Assembly (NCBI RefSeq): GCF_024505165.1
Contig: NZ_JANIBK010000001.1
Span: 1 to 64,000 of the forward strand
Source of the DNA: Methylomonas rivi
GTDB lineage: Bacteria; Pseudomonadota; Gammaproteobacteria; Methylococcales; Methylomonadaceae
DNA: 64,000 bases
Direction of reading: 5' to 3'
In this document: in pieces, positions 1-64,000 of the stretch
Layout: the number at the start of each line of letters is the position of its first letter
How positions within the stretch are numbered: position 1 is the first letter of the stretch
Notes under the pieces: generated by a model
What the model was told of the DNA's origin: nothing
Databases searched by the model: none
Seen by the model: only the letters and a program-made list of their open reading frames with translations
Program-made: the position numbers and the translations under genes

Positions 1-31
1 GGAGGACCGTGGGAACCAGATACGACAGAAT

Positions 32-1222
32 TTAAGCCAAATTATTGATCGGCGCTTCGGGATTGACGTCGGCTTCGTAATCGACGCCGTCCACCTCGAA
101 ACCGAACAATTTCATAAACTCGTGTTTATAGCCGGCGAAATCGGTCAAGGCGTTGATATTGTCGTTGTTGACCTGTTGCCACAAGGCGTTGACCTTATCC
201 TGCACTTGCGGTTGCAATTCTTTCAAATCGGCGCGCAGGCGGCCTTCGTCGTCCAGTATCGGGCTGGCGCCGTACAAACTGTCGCGGAACAAGCCGTTGA
301 CCTGCTCGATACAGCCTTCATGGGTGCCCTGTTCCTTCATGACTTTAAACAACAAGGCCAAATACAGCGGCATCACCGGAATCGCCGCGCTGGCTTGCGT
401 AACCACGGCTTTTAAAACCGAAACACGAGCATCGCCGCCCAGGGCGGCCAGTTTGGCGCGAATATCGATCACGCGTTTGTCCAGGTCTTTCTTGGCCGCG
501 CCTATAGTTCCGTGCCAGTAAATATCCCAGGTGACTTTTTCGCCCAGATAGGTAAAGGCGGTGGTTTTGGCGCCTTCCGCCAGCACATCGGCTTCGGCCA
601 AGGCGTCTATCCACATTTGCCAGTCTTCGCCGCCCATTACGGCCACGGTGTTATCGATTTCTTCCTGCGTGGCGGCCGGTAAGGTAAAGGATTTAATCAC
701 CTCTTTATCGGTATCGATGCCGTTTTGCACCAGATCCTTACCGATCGGTTTCAGGGTCGAATTGTGGGTAACGCCGGTTTTCGGGTGCGTGCGGCGCGGC
801 GCGGCCAGACTGTAGATCACCAGATCGACTTTGCCCATGTCCTGCTTAATAGCGTTAATGGTTTTTTCCTTGATTTCATCGGAAAAAGCGTCGCCGTTGA
901 TACTTTTGGCGTATAGGCCTTCCGCTTCGGCAAACTTATGAAAGGCGGCGGAATTGTACCAACCCGGCGTGCCCGGCTTATCGGCCGTACCCTCGCGCTC
1001 GAAGAATACCCCCAGGGTTTTAGCGCCGGCACCGAATGCGGAGACGATGCGCGAAGCCAGTCCGTAACCGGTGGACGCGCCCAATATCAGTACGTTTTTC
1101 GGGCCATTGGCAATGGAGCCGCCGGTTTTGACGTAATCGATCTGCTGTTTGACATTGGCTTCGCAGCCGACCGGATGGGTGGTAACGCACATAAAGCCGC
1201 GTACGCGAGGTTTGATAATCAT
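32..1222 (-). CDS. fabV: Trans-2-enoyl-ACP/CoA reductase FabV
   Basis: Enoyl-acyl-carrier-protein reductase of the FabV class, which carries out the last NADH-dependent step of fatty acid elongation in the cytoplasm. The 396-residue length matches the family. The signature Tyr-X8-Lys is visible as Y235 and K244 within the segment [10 protein letters not shown]. The N-terminal [10 protein letters not shown] and the dinucleotide-binding segment [15 protein letters not shown] are also typical. The start is placed at the ATG with GAGGAG upstream; a start four codons earlier would have no comparable ribosome site. It is apparently monocistronic and divergent from fnr. FabV is an alternative to FabI, and whether FabI also exists cannot be seen here. 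Confidence 0.95.
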
Positions 1223-1523
1223 GTTGCTCCTCAACTCAAGCCATGAAAAATTAAGAATAGGGCTGCTTTGGCAACCTCTTCGTTGTAAACCCTAAAGTTT
1301 ATCCCATGACATGGCCGAACAGGAAAATTAATGTCGACTCATTGAAAATACGGAAAGCCGATAAAGCGGGGAGCTGATGACTGTCAATCTGGTGGCAAAA
1401 CTATTTTTGTTGCCTTATCCGGGATTCGTTTGTAACTCAGATTTCTAATTTAGCCGCGCTATTACCGGCAAGCGTTCGGCTCTGCTAATATGTCCGCCAC
1501 GCATCCCTAATTGCAGGAGACTT
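1223..1523. other. Divergent intergenic region fabV/fnr
   Basis: Non-coding stretch between divergent fabV and fnr. It must carry both promoters, but no convincing -35/-10 pair stands out. A ribosome site (GGAGA at 1516-1520) precedes the GTG start of fnr. No FNR box was found, so autoregulation of fnr is not supported by sequence. Confidence 0.6.
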
Positions 1524-2264
1524 GTGCCTGAATTCATCACACACCGCATCAGCTGCCCTAACTGCAAACTGGCCGATTTATGCCTGCCCCATGGCTTGCA
1601 ACCCCAGGAAGTGGCGCAACTCACCGGCATTATCAAAAACAAAAATCCGTTACAAACCGACCAGTTGCTCTATGCGCAGGGCCAAACCTGCGAAAGTCTA
1701 TATGCCATAAAATCCGGTTCTTTTCGCAGCTTTATAGCCACGGCGGACGGCGAGGAACAGACCATAGGTTTTTATTTGCCCGGCGAATTGATGGGACTGG
1801 ATGCCTTCCAGCACGGCCGTTTCAATTGTTCCGCCATGGCCTTGGAAACGGCATCGGTCTGCGAATTGCCTTTGGCGCAACTCAATGAACTCTGCGCCGG
1901 CATACCCGGCTTGCAAAAACAATTGATGCGTACCCTGGGCAAGGAAATCGCTTCCGATCACGACAAGATATTGCTCGGGCATCGTCCGGCCAAACAGCGC
2001 ATGGCGACTTTTTTGTTGATGCTGTCAAACCGTTATGCGGCACTGGGTTTTTCAAGCACCTTGTTTAATTTGACGATGAGTCGATACGACATTGCCAACT
2101 ACTTGGGGTTGACGATTGAAACCGTCAGCAGGCAATTAGGTTTGCTCGGCCGGCAAGGCGTAATCACCGTCAAGCAGAGAGGGATTATGATCAATAACAT
2201 GCAAGCATTGCAGCTGATTGTAAATGCCTGCCCGCAAGCATGTACGGCGGTAGCGGCTGTTTGA
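1524..2264 (+). CDS. fnr: Fnr-type oxygen-sensing transcription regulator
   Basis: CRP/FNR-family regulator of the true FNR (Anr) class, controlling genes at low oxygen through an oxygen-labile [4Fe-4S] cluster. The N-terminal cysteines C11, C14 and C20 have the exact C-X2-C-X5-C spacing of FNR, and C113, in ALETASVCELP, matches the fourth ligand. A cyclic-nucleotide-fold domain spans roughly residues 25-145. The winged helix reads LTIETVSRQLG, with the ETVSR recognition residues of FNR proteins, so the expected target is TTGAT-N4-ATCAA. The start is GTG with GGAGA upstream. Exactly such a site lies 0.3 kb downstream, at 2558-2571, ahead of a small lipoprotein gene. Confidence 0.93.
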   Translation: MPEFITHRISCPNCKLADLCLPHGLQPQEVAQLTGIIKNKNPLQTDQLLYAQGQTCESLYAIKSGSFRSFIATADGEEQTIGFYLPGELMGLDAFQHGRFNCSAMALETASVCELPLAQLNELCAGIPGLQKQLMRTLGKEIASDHDKILLGHRPAKQRMATFLLMLSNRYAALGFSSTLFNLTMSRYDIANYLGLTIETVSRQLGLLGRQGVITVKQRGIMINNMQALQLIVNACPQACTAVAAV

Positions 2265-2297
2265 TATTACCGCGTCATCGTTTAACACGGTAATATC
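2263..2297. terminator. Inverted repeat after fnr
   Basis: GATATTACCG (2263-2272) and CGGTAATATC (2288-2297) form a perfect 10-bp stem with a 15-nt loop, starting in the fnr stop codon and ending before the convergent lipoprotein gene. There is no clear T-run, so it may end transcription from either side or be only a stable 3' hairpin. Confidence 0.5.
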
Positions 2298-2311
2298 TTG
2301 GCTAAATCGCC

Positions 2312-2434
2312 TTAACCGGCGGTTTTAGCCGCGTCCGGCTTTGGTTTGCTTGGGCCGACGCCTTGCTCGCCGCAGGCGGTCAGTAGGGTTGAAGCGGCAA
2401 GCATGATCAACAAAATTTGGCTGATTTTTTTCAT
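2312..2434 (-). CDS. Small 40-residue lipoprotein
   Basis: Short gene encoding a signal peptide (MKKISQILLIMLAAS), a lipobox LTAC with acylated cysteine C21, and a 19-residue tail GEQGVGPSKPKPDAAKTAG rich in proline and lysine. The product would be a lipid-anchored peptide facing the periplasm. It resembles in size the LptM/YifL-type 'lipopeptides' of proteobacteria, but the tail does not show their usual motif, so no function is assigned. A weak purine-rich site (CGAGAA) precedes the ATG. Upstream on its strand lie a structured leader and a perfect FNR box at the position expected of an FNR-activated promoter, suggesting low-oxygen induction (inference). Confidence 0.7.
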   Translation of the reverse strand: MKKISQILLIMLAASTLLTACGEQGVGPSKPKPDAAKTAG

Positions 2435-2463
2435 ACATTATTCTCGTATAGTAGATTGAGTCC

Positions 2464-2530
2464 GCCTCCCCTTTAATTAACCGGCAGGCTAATTAAGTCG
2501 GAGGCCAAAAAGCCTAAGTGGCTTTCGGCC
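2464..2530 (-). promoter_or_regulatory. Structured 5' leader of the small lipoprotein gene
   Basis: Two adjoining hairpins. The first pairs GCCTCC (2464-2469) with GGAGGC (2500-2505) and, inside a 3x3 internal loop, TTAATTA (2473-2479) with TAATTAA (2490-2496). The second pairs GGCC (2503-2506) and AAAGCC with GGCTTT and GGCC (2520-2530). On the minus strand this would be nearly the whole 5' untranslated leader of the lipoprotein mRNA. I do not recognise a known riboswitch class. The plus-strand alternative, an orphan small RNA, is possible. Confidence 0.45.
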
Positions 2531-2571
2531 ATCATTGCAGTAATCCGCATCCCCCGTTTGATATAGATCAA
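2531..2571 (-). promoter_or_regulatory. FNR box with candidate class II promoter
   Basis: TTGATATAGATCAA at 2558-2571 is a perfect TTGAT-N4-ATCAA FNR site. Reading the minus strand, an extended -10 (TG-C-AATGAT, occupying 2531-2539) would start transcription near 2523-2524, placing the FNR centre at about -41, the position for class II activation. The site also lies 203 bp upstream of trxC on the plus strand, where no good -10 is seen. The remainder of the 339-bp gap (2435-2773) shows no other gene. Confidence 0.6.
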
Positions 2572-2773
2572 ATGGATTGACCTTTGCTTATGCGTTTTCG
2601 AAAATCGACTGTAGCGGGGACAAAAAACAGCGCAACCCGCGGACGATAAGACCGGCAGTTACGGCTTGTACCTATGCACGGTACTTTCTTGATAAACTCG
2701 GACCAGCCTTTTCGACCGCGGAATTACCTTTATAACGATCCGTGTTCAAAGCTTTTAACTCCATGGTTCCTCT

Positions 2774-3208
2774 ATGAGCGAAAACTTACATATCGTCTGC
2801 CCGCATTGTTCGGCTACCAACCGGCTGCCGGCTCCGCGTCTGCGGCAAAATCCAAAATGCGGCCTCTGTCATCAAGCTATTTTCGATGCGCATCCGTTGC
2901 AATTGAACAGCCAAAATTTTGACAAACACCTTACCCGTAACGATATTCCGCTGCTGGTCGATTTCTGGGCGGATTGGTGCGGGCCCTGTAAGATGATGGC
3001 GCCGGCTTTTGCACAAGCCGCACAAATGCTGGAACCGGATATCCGCCTCGGCAAGCTGAATACGGAAACCGAGGCCGCCATCAGCGCCCGTTACAACATA
3101 CGCAGCATTCCGACATTGATTTTGTTTAAAGGCGGACGCGAGCGGGCCAGACAAGCGGGCGCGATGAGCGCACAGGACATCGCGCGCTGGGCGACAAGCC
3201 ATTTGTAA
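2774..3208 (+). CDS. trxC: Thioredoxin 2 (zinc-finger thioredoxin)
   Basis: Cytoplasmic disulfide reductase of the TrxC type. The N-terminal zinc-binding extension is visible as C9-X2-C12 and C29-X2-C32, followed by a thioredoxin fold with the redox motif WCGPC (C69, C72) and the cis-proline segment SIPTLILF. The length of 144 residues fits TrxC (about 140) rather than TrxA (about 108). Thioredoxin 2 is reduced by thioredoxin reductase and supports oxidative-stress defence. It is convergent with the PaaK-like gene that follows. A perfect FNR box lies about 200 bp upstream but more probably serves the divergent lipoprotein gene. Confidence 0.93.
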   Translation: MSENLHIVCPHCSATNRLPAPRLRQNPKCGLCHQAIFDAHPLQLNSQNFDKHLTRNDIPLLVDFWADWCGPCKMMAPAFAQAAQMLEPDIRLGKLNTETEAAISARYNIRSIPTLILFKGGRERARQAGAMSAQDIARWATSHL

Positions 3209-3237
3209 ACTTACCGCATGCAAGTGGACTAAGGCGG

Positions 3238-4752
3238 CTACTCGGCGGATGTACGGGTGTAGCGGTGTTTGACGCCGAGCGGGAAATAATCCGGGTCGGC
3301 AAAGCCATGTAATGTAACGTGTGGCAGTTGCCGCTCGGCGGGCGTGTAATTTGCGAATTCGCTGTTCAGCCTCAATAACTGCTGTTTTATGGCGACTTCG
3401 ATGGTTTCTCGCAAGAGACGATCCGGCGGAACATCCGGCTGCAATTCCACGGCAACCCGTAATGCCTTATCTCCTGCAGGCGTGTCCAGCACTTGCAACA
3501 CGAACTTTCCGGTTACCCACCGTGCAACATCGGCCTGCTCCAAGCCGACCGATATGTTTTCCGGGTAAATATTGGCGCCGTAATAGGACACCGTAAAATC
3601 CGCCCGGCCGAATACAAACACAAAAGGCAATGCTCGTGGTTTGAAATCCACCGGTAAACCCAGATCAGCAATTGACTGAATACCGTGTTGTTTCAAAAAA
3701 TCCCACATTTCATCGAAACCCAGCACCCCGCCTTTATCGGCAATATGGTAGCGCAGCAGCGGTACGCTGTTTTCGCCGGACACCACCAGGGTATTTTCAT
3801 GCACTTCAAAAAACCGGTTGCAGGGATCGTATTGCACCAAGGTAGGCAGACGCGATTCGCCGAACAATTCGCGGGCGGCTCGCGGCCGATCGGCCAACCA
3901 GCGGCGTATGGCGACACTGAACGGCGTCTCGTTACCCAACACGCCGCCGTCGGCGGTACCGTACAGCGAAGCCGAGTCGAAACAAGGCTGTAGCGAGCCG
4001 CTACGCTGCCCGAGCAGCGTCCGCCACTCTTCGCTGAAAACCTCGCCGGCAAATACCAATTTTGTGCGGTATTCCGCCCACGCCATGCCCTCGGCGGCTC
4101 CGGCGTCCAGCACATCTTTAACAAACGGCGGATAACCCAACAGCACGGTCTGTTCGAAATGCGGCGCCAACTCCCGCACCACCCGGAAAATTTCCGCTTT
4201 GTTGTTGCCGGGCGTCGCCACCATCAGCGGATACCCTTTGCGCGCCAAATGCCAGCAGCAAGACGTAGTAAACAAGCCGCCCACCCAGTTACCCAACGCA
4301 AAACAGACCACCGCCAAGGTGCTGCGTCGATCAGCCGCAAAACTATCCACAAAAACCTGCTCGAAACGTACCGCCACATCCAACTCGTACGCCGCCGAAC
4401 GCGGCCAAAAAGTCGGTTGGCCGGTAGAGCCGGACGATACAGCCACCCGATCAGCGCCGTGCAAGCTGCCGCCGAAGCAGCGCCGCGGCAATGCATACGC
4501 TTGCATGTAATTGGCTTTGTTCATCAGGGGCACGGTTTGAAACGCGGGGTAATCGGCAATCTCGGCGAGATCGATTTTTCGCGTTTCCAAAAAGTCGCGA
4601 TAAGCCGGTACCTGTTCGGCGCAACGCTTAAACAGAGCCAATACGCGGGCTTGCGGATCGACCGAAAGCCGCTCCTCCAGCAGTTGATCCAGCGGAGTAC
4701 CGAGATATCGCTGAAAAGCGGCTTCGGTGTTTGAGATATTTTGCTTGAACAT
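3238..4752 (-). CDS. PaaK-like adenylate-forming enzyme
   Basis: Member of the phenylacetate-CoA ligase / coenzyme F390 synthetase branch of the ANL adenylating superfamily. The ATP-binding loop SSGSTGQPTFWP lies near residue 107, and further conserved segments SASLYGTADGG and LLRYHIADKGG follow. At 504 residues it is longer than typical PaaK (about 430). These enzymes activate a carboxylate as an acyl-adenylate, usually for CoA transfer; the substrate here cannot be read from sequence. It starts at an ATG with AGAGGT upstream and follows the exported peroxiredoxin gene by 7 bp, so the two are probably one transcript. No other aromatic-degradation gene is nearby, which argues against a phenylacetate role. 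Confidence 0.7.
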   Translation of the reverse strand: MFKQNISNTEAAFQRYLGTPLDQLLEERLSVDPQARVLALFKRCAEQVPAYRDFLETRKIDLAEIADYPAFQTVPLMNKANYMQAYALPRRCFGGSLHGADRVAVSSGSTGQPTFWPRSAAYELDVAVRFEQVFVDSFAADRRSTLAVVCFALGNWVGGLFTTSCCWHLARKGYPLMVATPGNNKAEIFRVVRELAPHFEQTVLLGYPPFVKDVLDAGAAEGMAWAEYRTKLVFAGEVFSEEWRTLLGQRSGSLQPCFDSASLYGTADGGVLGNETPFSVAIRRWLADRPRAARELFGESRLPTLVQYDPCNRFFEVHENTLVVSGENSVPLLRYHIADKGGVLGFDEMWDFLKQHGIQSIADLGLPVDFKPRALPFVFVFGRADFTVSYYGANIYPENISVGLEQADVARWVTGKFVLQVLDTPAGDKALRVAVELQPDVPPDRLLRETIEVAIKQQLLRLNSEFANYTPAERQLPHVTLHGFADPDYFPLGVKHRYTRTSAE

Positions 4753-4759
4753 GAAACCT

Positions 4760-5299
4760 CTATTGGCCGGCTTGCAAGCGTTTTAAACTTGTTGCCACCC
4801 GGTTTGCGTCCAGCGCGGGGTCGACATCGTCGTCAATCTGCCGAATCACCAGCGCTGGATCGATAATAAACGTCCAGCGCTTGGCCATGTTCAGCACCGG
4901 CATCTTCACGCCGTAACGCTCCGTGACCTCGGCGTCGGGATCCGACAGTAAGCTGAACGACAGATTGTGTTTTTCGTGAAACGCTTTCAGGTCGGCAAGA
5001 TCATCGGTGCTGATGCCGAACACCTCGGCATTTTGCGCGCGAATGGCGTTAATGGCGTCGCGAAACGCGCAGGCTTGCGCGGTACAGCCCGGCGTGCCGG
5101 CTTTGGGGTAAAAATACAATACTGTCCAGCCTTTGTTTTGCCGGTCCAGCAAACGCATCTCGCTGCCGTCATAGGCCGTCAATTGAAATAACGGCGCCTC
5201 CCGGCCGACCTGCAATGTGTCCGCGCGCGCAGCGGAACCCCATATCAAGCCCATTGAAAACAGCAGAAATACCCAACGAGCGCTAAACATAACCGACAT
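4760..5299 (-). CDS. Exported peroxiredoxin, Bcp/AhpC-TSA family
   Basis: Thiol peroxidase that would reduce peroxides in the periplasm. An N-terminal hydrophobic segment followed by SAARADT looks like a cleavable signal peptide, unlike cytoplasmic Bcp. The catalytic segment YPKAGTPGCTAQACAFRD has the peroxidatic cysteine of the TPGCT motif and, five residues later, the second cysteine of the atypical 2-Cys Bcp type. The start is the ATG with GAGG six bases upstream; a TTG two codons earlier would sit against the ribosome site. It precedes the PaaK-like gene by 7 bp. The electron donor is unknown. Confidence 0.85.
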   Translation of the reverse strand: MSVMFSARWVFLLFSMGLIWGSAARADTLQVGREAPLFQLTAYDGSEMRLLDRQNKGWTVLYFYPKAGTPGCTAQACAFRDAINAIRAQNAEVFGISTDDLADLKAFHEKHNLSFSLLSDPDAEVTERYGVKMPVLNMAKRWTFIIDPALVIRQIDDDVDPALDANRVATSLKRLQAGQ

Positions 5300-5422
5300 A
5301 AGCAACCTCGGAAAAATCCGTCAGAGAAGCATTTAAAAATACGCTGCAAAGTCGCCTCGGCAACAGTCTTCCATCATACCAGCTCACCTCAAAAGTCAAT
5401 TAAGCCATGAAATGGCAACATT

Positions 5423-7096
5423 TCAGGATTTTAGTTTGTATAGCGGCGGATTGAATTTAAAACCGAAATGCTCCGGATCTTCGCCTATGACGGCGGCGGA
5501 AAAAATATAGAACACATAATCGCGGGTTTCCGCGGGTAGTTCGTAATTTTGCAGGAACGTCCAAAAATTCCTGTCCCGCGGGTTATCGGGCAATTGTTTA
5601 ATCATGCTTTTCACGCGGTTATCGCCGTAGTTATAACTGGCCATTACCAACAATCCGGAGGCTTGGGCCTCGGTGCTATAGATTTTTCGGAGGTATTTAA
5701 TGCCGGCCTGAGTAGCTTGGGCGAAATCGAAACGGCCGTCCTGTTCGTCATATTCAGGCACATCGGCCAGCGGCCCCGGCGTTACGCCATATTCCCGCGC
5801 GGTGCTTGCCAGCAACTGCCAGGCCCCCTTGGCTATGCCGAAGCGGGTCTCGGGGCCTATCGCGCGCGTATCGTAATTACTTTCTTGCAAAGGCAAGTAA
5901 ATAAAATACAAGGGCAGACCGTAATTTTCCAACGTGGCAATAACCGGCGCCAACAAATTGTTTTTCTCCAGCGTACTTATGGCAGTCTGCAGCCTCGATG
6001 TGCCCTGCCAATACTGAATGTATTTATGCACTTCGGAAACGAATTCTTCCGGCAGTTCCAATTCGCTCTCGCCCAGTTCGCGCGCAACCTTGGCAATTAA
6101 CTCGTTTTCATATTGTGCAGCAGTTGGAAATCTTAATCTAAGGCTGTTGGCCTCTTCGACATATTGCCGGTATTTGGCCTTCATGCTCGCCAAGCGCGCC
6201 CGCTCCTGGCGCATGCGCAGCCTTTCGGCGGCAATTTTCTCCTGCTGCAATTTCAATTGCTCTTGGGATATTCTGAGTTTTTCGGTATTAATTGCCGCAA
6301 GCGTTTCATCCAAAACCGCCGCGCTTTCCTCCAGCTTAATATCCGCCTGAGAGATATTCACTTCCAGCGATTTAATGTCGTAGAACATATCGATCGCCAA
6401 TTTGCGGGTGTTTTCCAAGGCTATTTGCTGATACGTCACCAAGGCTACCGCCACCCCGAACAGCCCCGCCAAGGCCCAGATAACTTTTTTATAACTCTTG
6501 GAGCGCTTGACCCGGTCTTTATGAATAACCCGCCGCGCCATCAGCGTGTAATCCCCCATATCCGGACTATCTTCCGCGGCTAGTAAACGTGCTTCAATAT
6601 CGGCCTGCGATACATTCCGGTGCGATGAGGCGGTATCGGCTTGGGTACCAGGATTCAAAACCGTTGGGCTGGACGCCGGAGAAGAAGGAACAGCCGGCAC
6701 CGCATGGGTACGTTGCCGTATTCTGAGATAAAAACCGGCAACACCCAAGGCAATCAGAACCGGAAAATGCAAGGCTTCCTTGTTGGATATCAAACGGCCA
6801 TCGATGAAAACGCCATTTGTGCTATTAAGATTATACAGCCACCAAACACCGGACTCTTGCTTGATCTCCATGTGGTAGCGGCTAACCACATCATGAGAAA
6901 TGACAATGCTATTATCCGCCGCCCGTCCCACTGTAAATCGATCGGAAAACCTAAAATGCCCAAGCACGTTTCCTTGAGTATTTAATAAGTCAATCTCCAG
7001 CTCATCCCTTCTATTTGGCGCCAAAACAGTTCGGTCATCGTCCTGGTTGGTATTGACGGTAATGTCAGGCTTGATTCTGGTTTTGTCATCGTTCAT
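5423..7096 (-). CDS. FHA-transmembrane-lytic transglycosylase fusion
   Basis: A 557-residue protein in four parts. Residues about 35-125 are an FHA phosphothreonine-binding domain (VGRAADNSIV, SRYH, NSTNGVFIDG). One membrane helix lies at about 205-221 and a long charged coiled coil at about 240-330. Residues about 390-540 form an SLT-type lytic transglycosylase domain with catalytic E405 in LQESNYD, the glycine/glutamine segment KGAWQLL and ASYNYG. The expected topology is cytoplasmic FHA and periplasmic murein-cleaving domain. Two threonines near the N-terminus (DKTRIKP, DRTVLAP) could be phosphorylated and bound by FHA (inference). It is monocistronic, and no Ser/Thr kinase is seen nearby. 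Confidence 0.82.
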   Translation of the reverse strand: MNDDKTRIKPDITVNTNQDDDRTVLAPNRRDELEIDLLNTQGNVLGHFRFSDRFTVGRAADNSIVISHDVVSRYHMEIKQESGVWWLYNLNSTNGVFIDGRLISNKEALHFPVLIALGVAGFYLRIRQRTHAVPAVPSSPASSPTVLNPGTQADTASSHRNVSQADIEARLLAAEDSPDMGDYTLMARRVIHKDRVKRSKSYKKVIWALAGLFGVAVALVTYQQIALENTRKLAIDMFYDIKSLEVNISQADIKLEESAAVLDETLAAINTEKLRISQEQLKLQQEKIAAERLRMRQERARLASMKAKYRQYVEEANSLRLRFPTAAQYENELIAKVARELGESELELPEEFVSEVHKYIQYWQGTSRLQTAISTLEKNNLLAPVIATLENYGLPLYFIYLPLQESNYDTRAIGPETRFGIAKGAWQLLASTAREYGVTPGPLADVPEYDEQDGRFDFAQATQAGIKYLRKIYSTEAQASGLLVMASYNYGDNRVKSMIKQLPDNPRDRNFWTFLQNYELPAETRDYVFYIFSAAVIGEDPEHFGFKFNPPLYKLKS

Positions 7097-7677
7097 TGGA
7101 ATCGGCTACCAATCAAGTTCGATTATGTTAATCCGGCCTTTGCCCGGTTATCACGGAAACTTCAAATCGCGACATTTTTTAATATTTAAACGGCTCAGTC
7201 GGCGCAACGGACCGATTTGTAAAACGGCCGGTTTCGATTGTAATACACTTCGAAATAGTCAACGGCAACTTGTTATAGATCGTTAAGAATCGGCGGGTTT
7301 TCCGTACAAGTATTTTAAGTCGGCAAGCAGAACTGAAAATTGCAATTTTTGCATGTGAAAACGGCTTTGAAAGTGATAGGCCGACACCATTGGTTGTGAC
7401 CTGCAACTGGTAATGACGACTTAGGGGTAGCCTGGCGTTTTTAGCCATGCCAGCATAGACAAACACTGGCCGGAGAACGAAATCCCTCAGTGATGGGAAT
7501 CGCCTAAATTTTTGCCGTAAACGCGATTTATTTAAACACAGTGCAGATAGTCGCTCGTGAACAATCCGCCGAAACATGGCCGAATTGAATGCCACAATTA
7601 AAAATCAGGCTTTCGAGAGCAGGAATGCAGCCGTCAGCTAAAGCAAACATTACAGAAGGCTGGCGATGGAAAATAAT
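7097..7677. other. Intergenic region without a supported gene
   Basis: About 580 bp between the FHA-transglycosylase gene and the tRNA cluster. It is AT-richer than its surroundings and holds a perfect 14-bp palindrome (AAAATTGCAATTTT, 7336-7349). An open frame of 138 codons on the minus strand has low-complexity basic content, no ribosome site and no recognisable domain, and I do not accept it as a gene. Confidence 0.55.
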
Positions 7678-7753
7678 TGGCGTCCCCACGGGGGTTCGAA
7701 CCCCGGTTACCGCCGTGAAAGGGCGGTGTCCTAGGCCACTAGACGATGGGGAC
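7678..7753 (-). tRNA. tRNA-Glu (UUC), copy 2
   Basis: Complete cloverleaf of 76 nt with encoded CCA at the 3' end. It has the acceptor GTCCCCA/TGGGGAC, the D-arm with AGTGGCCTAGGACA, the anticodon loop CTTTCAC giving UUC, and TTCGAA in the T-loop. It is identical to the neighbouring copy, including the seven bases before its 5' end. It lies last in the apparent gltX-tRNA transcript. Confidence 0.97.
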
Positions 7754-7812
7754 TAAGACTGGTGCAGTAAAACTGCGTGGTGTGAATGTTTAACGTTTGC
7801 CAACCTAACGAT

Positions 7813-7888
7813 TGGCGTCCCCACGGGGGTTCGAACCCCGGTTACCGCCGTGAAAGGGCGGTGTCCTAGGCCACTAGACGATGGGGAC
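7813..7888 (-). tRNA. tRNA-Glu (UUC), copy 1
   Basis: Identical in all 76 nt to the other tRNA-Glu, with anticodon UUC and encoded CCA. The two copies share the flank TAAGACT on the 5' side and ATTGG at the 3' end, showing a recent tandem duplication or gene conversion. It is separated from tRNA-Ala by 25 nt. Confidence 0.97.
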
Positions 7889-7913
7889 TAAGACTTTAAA
7901 CAATCAACTACAT

Positions 7914-7989
<76 letters not shown>

Positions 7990-8030
7990 GTAGTTGAGAC
8001 CGCACATTATACGGACTTTTACATTGTTGT

Positions 8031-9425
8031 CTAGTTATTTTTTATAAAGCTAATCGCGCGGGCAATTCTATCCAGGGTTTTCTCCTTGCCCAGCAAACGC
8101 AGGGTCACATCGATAGCCGGCGACACGCCGCAGCCGCAGACGGCAATCCGCAATGGCTGAGCCACCTTACCCAGGTTCAATTGCAACTGTTCGGCGCTGT
8201 TCAGCACCACTTGATGCAGGGTTTCGGCTTCCCACGCCTCAACGGCGTCGAAGCGGCTCCACAGATGCTGCAAGATGTCGTCGACACCGGCCTTGAAATT
8301 TTTCTTCACCGCTTTTTCGTCGTAAGCTTCGAAATCGCGATAAAAGTACAAGCTTTCCTCCGCCATATCCACCAGGGTTTTACAGCGTTCCCGCTGCGCC
8401 TTCACTACCTCAACCAAGGCCGGCCCGCTGGTGGGATCGATACCGCGCTCCCCCAAATGCCAACTCAAATGGTGGGCCACGTGAGCGGGATCGCTGGTCA
8501 TGATGTATTGATGATTCAACCAAATCAATTTTTCGGTATTGAAGGTCGATGCCGATACGTTGACTTTTTCCAGCTCGAACAGCTCTATCATCTCATCAAT
8601 ACTGAACAACTCCTGATCGCCATGCGACCAGCCCAGGCGCACCAGATAATTCAATAACGCTTCGGGCAAATAACCATCGTTACGATACTGCATTACGCTG
8701 ACCGCGCCGTGACGCTTGGACAGGCGCGCCCCATCCGAACCCAGAATCATCGGCACGTGCGCATACACCGGCAAGTGAGCCCCCAAGGCTTTCAGGATAT
8801 TGATCTGCCTCGGCGTATTGTTGACGTGGTCATCGCCGCGAATAACATGGGTCACCCCCATATCCATATCGTCGACCACCACGGTCAAATTATAGGTCGG
8901 CGTACCGTCGGAACGAGCGATGATCAAATCGTCCAGTTCTTTGTTGGCGACCACGATACGGCCCTTGACCAAGTCATCAATAACGACCTCGCCTTGCTCG
9001 GGATTTTTAAACCGCACCACCCGCTCTCCGTCGCCTTCGGAGCCGTTCCGGCACTTGCCGTTGTAGCGCGGCTTTTCCTTGGCTGCCATTTGCTGTTCGC
9101 GCAAAGCGTCCAGTTCTTCGCGGCTGCAATAGCAATAATAAGCGTCGCCTTGATCCAGCAATTGCTGAATCACCTCTTTATAGCGGTCGAACCTATGAGT
9201 TTGATAGAACGGGCCTTCGTCATACTCCAAACCCAGCCATGTCATGCCTTCCAGAATGGCATTAACGGATTCCTGGCTGGAACGCTCCAGATCGGTGTCT
9301 TCGATGCGCAAAATGAATTTGCCGCCATGTTTGCGGGCATATAACCAGGAAAACAGGGCGGTTCTGGCGCCTCCCACATGCAGATAACCGGTGGGGCTGG
9401 GGGCAAAGCGGGTTCTTATACTCAT
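8031..9425 (-). CDS. gltX: Glutamyl-tRNA synthetase
   Basis: Class I aminoacyl-tRNA synthetase charging tRNA-Glu. The HIGH-type signature appears in [19 protein letters not shown] at the N-terminus and the KMSKS-type loop in [12 protein letters not shown]. The catalytic domain carries EDTDLERS. The 464-residue length is normal for bacterial GltX. The gene is followed on its own strand by tRNA-Ala and then two tRNA-Glu genes, so the enzyme and its substrate tRNA appear to be cotranscribed. Gammaproteobacteria can carry a second paralogue; with matching tRNA genes beside it, this one is most simply the housekeeping enzyme. Confidence 0.97.
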
Positions 9426-9760
9426 TACTATTATTTACCTGTTAAAAAATCCGTCGGCACATTCCGCCGATAGCGAATGGCCGCATAAAAACGCACTCCA
9501 CCAAGCCATTGATCTGAATTTAAGCCGCGGTTGAGGCCTAGGCCGGCTTGCCATCAATATCAACGCATAAAGCACTCGCTAAAGCGAGTTGGCTAAACAT
9601 AGCGCTATCGGCATAAAAACCTGTATTATTCCACGGCACACGTTTAAGTTGAACGTAAGCTGTAAAAAATAAGATATCAAACTGGAATAGCAGCCAAATA
9701 ATGCTAGACTCCTAACTAAGGGTAAATTACCGATAATCAAAAACAAACGGGAGATTATTA
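9426..9760. other. Divergent intergenic region gltX / OmpA-family lipoprotein
   Basis: A 335-bp gap holding the promoters of two divergent genes. ACTCGCT (9574-9580) and AGCGAGT (9583-9589) form a tight 7-bp inverted repeat with a 2-base centre, more like an operator than a terminator. A ribosome site (GGGAG) precedes the ATG at 9761. No confident -35/-10 was assigned. Confidence 0.45.
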
Positions 9761-10939
9761 ATGCAAAAAATGCTTACTGTCACCGCAGCCTTAGCGGGTG
9801 CGATATTATCCGGTTGCGCCACGCAATCCAGCAATAATTTTCAGGCCTTCCAAGCCGACGATCTGAACGCCCAAGTTCGGGCCGGCTTGCTGGTGCAAAA
9901 GACCAACAGTTTTTTCGTGCTGAACGACTCATCCTCTTCGATGAGCAAAACCTATCTGAACTCGGCGGAATATAGCGGCACCAAGCTGGACGTGGAAAAA
10001 AACCTGTTGAACAAATTCAACAGAACCATCCCAGACATTAGCTTATCTTCAGGGTTGCGTAGTTTCGGCTTTGGCCCCTGTTTAAAGTGGGGAAATACCC
10101 AATTAAACCAACCGCTGCAAAACTATTCCGTCAGCGGCTTCGAAAGCGCCATTACGTCTTTGCAGTGCTCAAGCGGCGGCACCCCATTGGCTACGGCGCT
10201 AACCGAAAGCAGTAAAGATATCGCCTCCGCCCCAGGCAATATCGCCCTGCTTGTCTTCAGCGACGGCATGGATGAAGTTTCCCCCGTGCCCGCGGCGGAA
10301 GCATTGAAGGCCCAATATGGCGACAGGTTGTGCGTGTATACCGTATGGGTGGGCAACGACGCCGATATTGCGGGTCAAGCCGGCTTACAGGAAATCGTCA
10401 GCGCGGCCGGTTGCGGCATGGCTACCGACGCCAAAGCCATTTCCAGCCCCGCCGGCATGAGCGATTTCGTTAAACAAGTCTTCTTTAAACCAGGCTCTCC
10501 GCAAGATTGCTCTACCCAGGATGACGATCATGACGGCGTCAACAATTGCGCCGACAAATGCCCCGATACCCCGAAAGGTGCGATTGTCGATAAAGACGGT
10601 TGCTGGGCCTTCCATGGCGTGTTGTTCGATTTCGACAGCGATAAAGTCAAATCGAAATACCATCCCATGATCAAAAATGCGGTTGACGTCATGAAGCTCA
10701 ACCCAGGCCTGACCATAGAAATCCAAGGCCACACCGACAGTTACGGCAGCGACGCCTACAACCAGGACTTGTCCGAGCGCCGGGCGCTATCCGTGAAAAA
10801 CGAACTGGTCAGCCAGGGCGTGAAAGCAAGCCGCTTGACTACCGTGGGCTTCGGCGAATCGCAACCTGTCGAATCCAACGAAACCGACGAAGGCCGCGCC
10901 TATAACCGCCGAGTCAACTACAAACGCACCGATAAATAA
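9761..10939 (+). CDS. vWA-OmpA outer-membrane lipoprotein
   Basis: Exported lipoprotein with lipobox ILSGC (acylated C19). A von Willebrand A-like domain follows, with a metal-site motif D56-S-S58-S-S60 and FSDGMDE. A short calcium-type acidic linker (DDDHDGVNNCADKCPDTPKGAIVDKDGC, thrombospondin-3-like) leads into a C-terminal OmpA domain (GVLFDFDSDKVK, IEIQGHTDSYG, LSERRALSV) that binds peptidoglycan non-covalently. It would tether the outer membrane to the wall and present a vWA domain in the periplasm. It is monocistronic, with a strong terminator right after the stop. The ligand of the vWA domain is unknown. Confidence 0.88.
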   Translation: MQKMLTVTAALAGAILSGCATQSSNNFQAFQADDLNAQVRAGLLVQKTNSFFVLNDSSSSMSKTYLNSAEYSGTKLDVEKNLLNKFNRTIPDISLSSGLRSFGFGPCLKWGNTQLNQPLQNYSVSGFESAITSLQCSSGGTPLATALTESSKDIASAPGNIALLVFSDGMDEVSPVPAAEALKAQYGDRLCVYTVWVGNDADIAGQAGLQEIVSAAGCGMATDAKAISSPAGMSDFVKQVFFKPGSPQDCSTQDDDHDGVNNCADKCPDTPKGAIVDKDGCWAFHGVLFDFDSDKVKSKYHPMIKNAVDVMKLNPGLTIEIQGHTDSYGSDAYNQDLSERRALSVKNELVSQGVKASRLTTVGFGESQPVESNETDEGRAYNRRVNYKRTDK

Positions 10940-10956
10940 CATTCGGCGTTAACCCG

Positions 10957-10984
10957 AAAGGGAGGCCTAGCCTCCCTTTTTTTT
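10957..10984 (+). terminator. Rho-independent terminator of the OmpA-family gene
   Basis: A 10-bp stem AAAGGGAGGC / GCCTCCCTTT with a CTA loop runs directly into eight T residues, 17 bp after the stop codon. It is a textbook intrinsic terminator. The A-run on the other strand gives partial function for the convergent nuclease gene too. Confidence 0.92.
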
Positions 10985-10994
10985 GCCTGGCGAA

Positions 10995-11825
10995 TCAGTT
11001 TTTCAAGGGTTTTATGTCGCCGGAATGGCGCGCCTGCACCGCAAAACGGTCTTTATTTTTAGCCACCCAACCCCGCGCTTCAATCGATTGGCCGACATAG
11101 TTTCGCAGCGGCGGAAACAGGTTCAAGGTTGTATTTTCGACGCGAACCGAAGCGCGATCCGAAAACTGTAAATAACTGTATTTGGCCGTTCGCTTTAACG
11201 CGCGCACCTTGCCCGTTACGCGCTTCCAGCCTCGATAATTCTCTCCGTTCAGGGCATCAAACGGCTGCGGCGCATACGCCGGCAAAGCCCATATTCCCAA
11301 TCCCGCCCGCTCGGCGTTTTGTTGCGCGTCAAGCAAGGCCTGCACGTATTTGAGATTCGGCGGATAAATATTCACCGCCGCCAACCCCTGTCTCACCAAC
11401 TCCAGGTTTATCAGTGTCTTATCTTCGGTAAACACATAAGCCAGACTGCGCTGGTATTTGTCATGCTTTTCGACATCGCCTTCCAGTCTGACTTTTTGGT
11501 GCTCTATCCGCTGCCGCAACCACGCCTTGGCTTGTTCGCCGCCGGGTTCGGCATTTTTGTTACGGCCGGCAATTTCAGGCGTATTCACGCCCAACAAACG
11601 CACTTTCCGCCCATCGCTCAACAAAATCGTGTCGCCGTCAAAGACTTTTTCCACCCGGTAGTAACTTACCCCCGGCTCAACTGTTAAAATTTTGGCATTG
11701 GCTTGCTTACGGTCGGCATAATGATGCCGACCCTGCCCGTCGGTCCACTCAAACACGTCGGCATGCCCTGTCGAGGGTAATATCGCCAACAGGCAAACTT
11801 GCAACGCAACGGTCTTATTCAACAT
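10995..11825 (-). CDS. Exported thermonuclease-family protein
   Basis: Signal peptide (to about residue 22), then a DUF4124-like segment (FEWTDGQGRHHYADR), then a staphylococcal-nuclease fold from about residue 58 (KVFDGDTI, RKVRLLGVNTPE, later KYQRSLAYVF). The active-site pattern D...T...R...E...R of micrococcal nuclease is recognisable. A C-terminal OB-like extension reaches 276 residues. It would be a calcium-dependent periplasmic or secreted nuclease. Its ATG is only 11 bp from that of the divergent DUF1415 gene, so the two promoters must overlap the opposite coding sequences or lie within them. Confidence 0.85.
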   Translation of the reverse strand: MLNKTVALQVCLLAILPSTGHADVFEWTDGQGRHHYADRKQANAKILTVEPGVSYYRVEKVFDGDTILLSDGRKVRLLGVNTPEIAGRNKNAEPGGEQAKAWLRQRIEHQKVRLEGDVEKHDKYQRSLAYVFTEDKTLINLELVRQGLAAVNIYPPNLKYVQALLDAQQNAERAGLGIWALPAYAPQPFDALNGENYRGWKRVTGKVRALKRTAKYSYLQFSDRASVRVENTTLNLFPPLRNYVGQSIEARGWVAKNKDRFAVQARHSGDIKPLKN

Positions 11826-11836
11826 ACTTACCCCTT

Positions 11837-12394
11837 ATGATCAGCGACCAACACGTTATCGGCGCCACCCAAAACTGGCTAACTAAATTTATCATTGCCT
11901 TCAATATTTGCCCGTTCGCCCGCCGCGAACAACAAAGAAACAGTATTCGTTACCGCGTTTCGCGCACAGACCGCGCGGAAACCGCGCTGGAAACCTTAAT
12001 CGAAGAATGCCGGTTTCTGGACGAGAACCCCGAAACGGAAACCACATTACTGATTTTACCGAACGGCTTTAAGGATTTTGACGACTATCTGGACATGCTG
12101 GACATTGCCGAGCGACTATTACATGCACAGCACTATGAAGGAATTTACCAACTGGCCAGCTTTCACCCCGACTATTGCTTTGAAATGGCCAGCGAGTTGG
12201 AGCAAGACGACCCGGCCAATTACACCAACCGTTCGCCCTACCCCATGCTGCATATTATCCGCGAGTCAAGCATAGAACGCGCCGTGGCGACTTACCCCGA
12301 CCCGGAAAATATTCCGGCCCGCAATATCAAACTGACTCGCGAACTGGGCCTGGAAAAGTTACAAACCCTGTTGGCGGCCTGCTATCATGAATAG
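11837..12394 (+). CDS. DUF1415 family protein
   Basis: Conserved cytoplasmic protein of 185 residues, recognised as the DUF1415 family by NICPFAR near the N-terminus, the central ASFHPDYCFE and the C-terminal NRSPYPMLHIIRE. The function of the family is not known. The conserved Cys and His residues (NICPFA, FHPDYCF) could bind a metal (inference). The last ten bases overlap the convergent TPR-like gene. Confidence 0.85.
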   Translation: MISDQHVIGATQNWLTKFIIAFNICPFARREQQRNSIRYRVSRTDRAETALETLIEECRFLDENPETETTLLILPNGFKDFDDYLDMLDIAERLLHAQHYEGIYQLASFHPDYCFEMASELEQDDPANYTNRSPYPMLHIIRESSIERAVATYPDPENIPARNIKLTRELGLEKLQTLLAACYHE

Positions 12395-13086
12395 TAATCG
12401 AAATCCTCGGTCTTTTTTAACTTGAACGATGGCTCGCCATTGATTTCGGCGTCGACCAATTTTTCCCTCTTCTGCCCGGGCTGGGCTTTCAAGGCTTCGA
12501 TAAACTCAATAAACCACGGCACCTGTTTAACGTTATCCATATCCTCGTCTTGAAGAATATTGGCTTGGTCCGGCAAACTGCCGAAATCCTTGGCTTGCTG
12601 CAAAAACTGCTGACAGGCCTGCTCGTCGCCGCGCAAAGCATTGATACAGGCCAGATTATACGCCGCGCTGCCTTTTTGAATCCGGCAGGCTTTTTCGAAA
12701 AAATCTTCCGCCAGACCGTACAAACTGATTTTACCGTCTTCCGGACTGATGCGGGCCAGTTCCATAAACGCCACCCCGCCGTCAATGGCGGCCCCCAGAT
12801 AATTGGGCGCGGTCAGCAAGCAAAATGAAAACTTGGAAATAGCATCTTCATAGATTTCAATGGCTTCGGCTACTTGCTTGCTTCTGGCTTCGTGCAGCAA
12901 GGCAAAACCCCAATTATATAACGCTTCCGAGAACATCAAATTATCGGCGATGACGCTGGCAAAGCCTTGATAGGCGCTTTTATACAGCTGCTCGGCCCTA
13001 CCGGCCTCGCTTTTACGGGCTTGCGCCACCTGCTTGATGGCGGCATCCAGAGTGGAACGCTTTTTAAGGGAACTTAAAAGTGACAT
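12385..13086 (-). CDS. TPR-like helical protein of unknown function
   Basis: A 233-residue soluble protein made of helical repeats resembling tetratricopeptide repeats (EALYNWGFALLHEARSK, SAAYNLACINALRGDEQ). The C-terminal segment QDEDMDNVKQVPWF resembles the ends of TPR-end (TPR_CDC-like) domains found in TPR proteins of methanotrophs. The start is the ATG preceded by GCGAGGAG; an upstream in-frame start 18 codons earlier lacks a ribosome site. It is divergent from the DUF2288 gene and its tail overlaps the convergent DUF1415 gene. It probably acts as a scaffold, with unknown partner. Confidence 0.75.
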   Translation of the reverse strand: MSLLSSLKKRSTLDAAIKQVAQARKSEAGRAEQLYKSAYQGFASVIADNLMFSEALYNWGFALLHEARSKQVAEAIEIYEDAISKFSFCLLTAPNYLGAAIDGGVAFMELARISPEDGKISLYGLAEDFFEKACRIQKGSAAYNLACINALRGDEQACQQFLQQAKDFGSLPDQANILQDEDMDNVKQVPWFIEFIEALKAQPGQKREKLVDAEINGEPSFKLKKTEDFDYYS

Positions 13087-13176
13087 GACTGACTCCTCGC
13101 TAGTCTGTTTTACGGCGGGTTTGCGATAAAATAGCGCCAAAGTCTACAACATCACCGCCTATAACCGGAACATAAA

Positions 13177-13503
13177 ATGACAGTCACCCCGCGCGACATG
13201 GAAAAGGCCAAACTTAACCAGGAAACCTCGCTGATCTCCTGGCAGGAATTGCAGCGCTTTTTTGCCGCCGGCTTGGCGATAAACGTCGAAAAAGAGCTGG
13301 ATTTAGTGGAAGTCGCCTATCAATTTTCCTCGGACAATAAACAGATTGTACAAGACTGGCTGCAAACCAAACGCGTTGCCCCCGTCAGCGACCGGCAGGC
13401 GGAAGATTGGTTCGGCAATAACGCCGAGGTTTGGGCGGTTGTGGTTAAACCCTGGATCTTAGTACAGGACGCAGCCGCCCGCCCACTCCCGTTCAATCGC
13501 TGA
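13177..13503 (+). CDS. DUF2288 family protein
   Basis: Small 108-residue cytoplasmic protein with the hallmarks of DUF2288: LNQETSLISWQELQRFFAAG near the start, then NKQIVQDWL and WFGNNAEVWAVVVKPWILVQ. The family is widespread in proteobacteria and cyanobacteria and has no established function. The stop overlaps the convergent doxX gene by 11 bp. Confidence 0.85.
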   Translation: MTVTPRDMEKAKLNQETSLISWQELQRFFAAGLAINVEKELDLVEVAYQFSSDNKQIVQDWLQTKRVAPVSDRQAEDWFGNNAEVWAVVVKPWILVQDAAARPLPFNR

Positions 13504-14137
13504 AATAACGCCGCGCCAGCCAATAGTCCGCACTGACAAACCGGCCGCCGCCCATAAAAAACAGCACCAGCAGCATAATAAAATAGGTGGCGGCGAATTC
13601 GATGCCGTTGTTTAGAATCACCAAGCTGCCGTTTTCCGTCAACCATTGATAATCCCCTTGCGATTGCAAAATGTCCTTGGCCTGTTGCAGGCGCTCCATC
13701 GCTCCCACCGTGCGGTCGCTGGCGAAAAATCCGCTGCCCGCGGCAATAGCCAGCCAGCCGTTGCTCCAGTGCGTGGTAATGGCCGCAAACACCATGATCA
13801 CCATTAACGGCAAGGCTATCAGCCGGGTCGCCAACCCCAGCAGCAATAGCAACGCACCCACGGTTTCAAACAAGCCGACCAAAAACACCAACAGATAAGG
13901 CACCGGCAAACCCAAGCCCCATTCGGCATTGCCGAACCATTCGGCGGTTTCGGAAAAATTAGTGAATTTTTTGCTGCCGGCCATCCAGAATACCGGCGCC
14001 AAATATAAGCGAAGCAGCAACGGCGCCAAAAAATCCAAAAACCGGGCCTTGTCAAAAGCCCGACTCAGCACGCCTACCGTATCGGGCGCTTTTTCAAGAG
14101 CCAGCGTCATTAGTTCGGAAAAAGTTTTATTATTCAT
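13493..14137 (-). CDS. DoxX family membrane protein
   Basis: Inner-membrane protein with about four hydrophobic helices: LLRLYLAPVFWMAG, PYLLVFLVGLFETVGALLLL, LIALPLMVIMVFAAI and FAATYFIMLLVLFF. The RLYLAPVFWMAGSKKF start and the LFETVGALLLLLGLATRL segment identify DoxX. Members act in thiosulfate:quinone oxidation in archaea, in mycobacterial thiol stress defence, and as HvfD in copper-peptide operons; which applies here is open. GAGGAGGGAAC precedes the ATG. It is divergent from a cupin gene with a 29-bp gap. Confidence 0.85.
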   Translation of the reverse strand: MNNKTFSELMTLALEKAPDTVGVLSRAFDKARFLDFLAPLLLRLYLAPVFWMAGSKKFTNFSETAEWFGNAEWGLGLPVPYLLVFLVGLFETVGALLLLLGLATRLIALPLMVIMVFAAITTHWSNGWLAIAAGSGFFASDRTVGAMERLQQAKDILQSQGDYQWLTENGSLVILNNGIEFAATYFIMLLVLFFMGGGRFVSADYWLARRYFSD

Positions 14138-14166
14138 GTTCCCTCCTCGTGTAACCCGATTGAGAT

Positions 14167-14496
14167 ATGAACATCAGCCCCGCATCCTTGTTTGCCGATA
14201 TTCCCCGACAACTACCGGAAGAATTATGCCAAACGTTGCTTGAGAATCCCACCGTTCGCATCGAACGCATATTATCCCAGGGCCACTATAGCGCAGAAAA
14301 CGCTTGGTACGATCAAGAACAAGCCGAATGGGTGATATTGTTGCAAGGTAAAGCCAGAATCGGCTTTATCGACGCCGAGCCGGTCGAACTGAACCCCGGG
14401 GATTATCTGCTGCTGCCCGCGCATTGCAAGCATCGGGTGGAGTGGACCGCCGCCGATCGGGTGAGTATCTGGCTAGCCATCCATATCCGCGACTAA
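14167..14496 (+). CDS. Small cupin-domain protein
   Basis: A 109-residue single-domain cupin. The beta-barrel segments WVILLQGKARIGF and VELNPGDYLLLPAHCKHRVEW show the conserved G-X5-PXG-X2-H-like second cupin motif (NPGDYLLLPAHCKHRV). Metal ligands of motif 1 are partly absent, since no HXH is present, so an enzymatic role is uncertain. Related small cupins bind metals or act as isomerases or regulators. It precedes the large PAS kinase by about 100 bp, with a separate promoter in the gap. Confidence 0.75.
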   Translation: MNISPASLFADIPRQLPEELCQTLLENPTVRIERILSQGHYSAENAWYDQEQAEWVILLQGKARIGFIDAEPVELNPGDYLLLPAHCKHRVEWTAADRVSIWLAIHIRD

Positions 14497-14510
14497 ACGG
14501 AGCCGCAACG

Positions 14511-14565
14511 ACTATCTTTACCCCAGATGCGGCTGTTGACACTATTCATACCCCAAACGTATTCT
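14511..14565 (+). promoter_or_regulatory. Promoter with a 30-bp-spaced direct repeat, PAS kinase gene
   Basis: TTGACA at 14536-14541 and TATTCT at 14560-14565, with an 18-bp spacer, form a plausible sigma70 promoter. Two copies of ACTATNNNTACCCCANANG lie at 14511-14529 and 14541-14559, exactly 30 bp apart, one upstream of the -35 and one inside the spacer. They look like operator half-sites on nearly the same face of the helix. Confidence 0.5.
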
Positions 14566-14599
14566 GTGCCGTTAAAGGATAAGGACAGTAAGGGATTAT

Positions 14600-17500
14600 A
14601 TGCTCGGCTTTTTTCCATACCCCAGGATTATGAGACCCATGCAGTACACATCCGCATTGTTAATCAGCCGTAGCGCCGGCATCTTCACTATTGCCTTGGG
14701 ATTTATTGTTCTATGCGGCTGGGCACTGGATATCAATATGCTGAAAAGCGTTCTTCCCGGGCTTACCACCATGAAACCCAATACTGCTGTCGGCTTCATG
14801 CTGACCGGTATTTCATTAAGCATGCTGACCATAGCGCCTGACAAAGGAATCGCAAAATGGATATCCCAAATGACGGCATGGCTGGTCATTTCATTTGGAA
14901 TACTCACATTTGTCCAATATATATTCGATTTAAACCTCGCCATCGACAACCTGTTGTTTCAGGTACCGCCGGGAGCCTCCTACAGCAACCAGCATCCGGC
15001 ACGCATGACGCCGCAAACCGCGCTGCTCTTTTCAATTTTTAGCGGCTCGATTTTACTGCTCGGAAAACGTCAAACTCAGGCAATCGTGCAATATGCGGTA
15101 CTGGCCATCTCGGCCGTACCCGTGCTGACCATGCTAGGTTATTTGTTCGGCATACAAACCATGCCTTTGATCGGCGCCTATAAACCCGCGGCCATCCATA
15201 CCACCGTGGGCTTCTTACTATTATCGGCCGGTATTTTGGCAACCACCGCGGAAACGGGTGTTTTCGCACGCTGGCGGTACAAGTTGCCGAATATCGCCTT
15301 CGGCCTGGCTTTGGCACTGCTATCCCTAGCCGTTGCAGCCACTATCCTCAATTCACGGCGCGCCGCCGAAAGCGGCAACCGGCATATTAAATTGTATGAA
15401 GTTTTATGGCGGCTGGAAAAAGTTGCCGCCGAAGCCGAACAAAGCATTGCCGCCAATCGCGGATTCGTCATTACCGGGCACGAAACATTTATTACATCGC
15501 TTGAGCACTCCCGCATAAGACTGCACGCCAATCTGGCGGAGATACGGAACCTGACAACCGATCCGGAGCAACTGAAACAACTGTCCGTACTGGAATCCTT
15601 GATCGCCGTTAGAAACCGGATCGGTGACGACATCATCCGGTTGCGGCAAGAAAAAGGTCTAAGGGAAGCTGCCGACTTATTGGGTCAAGGGGAAGGCGAG
15701 CGGATTAACCGGCAAATCCGGACAAAAATGGATGCGATCATTCTGGCTGAAAAAAACAGTTTGGCGCAGCTCGAGAATCAAGCCCGGACCGATGAAAACC
15801 ATGCCCTGATCGCTTTATCGTTCGCTCTGCTCACCGGCCTATGCCTGATTGGTTTCGGCCTGGTCTCGTTAAAAATGCAGATACGCCAACATAAACTAAC
15901 CGAAGCCGAACGTAACCGTCTGATTGCGATCCTCGAGTCTACTACCGACTTCGTCAGTACCGCTGATTTGCAAGCCAATATTACTTATATCAACCGTGCC
16001 GGACGCGCCATGCTGGCACTTGGCGACCGGCCCGTTTCAGAATTGGTTATTGCCGATCTTCACCCTGCTTGGGCGCTCGAAATAATTTCGGGACAGGGCA
16101 TCCCCGCCGCAAAACTGCAGGGTTCCTGGCAGGGGGAAACGGCGCTGCTAACCTCGGCAGGACGCGAGATTCCGGTTTCTCAGGTTATTTTGGCTAACCG
16201 CGACGCACGGGGTGAAATCAATTTTCTGTCCACCGTTATGCGCGATATCAGCGACCTGAAAACGGCGCAAAAAGCGTTAGCGGAAAGCGAACAGCGCTAC
16301 CGCCTGCTAAGCGAGTATGCCCCGGAAGCCATCATGGTGTTAGATGTCGACAAGAAATGTTTTGTGGATGCCAACAGCAATACCTTGCAACTTTTCGGCG
16401 TATCGCGCGAACAACTGCCTCATTGCACGCCTGTAACGCTAAGTCCGCCGAGACAAGCCGACGGCCGTTTGTCGGCGGAAGCCGCCGAAGACAAAATTCG
16501 GGAGGCCCTAGCCGGCGGCGCACCTGTTTTCGAATGGATTCATCTCAACGCTGCCGGCCGGGAGATTCCCTGCGAAATACGCCTGCTGCGCATGCCCATG
16601 GAAGGCCGCAACCTGATTCGCGGCAGCATTTCCGACATCAGCAACCGTAAAAATGCCGAAAACGCGCTGCGCATTCGCGACAACGCGCTTAAAACTTCGC
16701 TAAACGCGGTTGCCATGGCGGATTTATACGGTAATCTTACCTACGTCAACGACAGTTTTTTAGCGCTTTGGGGATATGCGGACGCCGGGGAAACCTTGGG
16801 CAAGCCGGCGACTATATTATGGCAAGCCCCGGCGCTTGCCCAAGAGATCATGACGGCCATGATCAATACCAAGCAATCCTGGCGCGGACAGTTAACGGGG
16901 TTGAAAAAAAGCGGCGAATTATTCGAGGTGGAGATTTCCGGGAATATTGCCTATGACAAAGATGGTAAGCCTATCGCCATGATCGCTTCTTTTCTGGACA
17001 TCAGCGAACGTTATCGACTGGAAGAGTTGCAGCGGCAGATGTTGCAGAGATTCGACACCCTTGCCAATGCTTCTCCGGCCTTGATTTGGACTTCCGGCCT
17101 TGACAAGCAGTGCGACTGGTTTAATCGGTGCTGGCTGGAGTTCACCGGCCGGACGTTTGAACAGGAAAAAGGTAACGGCTGGACCGAAGGCGTACATCCG
17201 GAAGATTTCGAACACTGCCTGTCGACCTATGTCAGCGCCTTCGATGCGCGGCAACCCTTTGCGATGGAATATCGCCTGCGGCGCCATGACGGGGAATACC
17301 GCTGGTTATTCGACCAAGGCTTACCGCGCCATGACGCCAACGGCGAATTCATTGGCTATATTGGCTCCTGCATGGATATTACCGAGGAAAAACATACCCG
17401 GGATGAACTGAATGTTTCCGAACAGCGTTTACGACTGGCTTTGCGGGCCGCCAATCAGGGCATGTTCGATCTTGACTTAGAAAGCGGAAAAGCGATCGTC

Positions 17501-19714
17501 AGCCCTGAATATCCGCTAATGCTGGGTTATGACCCGGATAATTTCAGTGAAACGTATACGACTTGGTTCGAACGTTTACATCCCGATGACAGGGAGCGAG
17601 TGGGGAAGACCTACCATAGTTACATCGCCGGCGAGTTACGGGAATATAAAGTCGAGTTCCGTTTGCGCATGCGTTCCGGAGAATGGAAATGGATACTGTC
17701 CCAAGGCAGCGTGGTGGAATATACGCCCGATGGCCAACCCTTGCGCATGCTGGGGACACATACCGACATCGATATGCGCAAACTCGCCGAACAAAAATTG
17801 CAGGAGCGGGAAGCTTTTTACCGCGGCGTCATCGAAGCCTCGCCCGACAGTTTTTGGTTGGTCGATACGTATGGCCGCTTACTTCAGGTCAGCGATAGTT
17901 ATTGCCGACGCTCGGGCTACAGTCAAAACGAGTTATTGGCCATGAGCATAATGGATCTGGACGCCAACATGCCCTCTTCGGAAATTGTCGAGCGCATTCA
18001 GTTACTGAAACAAGAAAAACATGCCGTATTTGAGTCCAGACACCGCGCAAAAGACGGCTCGACATGGCCGGTGGAAGTCAGTACGGTATTTTTGCCGGTG
18101 GCAGGCGGCCGCTTTTTTTCCTTCATTCGCGATATTAGCGAGCGTAAACGCGCGGAAAATAATCTGCGACAACTTTACGATCTTCAGTCCAAGATAGCCT
18201 CCCGACTTCCTGGAGTGATATATCAATACAAGCTTCGTCCGGATGGTTCGTCCTGTTTTCCTTATGCCAGCGAGGCCATACGAGATATCTATCGTGCTAC
18301 CCCCGAGAGCGTGGCCGAGGATGCATCCGCGGTTTTGGCGGTTTTACACCCTGACGATTTCCAAGGCATCATCGATTCGATCCGAATATCGGCCGAAACT
18401 CTGGAGCCTTGGCAATATGAATATCGTGTGCGATATGCCGATGGCACGGAAAGATGGCTATTCGGGAATTCTTTACCGGAGCGGGAAGCGGATGACTCTG
18501 TTGTGTGGTTTGGTTTTATTACGGATATTACCGAGCGTAAACGCTTGGAAAATCAACTGCGCACCAGCGAGTTCTCGTTGAAGGAAGCGCAAAGATTGGC
18601 GCAAATCGGCAGTTGGGAACTGGATTTAATCAATAACAAGCTGGATTGGTCGGAAGAAATTTTTCGTATTTTCGAGCTCGATCCGGCACAATTTAGCGCC
18701 TCCTATGAAGCTTTTCTGGAAACCGTCCACCCCGAAGACCGGGCGTTAGTTAACACCGCCTATCTCGACTCGGTCAAAAACCACGGCAACTACAACATCA
18801 TCCACCGCCTGCAAACAACGGACGGCCGTATTAAATACGTGCACGAACGCGGCGAGACTTTCTACCGGCAAGACCAAGCCATCCGCTCGATAGGCACGGT
18901 TCAAGACATCACCCAGGCGAAATTGGCCGAACAGGAATTGCTGCTGTATCGGAACCACCTGGAAACCTTGGTAACAAAGCGCACGGCGGAACTCGAGGCG
19001 GTAAATCAGGAACTGGAAGCGTTTGCCTATTCGGTATCCCACGACTTACGGGCGCCCTTGCGCGGCATTGATGGTTTCAGTCAAGCATTGCTCGAAGACT
19101 ACGGCGACAAACTGGACGGCACGGGCCGAAATTATCTCGAACGCGTTCGCGGCGCCAGTCAGAGAATGGGCATTCTGATTGACGACCTCTTAAAATTATC
19201 GCGCATCACCCGCGCCATTCTCAAACACGCGCCGGTTGATCTAAGCAGCCTGGCGGATACGGTACTCCGCCAGTTGCGGGAAGCAAACCCCGAACACCAA
19301 GTCGAAACCCGGATCGAGCCAGGGATGCGGGTCAACGGCGATCCCGGCCTGCTTAAAATTGCCTTGGAAAACCTATTGGGCAATGCCTGGAAATACAGCG
19401 CCAAACAGGCGAATCCGCGTATAGAATGCGGCAGCTTGGCACAGAATGGCGAAACCGTTTATTACATCGGCGATAATGGCGCGGGCTTCGATATGCACTA
19501 TGCCGATAAATTATTCAGGCCTTTCCAACGCTTGCACCATCGCGATCAATTCGAAGGCACCGGTATCGGCTTGGCAACGGTGAAACGTATTATTCATCGC
19601 CATGGCGGCCGTATCTGGGCCGAAAGCGAAGTCGACCAAAAAACAACTTTTTATTTCACCCTTGCACGGGAAGAATTGACCGACGACAATCAACAACCGA
19701 GGAGGGAAGCGTGA
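14600..19714 (+). CDS. Eight-PAS membrane sensor histidine kinase with CHASE3
   Basis: A hybrid of many sensors in 1704 residues. Seven hydrophobic helices occupy residues about 17-252, followed by a CHASE3-like periplasmic helical domain (about 253-400) and another membrane helix (about 404-430). Eight consecutive PAS domains (about 440-1440), several with PAC tails, lead to a HisKA domain with phospho-acceptor H1481 ([10 protein letters not shown]) and an HATPase domain ([28 protein letters not shown]). The downstream response regulator starts inside its stop codon, so signalling probably passes to it. The start is uncertain: ATGs at 14600, 14630 and 14639 are all possible. Ligands cannot be read; no haem or flavin motif is certain. 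Confidence 0.9.
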
Positions 19715-20160
19715 ACGACAATAACAAAATAATTCTTTTGGTCGAGGATAATCCCGATGACGAAGCCCTGACTTTACGGGCACTACGGAAGAACAACATT
19801 CTTAATCAAGTAGTGGTTGCTCGAGACGGCGTGGAAGCGCTGGACTATCTGTTCGGAACCGGCGCGCACGCCGGCCGCGACGCGGCAAACCAGCCGCAGG
19901 TCATATTGCTGGATCTGAAACTGCCCAAACTGGATGGCCTGGAAGTATTGAAACGCATTCGCGCCGATATCCGAACCCGACTGCAGCCTGTCGTCATTCT
20001 GACCACCTCGAATGAAGACCGCGATATCGTCGGCAGTTATGAACTAGGCGCTAATAGTTTCATCCGCAAACCGGTTGATTTCGAACAGTTTATGGAAGCA
20101 GTGCGTCAACTGGGCCTGTATTGGCTGGTGCTCAATGTTTCGCCGCCCCAAGCTTGGTAA
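19711..20160 (+). CDS. Single-domain response regulator, Rcp1 type
   Basis: A stand-alone receiver of 149 residues resembling cyanobacterial Rcp1, the partner of phytochrome-like kinases. It has the acidic pair in [12 protein letters not shown], the phospho-acceptor D68 in [13 protein letters not shown], the conserved Thr in [10 protein letters not shown] and Lys in FIRKPVDF. There is no output domain. GTG start with a strong GGAGG; it overlaps the kinase stop by four bases, a sign of translational coupling. It probably relays phosphate from the PAS kinase, perhaps to the next gene or to another phosphotransfer protein. Confidence 0.9.
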
Positions 20161-20165
20161 CGCAA

Positions 20166-21914
20166 ATGACCAAGCCATTATCGGTATTGCTGATTGAAGA
20201 CTCGGAGGACGATGCCATGCTGCTGGAACGCGAATTGCGGCTGGGCGGCTACCTACCCGCCTTGCACCGGATAGACAGCGCGATACAACTCGATACCGCT
20301 TTAAAAAAAACCGACTGGGACGTCATCATCACCGACCATAACCTGCCCGGCTTCAGTTCCGAATCGGCTTTACGCATGGTGCATGAAGCCGAGCTCGACA
20401 TACCCATCATCATCGTATCCGGCAGTATCGGCGAAGAAGCGGCGGTAAGGGCCATGAAAGCCGGTGCCAGCGATTACATCATGAAAGACAATATGGCGCG
20501 CTTATTGCCAGCAATCGAGCGGGAGTTGCGCGACGCCGAAGTTCGCCGCCGGCAACGCGAGTCCGAAAAGACCATTCGCCATTTAGCTTTTTACGACCCA
20601 TTAACCCAGTTACCCAATCGCCGGCTGCTGATGGACAGGCTGGAACACGCATTGCTAAGCAGCGCGCGCAGTAAACATTACGGCGCCTTGCTTTATCTCG
20701 ATATGGACCATTTCAAAAATCTGAACGACACCAAAGGCCATCATTATGGCGATATCCTGCTTAAACAAGTGGCGATGCAACTGAAATCCTGTGTGCGCGA
20801 CGAAGACACGGTCGCCCGCTTGGGCGGCGACGAATTTGTGGTCATGCTGGAAGACCTTGGCCTAGACGCCGACCACGCGGCAATTCAAGCAAAAGTAATC
20901 GGCGATAAAATCGTCGCCACGCTAAACCAGCCCTGTTTATTAAACAACTACGAGCATTACTCTTCCTGCAGTATTGGCGTTGCCCTATTCCATGGCGACA
21001 AGAGCCAACTGGACCACTTGCTCACCCAAGCCGATACATCGATGTACGAAGCCAAAAAAGCCGGACGCAATACCTTACGATTTTTCGACCCTACCATGCA
21101 AAAAACGCTGGAAGAACGCGTCGACATGGAAAACGCCTTGCGGCAGGCAATCAGTAAACAGCAGTTTCAACTTTTCTACCAAATACAGGTGGATACGCAA
21201 GGCTATCCGCTCGGTGCCGAGGCGCTGATTCGTTGGCGGCACGACAGTATGGGCATGATCCCGCCAAGCGATTTTATTCCGCTGGCAGAGGAAACCAACC
21301 AGATCGAAACCATAGGCCAATGGGTCCTGGAAACCGCTTGCTTACAGGTCAAGGCTTGGGCGGACTGCCCCTTTCGGCAACATTTGACTATCGCCGTCAA
21401 TGTCAGCGCTCAGCAATTCAAGCAACATAACTTCGTCGATATTGTGCAAAAAACAGCGGAACGTATCGGTATCGATCCGGCAAAACTGAAACTGGAATTG
21501 ACCGAAAGCATGGTATTGATTAACGTCGAAGACGCCATTGCCAAGATGAAGCGCCTGAGAGCATTAGGGTTCTATTTATCCCTGGACGACTTCGGTACCG
21601 GCTATTCATCCCTCAGCTATCTTAAACGACTACCCTTCAATCAAATCAAGATCGACCGCAGTTTTATCGTCAGCGCCACCTTCGACAGCAACGACGCCTT
21701 TTTGGTGCATATAGTCATCAGCATGGGGCAAAAATTCGGCATGGATGTGGTTGCCGAAGGCGTGGAAACCCAGGAACAGTTCGAACTGCTGGAAATTTTG
21801 GATTGCAAGGCCTTTCAGGGCTACTTGTTCGGTAAACCGATGCCCATCGAGGATTTCGAAACTTTTTTACTAAGCTTACCCAATCCGTCTACCGCGACAA
21901 CGTATATCGCCTAA
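20166..21914 (+). CDS. REC-GGDEF-EAL cyclic di-GMP enzyme
   Basis: A 582-residue protein with receiver (phospho-acceptor D57), GGDEF and EAL domains. The cyclase site RLGGDEF is intact and preceded by an RxxD inhibitory site (RDED, five residues upstream). The phosphodiesterase domain has the EAL motif in GAEALIRW, VNVSAQQF, ELTESM, DDFGTGYSS, IKIDRSF and VAEGVET, so both activities could be live. The start is the ATG five bases after the regulator's stop; an in-frame earlier start would lie within that gene. It completes a kinase-regulator-c-di-GMP output operon. A PilZ receptor gene lies 1.5 kb further on. Confidence 0.93.
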   Translation: MTKPLSVLLIEDSEDDAMLLERELRLGGYLPALHRIDSAIQLDTALKKTDWDVIITDHNLPGFSSESALRMVHEAELDIPIIIVSGSIGEEAAVRAMKAGASDYIMKDNMARLLPAIERELRDAEVRRRQRESEKTIRHLAFYDPLTQLPNRRLLMDRLEHALLSSARSKHYGALLYLDMDHFKNLNDTKGHHYGDILLKQVAMQLKSCVRDEDTVARLGGDEFVVMLEDLGLDADHAAIQAKVIGDKIVATLNQPCLLNNYEHYSSCSIGVALFHGDKSQLDHLLTQADTSMYEAKKAGRNTLRFFDPTMQKTLEERVDMENALRQAISKQQFQLFYQIQVDTQGYPLGAEALIRWRHDSMGMIPPSDFIPLAEETNQIETIGQWVLETACLQVKAWADCPFRQHLTIAVNVSAQQFKQHNFVDIVQKTAERIGIDPAKLKLELTESMVLINVEDAIAKMKRLRALGFYLSLDDFGTGYSSLSYLKRLPFNQIKIDRSFIVSATFDSNDAFLVHIVISMGQKFGMDVVAEGVETQEQFELLEILDCKAFQGYLFGKPMPIEDFETFLLSLPNPSTATTYIA

Positions 21915-21938
21915 ATCTTCCCAACGATTTCCGCAAAG

Positions 21939-23234
21939 CTAGCCGCGGAATCGGCTTTTGTTCCCGTTCGTACTCGGTTTTTTCTGCCCGGCACTTCCGG
22001 AGCGTCTTTTATCCGCGGGGTGGCGTTTAGTTTGATTTTGATTCGGCGCGGCTATTTTCTTTTCGGCCGATTTGGGCTTGCTGTTAGTCACGATGAGCGA
22101 GACTTTTTCATAACCCGTATCGGCGACGCGCGGAATTTCCCGTTTCAACAATTTTTCGATGGCCGCCAGTAAATAGGCCTCCTCCGGATCGACCAGGGAA
22201 ATCGCCTGTCCATCCGCCCCGGCCCGGCCGGTACGGCCGATGCGGTGCACATAATCTTCCGCCACTTGCGGCAAATCGAAATTGACCACATGCGGTAACT
22301 GATCGATATCCAGGCCGCGCGCGGCGATGTCGGTGGCAATCAATGCGGTGATTTTGCCGGCCTTGAAATCTTCCAAGGCCCGCACCCGCGCCCCCTGGCT
22401 TTTATCGCCATGCAAGGCGGCGCAGCGGATGCCGTCCTTGATTAATTGCTTCGCCAAGCGGTCGGCGCCGTGCTTGGTTCTGACGAATACCAACACTTGT
22501 TGCCAATTTCCGTTGCCGATTAAAAAAGACAGCAGCTCGCGCTTGTTTTCGCGCTTGATCGGGTAAATCAATTGCGATATGGTATCGGCGGCGGCATTTT
22601 TTTTGGCGACGGCGATTTCCACCGGATCATTTAAAATCTGCTCGGCCAAGGCGCCGATTTCCGGCGCATAGGTAGCGGAAAACAACAGGTTTTGCCGCTT
22701 GGCCGGCAATAGGGCAATGATTTTGCGGATATCGCGAATAAAGCCCATATCCAGCATGCGGTCGGCCTCGTCCAGCACAAAATGTTGGACGTGGGAAAGG
22801 CTCAAGTGCTGTTGCTGAATCAAGTCCAGCAGCCGCCCCGGCGTGGCTATCACAATGTCGGTGCCGCGCTGAATTTTTTGAATCTGCGGATTAATACTGA
22901 CGCCGCCATAAATGGCTTCGGCAAAAAACGGCAAATGCTTGCCGTAGGTTTTGACACTTTCGTAGACCTGCATGGCCAGTTCCCGGGTGGGGGTCAAAAT
23001 CAACACCCGCACCGGACGCGGTTTTTGCGGTATCGCTTGCCGCTGCAAAATCTGCAGCAAGGGTAAGGTAAACCCCGCCGTTTTACCGGTGCCGGTCTGC
23101 GCCCCCGCCAAAACATCGCGGCCTTGCAAAATCACCGGTATGGCTTGAGCCTGGATCGGCGTGGGTGTTATATAGCCTTGTTCCGCGACAGCTTGTAGCA
23201 ACTGCTCGGAGAGAGCCAATTCTGAAAATGTCAT
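21939..23234 (-). CDS. rhlE: ATP-dependent RNA helicase RhlE
   Basis: DEAD-box RNA helicase of 431 residues. Visible motifs are Q-motif [11 protein letters not shown], motif I AQTGTGKT, Ia [42 protein letters not shown] and [12 protein letters not shown]. The N-terminus [21 protein letters not shown] and the short basic C-terminal tail fit RhlE, which acts in ribosome assembly and RNA turnover. It is convergent with the REC-GGDEF-EAL gene, 24 bp apart, with no clear terminator between them. Confidence 0.92.
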
Positions 23235-23382
23235 TCATTAACCTTAAATAAGCGCCGTATCCAACGGCAAATAAAATCATCCCGCACATGGTATTTTTAT
23301 TAAAAACCTATACAATTCAATAAGGCTATAAAAAAAAACAGCCCAAGGCAGGCAAGCATAACCGCTAGATGGAGAAAACCGC

Positions 23383-23742
23383 ATGAAGCCGGAAAAACGC
23401 ATACACAAACGCATCAAACCCAAAGGCTTACAGGCCGGGTTAATTTTTAACTCGGAACAACAAGAAATCGCCTTGGATGCGGACATTATAGACATTAGCT
23501 ATACAGGCATCCGGGTTAAGTTAAAACAACCCATCGCCACGGACATGACAGGCAATATCAGGATTAATATGCTGTTGCCTGAATCGAATACGCCTTTCTG
23601 CGTTCACGGCATTTTAAAGCATCAAGCCTCGAACGACGAGTGCGGACTGCATTATGTAGACCATGTGCACGGCTCCATCGACGACTTGATGTTCGAATGC
23701 GTGGAACTCGACGAAACCACGGTTTTGATCAAAACCGCTTAA
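23383..23742 (+). CDS. PilZ-domain protein
   Basis: A 119-residue stand-alone PilZ domain, the usual c-di-GMP receptor. The ligand motif R-X3-R is present at the N-terminus (KRIHKRIKPKG) and D-X-S-X2-G follows in IIDISYTGIRV. GGAGAA precedes the ATG. It is close to, but not in one operon with, the c-di-GMP enzyme gene. Its target, for example a motor, pilus or polysaccharide synthase, cannot be read here. An 18-bp perfect palindrome covers its last codons. Confidence 0.88.
   Translation: MKPEKRIHKRIKPKGLQAGLIFNSEQQEIALDADIIDISYTGIRVKLKQPIATDMTGNIRINMLLPESNTPFCVHGILKHQASNDECGLHYVDHVHGSIDDLMFECVELDETTVLIKTA
23720..23737. repeat. 18-bp perfect palindrome at the end of the PilZ gene
   Basis: CGGTTTTGATCAAAACCG is a perfect palindrome within the last six codons. 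It is followed by a second inverted repeat, CCGGTTAA (23755-23762) with TTAACCGG (23791-23798), which reaches the rapA stop codon. Neither is followed by a T-run. They may form 3' hairpins or mark a protein binding site between convergent genes. Confidence 0.5.
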
Positions 23743-23790
23743 TCTCATCGCTCCCCGGTTAAAGGCCAACGCGCCAACGGGCGCCGCCAA

Positions 23791-26565
23791 TTAACCGGTG
23801 ATGACGAAGCGCACCGCATCCAATCGCAATTGCGCATCCTGGATGCTTTCGTGCGCCAGCATGGTCATTTCCTTTAATTGTTGAATTTCCTGATCCTTGA
23901 TGCCGGGGTTGATTTTCTTCAATCTGACCATGCGCTTGATTTCGCCGGTGAACGCCGCAATCATGCGGTTGCTGCTTTCGGCAATCAAACCTTGCATCAA
24001 CGCTTTAGCCTTTTGTTCGCCGGCGTTGAGCATATCCTGAATATGTTGGCGCTGGCTGTTTAAAAACTGCCCAATCTGCTCTTTATCGATACTGTCCGGT
24101 GTATCCAGCATGGAATCGTGTGAAATTGCAGCGGTTAAATCCTTTTTATTCTGGTCGATCAAAACCCTGAGCGGCGTAGGCGGTAAAAAACGGCCGATCT
24201 GCAACGCCGCCGGCGCGCTGCATTCCGCGATAAACAGCAGTTCCAATAAAAACTGCCCGGCTTTCAAGTTCGGCTGCTTAATAACACTGACCGCGGCATT
24301 GCCGGTTTCGCTGGACAACACCAAATCCATGGCCGATAGCACCATCGGGTGTTCCTGCGTCAGAAACTGCATATCTTCCCGCGCCAGGGCGATGTCCCTG
24401 TCCACGGTAACGGTCACGCCGTCGTCTTGCAACATCGGAAAATGCGCGATACGTAAATTCTCGCTCGGCCAAAGGATATGGCAATGTTTGGAGTGGTATT
24501 CGACATCCACCCCATAGCAATCGAACAGCGCTTCCATATAAGGCCATAAACTACCGTCGTTTTCGATGGTTTCCAGCTGCCGAATCAGCTCGGCCGCTTC
24601 CGCCGGGCGGCAGGAGTTCAGTTCCAATAGCTGGTCGCGGCCGTTTTGCAATTCGGTTTCTATCCGTTCGCTCAGGGCTCTGGTCGCGGCAATAAAGCCT
24701 TCGATATCGGCTTGATCCCGACCAGCCAATAACGCCTTCAATTGCGCGCCCATCTGCTTGGCGACATGGCCGGCCGCGGAACAATTATGTCTAAAAGCAT
24801 CCAGACCTTCTTCATACCATCGGAACAGTAGATGTTGCGAACTATTTTCTAAATACGGAATGTGAATTTGAATCACTTGTTTTTGACCGATGCGGTCCAG
24901 CCGGCCGATACGTTGTTGCAACAAGTCCGGATTTTGCGGTAGATCGAATAAAATCAAATGCCGGACAAATTGAAAATTCCGGCCTTCGCTGCCGATTTCC
25001 GAACACAGCAATACCTGAGCCCGGCTTTCGTCGTCGGCAAAAAATGCCGCGGCCCGGTCCCGCTCCACAATGCTCATACCCTCATGAAACACCGCCGCCA
25101 CATGGCCCAAATGTTGGCGCAAGAGTTGATCCAGTTGAATCACCGTTTCGGCGCGTTGGCAGATCAACAAGGTCTTTTCCTCGCCCAGCGCCTTTAATTT
25201 ATCCACCAGCCATAAAAAGTACGGGCTGCTTGCCAAATCGGCGCCCGGCTCGCCCTGCAACGGATAGCCGTAGCGTTCCCGGTCCGGAAAGCCTTGCACG
25301 GTATGTCGGGAATTTCTGAACAGAATCCGCCCGGTGCCGTGATGGTCCAGCAACAATTTGATCAATTCTTCCCGCACATTCGCATCCGTCGGCTGCGCGT
25401 TGAACTGCTGCAGCAGCGTTTCAACATTGTCGTGCTGTAGCAGAGTTTTAAGCCGGACTTGCTCGTCCGCGGGCAATGCTTGACCGGAGATCAGGCGGTT
25501 GGCCAACTCGGCGACCGGGGCAAACTGGCTTTCTTCCGCGACGAAGTGCCGAAAACTGTAAAAACGGTCGGGATCCAGCAAGCGTAAACGGGCAAAGTGG
25601 CTTTCCTTGCCTAATTGCTCAGGTGTCGCAGTCAGTAAAATCAAACCATCCACGCTATTGGCCAATTTTTCGACAAACAGGTAGTCGGCGCTGGGCGTGG
25701 CTTCGCTCCATTCCAGATGGTGGGCTTCATCGACCACGACCATGTCCCAGCCGGCATCCAACGCTTGTGTCTGGCGCTCGGGGAAATCGGCAAAAAACTG
25801 CTGGCTGCAGAGCACCAATTGTTCAGTCGAAAACGGATTATCGCCATCTTCCCGACATGCCAAGCAACGGGTTTCGTCCAACAGGCTGAAGCGCAGATTG
25901 AAGCGGCGAAGCATCTCAACCAACCATTGATACATCAGGGCTTCCGGCACCACTATCAAAACCCGTTGGCTTAAGCCATTAATCAGACGGTGTTGCAGAA
26001 TCAAACCCGCTTCAATGGTTTTACCCAAGCCCACTTCGTCCGCCAGCATAATCCTGGGGGCAATCCGGTTGGCCGCTTGATGGGCAATGTATAATTGGTG
26101 CGGAATCAACGCGGCCCGCGCGCCCTGCAAACCTTTCACCGCGGATTGTTGATGCCGCTGCTGACGCCGCCAAGTTTCATATCGCAAACTAAACCAGGCG
26201 CTGGGATCGAATTGCCCGGTAAACAGGCGGTCCTGCGGCTTATTGAACTGTATGTGGTGATTCAGTTCCATTTCATCGATTTGCTGAAACCGGCCATCCT
26301 CGTCCAACCCGAAATAGCTCAGCAACCCATTTTGTTGCTGCACTTGTTGCACGGTAATTTTGCAATATTCGATGGATTCAACCACGTCGCCTTCGGCAAA
26401 CCGCACCCGGGTCAACGGCGCATTGTCCCGCGCATAAACCCGCTTGTCGCCCGTGGCCAAAAACAGTACCGTAACGCGGTTAAACTCCGCTTCCAAAATC
26501 ATGCCTAAACCGAGTTCGGACTCGGTATTACTAATCCAGCGTTGGCCGGGAATAAAATCAATCAT
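23791..26565 (-). CDS. rapA: RNA polymerase-associated helicase RapA
   Basis: SWI2/SNF2-family ATPase that recycles RNA polymerase. The N-terminal Tudor-like region opens FIPGQRWISNTESELGLG, as in RapA. Motif I is LADEVGLGKTIEAGLIL, motif II is VVDEAHHLEWSE and motif VI QQRIGRLDRIGQ. The C-terminal RapA-specific domain continues to 924 residues, slightly shorter than E. coli RapA (968). It is monocistronic, with an AT-rich upstream region (26566-26664). Confidence 0.95.
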   Translation of the reverse strand: MIDFIPGQRWISNTESELGLGMILEAEFNRVTVLFLATGDKRVYARDNAPLTRVRFAEGDVVESIEYCKITVQQVQQQNGLLSYFGLDEDGRFQQIDEMELNHHIQFNKPQDRLFTGQFDPSAWFSLRYETWRRQQRHQQSAVKGLQGARAALIPHQLYIAHQAANRIAPRIMLADEVGLGKTIEAGLILQHRLINGLSQRVLIVVPEALMYQWLVEMLRRFNLRFSLLDETRCLACREDGDNPFSTEQLVLCSQQFFADFPERQTQALDAGWDMVVVDEAHHLEWSEATPSADYLFVEKLANSVDGLILLTATPEQLGKESHFARLRLLDPDRFYSFRHFVAEESQFAPVAELANRLISGQALPADEQVRLKTLLQHDNVETLLQQFNAQPTDANVREELIKLLLDHHGTGRILFRNSRHTVQGFPDRERYGYPLQGEPGADLASSPYFLWLVDKLKALGEEKTLLICQRAETVIQLDQLLRQHLGHVAAVFHEGMSIVERDRAAAFFADDESRAQVLLCSEIGSEGRNFQFVRHLILFDLPQNPDLLQQRIGRLDRIGQKQVIQIHIPYLENSSQHLLFRWYEEGLDAFRHNCSAAGHVAKQMGAQLKALLAGRDQADIEGFIAATRALSERIETELQNGRDQLLELNSCRPAEAAELIRQLETIENDGSLWPYMEALFDCYGVDVEYHSKHCHILWPSENLRIAHFPMLQDDGVTVTVDRDIALAREDMQFLTQEHPMVLSAMDLVLSSETGNAAVSVIKQPNLKAGQFLLELLFIAECSAPAALQIGRFLPPTPLRVLIDQNKKDLTAAISHDSMLDTPDSIDKEQIGQFLNSQRQHIQDMLNAGEQKAKALMQGLIAESSNRMIAAFTGEIKRMVRLKKINPGIKDQEIQQLKEMTMLAHESIQDAQLRLDAVRFVITG

Positions 26566-26664
26566 TAAAAACGCGTATTATAAATATTTAAAAATTTTAA
26601 AGAAAAAGAAACAGCACTCTAATCGAGCTAAAAGTATTAGTTTGACCGTATTATTCAATAAATA

Positions 26665-27801
26665 TTATTCCATATAGGGCAAGGGAATAAATGGGTAATC
26701 TTTTATGCCTGATTTTTCCCGGCTCTGATACCAGATATTGACGCCATCGACAACCACCTCTTCTTTACCGACAAAAACATTCGAATCAAACTTAGTCTCG
26801 ACATCCTCCCCCGCCGCATGCAGTAAATTGTTCCGCCCCTTTCTCTCCATAATCACGACATTATTTTTCAACTCGACATAATTACTTTTATGTTTATAGC
26901 CTTCCAAGCCATATCCAATCAAATCGGAGTTCACGGAGCCGGGGCCTTTTTCTAAAATAGAATTGCGAATACTGACAATGCCGCCATTCGGTATATCGAT
27001 AAGCCTACTGCTATCGGACGACAGAGAAGCCACTACGCTTCTAACAATCTCCGTTACCCTTGCCCGGGATTTTATTTCGTGGCCTTGATCGACCGCGGCA
27101 ATAAACAAACTGTCTTCAATATAAAGTTCTCCGCCGACGCCAACATATATTCCATGCGACTTCCCACGCCGCCCTAACAACTCGAATCTACTGTCCTTGA
27201 TTTTAACGAGCTCCGGTTGCTTACCCGTCAGCAGCCCTTGTTCGCTATCATGGAAGTACACATGATTTAACAGCAGGTTACCGCCTTCCAATCTTACGCA
27301 GGCACCATTTTGATCGGGAACCTTAATGCCTCTACATTCGATATTATCGATAGTAGCGGAATTTCCTTTTATAACAATCGCGCCTTTACCGCCGGCAACG
27401 GCACCGTCGAATATAACATGCCCCCTCCCAACAACCGTAATCCCGTTTTTACGAATAAAAAGCGGTGTTTTATAAACGCCGGCGCCCAATTCCAACGTAT
27501 CGCCGTCCCGCAGAGCATCTAACGCGGACGTCAAATCCGGAAACTCGCGCCCGTTCACTAAGATTTTATTCTCGCCAAGTTGATTAATGTATTTTGGCGT
27601 CCATTTACCGAAAGAAGCGTTTATCTCCTCTTGAATCTCGGCGGAATTTTTTTTATTCTTTTCAGACACCGTAAAAAATTTATTCTCTATACCATAGCGG
27701 ATTTTGGGATTGCCGATTAAAACGTAAACCAACCCAATATGCGCTACAAAGCCCACCAGAGCCATATATCCCACTATTAATTTATTTAAGCGCTTAATCA
27801 A
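26665..27801 (-). CDS. Membrane-anchored parallel beta-helix protein
   Basis: A 378-residue protein with one N-terminal hydrophobic helix (VGYMALVGFVAHIGLVYVLIG) and a periplasmic body showing the spaced hydrophobic pattern of a right-handed parallel beta-helix (ALRDGDTLELGAGVYKTPLFI, GAIVIKGNSATIDNIECRG, and later repeats). This fold is common in polysaccharide lyases and epimerases, but no catalytic signature is recognised. The start is a TTG; the next ATG would cut into the membrane helix. Its base composition is more AT-rich than its neighbours. It lies downstream of the DHH and cysC genes on the same strand, with a 38-bp gap. Confidence 0.6.
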   Translation of the reverse strand: MIKRLNKLIVGYMALVGFVAHIGLVYVLIGNPKIRYGIENKFFTVSEKNKKNSAEIQEEINASFGKWTPKYINQLGENKILVNGREFPDLTSALDALRDGDTLELGAGVYKTPLFIRKNGITVVGRGHVIFDGAVAGGKGAIVIKGNSATIDNIECRGIKVPDQNGACVRLEGGNLLLNHVYFHDSEQGLLTGKQPELVKIKDSRFELLGRRGKSHGIYVGVGGELYIEDSLFIAAVDQGHEIKSRARVTEIVRSVVASLSSDSSRLIDIPNGGIVSIRNSILEKGPGSVNSDLIGYGLEGYKHKSNYVELKNNVVIMERKGRNNLLHAAGEDVETKFDSNVFVGKEEVVVDGVNIWYQSREKSGIKDYPFIPLPYME

Positions 27802-27839
27802 GCCGATACCCTATCGAGAGCATATAGAATAACCTTACC

Positions 27840-28799
27840 TTATCGGGAATAATATGAAACAAAAGCCTCCATAAACTCGGAAAGCCTATCCGTTTCCAAG
27901 TGATTGATTCCAGCCGCCGCCATCCTGCCGCCGCCGCTTGGAAATTTGGCGCATAATACGTCCGCGCCCGCTTTATTATTCAAGGGCGCTCTTACACTTA
28001 CCACGTACCCTCCACGCTCGTTCAAACTCAAAACCGCATGCGCGCGGCCTGGATGGAGATTGGCTAACTCATTACTCCAAACCCCGCTAACGCGACGGGC
28101 CCACTTTTCATCCGGCAGAATAAAAAGCGCCGCGTGTTCGGTTTGAAATTCGGCTTTTGTCCGCTTGGCCAAGCGCATATCGTTGGCATAACCGTCCAGC
28201 AGGGCCTGATAAATATCGCGCCGATCAGCCATAAAAGCCAACGGCGATTCATATCCATATAAAAACCGATACAGCGCATCCGGGGCAAAATTTAAATCTT
28301 CAAGATTCGTACCGTAACCATTGTAATTCAAACATATCCCAAGCTGCTTTAACGATTCGATTTGGTCATCGGATAAATTTAACCCATGCGCCACGGAAAC
28401 GGCCTTGTCCGTCAGATTATCTCCAAAAGCCGCGGTTACTGCCCAAGCGCTAAAGCGGCGGCCTAAATACTGATCCACCAGCAAACTGGTGCACACATTG
28501 GCATCCGTGTTTATCAAGGCCGTTAATAGCGGGTTGACGGGAATGTCCGTGGCTTGGTGATGATCGGCGTAAAAAACCTCAACCCGCCGATCCAATAAAT
28601 CCATGAGCGGCTGACGGTTTTTATCAAGCGATATATCCAGAACGTTGACGCGGTCGCCCGCCTTGGCATCGACCCGTTTTAACAAGCTTATGTCCCGTTT
28701 GACTCCCGTAACCAATATCGAATCGGCCGGCTCGGCCAAGCGCAATTGCAGCAAGGCGCAGATTCCGTCCGCATCGCCGTTAAACACATCAAAGTTCAT
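27840..28799 (-). CDS. DHH/DHHA1 family phosphoesterase
   Basis: A 319-residue protein with DHH-superfamily motifs: D9-A-D11-G near the N-terminus, D55 in VLDISLD, the name-giving D79-H80-H81 and the C-terminal DHHA1 glycine motif GGGRMAAAG. The length resembles NrnA/pAp-phosphatase-type enzymes, which hydrolyse short oligonucleotides and 3'-phosphoadenosine 5'-phosphate. The position right after cysC, 13 bp away, fits a role in clearing pAp, the by-product of PAPS use (inference). Assignment to NrnA itself is not certain, since overall similarity looks distant. Confidence 0.72.
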   Translation of the reverse strand: MNFDVFNGDADGICALLQLRLAEPADSILVTGVKRDISLLKRVDAKAGDRVNVLDISLDKNRQPLMDLLDRRVEVFYADHHQATDIPVNPLLTALINTDANVCTSLLVDQYLGRRFSAWAVTAAFGDNLTDKAVSVAHGLNLSDDQIESLKQLGICLNYNGYGTNLEDLNFAPDALYRFLYGYESPLAFMADRRDIYQALLDGYANDMRLAKRTKAEFQTEHAALFILPDEKWARRVSGVWSNELANLHPGRAHAVLSLNERGGYVVSVRAPLNNKAGADVLCAKFPSGGGRMAAAGINHLETDRLSEFMEAFVSYYSR

Positions 28800-28812
28800 T
28801 TACAGACCAGCC

Positions 28813-29427
28813 TTATGGTTTTCTTGACACGACGCCGCGCTCTTGCAGCAGCAGCAGCACTTGCTCGACACACTCGTCCAAACTGTACTTGCCGGTATCG
28901 ACTTTCAACTCCGGCTTTTCCGGCGCCTCGTAGGGAGAGGAGATGCCTGTAAAATACTTAATTTCCCCTTGCCGGGCCTTTTTATACAAACCTTTTACAT
29001 CGCGTTCTTCGCAAATAGCCAGATCGCAACTACAGTAAATTTCAATAAAATCGCCGTGCGGCACTAATTTTCTGGCCAAATTACGTTCCGCCCGAAACGG
29101 GGAAATGAAGGCTGTCAGCGCAATGGTTCCCGCTTCCAACATCAATTTAGCCAATTCGGCAATCCGGCGTATGTTTTCCTGCCGGTCCTGGTCGGAAAAT
29201 CCCAAATCCCCGCACAGACCATGCCTGACATTATCGCCATCCAGCACGAATGTTCTGCAACCCAGTTGATATAGACGCTCTTCAACAGCATGCGCCAGGG
29301 TTGATTTTCCCGCTCCCGATAAGCCGGTAAACCATAAAATAACCGACTTATGTCCATTCTGTTGTTCCCGCCTGACCCTCGTTACCGTCGAGTGATGCCA
29401 AACGGTATTGCTGCTTTGTTTGTTCAT
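28813..29427 (-). CDS. cysC: Adenylylsulfate kinase
   Basis: APS kinase, making PAPS from APS and ATP. P-loop [13 protein letters not shown], the substrate segment [17 protein letters not shown], and lid region [13 protein letters not shown] are clear. The later [27 protein letters not shown] is typical. At 204 residues it is a stand-alone CysC, without the fused sulfurylase CysN. No cysDN, cysH or cysI is present nearby, so the PAPS may feed sulfation rather than, or as well as, sulfate assimilation. It heads a three-gene run with the DHH phosphoesterase and the beta-helix gene. Confidence 0.95.
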
Positions 29428-29495
29428 AAAATTATTCGGCTAAAGCCTATTATGTGAAGTGGAAAAGACCCATTTAGCTAGAAGGCCTGACTTAC

Positions 29496-29819
29496 TCAAC
29501 GCCCATATTCCAGATTTTCAATTTTTTTTAAAACTCCATTTTCAAACTGTAAAAATTGTTTAAATCGCCTGGGACCGAAGTTATATACCCATTCGTCAAT
29601 AACCACTTCTTCGTACTGATCCAACTCCAACGCACCGTAAGGGTGCCGCAAACGGCTGGCCCGCATGCCATACCGCCTGTCGGCCCACTCAGGCTCGCCG
29701 CACTTTTCCAATACGTCCGGCTTATAATCGCCTACCTGCACCAACTTGCGGCCGCAACGAAAAGCCAGCGCATCCGTCGAGGCCAAAATCAGGCACAACG
29801 CCAGCACCAGGGTTTTCAT
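29496..29819 (-). CDS. DUF2845 family exported protein
   Basis: A 107-residue protein with a signal peptide ending in ALA (TDALAFRCG). The mature part has FRCGRKLVQVGD and KCGEPEW, giving two conserved cysteines, and the DEWVYNFGPRRF segment seen in DUF2845 proteins. It is predicted to be periplasmic with one disulfide. It is the last gene of the deformylase/metallohydrolase/SoxYZ-like operon, 9 bp after the carrier gene. Function unknown. Confidence 0.8.
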   Translation of the reverse strand: MKTLVLALCLILASTDALAFRCGRKLVQVGDYKPDVLEKCGEPEWADRRYGMRASRLRHPYGALELDQYEEVVIDEWVYNFGPRRFKQFLQFENGVLKKIENLEYGR

Positions 29820-29828
29820 CCGTTCCCT

Positions 29829-30662
29829 TTAAGGGGTGACCGCGTATTGCTGGGAATAACTGGCGCCTTTATCGCATACTTTTCTGCTGACGGGCGACTC
29901 GCAGGAAATATCGCTGAATTCGGCCTTCAACTCGCCCGGCTTGTCCGGTATGAAATAAAAACGGAAATTGGGGTCGGCACTGATGGCAATATCGATTTTG
30001 GCGTTCAATACCGGCTTATCGTTAAAAGTGACTTTAAGCTGATCGATGAAATGCGATTTCCTAACGTATCTAGTCATCTGATCCATCTGCATACCCGTCA
30101 GATTGGGGTGACTGATCATTAGCTGTGCTTCGGTCGGCTGGCCGGGCTTCATGCCGTCATCCAAACGGAACTTGACTTTCCCCAATCGTTTCATGGCCTC
30201 GTCCAAGTCCGCTCCAACCGGCGCGGAACAACCGCCGCTGGCCTTGACGAACTTTTTGCTCATGGTCAGTTTGCCGTCATTGGTTTCGGCGATCGCGCGG
30301 ATATTGCTGTAGGTATTCACCCGCACCCGCATGGCTAAATCCGCCTTGCCGCTTTCCGGAAAAAATTCGAATTCGCCGACAAACGGAAATGGATTTTTAT
30401 CCACCAGCACCCAGATTTTTTTGATGTATTTGTCTTTGCCTTGCGGCATTTTACTCGTTACCTTGACCGGTACGATCGCCGGATCTTCCGCCCGGTAAGG
30501 CGCTTCCAGCTCGATGACCGCATCCGACTCCTCAATGGTTTTGCCGGCAAAAAACTGCGTCTTCAGGGTATTGTTCCAGGTACTGTCATCATCGCCGCCT
30601 TCGGCCAACGCGGCAGCCGGCAGCAGCATAATCAAAAAGACAAATTTGGCTAAATTTTTCAT
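29829..30662 (-). CDS. Quinoprotein-associated SoxYZ-like carrier
   Basis: Periplasmic protein of 277 residues with a signal peptide ending in ALAEGG. It joins a SoxY-like N-terminal half to a SoxZ-like C-terminal half, as in the 'quinoprotein dehydrogenase-associated SoxYZ-like carrier' family. The SoxY part ends in ASGGCSAPVG, placing the carrier cysteine C145 where SoxY has its sulfur-binding GGCGG. Such genes occur with PQQ-dependent alcohol dehydrogenases. It follows the zinc metallohydrolase gene by 24 bp. What is bound to the cysteine is not known. Confidence 0.88.
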   Translation of the reverse strand: MKNLAKFVFLIMLLPAAALAEGGDDDSTWNNTLKTQFFAGKTIEESDAVIELEAPYRAEDPAIVPVKVTSKMPQGKDKYIKKIWVLVDKNPFPFVGEFEFFPESGKADLAMRVRVNTYSNIRAIAETNDGKLTMSKKFVKASGGCSAPVGADLDEAMKRLGKVKFRLDDGMKPGQPTEAQLMISHPNLTGMQMDQMTRYVRKSHFIDQLKVTFNDKPVLNAKIDIAISADPNFRFYFIPDKPGELKAEFSDISCESPVSRKVCDKGASYSQQYAVTP

Positions 30663-30686
30663 GAGTTTCTCTCAGGCGTTAATTAT

Positions 30687-31601
30687 TCAGTCTTCCCACT
30701 CAAGTTCCGCAAAGGCAATGGTGACGTTTTTACGGTGAAATTGCTCAAACAATTGCCAGTTTTTTTTTGCCGATAAACCCGCATGATCGACGGCATATTC
30801 CAAGGTTTTGCCTTGTTTGAGCATGGCCCGGATTTCGCCGGCCAATTGCTCTAAATAGGCTATATGCGGCTGCGAACCGAGCGGCCAATCTTTCACTAAT
30901 GGACCGTGTCCGGGTATTACCAATTTGTAATGATTTTGCGCCAGCCGCCGCAATTCTTTCAGCCAACCTCGGATGCTGCCGTCGATCACAGGAATATGCT
31001 CTAAAAACAGCAAATCGGCCAGCCACAGTGTATCGGTATTTTTATCGTAAACGCTTAAGTCATTATCGGTATGCGCGGCCGGGTGCGCCGTTAACACCAA
31101 TTCGCGGTTACCCAAATTCAAGCTCATGGTCTGTTTGACTTGTAAATCGGGCGGAATAATGTTGTCCGGACTGACGCGGATATCCAACAACTCATCGGCC
31201 TTACTCAAATAGTGCGGCGCGCGGGTAGCCATGGCGCGCGCCAATTTGTAATGACCGACAAAGCGTACCCCCTTGTTTTTGAACGCCCTGTTTCCATAGA
31301 TATGATCCGGGTGTACATGGGTATTGATCACATAACATATGGGTTTGGCAGTGACTTTTTTTACCGCCTGGCGCAACGCAATGCCTTGTTGCGGACTACC
31401 GCCGCTATCGATGACCGCCACGCAGTCGTCGCCGACGATAAAACCGATATTGGCGATTTCACCGTGATTTTCGCGGTCGGGCCAATGATGTTCGGAGCGA
31501 TGAACAAACACCCCCGGTGCAGCTTCCGTTACCGGCAAGGCTGGCAAGGCCCAGCTTGCGGCGTTCATCAACAATCCTAAACCAACAAGCAATAACCGCA
31601 T
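30687..31601 (-). CDS. Quinoprotein relay zinc metallohydrolase (MBL fold)
   Basis: Exported metallo-beta-lactamase-fold protein of 304 residues with an N-terminal signal peptide (to about residue 19). The zinc-binding motif is H95-V-H97-P-D99-H100, with further ligands in AHPAAHTDND and VIPGHGPLV. It matches the 'quinoprotein relay system zinc metallohydrolase' group that accompanies SoxYZ-like carriers and PQQ enzymes in methylotrophs. It lies 8 bp after the deformylase gene and 24 bp before the carrier gene, so the four genes look like one operon. The substrate is unknown, possibly a thioester or persulfide on the carrier (inference). Confidence 0.87.
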   Translation of the reverse strand: MRLLLVGLGLLMNAASWALPALPVTEAAPGVFVHRSEHHWPDRENHGEIANIGFIVGDDCVAVIDSGGSPQQGIALRQAVKKVTAKPICYVINTHVHPDHIYGNRAFKNKGVRFVGHYKLARAMATRAPHYLSKADELLDIRVSPDNIIPPDLQVKQTMSLNLGNRELVLTAHPAAHTDNDLSVYDKNTDTLWLADLLFLEHIPVIDGSIRGWLKELRRLAQNHYKLVIPGHGPLVKDWPLGSQPHIAYLEQLAGEIRAMLKQGKTLEYAVDHAGLSAKKNWQLFEQFHRKNVTIAFAELEWED

Positions 31602-31609
31602 ATCGCACC

Positions 31610-32137
31610 CTAAGCCGCTATTCGTTTGAAAAACTCGGATTCCGAAATAATGTCTTGATTGGTTTCGACTCTATCCAGATACACCAAGCCTTGTAAATGA
31701 TCGTACTCATGCTGAAATACTCGCGCGGGAAAGTCTTCTAAAATCATCCGCCCCGGCCGCCCGTGCGCGTCTTGGTAGTCCACCCGCACGGAGCGATAGC
31801 GCGGCACCAGAGCGCGAATACCCGGCACGCTCAAACAACCTTCCCAATCCTTGACGACATTATCATCCACTATCCGAAAACGCGGATTAACCATCGCGAC
31901 AGGCGCCATGTCGGGCGCTTTCGGGTAACGTGCCGTAGGCCGCGACGCGACAATAATAATCTGACGGGAAACGCCGAGTTGCGGCGCGGCAATGCCGACA
32001 CCGTTGCTTTCCAGCATCGCATTTTGCAAATCGCTCAGTAAGACATGGAACTTCGCACAGGTGAAATCATCAATAGGCAGTGCTTTTTGGCGCAATACCT
32101 CTGCCCCCAATTGCACAATTTCAGGCTTTTCGCTCAT
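31610..32137 (-). CDS. def: Peptide deformylase
   Basis: Iron-dependent removal of the N-formyl group from new proteins. All three PDF motifs are present: GVGIAAPQ (residues 46-53), EGCLS (99-103, metal ligand Cys) and QHEYDH (142-147, ligand His residues and catalytic Glu). The length is 175 residues. It is not beside fmt, the usual neighbour of the housekeeping def, but heads the quinoprotein-relay operon, so this may be a second deformylase. It is divergent from the HvfA-like gene, with 171 bp between. Confidence 0.95.
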   Translation of the reverse strand: MSEKPEIVQLGAEVLRQKALPIDDFTCAKFHVLLSDLQNAMLESNGVGIAAPQLGVSRQIIIVASRPTARYPKAPDMAPVAMVNPRFRIVDDNVVKDWEGCLSVPGIRALVPRYRSVRVDYQDAHGRPGRMILEDFPARVFQHEYDHLQGLVYLDRVETNQDIISESEFFKRIAA

Positions 32138-32308
32138 CTTAAAACCCAGGATAAATAACTTATATCAACCATGTTAGCAGACGGCAGTATACTGTTGTTT
32201 ATTAGAATTTACTCACCTTTACTTTCATACGCTTTTTTGTGATAGTAACCGGGAGACGAAACAGGCACTTGTGCCGGGATATCCCCACCACATCAACCAG
32301 GAGACAAT

Positions 32309-32632
32309 ATGAAAAAAATTCAAAAAACACCTTTTGCATTGGCAATGAGCGCTTCCTTACTGCCTTTCGCCGCCAACGCCGCGCAACCCGGCAACAATCC
32401 ATTCGCCATGCAGGACTTGAATTCGGGCTATATGCAAACCGCGGAAGCCGAAAAAGACGGTGCTTCTAAAATGAAGGACGGCGCCTGCGGAGAAGGAAAA
32501 TGCGGCGGCCAAATGAAAGATAAAACCACCGACAAAAAAGCCATCGAAGCTGTTTGTGCCGGCAAAAAAGCCGCCCCCGCCCCAAGCGGCGACAAAGCGG
32601 AAGACGGCAAAAAATCAGAACCGGCCAAATAA
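32309..32632 (+). CDS. HvfA-like copper-peptide (RiPP) precursor
   Basis: A 107-residue secreted low-complexity protein. The signal peptide ends near residue 25 (AANAAQ), followed by NPFAMQDLNSGYMQTAE, a segment typical of HvfA-family precursors. The core then has DGACGEGKCGG with C60 and C65; EGKCG (62-66) is the pentapeptide converted by DUF692 (MNIO) enzymes to a copper-binding oxazolone/thioamide in the known HvfABCD systems. DGACG is a degenerate second copy, and C83 is isolated. The lysine/alanine-rich tail is disordered. No hvfB or hvfC gene is adjacent; the neighbours are def and iscA. The ATG is preceded by GGAGA. The modification itself is unproven. Confidence 0.7.
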   Translation: MKKIQKTPFALAMSASLLPFAANAAQPGNNPFAMQDLNSGYMQTAEAEKDGASKMKDGACGEGKCGGQMKDKTTDKKAIEAVCAGKKAAPAPSGDKAEDGKKSEPAK

Positions 32633-32642
32633 CGCCGTGCGG

Positions 32643-32661
32643 CACCGGCTAATTGCCGGTG
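32643..32661. terminator. Hairpin between convergent HvfA-like and iscA genes
   Basis: CACCGGC (32643-32649) pairs with GCCGGTG (32655-32661) around a TAATT loop. It starts about 10 bp after one stop codon and ends 12 bp before the other. The T-run is weak, so the terminator role is likely but not certain. Confidence 0.55.
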
Positions 32662-32673
32662 TCGATTTCACGC

Positions 32674-32997
32674 TCAGACGCTAAAACTTTCCCCGCAACC
32701 GCACATACCCTTGACATTGGGATTATTAAACTTAAAGGCTTCGTTAAAGCCCTCTCTGGCATAATCCAGCTCTATACCATTCAGTTTATCCAGATCCGCC
32801 TGCTTAACCAGCACCTTGACATCGAACTGATCGAACACGATTTCATCCGCGGCCGGTTCATCTGCATAATCCAGCACATAAGCGTAACCGGAACATCCCG
32901 CCGGTTTCACACCCAAACGCAAGCCCAATCCGGAACCGCGTTTTTGCAACTGTTTGCGGATCTGATTCGCCGCGCGCTCGGTCACCGTAATACTCAT
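32674..32997 (-). CDS. iscA: A-type iron-sulfur carrier IscA
   Basis: Iron-sulfur cluster assembly protein of 107 residues. The three ligand cysteines of the HesB/IscA family are at C35 (AGCSGY), C99 and C101 (GMCGCGESF). ErpA is an alternative, but the place at the end of the iscR-iscS operon favours IscA. It starts 11 bp after the cysteine desulfurase. The scaffold gene iscU, which usually lies between iscS and iscA, is missing from this operon. Confidence 0.9.
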   Translation of the reverse strand: MSITVTERAANQIRKQLQKRGSGLGLRLGVKPAGCSGYAYVLDYADEPAADEIVFDQFDVKVLVKQADLDKLNGIELDYAREGFNEAFKFNNPNVKGMCGCGESFSV

Positions 32998-33008
32998 ACC
33001 GTTCTCTC

Positions 33009-34115
33009 CTAATTTCTTGCAAGCAATGTTGTTAAAACACTGACGAATTGATCGATTTCCTGTTCCGTATTGTCTTTACCTAGGCTAACCCGAATAGCGG
33101 ATTTGGCCAATAAAGCATCCACGGCCATCGCGGCCAAAACCGGGCTGATGTGCTCTGAACCCGTAGCGCAGGCCGAGCCGCTGGAAACGGCGATATTCTT
33201 TTGGTCCAACTGCATCAGCAGCATTTCGCCATTGACTGCTGGGATACCGAATTGTACGGTATTGGGCAAGCGTTCCGCTTGTTCGGCAAAAATCACCACT
33301 CCCGGAATCGTCTTTAATTGCCGCTCCAGGATACCCCTAAGAGTTTGCATGCGCGCAATTCGCTGCTCAAGTTCCAACCGCGCCAATTCCGCGGCCTTAC
33401 CGAATCCCACAATTGCCGGTACATTTTCGGTTCCGGCCCTTAGTCCGCGCTCTTGTTCGCCGCCGTAAAGCAATGGCTGTATGTCGACGCCGGCTTGCCA
33501 TGCCAAAGCCCCGCAACCTTTGGGGCCGTATATTTTATGGCTGGACAAACTCATCAAATCCACCCCCAGCCGCTTAAAACTGACCGGCATTTTACCCATG
33601 GCCTGAACCGCATCGGTATGCAGCAATCCGCCGACCGCCTTGATTTTATCCGCCCAGTCGGCTACCGGTTGAATAGCCCCGGTTTCATTGTTCGCCAACA
33701 TCAACGACACGAAGTCGCCGGCTTGCAGGCCTTGTTCCGCAATCGTCCCGGGCAATACCACGCCCGCGGTATCGGCCGGCAGGGCATTGACAGCCCGGTA
33801 ATGTTCCGCCCGGCGAAATGCATTTTCAGCCACTGCCGGGTGCTCGATAGCCGAAACCCATAACCGTCTGCCCCGCGCGCTGGCAAGAGCCAATGCATTG
33901 GCTTCGGTACCGCCGTTGGTGAACAGGATTTGCGCGGCTGGCACATCGATCAACGCCGCCACTTGTTCGCGGGCGGTGTCCACGGCGCTACGGGCGATAC
34001 GCCCCAATCGATATAAACTGGAAGGGTTGCCGTACAGTTGCCGAAAATACGGCAACATGGCCTCCACCACCCGTTCGTCAACCGGCGTGGTGGCATTGTG
34101 ATCAAAATAGATCAT
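33009..34115 (-). CDS. Cysteine desulfurase, IscS/NifS class
   Basis: PLP-dependent enzyme releasing sulfur from cysteine for Fe-S clusters. The N-terminus IYFDHNATTPVDERV, the Schiff-base lysine K194 in SSHKIYGPKG, and the persulfide cysteine C316 in SSGSACATGS are present. At 368 residues it is shorter than E. coli IscS (404), lacking much of the C-terminal tail that contacts IscU; in this it resembles NifS-like group I enzymes. Its ATG directly follows the iscR stop. It is placed here as the Isc desulfurase, but a shortened tail and no iscU alongside make the partner uncertain. Confidence 0.9.
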   Translation of the reverse strand: MIYFDHNATTPVDERVVEAMLPYFRQLYGNPSSLYRLGRIARSAVDTAREQVAALIDVPAAQILFTNGGTEANALALASARGRRLWVSAIEHPAVAENAFRRAEHYRAVNALPADTAGVVLPGTIAEQGLQAGDFVSLMLANNETGAIQPVADWADKIKAVGGLLHTDAVQAMGKMPVSFKRLGVDLMSLSSHKIYGPKGCGALAWQAGVDIQPLLYGGEQERGLRAGTENVPAIVGFGKAAELARLELEQRIARMQTLRGILERQLKTIPGVVIFAEQAERLPNTVQFGIPAVNGEMLLMQLDQKNIAVSSGSACATGSEHISPVLAAMAVDALLAKSAIRVSLGKDNTEQEIDQFVSVLTTLLARN

Positions 34116-34601
34116 TTAAGCCGATTTTCGTTCCTGCAGCGTCTGAATATCGATAACCTGTTCGGACTGCTTGGCCTGCCTTTTCGCCACTTCGCTGACC
34201 AGCTCTCTTTCCAGCAACTGGCCCAGGGTAATTTGTTTCAGGTAAGCGCGAATTTGTTCGCTCAATCCCATCCACAAATCGTGCGTGATGCACGGCTGAT
34301 CATTGTGGCAGTTGGATTTTCCGCCGCACTTGGTGGAATCGACAGGCTCGTCGACGGCCTCGATAATGTCGGCAATATTGATTTCGCGCGCCCCGCGGCT
34401 TAAGGTGTAACCGCCGCCCGGGCCTCTCACGCCCTTGACCATGCCGGCTTTGCGCAACCTCGCAAACAATTGCTCCAGATACGATAACGAAATGGTCTGC
34501 CGGGTAGCGATGTCGGTTAAAGTGACGGGATGCTTTTGGCTGTGATAGGCCAAATCCAGCATGGCCGTGACCGCATAGCGCCCTTTGGTGGTAAGTCGCA
34601 T
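34116..34601 (-). CDS. iscR: Iron-sulfur cluster regulator IscR
   Basis: Rrf2-family transcription factor controlling Fe-S assembly genes. The N-terminal winged helix (MRLTTKGRYAVTAMLDLAYH, GVRGPGGGYTLSRG) is canonical. Cluster ligands C92, C98, C104 and H107 sit at the same residue numbers as in E. coli IscR (C-X5-C-X5-C-X2-H). It is 161 residues long and first in the operon iscR-iscS-iscA. A type 1 IscR operator overlaps its promoter, so cluster-loaded IscR should repress its own operon. Confidence 0.95.
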   Translation of the reverse strand: MRLTTKGRYAVTAMLDLAYHSQKHPVTLTDIATRQTISLSYLEQLFARLRKAGMVKGVRGPGGGYTLSRGAREINIADIIEAVDEPVDSTKCGGKSNCHNDQPCITHDLWMGLSEQIRAYLKQITLGQLLERELVSEVAKRQAKQSEQVIDIQTLQERKSA

Positions 34602-34637
34602 AAAGGCCTCCTCATTAAACTTAGTTAAAGTAGGGAG

Positions 34638-34670
34638 ACTATAAATAAACCTACTATTTTAGTCAAGTAT
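34638..34670 (-). promoter_or_regulatory. iscR promoter with IscR type 1 operator
   Basis: On the minus strand TTGACT (34661-34666) and TATAGT (34638-34643) are separated by exactly 17 bp. A 25-bp site at 34646-34670 matches the type 1 IscR consensus ATASYYGACTRWWWYAGTCRRSTAT at 21 positions, covering the -35 and spacer. This predicts the autorepression known from E. coli iscR. Confidence 0.82.
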
Positions 34671-34686
34671 TGCGCTTCTAGCGATT

Positions 34687-35436
34687 TCAGGTTTTATCCT
34701 TAATCTGGCAATCGTCCAACTGGGGCATATTTTTTTCGCCGCATTGAATGCCGGCGTCATTCAGCTTTTGGCACATGGTTTCGATCTGCTTGTCCATTTG
34801 ATGAATATGGTCCAACATCAGATTAATCGCATTGGCAATAGGATCAGGCATATCGGTGGCCCCATAGGCGTCGAAGCCGATTTTTTGCGCCGTCGCATCG
34901 CGCCGGGCTTTCTCCTGTTTCGCCTTGCCGTCGATAATATGGGCGGGAATCCCTACCACGGTAACGCCATCCGGCACCGGCTTGACTACGACCGAATTGG
35001 AACCGACCCGGGCGCCCTCGCCGATTTCAATCGGCCCCAGCACTTTGGCGCCGGCACCGATTACCACCCCATTTTTCAAGGTAGGATGTCGCTTGCCCTT
35101 GTTCCAACTGGTGCCGCCCAGCGTCACACCGTGATAAAGCGTGCAATCGTCGCCGATCACGGCCGTCTCCCCAATCACCACGCCCATGCCGTGGTCGATA
35201 AAAAAACGCCGGCCGATCCGCGCGCCGGGGTGTATTTCGATCCCCGTCAACCAGCGGCCCAAAAACGACACATAGCGCGCCGGCCAATGCAGACCGCGCC
35301 GCCACAAACCATGACTGAGCCGATGGATCAAGACCGCATGAAAGCCCGGATAAGTCGTTATCACCTCAAATATTGACTGCGCCGCCGGATCGCGCGCAAA
35401 AACGCATTGAATATCTTCTTGAATTCGGCTGAACAT
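34687..35436 (-). CDS. cysE: Serine O-acetyltransferase
   Basis: Makes O-acetylserine for cysteine synthesis from serine and acetyl-CoA. The N-terminal helical domain is followed by the left-handed beta-helix ([26 protein letters not shown] and following hexapeptides). The DHG and [10 protein letters not shown] segments of the active site are intact. A C-terminal extension of about 70 residues is somewhat long for the family but not unusual. It starts 5 bp after trmJ and lies upstream of iscR, supplying the cysteine that IscS consumes, an arrangement shared by other gammaproteobacteria. Confidence 0.95.
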
Positions 35437-35441
35437 GGCGA

Positions 35442-36167
35442 TTACTTTAAATTGTGATTTTGAGAGAAGCGCAAGATACCGCGCAATATATCCAGCTCCT
35501 TGGTGTCCAACTGAGCGCGGTTAAACAGGCGGCGTAAGCGGCGCATGATAGACTTGGAACGCTCCGGATGTAAAAAACCGATATCCGCCATGGTCTGCAG
35601 TAAATGCCGATAAAAACCTTCCATTTGCTCCGCCGTCGCCAAGGGCTCATCGCCCCGATCGCCAATGCTACTCGGATATTCCAGGCCGCTGGCGACAAAC
35701 AATTCATAACAGACCACTTGTACCGCGGCCGCCAAGTTTAACGAGCTGTATTCAGGATCGCAGGGAATCCGCAATAAATAATGGCAAAGATCCAGCTCAT
35801 GGTTTTTTAAGCCGGAATTTTCCCGGCCAAATACCAGGGCGATATTATCCTCGCCGCTACGGCCCACCCATTTCCCGGCAGCTTCGCGCGCGGTTACCGA
35901 CGGCCAGCTGATGGTCCTGTCACGGGCGCTGGAACCCAAAACAATCCGGCAATCGGCTATCGCTTCCGGCAACGAAGAATAGACCGTGGCGGCACGCAAC
36001 ACATCGTCCGCTCCGGAGGCGCGGGCCGTGGCATCGGCATGCGGAAACAACTTCGGCGAGACCAGCCGCAACTGATTCATGCCCATGTTCTTCATGGCCC
36101 GGGCGACGGCGCCGATATTGCCCGGGTGCGATGTTTCCACTAAAACGACCTTAAAATTAGACAGCAA
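35442..36167 (-). CDS. trmJ: tRNA (Cm32/Um32) methyltransferase TrmJ
   Basis: SPOUT-class methyltransferase acting on the 2'-OH of nucleotide 32 in the tRNA anticodon loop. Characteristic segments are [23 protein letters not shown] at the N-terminus, [10 protein letters not shown], and the trefoil-knot end [16 protein letters not shown]. The 241-residue length fits. The best start is a TTG; no ATG lies near the conserved N-terminus. It is divergent from suhB, with 92 bp between the start codons, the same pair seen in Pseudomonas and enterics. Confidence 0.93.
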
Positions 36168-36259
36168 AGACAGTTTCCGACCACTAAAAAACCGGCGATT
36201 CTAACAAAAGATTTGCTATGCTATCGGGGTTTTCTAACTGCTCATTACCAATTCGATCT

Positions 36260-37054
36260 ATGCATCCCATGCTTAATATAGCCGTGCGCGCAGCGCGTAA
36301 CGCCGGCGACCTGATTCAACGTTCTTCCAACAATATCGAAAAACTGACTATCGATCAAAAAAGCCGCAACGATTATGCGTCGGAAGTCGACCGCATGGCC
36401 GAGCAAGAAATCATTAAAGTCATCCGCGCGGCCTTTCCCGACCACGCTATCTTGGCGGAAGAAAGCGGCCACCATCGGGGTAACGATTATGTGTGGGTCA
36501 TAGACCCCCTGGACGGCACCACCAACTTTTTGCACGGTTTTCCGCAATATGCCGTATCGATTGCTCTCAAGTTGAAAAACAAGTTGGAAATCGGCGTCAT
36601 ATACGACCCGGTCCGCGACGAGCTTTTCACCGCCGAACGCGGCGGCGGCGCCATGCTGAATAACCGTAAGATCCGCGTCACCAAACAGGCCAGCATGCGC
36701 GGCGCGCTGATCGGCACCGGCTTTCCGTTCAAAACCATGGAGCATATCGAACCCTATCTGGGTATGTTCAAAGCCATCGCCGCCGATACGGCCGGGATTC
36801 GCCGGGCCGGCGCCGCGGCGCTGGATATGGCCTATGTAGCCTGCGGCCGACTGGATGCCTTTTGGGAAATCGGCGTCAAGGAATGGGACGTTGCCGCCGG
36901 GGTATTACTGATTCAGGAAGCCGGCGGCGTCGCCACGGACTTTTCCTTTAACGACAAATACCTGCAATCCGGCAACATCATCGTCGGCAATCCGCGCATG
37001 CACCAGTTGATGTATCACGCCATTGCCCCGCACGTTACCGACAAGCTCAAATAA
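36260..37054 (+). CDS. suhB: Inositol-1-monophosphatase SuhB
   Basis: Magnesium-dependent phosphatase of the inositol monophosphatase family, also a transcription antitermination partner of NusA in E. coli. Conserved motifs are ILAEESG, WVIDPLDGTTNFLHGFP and the C-terminal KEWDVAAGVLLIQEAGG. The start chosen is the ATG of MHPMLNIAV, as in other SuhB proteins, which gives 264 residues. It is divergent from trmJ and followed, after a separate promoter, by the Mtd genes. Confidence 0.95.
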   Translation: MHPMLNIAVRAARNAGDLIQRSSNNIEKLTIDQKSRNDYASEVDRMAEQEIIKVIRAAFPDHAILAEESGHHRGNDYVWVIDPLDGTTNFLHGFPQYAVSIALKLKNKLEIGVIYDPVRDELFTAERGGGAMLNNRKIRVTKQASMRGALIGTGFPFKTMEHIEPYLGMFKAIAADTAGIRRAGAAALDMAYVACGRLDAFWEIGVKEWDVAAGVLLIQEAGGVATDFSFNDKYLQSGNIIVGNPRMHQLMYHAIAPHVTDKLK

Positions 37055-37090
37055 ACCGTCGGCTGGCATTATTCGCCGCAAGACCTAAAA

Positions 37091-37120
37091 TTGTTATCGA
37101 CTTGCCTTTTCTTTTATACT
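37091..37120 (+). promoter_or_regulatory. Candidate sigma70 promoter of the Mtd genes
   Basis: TTGTTA (37091-37096) and TATACT (37115-37120) with an 18-bp spacer lie 31 bp ahead of the first Mtd start codon, which is preceded by AGAGGAAA. It is the only good -35/-10 pair in the suhB-mtd gap. Confidence 0.55.
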
Positions 37121-37150
37121 TGAAGGCTAATCAAAATCTAAGAGGAAATC

Positions 37151-38059
37151 ATGGAAAAACCTTTCATCCTACACATGCTGACTACAGCCAAAAACCTAAG
37201 CCCTTTCGACGTCAACATGGCGATGGATGCCGGCTGGATCCAGGCGGTTCCTTACATCAATGTCGAGCCCAGCGAAGTGCGCGGTTTGGTGCAAGACGCG
37301 ATTTTCTCCCGCAGCCCGAAAGGTTTAAAACGTACCGCTATTTTCATCGGCGGCCGCGAAACCAAACAAGCCATGGACATGTTGAAACTGGCGAAAAACT
37401 CCATGTTTCCTCCGTTCGAAGTGTCCGTGTTCGCAGACCCCAGCGGCGCATTCACTACCGCCGCCGGCATGGTAGCGGCGGTTGAAAAAGAATTGGCCGA
37501 CAAATTCGGCACCACGCTGGAAGGTAAAAATATTCTGGCCCTCGGCGGCACCGGCCCGGTCGGCCAAGCCGCGGCCGTTATTGCCGCTCAGGCCGGCGCC
37601 CATGTCAGAATCGTCGGCAGGCAGCTGGATAAAGCCCAGCGCACCGCCGAACTTTGCAGCGAAGAATTTGGCGACGGTAAAATCGCCATTACCGCCGGCG
37701 CCGATGCCGACAAAGCCGAATATATGCAAACCGCGGACATCGTGTTCGCTACCGGCGCCGCCGGCATCGAATTGCTCGGCGCCGATCTGATCGCCGCCGC
37801 ACCGCAATTGAAGGTAGTTGCGGACGTTAACGCCGTCCCGCCCGCGGGCATTGCCGGCGTGGATGCATTCGACAACGGCAAGCCGCTGGCCGGCTCCACC
37901 AGCGGCGCGGTCGCCATCGGCGCCTTGGCCATCGGCAACATCAAATATCAGGCCCAGAGCCGCTTGTTGAAACGCATGCTGGAATGCGACAAACCTTTAT
38001 TCCTGCACTTTGAGCACGCTTTCGAAGTAGCCCGCGAATTTATCAAGTCGTCTAATTAA
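37151..38059 (+). CDS. Methylene-tetrahydromethanopterin dehydrogenase, MtdB-like copy 1
   Basis: Oxidises methylene-H4MPT in the formaldehyde oxidation pathway of methylotrophs. The N-terminal half has SPFDVNMAMDAG, QDAIFSRSP and AIFIGGRET, shared with MtdB. The Rossmann half has GGTGPVG (132-138), then VGRQLDKAQ with R157 and K161 where a phosphate-binding site for NADP would lie; this resembles the NADP-specific MtdA. The end ADVNAVPPAGIAGVD is conserved. It is 302 residues long, with a second homologue 49 bp downstream. It could be an NADP-using form; this is inference from one loop. MtdB is the nearest class on overall sequence. Confidence 0.85.
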   Translation: MEKPFILHMLTTAKNLSPFDVNMAMDAGWIQAVPYINVEPSEVRGLVQDAIFSRSPKGLKRTAIFIGGRETKQAMDMLKLAKNSMFPPFEVSVFADPSGAFTTAAGMVAAVEKELADKFGTTLEGKNILALGGTGPVGQAAAVIAAQAGAHVRIVGRQLDKAQRTAELCSEEFGDGKIAITAGADADKAEYMQTADIVFATGAAGIELLGADLIAAAPQLKVVADVNAVPPAGIAGVDAFDNGKPLAGSTSGAVAIGALAIGNIKYQAQSRLLKRMLECDKPLFLHFEHAFEVAREFIKSSN

Positions 38060-38108
38060 CGCGTTTTGTAAGCGCCAGCACCCGTCAATTACCGAGGTTA
38101 AGATCAAA

Positions 38109-39014
38109 ATGTCAAAACGCAGCATACTTCATATGTTCGACCCGATGCCAAACAATAGTCCGTTTGACATCAACATGGCGCTCGATGCCGGTTTTGACGT
38201 GCTGATGCCGTACTCCAACGTCAAACTGGAAAACATCCAGAATCTGACCCAGGATGCCATTTTTTCGCGCAGCCCGTCCGGCATCAAAAAAACCGGAATC
38301 TTTATCGGCGGCCGCGACATCGGCTTGGCCATCGACATGCTGCAAGCCACCCAGCCGGCCATGGTGCCGCCGTTCGAGATTTCCGTGTTTGCCGATCCCA
38401 GCGGCGCTTACACCACCGCCGCCGCCTTGGTGGCCTGTGTGGAAAAAGCCCTAAGAGACGTTCACGGCAAGGCATTATCGGACTGCAAGGCCTTGGTATT
38501 CGGCGGCACCGGCCCGGTCGGCATTGCCACCGGCATCATTGCGTCATTACAAGGTGCCGACACCGTTTTGGTCGACCACTTGTCCGCGGAGACCGCAAAC
38601 GACGCTGCCAAACAATACAACCGGCGTTTTAACGCCAACATGAGCGGCGCCGTCGCCAGAACCGATGCGGACAAAATCGCCTTGCTGGCGGATGCCGACA
38701 TTGTGTTCTGCACCGCCAAAGCGGGCATTCGGGTATTAAGCGCCGCGGTATTGGCTCAAACCCGGCAACTAAAAGTGGCCGGCGATGTGAATGCGGTTCC
38801 ACCGGCTGGAATCGAGGGTATCTCCGCCAACGATATGGCAATCCCCATGCTGCATGCCGCCCAATCGCCAAAGGCCGTTGGGGTAGGCGCGCTGGCGGTC
38901 GGCAACGTCAAATATCAATTACAGCATGAATTGTTAAAATCCATGTTGGAGAGCGACAAGCCCGTCGTTATCGATTTCAGAGAGGCCTTCGGCAAAGCGC
39001 GCGGCTTGGTTTAA
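38109..39014 (+). CDS. mtdB: Methylene-tetrahydromethanopterin dehydrogenase MtdB, copy 2
   Basis: Second methylene-H4MPT dehydrogenase, 301 residues, colinear with copy 1 without gaps in the first 160 positions. NMALDAGFDVLMPYSNV, LTQDAIFSRSP and KTGIFIGGRDIGLAIDM are close to classical MtdB. After GGTGPVG (132-138) the loop reads VLVDHLSAE, with D156 and H157 in place of glycine and arginine. An acid at this position generally favours NAD over NADP. The pair probably arose by tandem duplication and is cotranscribed. It supports H4MPT-linked formaldehyde oxidation. Confidence 0.88.
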   Translation: MSKRSILHMFDPMPNNSPFDINMALDAGFDVLMPYSNVKLENIQNLTQDAIFSRSPSGIKKTGIFIGGRDIGLAIDMLQATQPAMVPPFEISVFADPSGAYTTAAALVACVEKALRDVHGKALSDCKALVFGGTGPVGIATGIIASLQGADTVLVDHLSAETANDAAKQYNRRFNANMSGAVARTDADKIALLADADIVFCTAKAGIRVLSAAVLAQTRQLKVAGDVNAVPPAGIEGISANDMAIPMLHAAQSPKAVGVGALAVGNVKYQLQHELLKSMLESDKPVVIDFREAFGKARGLV

Positions 39015-39022
39015 TCTCGGCG

Positions 39023-39043
39023 ACCCGCCCGCCTTGGGCGGGT
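39023..39043. terminator. GC-rich hairpin after the Mtd genes
   Basis: ACCCGCCC (39023-39030) pairs with GGGCGGGT (39036-39043) around GCCTT, nine bases after the mtdB stop and just before the end of the convergent regulator gene. It is a strong stem without a T-run on either side, so it may stop transcription only partly. Confidence 0.5.
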
Positions 39044-39055
39044 AACTCAGCGGAT

Positions 39056-39694
39056 TTAGATCGGTTCGGAATAATGGTGCTTAACCGCCAGCCGAGTCAA
39101 CTCGACATCGTTTTTGATCTTCAATTTCGCGTATAGCCGGTAGCGGTAGGTATTGACGGTTTTATCGCTAAGCGTCAATGCTTCGGCGATCTCCTGAATG
39201 CCCTTGCCTTTTAATATCATCTGCGCCACTTCCGCTTCGCGCTGCGACAATTGCGAAAACGGCGAGGCTTCGCCGCCCTCCATCGATTCGAATACCAGAT
39301 TGCTGGCTACATCCTGGCATAAATAACGCTTCCCGGACATTACAGCCCTAATAGCTCCTACCATTTCGCTGACCGGCGAAGCCTTGGAAACAAACCCTTC
39401 AACCCCCAGTTTTAATAATTGCTGCGGTATCGCTCCGCCATTGTGCACGGATAAACCGACTATTTTGACCTTGGGAAAGCGCTGTAAAATCCTCCTGCAG
39501 GCTTCAAAACCGCCCATGCCCGGCATATTCACATCCATCAACACCACGTCGGGCAGCTCGGCCTCCATTATTTGCAAAGCCTTTTCGCCGCAATCGCAAA
39601 CGGCAACCACGGAAATGTCTTCGAATGCATTCAGCAATGCCTCGACCCCGCTTCTTATCAACTCGTGATCATCAACCAGCAAAACCTTAATCAT
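39056..39694 (-). CDS. LuxR-type response regulator, UvrY/GacA-like
   Basis: Two-domain regulator of 212 residues. The receiver has D8-D9 and phospho-acceptor D54 (VVLMDVNMPGMGG). The C-terminal NarL/FixJ helix-turn-helix reads LSQREAEVAQMILKGKGIQEIAEALTLSDKTVNTYRYRLYAKL. The order and the TVNTYRYRLY recognition helix fit the UvrY/GacA/SirA group, which controls small RNAs of the Csr system. No kinase gene or uvrC lies beside it, so the partner is unknown. The start is the ATG with GGAAAA upstream; a TTG three codons earlier is possible. Confidence 0.8.
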   Translation of the reverse strand: MIKVLLVDDHELIRSGVEALLNAFEDISVVAVCDCGEKALQIMEAELPDVVLMDVNMPGMGGFEACRRILQRFPKVKIVGLSVHNGGAIPQQLLKLGVEGFVSKASPVSEMVGAIRAVMSGKRYLCQDVASNLVFESMEGGEASPFSQLSQREAEVAQMILKGKGIQEIAEALTLSDKTVNTYRYRLYAKLKIKNDVELTRLAVKHHYSEPI

Positions 39695-39774
39695 ATTTTC
39701 CAATACCTGACAATGTCATCGGTGCGTGCTTCAAAATATAGCCGGATTACACAAACTCGCTCATGATAGGCCAT

Positions 39775-39830
39775 TTTTACCGTAAAATTAACCCCCTATT
39801 ACATTCTCAGTTTACCGCTTAACCGGTAAA
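39775..39830 (+). promoter_or_regulatory. Two related inverted repeats ahead of proS
   Basis: TTTTAC-C-GTAAAA (39775-39787) and TTTACCG-CTTAAC-CGGTAAA (39811-39830) share the half-site TTTACCG. They lie 36-91 bp upstream of the proS start and could be tandem operator sites. No regulator is identified. Confidence 0.35.
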
Positions 39831-39865
39831 ATAGCTGCTTATCGACTCAATAAAACTTCATCAAT

Positions 39866-41572
39866 ATGCGCACATCCCAATTTCCACTCAACACCGTAAA
39901 AGAAACCCCCGCCGATGCCGAAATCGCCAGCCACAAGCTTATGATACGCGCCGGCCTAATCCGTAAAATTGCGGCCGGCATCTATACTTGGCTGCCTTTG
40001 GGGCTGCGAGTCTTGCGTAAAGTGGAACACATTACGCGGGAGGAAATGAACAAAGCAGGTGCGCTGGAAGTATTGATGCCGGCGCTGCAGCCGGCCGAAC
40101 TCTGGCAGGAAACCGGCCGCTGGGAAAAATATGGACCGGAACTGGCACGCATGCAAGACCGCCATGCCCGCGAATTTTGCCTGGGGCCGACGCATGAAGA
40201 AATTATCACCGACTTGGCCCGCAACGAACTGAAAAGCTACAAGCAATTGCCGATCACTTATTACCAGATTCAGACCAAATTCCGCGATGAAATCCGTCCC
40301 CGTTTCGGCGTCATGCGTTCGCGCGAGTTTGTGATGAAGGACGCCTATTCGTTCCATCTCGACCAAGAGTCTCTGCAAAAAACCTACAATGTAATGTATC
40401 AAACCTATACCAATATCTTTAACCGCTTCGGATTGAAATTCCGCGCCGTCATCGCCGACTCCGGCGCCATTGGCGGCGCGGTATCGCATGAATTCCATGT
40501 GCTGGCCGATTCCGGCGAAGATGCGATTGCCTTTTCAGACGCCAGCAATTATGCCGCCAACGTCGAAAAAGCCGAAGCCTTGGCACCCCAAGGCGAACGC
40601 CCTGAAGCGGCCGAAACCTTAACCCTGGTAGACACTCCCAACCAGCACAGCATCGAAGAAGTCAGCCGGTTTTTCAATGTCGGCGCCGAACAATGCCTGA
40701 AGACCTTGATCGTACGAGGCGACGACAACAGATTGGTCGCCTTGCTGCTGAGGGGCGACCACGAGTTAAACCCTATCAAAGCCGAAAAAATTCCCGGCGT
40801 ACTCTCGCCGCTGCAATTCGCCGGCGATGAAGAAATTATCGCCACTTGCGGCTGCAAGCCCGGCTCGCTTGGCCCCATCGAGTTAAAAATACCCATCGTC
40901 GCCGACCGCGCTACCGCCTTAATGGCCGACTTCATCTGCGGCGCCAACCGGGACGGAAAACATTACAGCGGCGTCAACTGGGCGCGCGACCTGCCTCTGC
41001 CGGCAACCGCCGACTTACGCATGGTGGTGGAAGGCGACCCCAGTCCGGACAGACAAGGTCGAATCACCATCGCCCGCGGCATCGAAGTCGGCCATATCTT
41101 TCAACTGGGCGACAAATACAGCGCGGCCATGAATGCCGCCATCATCAATGAAGCCGGCAAAAACCAAATCATGCTGATGGGCTGCTACGGTATCGGCATT
41201 TCCCGCGTGGTGGCGGCCGCCATAGAACAAGGCCATGACGAGCGCGGCATTATTTGGCCCAACGAACTGGCGCCTTTCCAGGTCGCCATTTGCCCGATGA
41301 ACATGCATAAATCCGACCGACTGCTGGAAACGGTGGAAAAAATATACCGCGAATTATTGGATGCAGGCATTGAAGTGCTATTGGACGACAGAAAAGTCCG
41401 GGCCGGGTTCATGTTCTCGGATATGGAACTGATCGGCATCCCGCATCGGATTGTGATTGGCGACCGCGGGCTCGATAGCGGCATGGTCGAGTACCAGGGA
41501 CGTACCGAGCATGAAAGCCGCGAAATTCCTTTTTCGGAAATCGTCGACTTCCTGAAAAGTAAACTGGCTTAA
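39866..41572 (+). CDS. proS: Prolyl-tRNA synthetase
   Basis: Class II aminoacyl-tRNA synthetase of 568 residues. Motif 1 lies in [22 protein letters not shown], motif 2 in [26 protein letters not shown] and motif 3 in [17 protein letters not shown]. The YbaK-like editing domain is inserted at about residues 230-390, as in bacterial-type ProS. The C-terminal anticodon-binding domain is complete. It ends 15 bp before a bidirectional terminator. Confidence 0.97.
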
Positions 41573-41587
41573 ACTTTACACTTAATA

Positions 41588-41613
41588 AAAAGGGCGCCGT
41601 AGCGCCCTTTTTT
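41588..41613. terminator. Bidirectional terminator proS/rubredoxin
   Basis: AAAAGGGCGC / GCGCCCTTTT with a CGTA loop is followed by T-runs in both directions: TTTTTT on the plus strand for proS, and TTTTTATT on the minus strand for rubredoxin. It is a strong intrinsic terminator shared by convergent genes. Confidence 0.92.
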
Positions 41614-41637
41614 GCATAGATAGCTATCCGAATCGGC

Positions 41638-41808
41638 TTAACGCATTAAGGTAAACATGGCTTTCACAGCGCCGCACTTTGGGCAGCCCCAATCTTCCGG
41701 CACATCTTCCCAACGAGTGCCCGGCGCAACGCCATTGCGAGGATCGCCCAACTGCTCATCGTAAATATGACCACAGGTTTTGCATTTGTACTTTCTGAAT
41801 TCAGCCAT
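41638..41808 (-). CDS. Rubredoxin
   Basis: A 56-residue iron protein that carries one electron in the cytoplasm. The Fe(Cys)4 site is C9-X2-C12 and C42-X2-C45, with [12 protein letters not shown] and the [10 protein letters not shown] end typical of rubredoxin. The start is the ATG preceded by GGGAG; an earlier in-frame start would add a non-conserved 22 residues. It is monocistronic. Partners may include alkane or methane oxidation enzymes or peroxide reduction, but none lies nearby. Confidence 0.95.
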
Positions 41809-42091
41809 TTTTTTCTCCCGGTTTATATGATGTATATCAATCAACGGCAGAGATTGTAGCCAAGAGACCGGCAAAAAAAAACCACGAAGTTTTTGGCATT
41901 ACCCGGATTTAGCCCAACCTTACCGGCACGACTACTTCAACTCGTCATATGATTTTAATCCAATCTTAAGCTTAAGCTTACATTCGCTGTAAAAGATATA
42001 GTCTAAAATTGTTCCGAAACTTAAATTTAGCCGCCCTCCCGGCGATGAATTTAAGCCACGGACTATTTCCAATAGCTTATGGAGTTTTACA

Positions 42092-42850
42092 TTGGTTTCC
42101 GAAAAGCAATCTTTTGATAACTGTTTTGAGGTTTTCCTGGCGGACACGCCGGAAAGCAGACAAATTCATTACAACCTTAGGTATCAAGTCTATTGCGAGG
42201 AAATGGGCTTTGAAGACAAAACGCTTTACCCTGACGAGATGGAGTCCGATGAATGGGACGATAACGCCGTGCATTTTTTAGTCCGGCACAAAATATCCGG
42301 CCATTGGCTGGGGGGATTACGCTTGGTTTTCAACAAAAATGGCACATTGCCGTTCGAAAAACATAGCGCCTCTCATCAACCTATCAGCCACGTTAAACGC
42401 AAGGCCTCGGTGGAAATGTCCAGGTTGTGCGTCATCAAGGAAGCCCGGCGTTTTTCTTCCAAACGCTTTGCGCCCTACGGATTACCCGAGCAAGAAATCT
42501 CTGCGGAGAGCGAAAAAGTCCGATCGTTTTATAATTTCAAAAATCAAACCCGCAGCATGATTTGGGGACTGTTTAAAGCCGCGGTCGACTATTCTTCGGA
42601 AAATAATTTGGACTATTGGTATTTTATCGTGGCACCCGCGCTGGCATGCTTTATCAGACGGGAAGGTTTCGAACTGTCGCAAATCGGCGCCCCCTGCGAC
42701 CATAAAGGGGTACGCACGCCTTACGAGATATCGGTTAAAAATATTCTGCAAAACCCATTGTGGTTAACCGATTACAAAAACGGCTTTGCTGTTTACTCCG
42801 ACGTCTTCAAGGAACAAGCGTCGGGCATGCAAAAAACCGCTTACGCTTAA
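42092..42850 (+). CDS. PEP-CTERM/exosortase-associated acyltransferase
   Basis: A 252-residue protein of the GNAT-like N-acyl amino acid synthase / autoinducer synthase fold. The segments YNLRYQVYCEEMGFED near the N-terminus, ASVEMSRLCVIKEARRF in the middle, and IVAPALACFIRREGFELSQIG identify the family usually found beside PEP-CTERM/exosortase genes. The start is TTG with GGAG seven bases upstream. No exosortase or PEP-CTERM substrate gene lies in the window, so it is an orphan here. The product may be an N-acyl amino acid or a signal molecule; this is inference. Confidence 0.75.
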   Translation: MVSEKQSFDNCFEVFLADTPESRQIHYNLRYQVYCEEMGFEDKTLYPDEMESDEWDDNAVHFLVRHKISGHWLGGLRLVFNKNGTLPFEKHSASHQPISHVKRKASVEMSRLCVIKEARRFSSKRFAPYGLPEQEISAESEKVRSFYNFKNQTRSMIWGLFKAAVDYSSENNLDYWYFIVAPALACFIRREGFELSQIGAPCDHKGVRTPYEISVKNILQNPLWLTDYKNGFAVYSDVFKEQASGMQKTAYA

Positions 42851-42868
42851 AAAAACGGCTTTCGGCGT

Positions 42869-44812
42869 TTAATTAATCATCACTACACCACCCTTGACGG
42901 TTAGCATGGCATCGCCGCTAACCGTGGTGGTGAGGCCTTTAAGATCCGTGGTGGTTTGCCCTTCTATTTTAATCATCAAGCCCTTAATCGTTACGCCGGT
43001 CTGATCGATTTTCACGCTGTTCTGGCCCACTTTCAGCTCAATCGACTGCATCGCTTCTTCGGTGATTTTGCCCGTGTTTACCTTGACCGTGCGGTTGCCC
43101 ATGCCTACCGTGATCTCGTCATTCCCCTGCTTGATCTCTGCCGTTCTATTGCCCATTTTGACGGTGAGCAAATCGTTACCCTGGTCCAGCGTCACGGTTC
43201 GATCATTGTAAATATCGACTTTCTGGTCGCCGGGATCCTTTTTGTCGAAACCGATAGTATGCACATCGTCGTTCTCTACCACGCGGGTAAAGTTCTTTTC
43301 GGCATGCATGTACAGTTCTTCGTCGCCTTTTTTGTCTTCGAAGCGAATTTCATTAAAATTATCCGACGAGCCGTCCTTGCTGCTGCGCGACTTTATCCCG
43401 CTTTGGGTTTTATTGGCGTCCAGATCGTAAGGAGGCATTTGGTCCGCATTATAAACCCGCCCGGTTATGATGGGCCGGTCCGGATTCCCCTCCAGAAAAT
43501 CCACGATCACTTCCTGTCCGATCCGCGGAATATGGATGGCCCCCCAGTTTTTGCCCGCCCACACTTGGGCTACCCGCACCCAACAGGAACTGTTTTCGTC
43601 GTTCTTACCCTCGCGGTCCCAATGAAACTGCACTTTGACGCGGCCGTATTTATCGGTGGTAATCTCGTCGCCGGATTTTCCCACCACTATGGCGGTTTGC
43701 ACGCCTTGCACTATCGGAATGCGGCTGATTCTAGGCGCCCGATAATTGAATTTGCTGCTGATGACCGTATACAAGCACTGATAAGGTTCCATGCAATCGG
43801 CAATACCGAATGATTCGTAACCATTGTTTTGCAGCTGTATTTGGGTGGAAACGGCAATATATTCCTGGTTTTGGTCTTTGCGCGGAAACTCGATCAGGTC
43901 GAATTTATTGCCTGCCGCCAAGTTGCGCGTGTTGCCGGAGGCGGAAATATACTCAAACCCGGCCCGCATCTCCTGCATTCTGACTTTGGCGTAATGATCC
44001 CCATTCGCCGTTTTGATGTAATTGCCGGGGTAATCGTACACTTCCTTGCCGTCTTCCTCATGTCCGCCGGGATCGTTAGAGGTGGTTTTCAACTCGGCTT
44101 TCGGCTTCTCGAAATCGAAGTCGTCATGCTCGTAAACCCCGCTTTGGATTTCCTCGCTGACCCGCCAGTCGAATATATGCTCTTCTTTACGCCGGCCTTG
44201 ATTTTCGGGCGGCAAATAACGGACTGTCTGCTTGGGCGGTTGCGCATGACCGGAACTGTCGTCGCACAGCACCATGGTATGCTGGCTGTCGGTATGTTTA
44301 AAGTAATAGTAAATACCCTCCGACTCCATCAGGCGGCTGATAAAATTAAAATCGCTTTCCCGATACTGCACGCAATATTCGCGCGGCTCATAGGTGCCGG
44401 ACAATTTATTTTCTAAATCGGTATAGCCGTGCTCGGCCAACACTTTCTTGACGATATCCGGCACCGATAAATTGGAAAAGATTCTGCAATTACCGGTTCT
44501 GGACAACAACCAAGGCTTAGGCCGCAAGGTCGCCCGGTAATAATATAAGCGGCCCAACATGCCGAACAGACTGATACGGGTCACCACGCCATGAAAAGAG
44601 CGATGCTTGCCGTCCGGCAACAATAGTTTGACCGTGGCGTTTTTGCCCAGCAAAGCCTTTAAATCGATATCGTTCTTTTCGCTGAGCAACTCCAACTCAT
44701 ATTCGAATAACTGGCTCAAATGCTCGGTGCCGGTCATTCGATATAACAGCAAATCAGTCTCGCCCAACGGCGTGGTTACCGATGCTATCCGATCAACTTG
44801 AGATAGAGCCAT
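42869..44812 (-). CDS. vgrG: Type VI secretion tip protein VgrG
   Basis: Trimeric spike of the type VI secretion system, 647 residues. The gp27-like part begins TTPLGETDLLLYRMTGTEHLSQLFEYELELLS, and the gp5-like OB fold includes GRVKVQFHWDREG, SCWVRVAQVWAGKNWGAIHIPRIGQEVIVDFLEGNPDRPIITG. The beta-helix tail has repeated TVxMGNRTxxIxxGND units and ends at MIN, with no added effector domain. It heads nothing on its left, and on its strand it is last in a four-gene module. Structural T6SS genes are not in the window. Confidence 0.95.
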   Translation of the reverse strand: MALSQVDRIASVTTPLGETDLLLYRMTGTEHLSQLFEYELELLSEKNDIDLKALLGKNATVKLLLPDGKHRSFHGVVTRISLFGMLGRLYYYRATLRPKPWLLSRTGNCRIFSNLSVPDIVKKVLAEHGYTDLENKLSGTYEPREYCVQYRESDFNFISRLMESEGIYYYFKHTDSQHTMVLCDDSSGHAQPPKQTVRYLPPENQGRRKEEHIFDWRVSEEIQSGVYEHDDFDFEKPKAELKTTSNDPGGHEEDGKEVYDYPGNYIKTANGDHYAKVRMQEMRAGFEYISASGNTRNLAAGNKFDLIEFPRKDQNQEYIAVSTQIQLQNNGYESFGIADCMEPYQCLYTVISSKFNYRAPRISRIPIVQGVQTAIVVGKSGDEITTDKYGRVKVQFHWDREGKNDENSSCWVRVAQVWAGKNWGAIHIPRIGQEVIVDFLEGNPDRPIITGRVYNADQMPPYDLDANKTQSGIKSRSSKDGSSDNFNEIRFEDKKGDEELYMHAEKNFTRVVENDDVHTIGFDKKDPGDQKVDIYNDRTVTLDQGNDLLTVKMGNRTAEIKQGNDEITVGMGNRTVKVNTGKITEEAMQSIELKVGQNSVKIDQTGVTIKGLMIKIEGQTTTDLKGLTTTVSGDAMLTVKGGVVMIN

Positions 44813-44864
44813 GATTGAAGTCCTATAGTCCGCTTATCATTTGTGTAACATTTTCAGCGCAGGG

Positions 44865-45158
44865 TCAGCCGCCTATCAAAACCGTCGGGCAACCCAGCAC
44901 AATCACCCCGCCATGAGCGGTCTGATCGCCCATTCTGGCCGCCGGCATTTTGCCGATCAAAACCGTCGCCGACCCTTTGACTATTGCATCGGGCGGCCCC
45001 ACACAGACAGCCATATCCCCAACCCGCGCGGCCGGCATCTTACCGATCAGGGTTGTAATAGCGCCAGGCGGCAAAATAGGCCCTCCGACATGCGGCACCG
45101 GGCCGGTAAACATCGGACACACATGCATATCGGTGATTCTCGCGGCAGGCTGACCCAT
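44865..45158 (-). CDS. PAAR-repeat spike-tip protein
   Basis: A 97-residue PAAR protein that caps the VgrG spike. It opens MGQPAARITDMHVCPMF and repeats KMPAARVGDMAVC and KMPAARMGDQTAHGG, with glycine-rich turns and the Cys/His residues that bind zinc at the tip. It is a bare PAAR without an effector extension. It lies 52 bp upstream of vgrG and 21 bp after the DUF6931-like gene on the same strand. Confidence 0.93.
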   Translation of the reverse strand: MGQPAARITDMHVCPMFTGPVPHVGGPILPPGAITTLIGKMPAARVGDMAVCVGPPDAIVKGSATVLIGKMPAARMGDQTAHGGVIVLGCPTVLIGG

Positions 45159-45179
45159 AACCCTATCCTCTTTTACGTT

Positions 45180-45776
45180 TTAGCCGGCTTGTTGCCAAAG
45201 CCGACCATTGCCACCATTGGCAATGTCGACACCCTGTTCCAGAAAAAACAGATACTTATCATTAGCTTTTTCCGGCTGGCTTTGCACCGCCGCCAACATC
45301 ACCGCGCCAGCCACGGCCTTGGCGGTCAAATTGTCCGCCGGCGGTACCGCCGGAACGTTTTCCGGCGCCATGCTGCCCTCGCTCCAGAAAGCCCCCATGC
45401 CCGCCCAGGCCGCGGGATTTTCGAACGACGCGGCTTCGGCGGCATTAAAGGCTTGGCGCCGATTCGTTTCAGTAGGCTTATAGACCCATGCCTCGGCCGC
45501 TTCCACGGCTTGCACCAATTTCGGCTCGGGCTTTTCCTGCATGCAACTGCGCGCACTCAGGCACGCCCACCAAACCGCCTCCCGTTTCGGTAACGCCCTA
45601 GCCAAAAAACGCACGGCATCCGGATACAATTTTTGCTCGATCAGGCTTTTCAAAAAATCCACCGGCGCGGGATCGGCGGCCAGACAGGCCCTGGCCGATT
45701 GGTCAAGCTCAATATCCTGGCAAATGAGCGCCGCCCTCGGGATTAAAACCTTATTTAATGACACCAAATCAGCCAT
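45180..45776 (-). CDS. T6SS-associated protein, DUF6931-like
   Basis: A 198-residue soluble protein, largely helical. REAVWWACLSAR, RRQAFNAAEAASFENPAAWAG and LTAKAVAGAVMLAAVQSQPEK resemble DUF6931 proteins, which are found next to VgrG and PAAR genes. It may be an adaptor that loads an effector on the spike (inference). It lies between the PAAR gene and the TPR-methyltransferase gene, with gaps of 20-21 bp, so all four are probably cotranscribed. No enzymatic motif is seen. Confidence 0.6.
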   Translation of the reverse strand: MADLVSLNKVLIPRAALICQDIELDQSARACLAADPAPVDFLKSLIEQKLYPDAVRFLARALPKREAVWWACLSARSCMQEKPEPKLVQAVEAAEAWVYKPTETNRRQAFNAAEAASFENPAAWAGMGAFWSEGSMAPENVPAVPPADNLTAKAVAGAVMLAAVQSQPEKANDKYLFFLEQGVDIANGGNGRLWQQAG

Positions 45777-45796
45777 ATATTTTCCACTCGTTAGCT

Positions 45797-47134
45797 TTAC
45801 TGATTCAAAACCTTGCGGGCAACTACCAAAAACCCATCGACCGGGACTCCGCCTTCATAGCGTAACATGACCTTTTCCAATAAAATCGGCGCCAAGCCGG
45901 CCAACATCAAGACATTTTCGACATACGCTTCCGTATGGCCGAACCGTCCATGCGGCTGAATTTTAAACCCTTGCGCGATATTTTCCTCGGTCCGTTCCAA
46001 GGTAAAAACGAAGTGGCCGGCGGGTACTAACGCCGACGCCGCCGCCAAACATACCGCTTGCAGATCGCCAAAGTAAACCAAAGTATCCGCCGAGACAATC
46101 ACATCGCAGCGCGCCGGATACGAGGCGATGCATTCGGTTAACTCGGCATGCAGCAAATCGTCGTAACATCCGCGTTTTTTGGCTTTTTCCAGCATTTTGG
46201 CGGACAAATCAACCCCCGCCAAATATTTGGCATAAGGTTTCAGCAAAGGCCCGCACAGGCCGGTTCCGCAACCGGCATCCAGAATATCCAAACCCGTTTC
46301 GGCTTGACTAAAAATTTCCTTTACCGCGTCGGAGACCAAAAACGGCGCCTTGTACTCCAGGCGCTTGAGCACCATATCGAAACTATCGGCAAAATCATCG
46401 AATGTTTGGACAATATATTCGTCCGAGGCCCTGGGTAAATCGAATTCGCCGGTATACGACCGCAAGCGGTGCAACGCCAAGGGATTTGCCGGATCGTGTT
46501 CCAGCCATTCCTTCACTAACACAATGGCGTCTTCGGCCTTGCCCTGCAGACACATCGCCGCGCACAGGTTTTCGTAATTTTCGGCATTGTAAGGTTTTAA
46601 ACCGATAACTTTCCGATACGCCTCGATGCATTTGGCAAATTCGCCCTGTTTTTTATAGGCATTACCCAGGTTACGATAAAATTCGGCATTTCCCGGCATC
46701 AGCGCAATCGCCTTGGAAAAAGCCTCTATCGCGTCTTCTATCCGCGACAACTGGCTTAACACCACCCCAAAATTATTAAACGCCGCCGCATTATCCGGGT
46801 TTAACTCCAGCGCCTGGCTATAGCTGTCCGCGGCTTTTTCAAAATCCTCCAGCCGGTTAAATATGTTGCCTAAATTGTTATGGGCATCCGAATACGCCGG
46901 CGCTTCCGCAATCGCCTGCTCGATCAGCCGGATCGCTTGCGCGTTATCGCCCTTTTGGTGCCTCAGCAAACCCAAAAAATGCAGCGCTTCCGGAAAACGG
47001 GGGTATTGCCCGAGGATAGTGCGGTACAGCTCTTCCGCGTCATCCAGTTCCCGCGCTTGATGCAGCCTGATGGCCAAAGCCAGCGCATAATCCAAATCCA
47101 GCGCTTTGGCGGCCGGCCCGTCTTTATTTGTCAT
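45797..47134 (-). CDS. TPR-SAM methyltransferase fusion in the T6SS module
   Basis: A 445-residue protein. Residues about 10-220 carry five or six TPR repeats (EALHFLGLLRHQKGDNAQAI, AHNNLGNIFNRLEDFEKA, AFNNFGVVLSQLSRIEDA). Residues about 240-440 form a class I methyltransferase with the SAM loop ILDAGCGTGLCGPLL, VDLSAKMLEKA and DVIVSADTLVYFGDL. It is the first gene of the vgrG transcript. It could be a modifying enzyme, a chaperone/adaptor, or an effector; the sequence does not decide. TPR-methyltransferase fusions without T6SS context also exist, so the link may be only positional. Confidence 0.8.
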   Translation of the reverse strand: MTNKDGPAAKALDLDYALALAIRLHQARELDDAEELYRTILGQYPRFPEALHFLGLLRHQKGDNAQAIRLIEQAIAEAPAYSDAHNNLGNIFNRLEDFEKAADSYSQALELNPDNAAAFNNFGVVLSQLSRIEDAIEAFSKAIALMPGNAEFYRNLGNAYKKQGEFAKCIEAYRKVIGLKPYNAENYENLCAAMCLQGKAEDAIVLVKEWLEHDPANPLALHRLRSYTGEFDLPRASDEYIVQTFDDFADSFDMVLKRLEYKAPFLVSDAVKEIFSQAETGLDILDAGCGTGLCGPLLKPYAKYLAGVDLSAKMLEKAKKRGCYDDLLHAELTECIASYPARCDVIVSADTLVYFGDLQAVCLAAASALVPAGHFVFTLERTEENIAQGFKIQPHGRFGHTEAYVENVLMLAGLAPILLEKVMLRYEGGVPVDGFLVVARKVLNQ

Positions 47135-47297
47135 GAATCAACCCAACACTTAAAAAATAAAATCCGCCGTGTGTCGCCAAGAAAAACGGCTTGGTGTTTT
47201 GCAGTACAACTATAGCCCTAAAATGCCGCGGCTGATCGATAAGGTTCGGCAATTTGCCATAAAGATTAAACCGCTTCATGATAATCGATCAAATTTA

Positions 47298-47317
47298 GCA
47301 GCCTATTTTTAGGCTGC
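47298..47317. repeat. Perfect hairpin upstream of corA
   Basis: GCAGCCTA (47298-47305) pairs with TAGGCTGC (47310-47317) around TTTT. It lies about 100 bp before the corA start, in a 281-bp gap that holds both divergent promoters. The hairpin could be part of the corA leader; a terminator role is unlikely because no gene ends here. Confidence 0.4.
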
Positions 47318-47415
47318 CGACTTTTATACAAACAACATGGCCGCTTCGGGCGGTGCATGAAAACCGCGCCGCGCCTTAATCCGCTCGCAAGCCCCATACA
47401 ACCCGGAGACCATTC

Positions 47416-48405
47416 TTGCCAAACCCCAACGATAACAACATGATCATGAAAGGCGTCGCCTACCTACACGGGGTCAGCGTAGGCGATATCGACATGGACA
47501 GCATCGGCGAAGCCATCAGGCAACCCGATCATTTTATCTGGCTGGGCCTGCGCGAACCTGACCCGGCGTTGCTCGCCAGCATACAAAACGCATTCGGTTT
47601 GCATGAATTGGCGGTGGAAGACGCCCGCTCGGCCCACCAAAGGCCGAAACTCGAAGAATACGGCGACTCGCTGTTTATTGTGTTGCATACCGCCGTGCTG
47701 GCAAATGACGGTATCGAGTTCGGCGAAACCCATTTTTTCGTCGGCAGCCATTTTCTAGTCACGGTCCGCCATGGAGCTTCTCTGGGCCATAGCAAAGTCC
47801 GCGCCCGCTGCGAAGCCTTGCCGCACCAACTGGCCAAGGGCCCCGGATTTGCACTTTATGCCATCATGGACTTTATCGTCGACAATTACATACCGGTATT
47901 GGACGGCTTGCAAGCCCGTTTCGACGCCCTGGAATCGGCGATATTCGCCAACCACCCCAGCCGGCAAACCATGGAAGGCCTGTACGAATTAAAGCGCGAA
48001 CTCATTCAGATGCAAGGCATCATCATGCCGGTCATCGATATTTGCAACGTGTTGATGCATTCGCACGAGATCAATATCCCCAAGGACGTACGCCTGTACT
48101 TCCGGGATATTGCCGACCATATCAGCCGCATCGACCGCGCCATGGACGGCATGCGGGAAATGCTGATCGCCGCCATGCAGGTACATTTGACTTTTGAGAC
48201 CGTCAGGCAAAACGAAGTGGTGAAACGGCTGGCCGGCTGGGGCGCCATCCTGGCCATTCCCACCATGCTGTTCAGCTGGTATGGCATGAACTTTAAACAC
48301 ATGCCGGAACTGGAATGGGAATACAGCTATCCGCTAGTGGTCGGAGGTGTTTCGATCGGTAGTTTACTGCTGTATTGGCGCTTAAAACGGTCGGGCTGGC
48401 TATAA
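47416..48405 (+). CDS. corA: CorA-family magnesium/divalent cation transporter
   Basis: Inner-membrane channel of 329 residues. The cytoplasmic N-terminal funnel is long. The two C-terminal helices include the selectivity motif GMN in SWYGMNFKHMPE, and KRSGWL at the end is typical of CorA. The start is TTG with CCGGAG eight bases upstream; ATG codons at 47440 and 47446 are alternatives. Substrates are magnesium, cobalt or zinc; this cannot be refined. It is divergent from the TPR-methyltransferase gene. Confidence 0.92.
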   Translation: MPNPNDNNMIMKGVAYLHGVSVGDIDMDSIGEAIRQPDHFIWLGLREPDPALLASIQNAFGLHELAVEDARSAHQRPKLEEYGDSLFIVLHTAVLANDGIEFGETHFFVGSHFLVTVRHGASLGHSKVRARCEALPHQLAKGPGFALYAIMDFIVDNYIPVLDGLQARFDALESAIFANHPSRQTMEGLYELKRELIQMQGIIMPVIDICNVLMHSHEINIPKDVRLYFRDIADHISRIDRAMDGMREMLIAAMQVHLTFETVRQNEVVKRLAGWGAILAIPTMLFSWYGMNFKHMPELEWEYSYPLVVGGVSIGSLLLYWRLKRSGWL

Positions 48406-48432
48406 TCCAATATTAACCTCCGCCGGGTTTGG

Positions 48433-48465
48433 CCGCATCCGCCGCCGCATCCGCCGCCGGATGCG
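48433..48465. repeat. 12-bp tandem repeat with hairpin between corA and the ABC genes
   Basis: CCGCATCCGCCG occurs twice head to tail (48433-48444, 48445-48456) and is followed by CCGGATGCG, so that CGCATCC (48446-48452) pairs with GGATGCG (48459-48465) around GCCGCC. It lies between convergent genes and may act as a terminator or be a simple-repeat tract prone to slippage. Confidence 0.55.
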
Positions 48466-48504
48466 TTGGCCGGTATTTTCGCCGCAACGCTAAAGTTTGC
48501 CGGT

Positions 48505-50919
48505 TCAATGCGCCAGACTCTTGCCGACCGTCATGCCCGCGGCCTTACGGGCCGGCCAATAGGAGGCCAGCCCAGCCAGACCGAGTACCATGCCCAGCCA
48601 ATAGACCGCCGCCCAACCGGCAAAAGTAAAATCCAATGCCATGCCGAATAATGTCCGGCCCAGTTGTTCGGTCATAGGTTCGGCCGCCAGATAGGCCAAC
48701 GGTAAACTCAAAACCCAGGCCAACATGCCGTGCAGCAGCCCTTCGCTCAAAAACAAACCGAATATGGCTTTAGAAGGCGCCCCGATGGCCCGCAGCACCC
48801 CGATTTCCCGCGTGCGTTGCAATACGCCGATGGCCAAGGTCCCGGACAAACCGATGCCTCCCACGGCCGCAATCATGCTTGCCAACCCCATCAGCGTCCC
48901 TAGCATGGGTTTAAACTGATTGCGGGCAAATTGGCGTTGTTCCAGTTTAGCCTGAGTGTTATAGACATCCAAAGGCATCCCGGCAGCTTGAAAACGGCTT
49001 TTTAAAGCCCGCAGATAATCGGCTTCCTCGGCAAGAGAAGCCATCGGGGCTTGTATCAAGGCAAAAGTGGCTAACTCCGGCTGTTGCGCCTGCGGCTGAA
49101 TAGTTTCCAGCAGCGCGTAAACCGGTTCGACGCTGTAGTTGGTGCCGGCCAACCAACGGTAAGTGCCTATCGCTTGCCAACGTTGCCGCTTTGACCCTAT
49201 CGCCACGTCCAGCCAATCGCCCGCCCGAATGCCGTTTAAAGCGGCGGTGTCGGTGCTCAGTACCAACACAGGCTGTCCGACGTCTTCGGCATTGAACCAG
49301 CGCCCGGATTCGATCAAAGGCCGATACATGTCTCCGGCGGCCGGCAGCGCCAGCATTTGCACCCCCAGACTGCCTTTTTGCCGTAACACCCGACCGTTTT
49401 TAGCCATTTCCAACGGCAGACGCCGCCACACTTCGATTTGCCGGCTGCTCGGCAATGATAGGGCGATTTCCCTGATTTTGTCCGCCGGTTGGTCGGCAGC
49501 GAACCCCAACCGCACCGTATACCGGCTACGGTCCATTTCATTATCCAGCGTTAAATTCAGCGAAGCGGCCAGACTCATCAATACCATAAACAGGATCCCG
49601 GCAATGATTAACACGCTTTGCGTCAAAACAAAGCGGCCCTTATGCCGAAACAGGTTGCCCAGGGCCGCCGCGTGCAAGGTCGACAAGCAGCGGGCGCCAA
49701 GGCGTTCCACCCAAAAATCGAAACGGTTGCCGCCAAAATCCGCGCCAAGGCCATAACTGGCCATGGCGATTCGCACATTCAGGCCGGATCTCCACCAAAT
49801 CGGCCCCAATGCGGCCGACAACGGCGCCAGGATGCCGCCCAACACCATCAGGTAAACCGCCCGGGGCGAATAATGAAAATCGCCGCAGTCGATATTGAAC
49901 ACCGCCAACAATTGGCAAGCACTCAGGTATGCCGCCAGCAAACCGATGGGCATCGCCAGCGCGATCGCCAGCAATGCCCACCCCAGGATTTCAAGCAGAT
50001 AAACCGAGGCTATGGTAAAGCGGCCGCCCCCCAATGCTTTCATCACGCCGATCTGATCGGTTTGTTGGGCAATATGCGCGGACACGGTATTCAGGATCAG
50101 CACGCTGGCCAAAACCAGCGAGACCATAGCCATGATTTGCAAAACGCCATTAATACCGGCCATGAAAGGCCGGCCCCAGTGTTTTTCCGGATCCTGCAAC
50201 AGCGTGACATTCACGGTAATGCCGTGCTTGGACAGCAAGCCACTCACCTCGCTAGCCACTGCGCGGGCTTTATCCTCGCTATAAGGAGGCGTCACTTGCA
50301 GCAATAGCTGGCGAAAAGTATGCTCGGACACGCCAAACCCCGCCGCACCGGCAGGGTCGGTAAAAAAATGCAGTTGACCGCCGAATTTCGGCGGCTTGAC
50401 GAAAGGATGCCGCACAACGCCGCCAATCGCAACACGGCGATTACCCGCTTTGGTTTCCAATTCCAGACTGTCGCCAATCCGCAAACCGGTATACCGGGCC
50501 GATAAATTTTCAACGGCTATCTGCCCGGCGGAAGGCCACCGACCGGTATCCAGACTGATTTTATCGAAGCGTTGCGCTGCATAATCGGCACGAACGATCA
50601 GGGTCGCCAACTCCCAAGCAGCGGCATCCGAACGCCGAAACCGCACGGAAACAGGCGTTTGGGTATCGACAGCGGCCACACCGGGCAAGGCTTTGACCTT
50701 TGCCAGCAACGCCATGTCGGCATCGCCGCGTAAAATCAGATTGATATGCGACGGTTGCGACAACCTGTGGGCTGCGTCCATTTGGCTGAGTTGCAAATCG
50801 ATCATGCCGAACAAGACGCCGACACAAAACACGCCGGCCGCCATACTGGCCACGGCCAGCAGACTCCGCGACTTGGACAGCCCCAGGTCGGCAATCGCCT
50901 TATGCCATAAGGTATGCAA
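48505..50919 (-). CDS. ABC transporter permease, FtsX/MacB-LolCE class
   Basis: An 804-residue permease with two FtsX-like halves. Each half has an N-terminal membrane helix (SLLAVASMAAGVFCVGVLFGM; GRFVLTQSVLIIAGILFMVLM), a large periplasmic domain and three further helices. The coupling segments QIGVMKALGGGRF and EIGVLRAIGAPSKAI mark the ATPase contact sites. This eight- to ten-helix layout is typical of the YbbP/type VII exporters rather than LolCE. It lies 1 bp after the ATPase gene, so the two form one transporter. The substrate is unknown; export or lipoprotein release is plausible. Confidence 0.88.
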   Translation of the reverse strand: MHTLWHKAIADLGLSKSRSLLAVASMAAGVFCVGVLFGMIDLQLSQMDAAHRLSQPSHINLILRGDADMALLAKVKALPGVAAVDTQTPVSVRFRRSDAAAWELATLIVRADYAAQRFDKISLDTGRWPSAGQIAVENLSARYTGLRIGDSLELETKAGNRRVAIGGVVRHPFVKPPKFGGQLHFFTDPAGAAGFGVSEHTFRQLLLQVTPPYSEDKARAVASEVSGLLSKHGITVNVTLLQDPEKHWGRPFMAGINGVLQIMAMVSLVLASVLILNTVSAHIAQQTDQIGVMKALGGGRFTIASVYLLEILGWALLAIALAMPIGLLAAYLSACQLLAVFNIDCGDFHYSPRAVYLMVLGGILAPLSAALGPIWWRSGLNVRIAMASYGLGADFGGNRFDFWVERLGARCLSTLHAAALGNLFRHKGRFVLTQSVLIIAGILFMVLMSLAASLNLTLDNEMDRSRYTVRLGFAADQPADKIREIALSLPSSRQIEVWRRLPLEMAKNGRVLRQKGSLGVQMLALPAAGDMYRPLIESGRWFNAEDVGQPVLVLSTDTAALNGIRAGDWLDVAIGSKRQRWQAIGTYRWLAGTNYSVEPVYALLETIQPQAQQPELATFALIQAPMASLAEEADYLRALKSRFQAAGMPLDVYNTQAKLEQRQFARNQFKPMLGTLMGLASMIAAVGGIGLSGTLAIGVLQRTREIGVLRAIGAPSKAIFGLFLSEGLLHGMLAWVLSLPLAYLAAEPMTEQLGRTLFGMALDFTFAGWAAVYWLGMVLGLAGLASYWPARKAAGMTVGKSLAH

Positions 50920-50920
50920 A

Positions 50921-51616
50921 TCAGCCTACCCGCGCCGGCGTATCGGCATGAATGCGGCCGGAACGGATTTCCAGCTTGCGGCTGGCGGCATCGGCGAGCG
51001 CTTCGTTGTGCGTCACCATCACCAGCGTCTTGCCTTGATCGCGCAGATGGGCAAACAAATCGAACACCGCGTCGGCCGTGGCGGCATCCAGATTACCGGT
51101 GGGTTCGTCGGCCACAATCAGCGGCGGATCGTTCGCCAAAGCGCGGGCAATCGCCGCCCGTTGCTGTTGCCCGCCGGAAACCTGACTGGGTAAACGGTCG
51201 GCGGCATCGGCCAGACCGACCTGCTCCAATAATTGCATGGCCCGTTCCCGGCGCTGGCGTTTGGGCAGCTTGCCCAAGAAATCCATCGGCAACACGGTGT
51301 TTTGCAGCAGATTTAAAGTCGGCAACAATTGAAAAAATTGAAATACAATGCCGACATTGGCACCGCGCCAGCGCGTCAGCTTTTCGTTACTCAGTTCCCG
51401 CAGGGCGGCGCCGTTTACGATCACTTGGCCGCGGCTGGGATGGTCGATGCCGGTCAACAAATTCAGTAACGTCGATTTGCCGTTGCCGGACGGGCCGACG
51501 ATAGCGACAAATTCGCCGGGAAAGATTGCCAGATTGATATCGTGCAAAACAGTCTGCGGCGCACCGGCCTGCGGATAGGCCTTATAAACCTGTTTCAGTT
51601 CGATGATCTTTTTCAT
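50921..51616 (-). CDS. ABC transporter ATP-binding protein, LolD/MacB class
   Basis: Nucleotide-binding subunit of 231 residues for the adjacent FtsX-type permease. Walker A is [13 protein letters not shown], the signature is [15 protein letters not shown] and Walker B is [13 protein letters not shown], followed by the H-loop in MVTHNEALA. The DEPTGNLD form is typical of the LolD/MacB/FtsE subclass. The ATG of [16 protein letters not shown] is chosen as start by family fit; an in-frame ATG 22 codons earlier would overlap the divergent gene's promoter region. Confidence 0.92.
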
Positions 51617-51694
51617 ATCGGCCGGCAAATTGCGGTATGTTACATGAGGCTTGGCCGCGCCGGCTGATTTCATACCATTCAAACAGGAACCTTA

Positions 51695-52267
51695 ATGACA
51701 TCCGTTCGCCTCGCTTGGCTGGCGCTTTGCCTGCTTTGGGTCTTCGCGGAGATTAGTTTGGCCCGGCAATCGCGCCCGGACCGGCAATCTATCCTGAAAC
51801 TGGAACGGCGTTCGCAACGCTGGCTCTGGCGGAGTGTTTTGGGTAGTTTAGTGTTGGCCTTTGGTTTTAAATACTTGGCGTGGCTGCCGATTCCCATGCC
51901 TTATCTACCCCGGCAATTACTGGCAATGTTGGTTTTCGGCTGCGGTTTGAGCCTTAGGTTTTGGGCGGTTAAACACTTGGGCCGGTTTTTTACCACAGAT
52001 GTCGCGATCCAACAGCAACACCGCTTGATTACCAGCGGCCCTTACCGCGCCGTTCGCCACCCGGCATACACGGGTTTGCTGCTGGCGCTTGCCGCGGCCG
52101 GCTGGGCAATGGGGGATTTTCTAGCCTTATTGTGTTTAACCGTGCCCATTTTCCGGGGCTTTCGGATACGAATAACGATAGAAGAACGGATGCTGCTGCA
52201 AGCGTTCGGCGTAGCCTATCGCGAATATAGCCGAACCAGCTGGCGCCTACTGCCCTGGCTTTATTGA
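51695..52267 (+). CDS. Isoprenylcysteine carboxyl methyltransferase-like membrane protein
   Basis: Inner-membrane protein of 190 residues with about four hydrophobic helices. The C-terminal segment HRLITSGPYRAVRHPAYTGLLL and the later EERMLLQAFGVAYREYSRTSWRLLPW are hallmarks of the ICMT/PEMT family, whose members methylate lipids, isoprenylcysteines or other hydrophobic groups with SAM. Bacteria do not generally prenylate proteins, so the substrate is likely a lipid or small hydrophobic molecule. It is divergent from the ABC genes. Confidence 0.85.
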   Translation: MTSVRLAWLALCLLWVFAEISLARQSRPDRQSILKLERRSQRWLWRSVLGSLVLAFGFKYLAWLPIPMPYLPRQLLAMLVFGCGLSLRFWAVKHLGRFFTTDVAIQQQHRLITSGPYRAVRHPAYTGLLLALAAAGWAMGDFLALLCLTVPIFRGFRIRITIEERMLLQAFGVAYREYSRTSWRLLPWLY

Positions 52268-52288
52268 ACCAGGGCGCCGCGCTAGCGT

Positions 52289-52648
52289 TTAAGCCGCCAG
52301 GGCATTCGCCGCTCTGGTTGGAGAAGCGTTGGCGAAGGCATCTTTTGCTTGGGCAGGGTTGCTTTGGATAGCGGAAATAATATTGCTGGCCGCTTCCTGC
52401 GCTTTTTGGCGATCCGGAATTTGCGTTTGATTAGTCGCCTGTTTCACGGAAGCCGTGTTAGACAACTGCAAGGCTTCCGTGGAGATGGTGGCGCTATCGC
52501 GGGCCACACTATTGTCCTTCTCGCCGTCGCGGCCCGTGGGGGCAACGTTTCTTTGGCTAGCTAAGCCGTCAACTTCCGTTGCATTTGCGCCGGCCGCACT
52601 ACTCCGACCGACGGGTATGTTTTTTTGATTTAATGCGGTAATGTCCAT
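52289..52648 (-). CDS. Small Ala/Ser/Asn-rich protein of unknown function
   Basis: A 119-residue protein without signal peptide or membrane helix, of low complexity. VARDSATISTEALQLSN followed by DRQKAQEAASNIISAIQSNP looks like the short motility or hook-associated small proteins of some proteobacteria, but I do not recognise a family with confidence. The start is the second of two adjacent ATGs, which lies six bases from GGAGG. It is single, convergent with the preceding methyltransferase gene and divergent from queF. Confidence 0.6.
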   Translation of the reverse strand: MDITALNQKNIPVGRSSAAGANATEVDGLASQRNVAPTGRDGEKDNSVARDSATISTEALQLSNTASVKQATNQTQIPDRQKAQEAASNIISAIQSNPAQAKDAFANASPTRAANALAA

Positions 52649-52862
52649 CATCGACCTCCCATGGAAACATCGATAGCATCGGGTGATACTACGGCGGAAT
52701 TTTAGCGCAATTTTGCAAGAGTACCGGCGGATATTTCGAATAAACCGACTTAGCGCACACTATGCCCGACCCGTTTTGCAAATCCTTGAAGTTAATCTTT
52801 AATTTTTTCCACGCGCATAGCTGATAAAATTCAAGGACGCGGTATGCGGATTCATTAAACGC

Positions 52863-53012
52863 AACTATTCAGTGAATGCCAGCCAATGCGGATCAATTGC
52901 GTAGGTTGGGTTAGCTCGATAGAGCATAACCCGGCAATCGAAGCCGTGGCACCGCCATAAGCCGATGCGTTGGGTTACGGCTAGCGCCTAACCCAACCTA
53001 CGCTGAATAGTT
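52863..53012. repeat. Nested inverted-repeat element upstream of queF
   Basis: An inner pair of perfect 16-bp arms, GCGTAGGTTGGGTTAG (52899-52914) and CTAACCCAACCTACGC (52988-53003), encloses a 73-bp centre. An outer 10-bp pair, AACTATTCAG (52863-52872) and CTGAATAGTT (53003-53012), abuts it on the right but is 26 bp away on the left. No coding frame is inside. It resembles a REP/BIME or small MITE. The rest of the 52649-53037 gap holds nothing recognisable, and no preQ1 riboswitch was seen. Confidence 0.75.
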
Positions 53013-53037
53013 ACCATTAAACTAACGAAAACCAGCA

Positions 53038-53427
53038 ATGACTACAAAACCCAGCTCAGATTTGACCACTTTCGAAAACCCCAGACCGGAACGCGATTTT
53101 ACCATTCGCATCGACATCCCCGAATTCACCTGCCTGTGCCCGATGACCGGCCAGCCCGACTTCGCCAAACTGGTGCTCGAATATGTACCGGATAAACTAT
53201 GCGTCGAATTGAAATCGCTGAAACTTTATATGTGGACGTTCCGCGAGCGCGGCGCCTTTCACGAAGCGGTAACCAACGAAATCCTCGACCATATCGTTTC
53301 AGCGATTTCGCCTAACTTCATGCGTCTGCGCGCCGAGTTTAATGTGCGCGGCGGCATTTACACAACAGTGATTGCCGAACACCGCAACCGGGACTGGCAG
53401 GCGCCGGCAGTGGTCAACCTGCCCTGA
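53038..53427 (+). CDS. queF: NADPH-dependent preQ0 reductase QueF
   Basis: Reduces 7-cyano-7-deazaguanine to preQ1 in queuosine synthesis. At 129 residues it is the short type I form. The catalytic C34 and D41 are in [10 protein letters not shown], and [23 protein letters not shown] gives the family's binding motif. It begins a run with the FlhB-like gene and psd, with gaps or overlaps under 10 bp. It lies 25 bp after the inverted-repeat element. Confidence 0.95.
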
Positions 53428-53433
53428 GCAACC

Positions 53434-53718
53434 GTGAGCGGCAGAACCTTTTATAACAGCGACATTGCCGTCGCCTTAAAATACGACGGCAAAAATGCGC
53501 CGAAAGTCACCGCCAAAGGCGAAGGGTTTACCGCTCAGCAAATTTTAGCGATTGCCGAAAAACACGGCGTGCCGCTGCAAAACGAACCCGAACTGGCGCG
53601 CATCCTGGCCCAAGTACCGCTGGGCGACGAAATACCGCAGCAGCTGTATATCGCCGTCGCCGAAGTGATCGCCTTTGCCTATTTTATCAGCGGAAAAACC
53701 CCCGACTCCGAATCATGA
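53434..53718 (+). CDS. FlhB C-terminal-domain homologue
   Basis: A 94-residue stand-alone copy of the cytoplasmic export-gate domain of FlhB/EscU. IAVALKYDGKNAPKVTAKGEG and VPLQNEPELARILAQVPLGDEIP are strongly FlhB-like. The autocleavage motif NPTH is replaced by YNSD, so self-cleavage is not expected. Small proteins of this type occur widely in proteobacteria near flagellar genes, but no flagellar gene is seen here. GTG start; its stop overlaps the psd start (ATGA), so it is translationally coupled to psd. Confidence 0.82.
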   Translation: MSGRTFYNSDIAVALKYDGKNAPKVTAKGEGFTAQQILAIAEKHGVPLQNEPELARILAQVPLGDEIPQQLYIAVAEVIAFAYFISGKTPDSES

Positions 53719-54572
53719 CCTTAAAAGATATAGTTACCGTACTTCCCCAATACGCTCTACCGCATCACGCGCTGTCCGGAATGATGTCCAAGCTCACTCA
53801 CTGCGAAAACAGATTATGGAAGAACCTGTTCATCAAACTGATCATCCGCCTTTACGGGGTCAACATGAGCGAAGCCAAAGTTCAGGATCTGGATCATTAC
53901 GCCAGCTTCAATAAATTCTTCACCCGTGAATTAACGGAAGGTTGCCGGCCCGTAGCGGCAGCACATGATGCCATCACCTGCCCCGCCGACGGCGCCGTCA
54001 GTCAGGCCGGCCCTATAGAGGGCGGCCGGATATTTCAAGCCAAGGGCCATAGCTATACGGCACTGGAGTTACTGGGCGGCGACGCCGAGCGCGCCAAAGC
54101 CTTTGAGAACGGCTCTTTCACGACCATATACCTCTCTCCCAAGGATTATCACCGCCTGCATATGCCGCTGACCGGTACCCTGAAAGAAATGGTGCATATC
54201 CCCGGCCGCCTGTTTAGCGTCAACAATACCACCGTCAATGCCGTGCCCAACTTATTTGCCCGCAACGAACGCGTGGTCTGTATGTTCGATACCGAAGCCG
54301 GCCCCATGGCGCTGGTTTTGGTTGGGGCGATTTTCGTGTCCAGCGTGGAAACGGTTTGGCACGGCGTCGTCACCCCGCCAACCGTTGATACCGCCAGGAC
54401 CTGGAAATACCAGGACAATGCCCCCACTCTGGAAAAAGGCGCGGAAATGGGCCGCTTCAATATGGGCTCCACCATTATCGTGCTATTCGGCAAGGACAAA
54501 ATAGCCTGGCTGGACGAACTGACCGCCGGCAAGCCCGTAAAACTGGGCGAACAGATAGGTCGTTGTTTTTGA
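53715..54572 (+). CDS. psd: Phosphatidylserine decarboxylase
   Basis: Makes phosphatidylethanolamine at the inner membrane. The proenzyme of 285 residues cleaves itself at a Gly-Ser bond, here Gly251-Ser252 in FNMGSTIIVLF; the usual LGST reads MGST, a mild change that should keep the pyruvoyl serine. The catalytic triad residues are recognisable in CPADGAVSQ (Asp) and YHRLHMP (His). It overlaps the FlhB-like gene by four bases. Confidence 0.95.
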   Translation: MTLKDIVTVLPQYALPHHALSGMMSKLTHCENRLWKNLFIKLIIRLYGVNMSEAKVQDLDHYASFNKFFTRELTEGCRPVAAAHDAITCPADGAVSQAGPIEGGRIFQAKGHSYTALELLGGDAERAKAFENGSFTTIYLSPKDYHRLHMPLTGTLKEMVHIPGRLFSVNNTTVNAVPNLFARNERVVCMFDTEAGPMALVLVGAIFVSSVETVWHGVVTPPTVDTARTWKYQDNAPTLEKGAEMGRFNMGSTIIVLFGKDKIAWLDELTAGKPVKLGEQIGRCF

Positions 54573-54694
54573 TAACAACTCTAAAATCAAGCCGATATGC
54601 GATAACCGGCCCGACTGTGGCATAATGCCCGACTTTCCGGTCCGGCACCGGACACTCTTTACAACACGACGATAATAATTTTAAGAGGACAACA

Positions 54695-55042
54695 ATGAGC
54701 TTTTTTATCTCCGACGCCATGGCCCAAGCCGCGCCCGCAACTTCACAACCCGGTTTCGAAGGCATGCTGTTTCCATTGGGTATTTTAGTTTTCTTTTATT
54801 TTCTGTTCATCCGCCCGCAATCCAAACGCAACAAAGAACAAAAGCAAATGCTGGCGGCGCTGAACAAAGGTGCGGAAGTCGTCACCACCGGCGGCATTTT
54901 AGGCAAAGTCGCGGAGCTGGACGACAACTTCGTCAAACTGGAAGTGGCCGAAAACAGCTTCATTCAAGTACAACGCCATGCCATCGCCAACATGATGCCG
55001 AAAGGCACTTACAAAACCTTGAACAAAAAACCCAAAGTTTAA
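54695..55042 (+). CDS. yajC: Preprotein translocase subunit YajC
   Basis: Small inner-membrane partner of SecDF. One hydrophobic helix, GMLFPLGILVFFYFLFIRPQ, near the N-terminus, is followed by the basic segment SKRNKEQKQMLAALNKGAEVVTTGGI that defines YajC. The length is 115 residues with GAGGACAAC before the ATG. It is followed by secD, as usual, 76 bp downstream. Confidence 0.95.
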   Translation: MSFFISDAMAQAAPATSQPGFEGMLFPLGILVFFYFLFIRPQSKRNKEQKQMLAALNKGAEVVTTGGILGKVAELDDNFVKLEVAENSFIQVQRHAIANMMPKGTYKTLNKKPKV

Positions 55043-55118
55043 GTTTTCTGTCATTTACCTATCCATTCACACTTGACCTTCGGTAACAGCGCAGTTGTCT
55101 CTGCTTTAACGGAAACCC

Positions 55119-56966
55119 ATGCAAAATCACTTCCCGCTTTGGAAAAACATCCTGGTCCTGACCGTTCTGGTTTTTGCCCTCATTTATTCGCTACCCAATC
55201 TTTTCGGCAACGATCCGGCGGTGCAACTGGCTTCCAGCAACTCGACTCCGCTGGAACAGGCGCAAGCCGACAAAGTGGCCGCCACGCTTAAAGACGCCGG
55301 CTTTACCGTCAAAACCCTCGACTTTAAAGACGGTAAAATCCTGGCCCGTTTCAATAACACCGACGAGCAAATGAAGGCCGCGGACCTGCTCAGAAACAAA
55401 ATGGCCAACCAGGCCACCGTGGCGTTGAATCTGGCTCCGGCAACCCCCGGCTGGTTGAATGCGCTGGGCGCGGAACCCATGTATTTGGGCCTGGACTTGC
55501 GCGGCGGCGTGCATTTTCTGCTGGAAGTGGACATGGATACCGCCCTGAAACAAGCGGACGAACGTTACAACAACGACATCCGCGGCGCCTTCAGAGACGC
55601 CAAGGTACGTTATCAATCCGTTTCCAAGGAAGCCAACGGCATTAAAGTGGTACTGCCCGACGAGGAAAATCGGGTGGCCGCGGCAGCGGTATTAAACAAA
55701 GATTTTCGCAACCTCGATCTGGCCGAAAGCGGCCCCAACGAATTTCTGCTGACCCTTCCGGAACGCGAGATCTTGGCCATCAAAAAGTCCGCGCTGGACC
55801 AAAACATTACCACCCTGCGCAACCGGGTTAACGAACTGGGCGTAGCGGAACCCATCATCCAACAACAGGGCGGCAACCGCATCGTGGTGCAATTGCCGGG
55901 CGTGCAGGATACCGCGCGCGCCAAGGAACTGCTGGGCACCACCGCCACTCTGGAATACCGCCTGGTGGACGTGGAACACGACGTCAAATCGGCTTTGGAA
56001 GGCCACGTGCCGGTGGGCAGCCGCGTGTATTACGACAAAAACGGTGCCCCGCTATTGCTGAAACGCTCGGTCATCGTCACCGGCGATCAGATTACCGACG
56101 CCTCGTCCGGTTTGGACCAAGACGGCCAAGCCGCCGTTTTCATTACGCTGGACGGCATCGGCGCCAAGAAAATGGGCAAGCTGACCCAGGAAAACATCGG
56201 CAAGCCGATGGCGGTGGTATTCATCGAATACAAGTCCGAAACCCAGATCGTCGACGGCCAAAAAGTTCAACATAAGGAAAAAGTCGAAAAAGTCATCAGC
56301 GTCGCCACCATTCGCGACTCTTTCAGCAAACGCTTCCAAACCACCGGCCTGGACAGTCCGCAGGAAGCCCGTACATTGGCCCTGTTATTAAGAGCGGGCG
56401 CATTGGCCGCGCCGGTTGAAATCGTCGAAGAACGCACGGTCGGCCCTAGTTTGGGCCAGGAAAACATCGACCAGGGCATGCTGTCGATCAACATCGGCTT
56501 CCTGCTGGTGGTGGTGTTCATGGTCATCTACTACCGGGCCTTCGGTTTGATCGCCAACTTTGCGCTGATCTTCAACGTAGTGTTGCTGATTGCCATTCTG
56601 TCCCTGTTGCAAGCCACCCTGACCCTGCCCGGCATGGCCGGCATCGTGTTGACCGTGGGCATGGCGGTGGACGCCAACGTCCTCATCAACGAACGCATCC
56701 GCGAGGAACTGCGCAACGGCAACAGCCCGCAAGCCAGTATTTTCGTCGGCTATGAAAAAGCGTTCTCCACCATTCTGGACTCCAACGTCACCACCTTGCT
56801 GGTAGCCTTGTTATTGTTCGGTTTCGGTACCGGCCCGGTGAAAGGTTTTGCGGTGGTGCTGTGCCTGGGCATTCTGACCTCGATGTTTACCGCCATTACC
56901 GGCACCCGCATGCTGGTGAACTGGCTCTACGGCGACAACCGCCGGGTCGAAAAACTGTCCATCTAA
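55119..56966 (+). CDS. secD: Protein-export membrane protein SecD
   Basis: RND-family subunit that uses the proton gradient to complete protein export. At 615 residues it equals E. coli SecD. It has an N-terminal membrane helix, a large periplasmic domain with the conserved LGLDLRGGVHFLLEVDMD, and a C-terminal block of five helices (SINIGFLLVVVFMVIYYRAFG, GIVLTVGMAVDANVLINERIREEL). It is not a SecDF fusion. The expected secF is missing downstream: ndk follows after 54 bp. SecF must be encoded elsewhere. Confidence 0.95.
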   Translation: MQNHFPLWKNILVLTVLVFALIYSLPNLFGNDPAVQLASSNSTPLEQAQADKVAATLKDAGFTVKTLDFKDGKILARFNNTDEQMKAADLLRNKMANQATVALNLAPATPGWLNALGAEPMYLGLDLRGGVHFLLEVDMDTALKQADERYNNDIRGAFRDAKVRYQSVSKEANGIKVVLPDEENRVAAAAVLNKDFRNLDLAESGPNEFLLTLPEREILAIKKSALDQNITTLRNRVNELGVAEPIIQQQGGNRIVVQLPGVQDTARAKELLGTTATLEYRLVDVEHDVKSALEGHVPVGSRVYYDKNGAPLLLKRSVIVTGDQITDASSGLDQDGQAAVFITLDGIGAKKMGKLTQENIGKPMAVVFIEYKSETQIVDGQKVQHKEKVEKVISVATIRDSFSKRFQTTGLDSPQEARTLALLLRAGALAAPVEIVEERTVGPSLGQENIDQGMLSINIGFLLVVVFMVIYYRAFGLIANFALIFNVVLLIAILSLLQATLTLPGMAGIVLTVGMAVDANVLINERIREELRNGNSPQASIFVGYEKAFSTILDSNVTTLLVALLLFGFGTGPVKGFAVVLCLGILTSMFTAITGTRMLVNWLYGDNRRVEKLSI

Positions 56967-57020
56967 TCAAGTTATAATTTTCGGAAATTTTTATCATTAA
57001 CCTTAACTGGAGTTTAAATA

Positions 57021-57452
57021 ATGGCAATTGAACGTACTTTCTCTATCATCAAGCCGGATGCAGTCGCTAAAAACGTGATAGGAGAAATTGTCAGCCGCTT
57101 CGAAAAAAACGGTTTGCGGGTGGTCGCATCCAAAATGCTGCAATTGAGCCAGGAACAAGCCGAAGGTTTTTATGCCGAGCATAAAGAACGCGGTTTTTTC
57201 AAAGACTTGGTTAGCTTCATGATTTCCGGCCCCGTCGTCGTACAAGTGTTGGAAGGCGAAAACGCGGTACTGAAAAACCGCGAACTGATGGGCGCCACCA
57301 ATCCCAAGGAAGCCGCGCCCGGCACCATTCGCGCCGATTTCGCCGTCAGCATCGATGAAAATGCCGTGCACGGTTCCGATGCACCGGAATCCGCCGCGAA
57401 AGAAATCGCTTACTTCTTCTCGGCCGATGAACTCTGCGATCGCATCCGCTAA
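57021..57452 (+). CDS. ndk: Nucleoside diphosphate kinase
   Basis: Balances nucleoside triphosphates by a ping-pong phosphotransfer. The phospho-histidine is H117 in [12 protein letters not shown], the same number as in E. coli Ndk. [12 protein letters not shown] at the start and [16 protein letters not shown] are diagnostic. At 143 residues it is of normal length. Its 3' end overlaps the rlmN start by 26 bp. Confidence 0.97.
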
Positions 57453-58542
57453 GCCGGCAACTATCAATCTGCTGGATTTCGACAGAAAAGGCCTGCAAGC
57501 CTTTTTTGTCGGTCTGGGGGAAAAACCATTTCGGGCCACCCAGCTGCTGAAATGGATTTATCAGGAAGGCGTCGTCGATTTCGACGACATGACCAACCTG
57601 AGCAAATCCCTGCGCGGCTATCTCAAGGAAAACTGCTGCATCCGTACCCCGGAAATCGTCGCCGAACAACTGGCTTCGGACGGCACCTGCAAATGGGCCA
57701 TGCAGACCCATTGCGGCAATAAGGTGGAAACCGTCTACATTCCGGAAGAGCGCCGCGCCACCTTGTGCATTTCCTCGCAAGTCGGTTGTGCCCTGGCCTG
57801 TAGTTTTTGTTCCACCGCCCAACAAGGCTTCAATCGCAACCTGTCCACTGCGGAAGTCATCGGCCAATTGTATCTGGCGCAACAGCGCCTGGGCCCTGAG
57901 CACAGGATCACCAACGTAGTGATGATGGGCATGGGCGAACCGTTACTGAATTTCGACAATGTCGTTGCCGCCATGAATTTGATGATGGACGACTTTGCCT
58001 TCGGCTTGTCCAAACGCCGGGTCACCATCAGCACCTCCGGCGTGGTACCGGCCATGCACCGTTTGGCCGACGTCTGCGACGTCAGCATGGCGGTTTCGTT
58101 GCACGCCCCAATCGACGCCTTGCGCGACGAACTGGTGCCGATCAACCAAAAATACCCGCTGGCACAACTGATGGACGCCTGCCGCGCCTACGCCAAAGCC
58201 GGCCCGCGAAAGCACATTACCTTCGAATATGTAATGCTGGACGGCATCAACGACAGCGCCGAGCACGCCAAAGCCTTGGTTAAGCTGCTCAGCCACGTGC
58301 CATCCAAAGTCAACCTGATTCCGTTCAACCCATTTCCGCAATCGCAATACCGTTGTTCGGAGATGGCGGCGATTTTGAAGTTCCGCGACATTTTGCACAA
58401 TGCCGGCATCGTCACCACCATCAGGAAGACCCGTGGCGAGGATATCGATGCCGCTTGCGGACAGTTGGTCGGTCAAGTCCAGGACAAAAGCCGCCGGCAT
58501 TTAAAACTGCAAACCGCGAGGACCGCGCCCCATGCCATGTAA
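57427..58542 (+). CDS. rlmN: 23S rRNA / tRNA adenine C2 methyltransferase RlmN
   Basis: Radical-SAM enzyme methylating A2503 of 23S rRNA and A37 of tRNA. The cluster cysteines are C121-X3-C125-X2-C128 (CALACSFC). [14 protein letters not shown] and the [20 protein letters not shown] segments are typical. The start is the ATG inside the ndk stop region, giving 371 residues; earlier in-frame codons would extend further into ndk. It sits in the usual ndk-rlmN-pilW-hisS-bamB order of gammaproteobacteria. Confidence 0.95.
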
Positions 58543-59302
58543 GCATGGCCGGCGTTTTTGGGCTGTCTCGGCCGCTTGCACCTTACTCGGTGCCTGCGGC
58601 CTGCTGCCCGATTTCGGCGGCAAGGGCATGAGCAGCCATGAAAAAGCCAACCTGAATTTACAAATGGGCGTCCGGTATCTGGAGATGGGCATGCTGGAAG
58701 TGGCCAAGGAAAAACTGGAAAAGGCATACGACCTGGAGTCCGGCAACCCGGAAACCCTGAATGCGCTGGCGGTGTTTTACGAACGCATCAAGGACGACGA
58801 ACAAGCTACCGACTTTTACCAAGCCGCCATCGGCAAAGACCCGGACAATTACAGCACCAAAAACAATTACGGGCGTTTTTTATGCGAACGCGGCAAACAC
58901 GATAAAGGCATGGCGATGCTGCGGGAAGCCTTGGATTCGCCGATGAATCAACGGCCTTGGCTGGCCTTGAGCAATATCGGCATCTGTCTGCTGCTGCAAA
59001 ACGACCCGGCCAAGGGCGAAGAGTATCTGCGCCGCGCCTTGTTCGCCGAACCCGAATATCCGCCCGCCTTGCTGGAAATGCTGAAAATCAGCTACAACAA
59101 CCGGCAATACATGTCGGCGCGGGCATTTTTGGAGCGTTATCTGGCCGTCGCCAAGCACACGCCGGAAAGCCTGTGGTTCGGCTTTCAAACCGAACGGGCG
59201 CTGGGCAACCATCAGGCGGCGGAAAACTACAAAGAACAATTACTGATTAATTTTCCAACCTCCACCGAGGCCCTACAAGCCAAAACCGCGATAAGCAAAT
59301 AA
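58532..59302 (+). CDS. pilW: Type IV pilus pilotin lipoprotein PilW/PilF
   Basis: Outer-membrane lipoprotein needed for secretin (PilQ) assembly. The lipobox is LLGAC with acylated C22. The mature part consists of six TPR repeats, from [21 protein letters not shown] to [19 protein letters not shown]. It is 256 residues long and overlaps the end of rlmN by 11 bp. It is followed by hisS after 17 bp; the rodZ and ispG genes often found in between are absent. Confidence 0.92.
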
Positions 59303-59319
59303 TCCGGCAACGAATACAC

Positions 59320-60618
59320 ATGGCAAAACAACAACAGGCCATTCAGGCCATCCGCGGCATGCACGACATTCTGCCCGAGCAATCTCCTTACTGGCAGTGG
59401 CTGGAACAGAACGCCCGGCAAGTGCTCGGCGGTTACGGATATCAGGAGATCCGCCTGCCCATCGTCGAAAAAACCGAGCTATTCAAACGTTCCATCGGCG
59501 AAGTCACCGACATCGTCGAAAAGGAAATGTACACGTTCGACGACAGAAACGGCGATTCGCTGACCTTGCGTCCGGAGGGCACCGCCGGCTGTTTGCGCGC
59601 CTGCCTGGAACACGGCTTGCTGCATAACCAAAGCCACCGGCTGTGGTATTACGGCCCGATGTTTCGGCACGAACGTCCGCAAAAAGGCCGCTACCGGCAA
59701 TTCTATCAACTGGGCGTGGAAACCTACGGCATGCCCGGCCCGGATATCGACGCGGAAATGATATTGCTGACCGACCGGCTGTGGAAGAAACTCGGTATCC
59801 GCGACAAAGTGGAATTACAGTTGAATTCTCTGGGCACCAGTGCCGAGCGCGCCGCCTATCGCGGCGTTCTGGTCGAGTATTTCAAGCAACACATCGACGT
59901 GCTGGATGAAGACAGTCTGCGCCGGCTGGAAACCAATCCGCTACGGATTTTGGACAGCAAAAACCCGGACATGCAATTAATGTTGCGCGAGGCGCCGGTA
60001 TTATTGGAACATTTGGGCGAAGACAGTTTGCAACATTTCGACAGCCTGAAAAGCATGCTGGACGATCTGGGCATTAGTTATCAGCTGAACACCCGCCTGG
60101 TGCGCGGTCTGGATTACTACGGCAAGACCGTGTTCGAGTGGGTCACCGACGAACTCGGCGCCCAAGGCACCATCTGCGCCGGCGGCCGTTACGACGGCCT
60201 GATCGAACAACTGGGCGGCAAGGCCAACCACGCCATCGGCTTTGCGATGGGCATGGAACGCATTCTGGCCTTGGTCGAGCAACTGGAAACCGTGTCTATC
60301 GAACCCGGCGTGGACGTTTACTTGATCCGGGTCGGCTCGGCAGCCGAAAAGGCCGGCCTGTTGCTGAGCGAACACCTCCGCGACCGGATTGACGGCTTGA
60401 AATTGCAAGTCAATTGCGGCGGCGGCAGCTTCAAAAGCCAATTTAAAAAAGCCGACAAGTCCGGCGCGGCGTTTGCGATTATCATAGGCGACGACGAAGC
60501 CCAACGCGGCGAAGCCGCCTTAAAATCGCTTCGCATCGAGCAGGAACAAACCACATTAAGCCATGCCGCCTTGCTGGAAACGCTGAAGGCCTGGCATCGC
60601 AGCAAATCCATTGCATAA
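59320..60618 (+). CDS. hisS: Histidyl-tRNA synthetase
   Basis: Class II synthetase of 432 residues. Motif 2 is [22 protein letters not shown], the His-A motif is [15 protein letters not shown] and the His-B region with motif 3 is [28 protein letters not shown]. It starts [16 protein letters not shown], normal for bacteria. It is downstream of pilW and upstream of yfgM, the same order as in many gammaproteobacteria. Confidence 0.97.
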
Positions 60619-60637
60619 CTTTTAACCGGGAAACACC

Positions 60638-61300
60638 GTGGCTATTTACGATACCGAAGAAGAACAAGTCGAACAGTTGAAAAAATGGTGGGAAGCCAAT
60701 AACAGCTCCCTGATTGCCGGCGTCGTCACCGCCATTTTGCTGGTGACCGGATGGAATGTCTGGCAAAACCGTCAATTGGAGCAACGCAGCCAGGCCTCGC
60801 AGCTTTATCAAAACCTGCTCGCCAGCGCCGCCAAAAACGATTCGGCCGCAATCGAGAAACTGGCCGATCAACTGGCCGTCGAACACGGCTCAATGGCTTA
60901 CGCGCATTTTGCCGCGCTGGCAAAAGCCAAAAGTAAAGTCGACGCGGGCGATCTGGAAGCGGCCAAGGCCATTCTGCAACAACAAGTACAAAATGCCGGC
61001 GACGAACAATTGCGGCACGTTGCCCGCCTGCGTTTGACACAACTGATGCTGGCTACCGGTCAACATGAAGAAGGTTTGAAATTGATTGCAGCCGTCGACC
61101 CGGCGAAAGCCGAAGGTTTTGCCGCCAGCTACGACGAACTGGAGGGCGATTTATACGTCGCCATGGACCGTTTGGACGAAGCCCGCACCGCCTACCAAAA
61201 CGCCATCAGAACCGGACAGGCCACCGCCTTGACCCAATTCAAACTGGATGACATTGCAGCGCCTGCCTTCAACCCGGCGGCAGCAAACTTACCGCAGTGA
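60638..61300 (+). CDS. yfgM: Periplasmic TPR chaperone YfgM
   Basis: Inner-membrane-anchored TPR protein of 220 residues, an ancillary subunit of the SecYEG translocon that aids periplasmic folding. YDTEEEQVEQLKKWWEANNSSLIAGVVTAILLVTGWNVWQNRQ gives a cytoplasmic start and one helix; the rest is TPR-like. The start is GTG with CGGGAA upstream. It lies in the hisS-yfgM-bamB-der run. It is the expected substrate-facing partner of BamB in this order. Confidence 0.92.
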   Translation: MAIYDTEEEQVEQLKKWWEANNSSLIAGVVTAILLVTGWNVWQNRQLEQRSQASQLYQNLLASAAKNDSAAIEKLADQLAVEHGSMAYAHFAALAKAKSKVDAGDLEAAKAILQQQVQNAGDEQLRHVARLRLTQLMLATGQHEEGLKLIAAVDPAKAEGFAASYDELEGDLYVAMDRLDEARTAYQNAIRTGQATALTQFKLDDIAAPAFNPAAANLPQ

Positions 61301-61313
61301 CACGCTTGAAATC

Positions 61314-62528
61314 ATGCTGAAACCCGTGCCCATGTCTTTTCGCACTATCCCGGTATTGTTTGCCGGCCTGCTGTTGCTTTCCGGTTGCGCGGGGTTGGAC
61401 GCGGGCCGCGAAATGCTGTCGGGACTGTCCGACAGTATTTTCGGCGAAGACGACAGTGCCGATCCGCCGGCGCCCTTGCTCGAATACGCAGCCGAATTAC
61501 AAATCGACGTGCTGTGGAAGGAATCGGTGGGCAACGGCGCGGACAAGCAATATCTGAAATTGATTCCCGCCGTACAGGGAGACAGAATATTCGCCGGCGA
61601 CCGTAAAGGCACCCTGCAAGCCCGCAACGCGGCGACGGGGGATTTGATTTGGGAAACCGGCGGCGAATTTGAGTTTTCCTCCGGTCCCGGCCTGGGCCGG
61701 CAAGTTTTGGTCATGGGTTGCACGTCCGGCGAAGTGATTGCTTTCGATATCGGCAGCGGCGAACAAAAATGGCTGACCAATGTGCCAAGCGAAGTACAGG
61801 CCGTGCCTGTCATTGCCAACGGCATCGTGATCGTACGCACCACCGACGGCAAGGTCATCGGTTTGCGGGAAGCGGACGGCGCCCAATTATGGCTATCGGA
61901 AAGCAGCGTACCGGCCTTGAGCATACGCGGCGCCGGCGCCCCTATCGTCATTGACAACACCGCCATCGTCGGCTCGGCCAACGGCAAGTTGCAGGCCTTG
62001 CAACTCAACGACGGCAAAAGCCTCTGGGAAGCCACTATCGCCATGCCTACCGGCCGCTCCGAAGTCGAACGGCTGGTCGATTTGGACGTCGATCCGGTGG
62101 AAAGCCGCGGCGCCATCTTTATCTCCAGTTTCAATGGCGGCACCACTTCGGTATCGGAAGTGGATGGCGACATCATCTGGCGTAATCCCGAAATCTCTTC
62201 GTATACCGGCATCAGCGCCGATTACCGCTATTTGTATATCAGCGATACCAAAAGCGAGGTTTCGCAACTGGACCAACGCAACGGCGCCTCGTTGTGGAAA
62301 CAAAAAGACTTGCATAACCGCCAACTGACGGCAGCCGTGGTTTACGACAATTATGTCGTGGCCGGCGACTTCGAAGGCTATGTGCACTGGTTATCCATTA
62401 GCGACGGCAGGCTGCTCGGTCGCATTCAAGTCGCAAGCTCGCCGATCGAAGCCAAACCGGTTATCGTCGGCGGAACTGTATACATTTACGCAAAAGACGG
62501 CACCCTCGCAGCCTTAAAAGCGAGATAA
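61314..62528 (+). CDS. bamB: Outer-membrane assembly lipoprotein BamB
   Basis: Lipoprotein of the BAM complex that inserts beta-barrel proteins. From the ATG chosen, the lipobox LLSGC places acylated cysteine at C25; a later ATG (61332) is an alternative. The body is a WD/PQQ-like beta-propeller ([56 protein letters not shown]). The length is 404 residues against 392 in E. coli. It starts 13 bp after yfgM and 5 bp before der. Confidence 0.95.
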
Positions 62529-62533
62529 ACACT

Positions 62534-63925
62534 ATGCTCCCAGTCATCGCCTTGGTTGGCCGGCCCAATGTCGGCAAATCCACCCTTTTCAATTATTTAA
62601 CCCGCAGCCGGGAGGCGCTGGTGGCCGACTATCCCGGCCTGACCCGCGACCGCCAATACGGCCGCGTCAAGCGCGGCGAACGCGACTGCCTGGTGGTCGA
62701 TACCGGCGGCATCACCGACGACCTGGAAGGCATAGACGTTTTCGCCAAAAAGCAGGTGGAGATCGCCCTGCAGGAAGCCGACGTGGTGTTCTTTATGGTC
62801 GATGCCCGCGACGGCATCAACGCCTCCGACGAAGCCATCGCCGACATGTTGCGCAAATTGGGCAAACCGGTGGTATTGGTGGTCAATAAAATCGACGGTA
62901 TCGACAGCAATACCGTCACCCACGACTTTTATAGCCTGGCGCTGGGCGAGCCTGTACCGATTGCCGCCTCGCATGGCCGCAATGTGCATGAATTGCTGGG
63001 CCGCATCGACGATCTGATTCCACCCGTGGAAGACGAATTCCAGGAACAAGACCCCGGTATCGCCATTGCCGTCGTCGGCCGGCCCAACGTCGGCAAGTCG
63101 ACGCTGGTCAACCGCCTGCTGGGCGAAGAACGGGTAGTGGTGTTCGACGAAGCCGGCACCACCCGCGACAGTATTTATATACCTTTCGAGCGCAACGGCG
63201 AAAAATTTACCCTGATCGATACCGCCGGCATGCGCCGCCGCGCCAAGGTATCGCTGACCGTGGAAAAATTCAGCATCATCAAATCCCTGCAAGCCATTGA
63301 AAAGGCCCATGTAGTGATTTACCTGATCGACGCCCGCGAAGGCGTCACCGACCAGGATGCGCATATTCTGGGGCTGGTGCTGGAAGCCGGGCGAGCCTTG
63401 ATTATCGGCTTGAATAAATGGGACGGCCTGGACGCAGAGCACAGGGCTTTCGTCAAAAAACAGATCGAAATCAAATTGCCGTTTTTGGATTTTGCCGAAA
63501 AACACCCGATTTCAGCATTGCACGGTAGCGGAGTGGGTAAGCTGTTCGACGTGGTACACAGCCTGTACGACGCGGCCATGATAGACATGTCCACCCCGGT
63601 ATTGACCCGCATCCTCAGCGACGCCGTGGCCTCGCATCAGCCGCCCTTGGTCGGCGGCCGCCGCATCAAGCTGAAATACGCCCACCAGGGCGGCCGCAAC
63701 CCGCCGGTGGTGGTGATTCACGGCGTACAAACCGATTCCTTGCCCGACTCATACAAGCGGTTTTTGATGAACTACTACCGCGAACAACTGCGCCTAAAAG
63801 GCACCCCGGTCCGCTTGGTGTTCAAGTCGCCCGAAAATCCGTTTCAGGGCCAGAAAAACAAATTAAGCGATAGGCAGGTGAAAAAACGCAAGCGCCTGAT
63901 CGATTTTACCAAACGCAAAAAATAA
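62534..63925 (+). CDS. der: Ribosome-assembly GTPase Der (EngA)
   Basis: Essential GTPase with two consecutive G domains acting in 50S assembly. Walker motifs are [14 protein letters not shown] near residue 8 and [15 protein letters not shown] near 184, DTGGI and [12 protein letters not shown] for the G3 motifs, and NKIDG and NKWDG for G4. The C-terminal KH-like domain ends in basic [14 protein letters not shown]. At 463 residues it is of normal length. It is the last complete gene of the window. Confidence 0.97.
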
Positions 63926-63947
63926 ATATTCACTCGGGAGCGCACAC

Positions 63948-64000
63948 ATGGCCACCATTACCTTTCAAGGCAAACCCATCAACACCCTAGGCGATCTGCC
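63948..64000 (+). CDS. tpx: Thiol peroxidase Tpx, 5' end only
   Basis: The window ends 53 bases into this gene. The visible N-terminus MATITFQGKPINTLGDL matches the start of Tpx (lipid-hydroperoxide-reducing 2-Cys peroxiredoxin of the periplasm or cytoplasm). The ATG has GGGAG upstream and lies 22 bp after der. The catalytic cysteines are outside the window, so the identification rests only on this N-terminus. Confidence 0.72.
   Translation, partial: MATITFQGKPINTLGDL

Follow-up and report, generated by a model that had tools for sequence, protein, structure and literature searches.

The window, a 64,000-nucleotide stretch of the Methylomonas rivi genome, carries a gene that resembles the precursors of copper-binding peptides matured by MNIO (DUF692) enzymes and that stands apart from any such enzyme. 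Is this a functional gene, and, if so, which enzymes would process its product? We used this precursor (hereafter, the orphan) and the MNIO family profile PF05114 to search the window's genome and those of 80 relatives (81 in all), and paired the positions of the matches. The features discussed below are:

32309..32632, + strand: stand-alone oxazolin-type (Buf_EGKCG/HvfA-like) precursor gene, 107 aa; unlinked orthologues in 35/37 genus genomes
32309..32446, + strand: leader, a Sec-like signal (MKK...ANA) followed by NPFAMQDLNSGYMQTAE, homologous to the MNIO-linked long-precursor leader by leader HMM comparison; N30, P31, F32, L37, Y41, A45 and E46 invariant
32468..32509, + strand: core KMKDGACGEGKCGG with tandem Cys60 and Cys65, predicted 5-thiooxazole sites; core pN/pS about 0.03
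32546..32572, + strand: third site, EAVCAGKKA (Cys83); EGKCA in most orthologues
31610..32137, − strand: def (peptide deformylase), the divergent neighbor that marks the slot
32674..32997, − strand: iscA, the convergent neighbor
32185..32194, no strand assigned: conserved palindrome CAGTATACTG between def and the orphan, a possible operator or def −10
32218..32246, + strand: candidate promoter from a phylogenetic footprint, TTTACT, 17 nt, GATAGT, with TGT before the second hexamer

A conserved stand-alone precursor gene

The 107-aa ORF occupies exactly the position first noted for it, with CCAGGAGACAATATG around its start, and its protein begins MKKIQKTPFALAMSASLLPFAANA-AQPGNNPFAMQDLNSGYMQTAEAEKDGASKMKDGACGEGKCGGQMKDK... 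The earlier note, made from the letters alone, had described an HvfA-like precursor with a signal-like N-terminus, a NPFAMQDLNSGYM segment and an EGKCG core; the sequence bears this out, as the protein comprises a Sec-like leader, NPFAMQDLNSGYM and a tandem DGACG-EGKCG (DGACGEGKCG). The Sec-like signal is read directly from the sequence (MKK, a hydrophobic stretch, ANA) rather than from a signal-peptide predictor. The protein matched no Pfam family up to E 1 and no solved structure. The gene is flanked by divergent def and convergent iscA and is therefore a single-gene unit. Beyond def, at 29829-31601 of the window (− strand), TIGR04559 (quinoprotein relay zinc metallohydrolase 2) matched at 410.6 bits and TIGR04557 (SoxYZ-like carrier) at 281.8 bits; relatives of these two proteins were found near the orphan in 22/25 and 20/25 surroundings, respectively.

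We defined an unlinked orphan as a match with E < 1e-20 and no MNIO less than 3 kb away. Far from being rare, as had been implied, such a gene was present in 35 of the 37 Methylomonas genomes and missing from two that are each 78% complete (G029 and G030). The linear distance between orphan and MNIO ranged from 85 kb to 3.8 Mb in the 16 genus genomes with both on one contig; in the remaining ones the two were on different contigs, some of them short. The genomic slot was compared in a sample of 25 genus genomes, with nine further orphan-bearing genomes outside the sample. The def gene adjoined the orphan in 23 of these surroundings, the other two reaching a contig end at that side, and iscA lay on the other side in 20 (two contig ends and three rearrangements, L040, L050 and L051, account for the rest). 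Orthologues in 35/37 genomes, the def slot in 23/25 and strong purifying selection mark a conserved stand-alone gene beyond chance: the ORF is a real gene for an HvfA/Buf_EGKCG-type precursor. A chance ORF is ruled out by the 35 orthologues together with the pN/pS values.

These values, calculated from the 96 pairs out of 595 whose synonymous divergence was moderate (the pairs are not independent), were 0.21 for the signal, 0.08 for the leader motif, 0.03 for the core, 0.28 for the spacer, 0.09 for the third site and 0.17 for the tail. Cys60, Cys65 and Cys83 were invariant in 35/35 orthologues, with both TGC and TGT in use, and every orthologue carried the tandem core G[AS]CGEGKCG, within which CGEGKCG is invariant. 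Because the tandem core is invariant and its pN/pS is 0.03, the earlier reading of DGACG as degenerate was wrong; it is half of an invariant tandem core and no leftover. Cys83, the third invariant cysteine, had gone unmentioned in that reading. A fourth cysteine, mostly in EGNCGAN, occurs in 22/35 orthologues and is missing in the window's species. The MNIO-linked Methylomonas precursors (L003, L080-L113) are long and Gly/Met-rich and keep CGEGKCG in 3/35 cases, versus 35/35 for the orphan.

Upstream DNA was compared in 34 regions, one orthologue being dropped for too short an upstream sequence. The palindrome CAGTATACTG was exact in 15/34 and within one mismatch in 29/34 (shuffle mean, 0.05 of 34), and TTTACTTT and TTTGTGAT were each exact in 27/34; allowing one mismatch brought these counts to 30 and 34, respectively (shuffle means, 7.0 and 5.9). 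Because these motifs are conserved at the orphan and none of the three rose above shuffles upstream of linked precursors, the orphan has its own conserved upstream region. A scan for a generic consensus promoter upstream of the orphan found none. We also considered a regulon marked by the palindrome and rejected it: the 11-mer GCAGTATACTG occurs once in the genome, and the palindrome, at one mismatch, is found upstream of 0/35 linked long precursors, 0/7 short ones, 0/28 stand-alone ones outside the def slot and 0/31 linked genes of the wider scan. The palindrome is confined to this slot and could be part of def itself. Upstream of the short linked precursors (L004; L114-L119), TGTAAG-N16-CGACTG is conserved in seven sequences, a motif that resembles an ECF sigma promoter.

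Candidate maturation enzymes

Profile searches of the window's contig (C1) gave no match to MNIO (DUF692, PF05114) or DUF2063 (PF09836), in agreement with the earlier observation that no hvfB or hvfC lies nearby, and no maturation gene was found hidden on that contig. Elsewhere in the genome (4.52 Mb in 382 contigs, 99.97% complete), PF05114 matched twice, on contigs C65 and C103, these being its sole matches in the genome; two DUF2063 matches were found, each beside one MNIO. As a control, PF05114 matched in 2/14 named genomes. The DUF692 and HvfC-like (DUF2063) genes proposed to act in trans are thus present, and the case that the earlier note would have taken as refutation, a genome free of DUF692, does not apply. 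Both MNIOs pass the HvfB model NCBIfam NF003818 (442.7 and 398.9 bits; cut-off 360), and the C103 cluster also includes an HvfX-family protein (132.5 bits; cut-off 80). The recommended search for other precursors recovered two linked ones, a Gly/Met-rich protein of 197 aa on C65 (long type) and one of 108 aa on C103 (short type). The supposition of a methanotrophic host likewise held, with two matches to the AMO/pmoA family PF02461.

An MNIO match was found in 36/37 genus genomes, including 31/31 of those with a completeness of 90% or more and no more than 5% contamination. Because nearly all close relatives keep the lone gene, a single enzyme pair encoded far away probably matures two or more peptides.

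Which pair would this be? We typed linked precursors by their spacing to the MNIO, as long (300-1200 bp) or short (under 160 bp), and found the long type in 36/37 genus genomes and the short type in 10/37. Scored with an HMM of the orphan leader, long leaders reached a median of 64.0 bits (n=35) versus 19.5 for short leaders (n=7); shuffled long leaders had a median of −0.2 bits (171/175 reported, highest 11.9). Moreover, 12 orphan-bearing genomes have exactly one MNIO match, which lies 372-989 bp from another precursor, that is, at long-type spacing. Several of the 12 are fragmented drafts, and four (G008, G017, G021 and G027) are assembled into one or two contigs with 99-100% completeness. 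The long precursor itself was read in 11 of the 12; in G033, where the MNIO is cut by a contig end, the match alone was seen. Because of the leader scores and these 12 genomes, the long-type pair is, on sequence grounds, the most likely maturase of the orphan. Shared ancestry alone could yield the similarity between the orphan and long leaders.

The window copy falls short of both curated HvfA models. It scored 14.7 bits against NCBIfam NF050137 (KCGExKCG_twice), below the cut-off of 19.5, and 15.3 bits against NF050188 (HvfA equivalog), below the cut-off of 95. NF050137 was passed by 4/9 relatives scored singly (L016, 21.5; L034, 20.1; L051, 21.4; and L052, from outside the genus, 30.5), and the best NF050188 score among the 35 members was 40.8 bits (E 2.5e-10). 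Since the NF050188 cut-off is missed, the orphan is not filed as HvfA itself. Two features of the Buf_EGKCG/oxazolin family are present: tandem EGKCG-type cysteine repeats, here DGACG-EGKCG, and an MNIO with PME type 1 (DUF2063) in the genome, here two of each. Precursors of an hvf operon sit beside hvfB and hvfC; for the orphan neither lies on the window's contig, and in relatives the gene is never within 3 kb of them on the same contig.

Stand-alone relatives beyond the genus

A wider contig scan kept the best 80 of 166 relatives and inspected up to 6 kb on each side, much less on some contigs. Among these 80, 49 had no HvfB/HvfC match nearby and 31 had one. The 49 stand-alone precursors divide into 21 beside def or iscA and 28 elsewhere, whose neighbors, named by sight, include mgtE-, mraZ-, rsmH- and ftsI-like genes in Methyloprofundus and Bathymodiolus symbionts, as well as a Slp-like lipoprotein or an ECF-sigma-like gene. 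In three loci (L161, L163 and L172), the stand-alone precursor is directly followed by the ECF-sigma-like gene, again named by sight. Another locus, L074 on contig C8 of G048, carries a tandem pair of precursor matches (E 2.3e-6 and 7.1e-6), and the MNIO and DUF2063 matches of that genome are on other contigs (C30 and C2).

Within the same best 80 of 166 relatives, CAG[NK]K occurs in 37/49 stand-alone versus 6/31 linked precursors. On a tree of 87 chosen rows and 95 kept columns, with many forks unresolved, the stand-alone/linked label changed 4 times versus 29.2 in shuffles. A test for a single clade of stand-alone precursors gave p-AU 0.07, so that a single origin is neither shown nor rejected.

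Several genomes depart from the pairing of precursor and enzymes. G001 (83% complete) has the orphan without an MNIO or DUF2063 match, and G033 (81% complete) is without a DUF2063 match. G042 (98% complete), from another genus of the family, carries a stand-alone relative with an intact core and neither an MNIO nor a DUF2063 match; two of its congeners have MNIO matches and their own stand-alone relatives. Of the 28 stand-alone loci outside the def slot, 23 could be followed to 22 genomes, of which 19 have an MNIO match and three do not, one of the three being apparently the G042 genome again.

Proposed maturation, alternatives and known systems

We propose, with a probability of roughly 0.6, that the orphan is a compact, separately controlled second substrate, whose cysteines the long-type HvfBC converts in trans to 5-thiooxazoles and which leaves the cytoplasm as a copper-binding peptide. 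HvfC of a pair encoded elsewhere (MNIO/DUF2063), most likely that of the C65 long-precursor cluster, would recognize the signal-peptide/NPF...GYM leader in the cytoplasm, and HvfB would oxidize Cys60 and Cys65, perhaps Cys83, to 5-thiooxazoles. The Sec machinery would then export the peptide, with cleavage of the signal, and the mature form would bind copper in the periplasm, buffering or carrying it in a methanotroph whose genome includes pmoA/amoA-family genes. Since the orphan is a single-gene unit and has a conserved upstream region of its own, its level could be set independently of the hvf clusters. The product is worded here as 5-thiooxazole, with a loss of 4 Da per cysteine, following the available text of two later papers (PMC12668002, PMC13419390), which makes the oxazolone/thioamide product of the earlier note outdated.

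By analogy, published substrate rules for FonBC and HvfA would fit the orphan. In the consulted parts of PMC12668002, FonBC, which is another enzyme, tolerates D at the first position of the repeat and Ala at the third or the fifth; it accepted DGKCG, and it modified a two-repeat peptide and left a one-repeat peptide unmodified. HvfA without its signal is poorly modified, according to the text seen of PMC13419390. Counting against the proposal are the exceptions G042, G001 and G033, the 3/22 genomes without an MNIO and the sub-cut-off HvfA scores. As to copper, the authors of PMC12538549, in the part available, hesitated to credit a related peptide with protection against copper.

Export of the orphan as a plain, unmodified thiol peptide, a metal or redox buffer whose core is conserved for direct metal binding, is an unlikely reading. 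In its favor, G042 and G001 hold such precursors without an MNIO match, and PMC12452194, in its accessible text, reports that 67 of 2583 genomes with EGKCG precursors lack an MNIO and allows for unmodified use. However, the NPF...GYM leader is nearly invariant (pN/pS 0.08), as would be expected if an enzyme still reads it, and MNIO matches occur in all 31 good genus genomes. If an enzyme does act, it might belong to the short-type cluster (C103) or be a further MNIO. The window's genome does have two MNIOs, and the MNIO of some genomes had no precursor beside it that the orphan search found; yet a precursor at short spacing is present in just 10/37 genus genomes, the leader HMM gives 19.5 bits for short leaders and 64 for long ones, and the one MNIO match of the 12 orphan-bearing genomes sits at long-type spacing, all of which makes this source very improbable. 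The third site of the window's species, EAVCAG instead of EGKCA, and its missing fourth cysteine might suggest a paralogue in decay that once belonged to a cluster, moved and then ceased to function, but with a tandem core invariant in 35/35 at pN/pS 0.03 and a conserved slot and upstream region, decay is hardly tenable.

Known systems compare with the orphan as follows. Stand-alone EGKCG precursor genes have been reported, and their maturation in trans already proposed, in the available text of PMC12452194; the Buf_EGKCG/oxazolin precursors described there share with the orphan EGKCG-type repeats, an MNIO with DUF2063 in the genome and, by the look of its N-terminus, a Sec-like signal. The present case differs in that a single stand-alone gene was followed through a genus at a constant location; its core is compact (3 or 4 Cys), and the DNA upstream of it is conserved in its own right. 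HvfA/oxazolin of Haemophilus influenzae (PMC13419390, as far as available) shares EGKCG core cysteines and HvfB-family enzymes with the orphan and has a signal peptide that acts like a leader, to which the Sec-like N-terminus of the orphan would correspond; unlike the orphan, with one tandem, one further Cys and no operon, it has three AEGKCGEGKCG motifs (six Cys) in the hvf operon. Fontiphorin FonA and the captophorins share EGKCG-type repeats, with substrate rules compatible with DGACG-EGKCG, and FonA differs in having seven modification sites and a gene cluster (PMC12668002, available part). Methanobactin (MbnA/MbnB) is also a copper RiPP made by an MNIO, but the orphan differs from it in its Sec-like leader and EGKCG core, and the two MNIOs of this genome score 57.4 and 21.1 bits against MbnB, far below the cut-off of 325.

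The main text of PMC12452194 contains no word beginning with "methylo". In the literature searched, no paper has both "Methylomonas" and "DUF692", and among the papers listed none, judged by title and the start of the abstract, concerns these genes in methanotrophs. To this the present analysis adds a conserved gene of the stand-alone kind, with its slot and selection profile, the relation of its leader to the long-type cluster, and genomes in which one MNIO match faces two unlinked precursors.

A broader picture, which we regard as quite unlikely, would have one MNIO pair make, throughout the Methylococcales, a dedicated second product from the stand-alone subfamily. This product would be a compact copper carrier of the periplasm, regulated separately, that serves the copper economy of methane oxidation (e.g., by supplying pMMO), and excess copper would be left to the Met-rich linked long peptide. 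Whether MNIOs mature unlinked precursors in trans is a question that PMC12452194, in its available text, leaves open. Methylomonas is well suited to answering it cleanly, because some of its genomes combine a single MNIO match with a long precursor beside it and a conserved precursor elsewhere. The answer would also tell whether copper handling in methanotrophs is divided between two related peptides.
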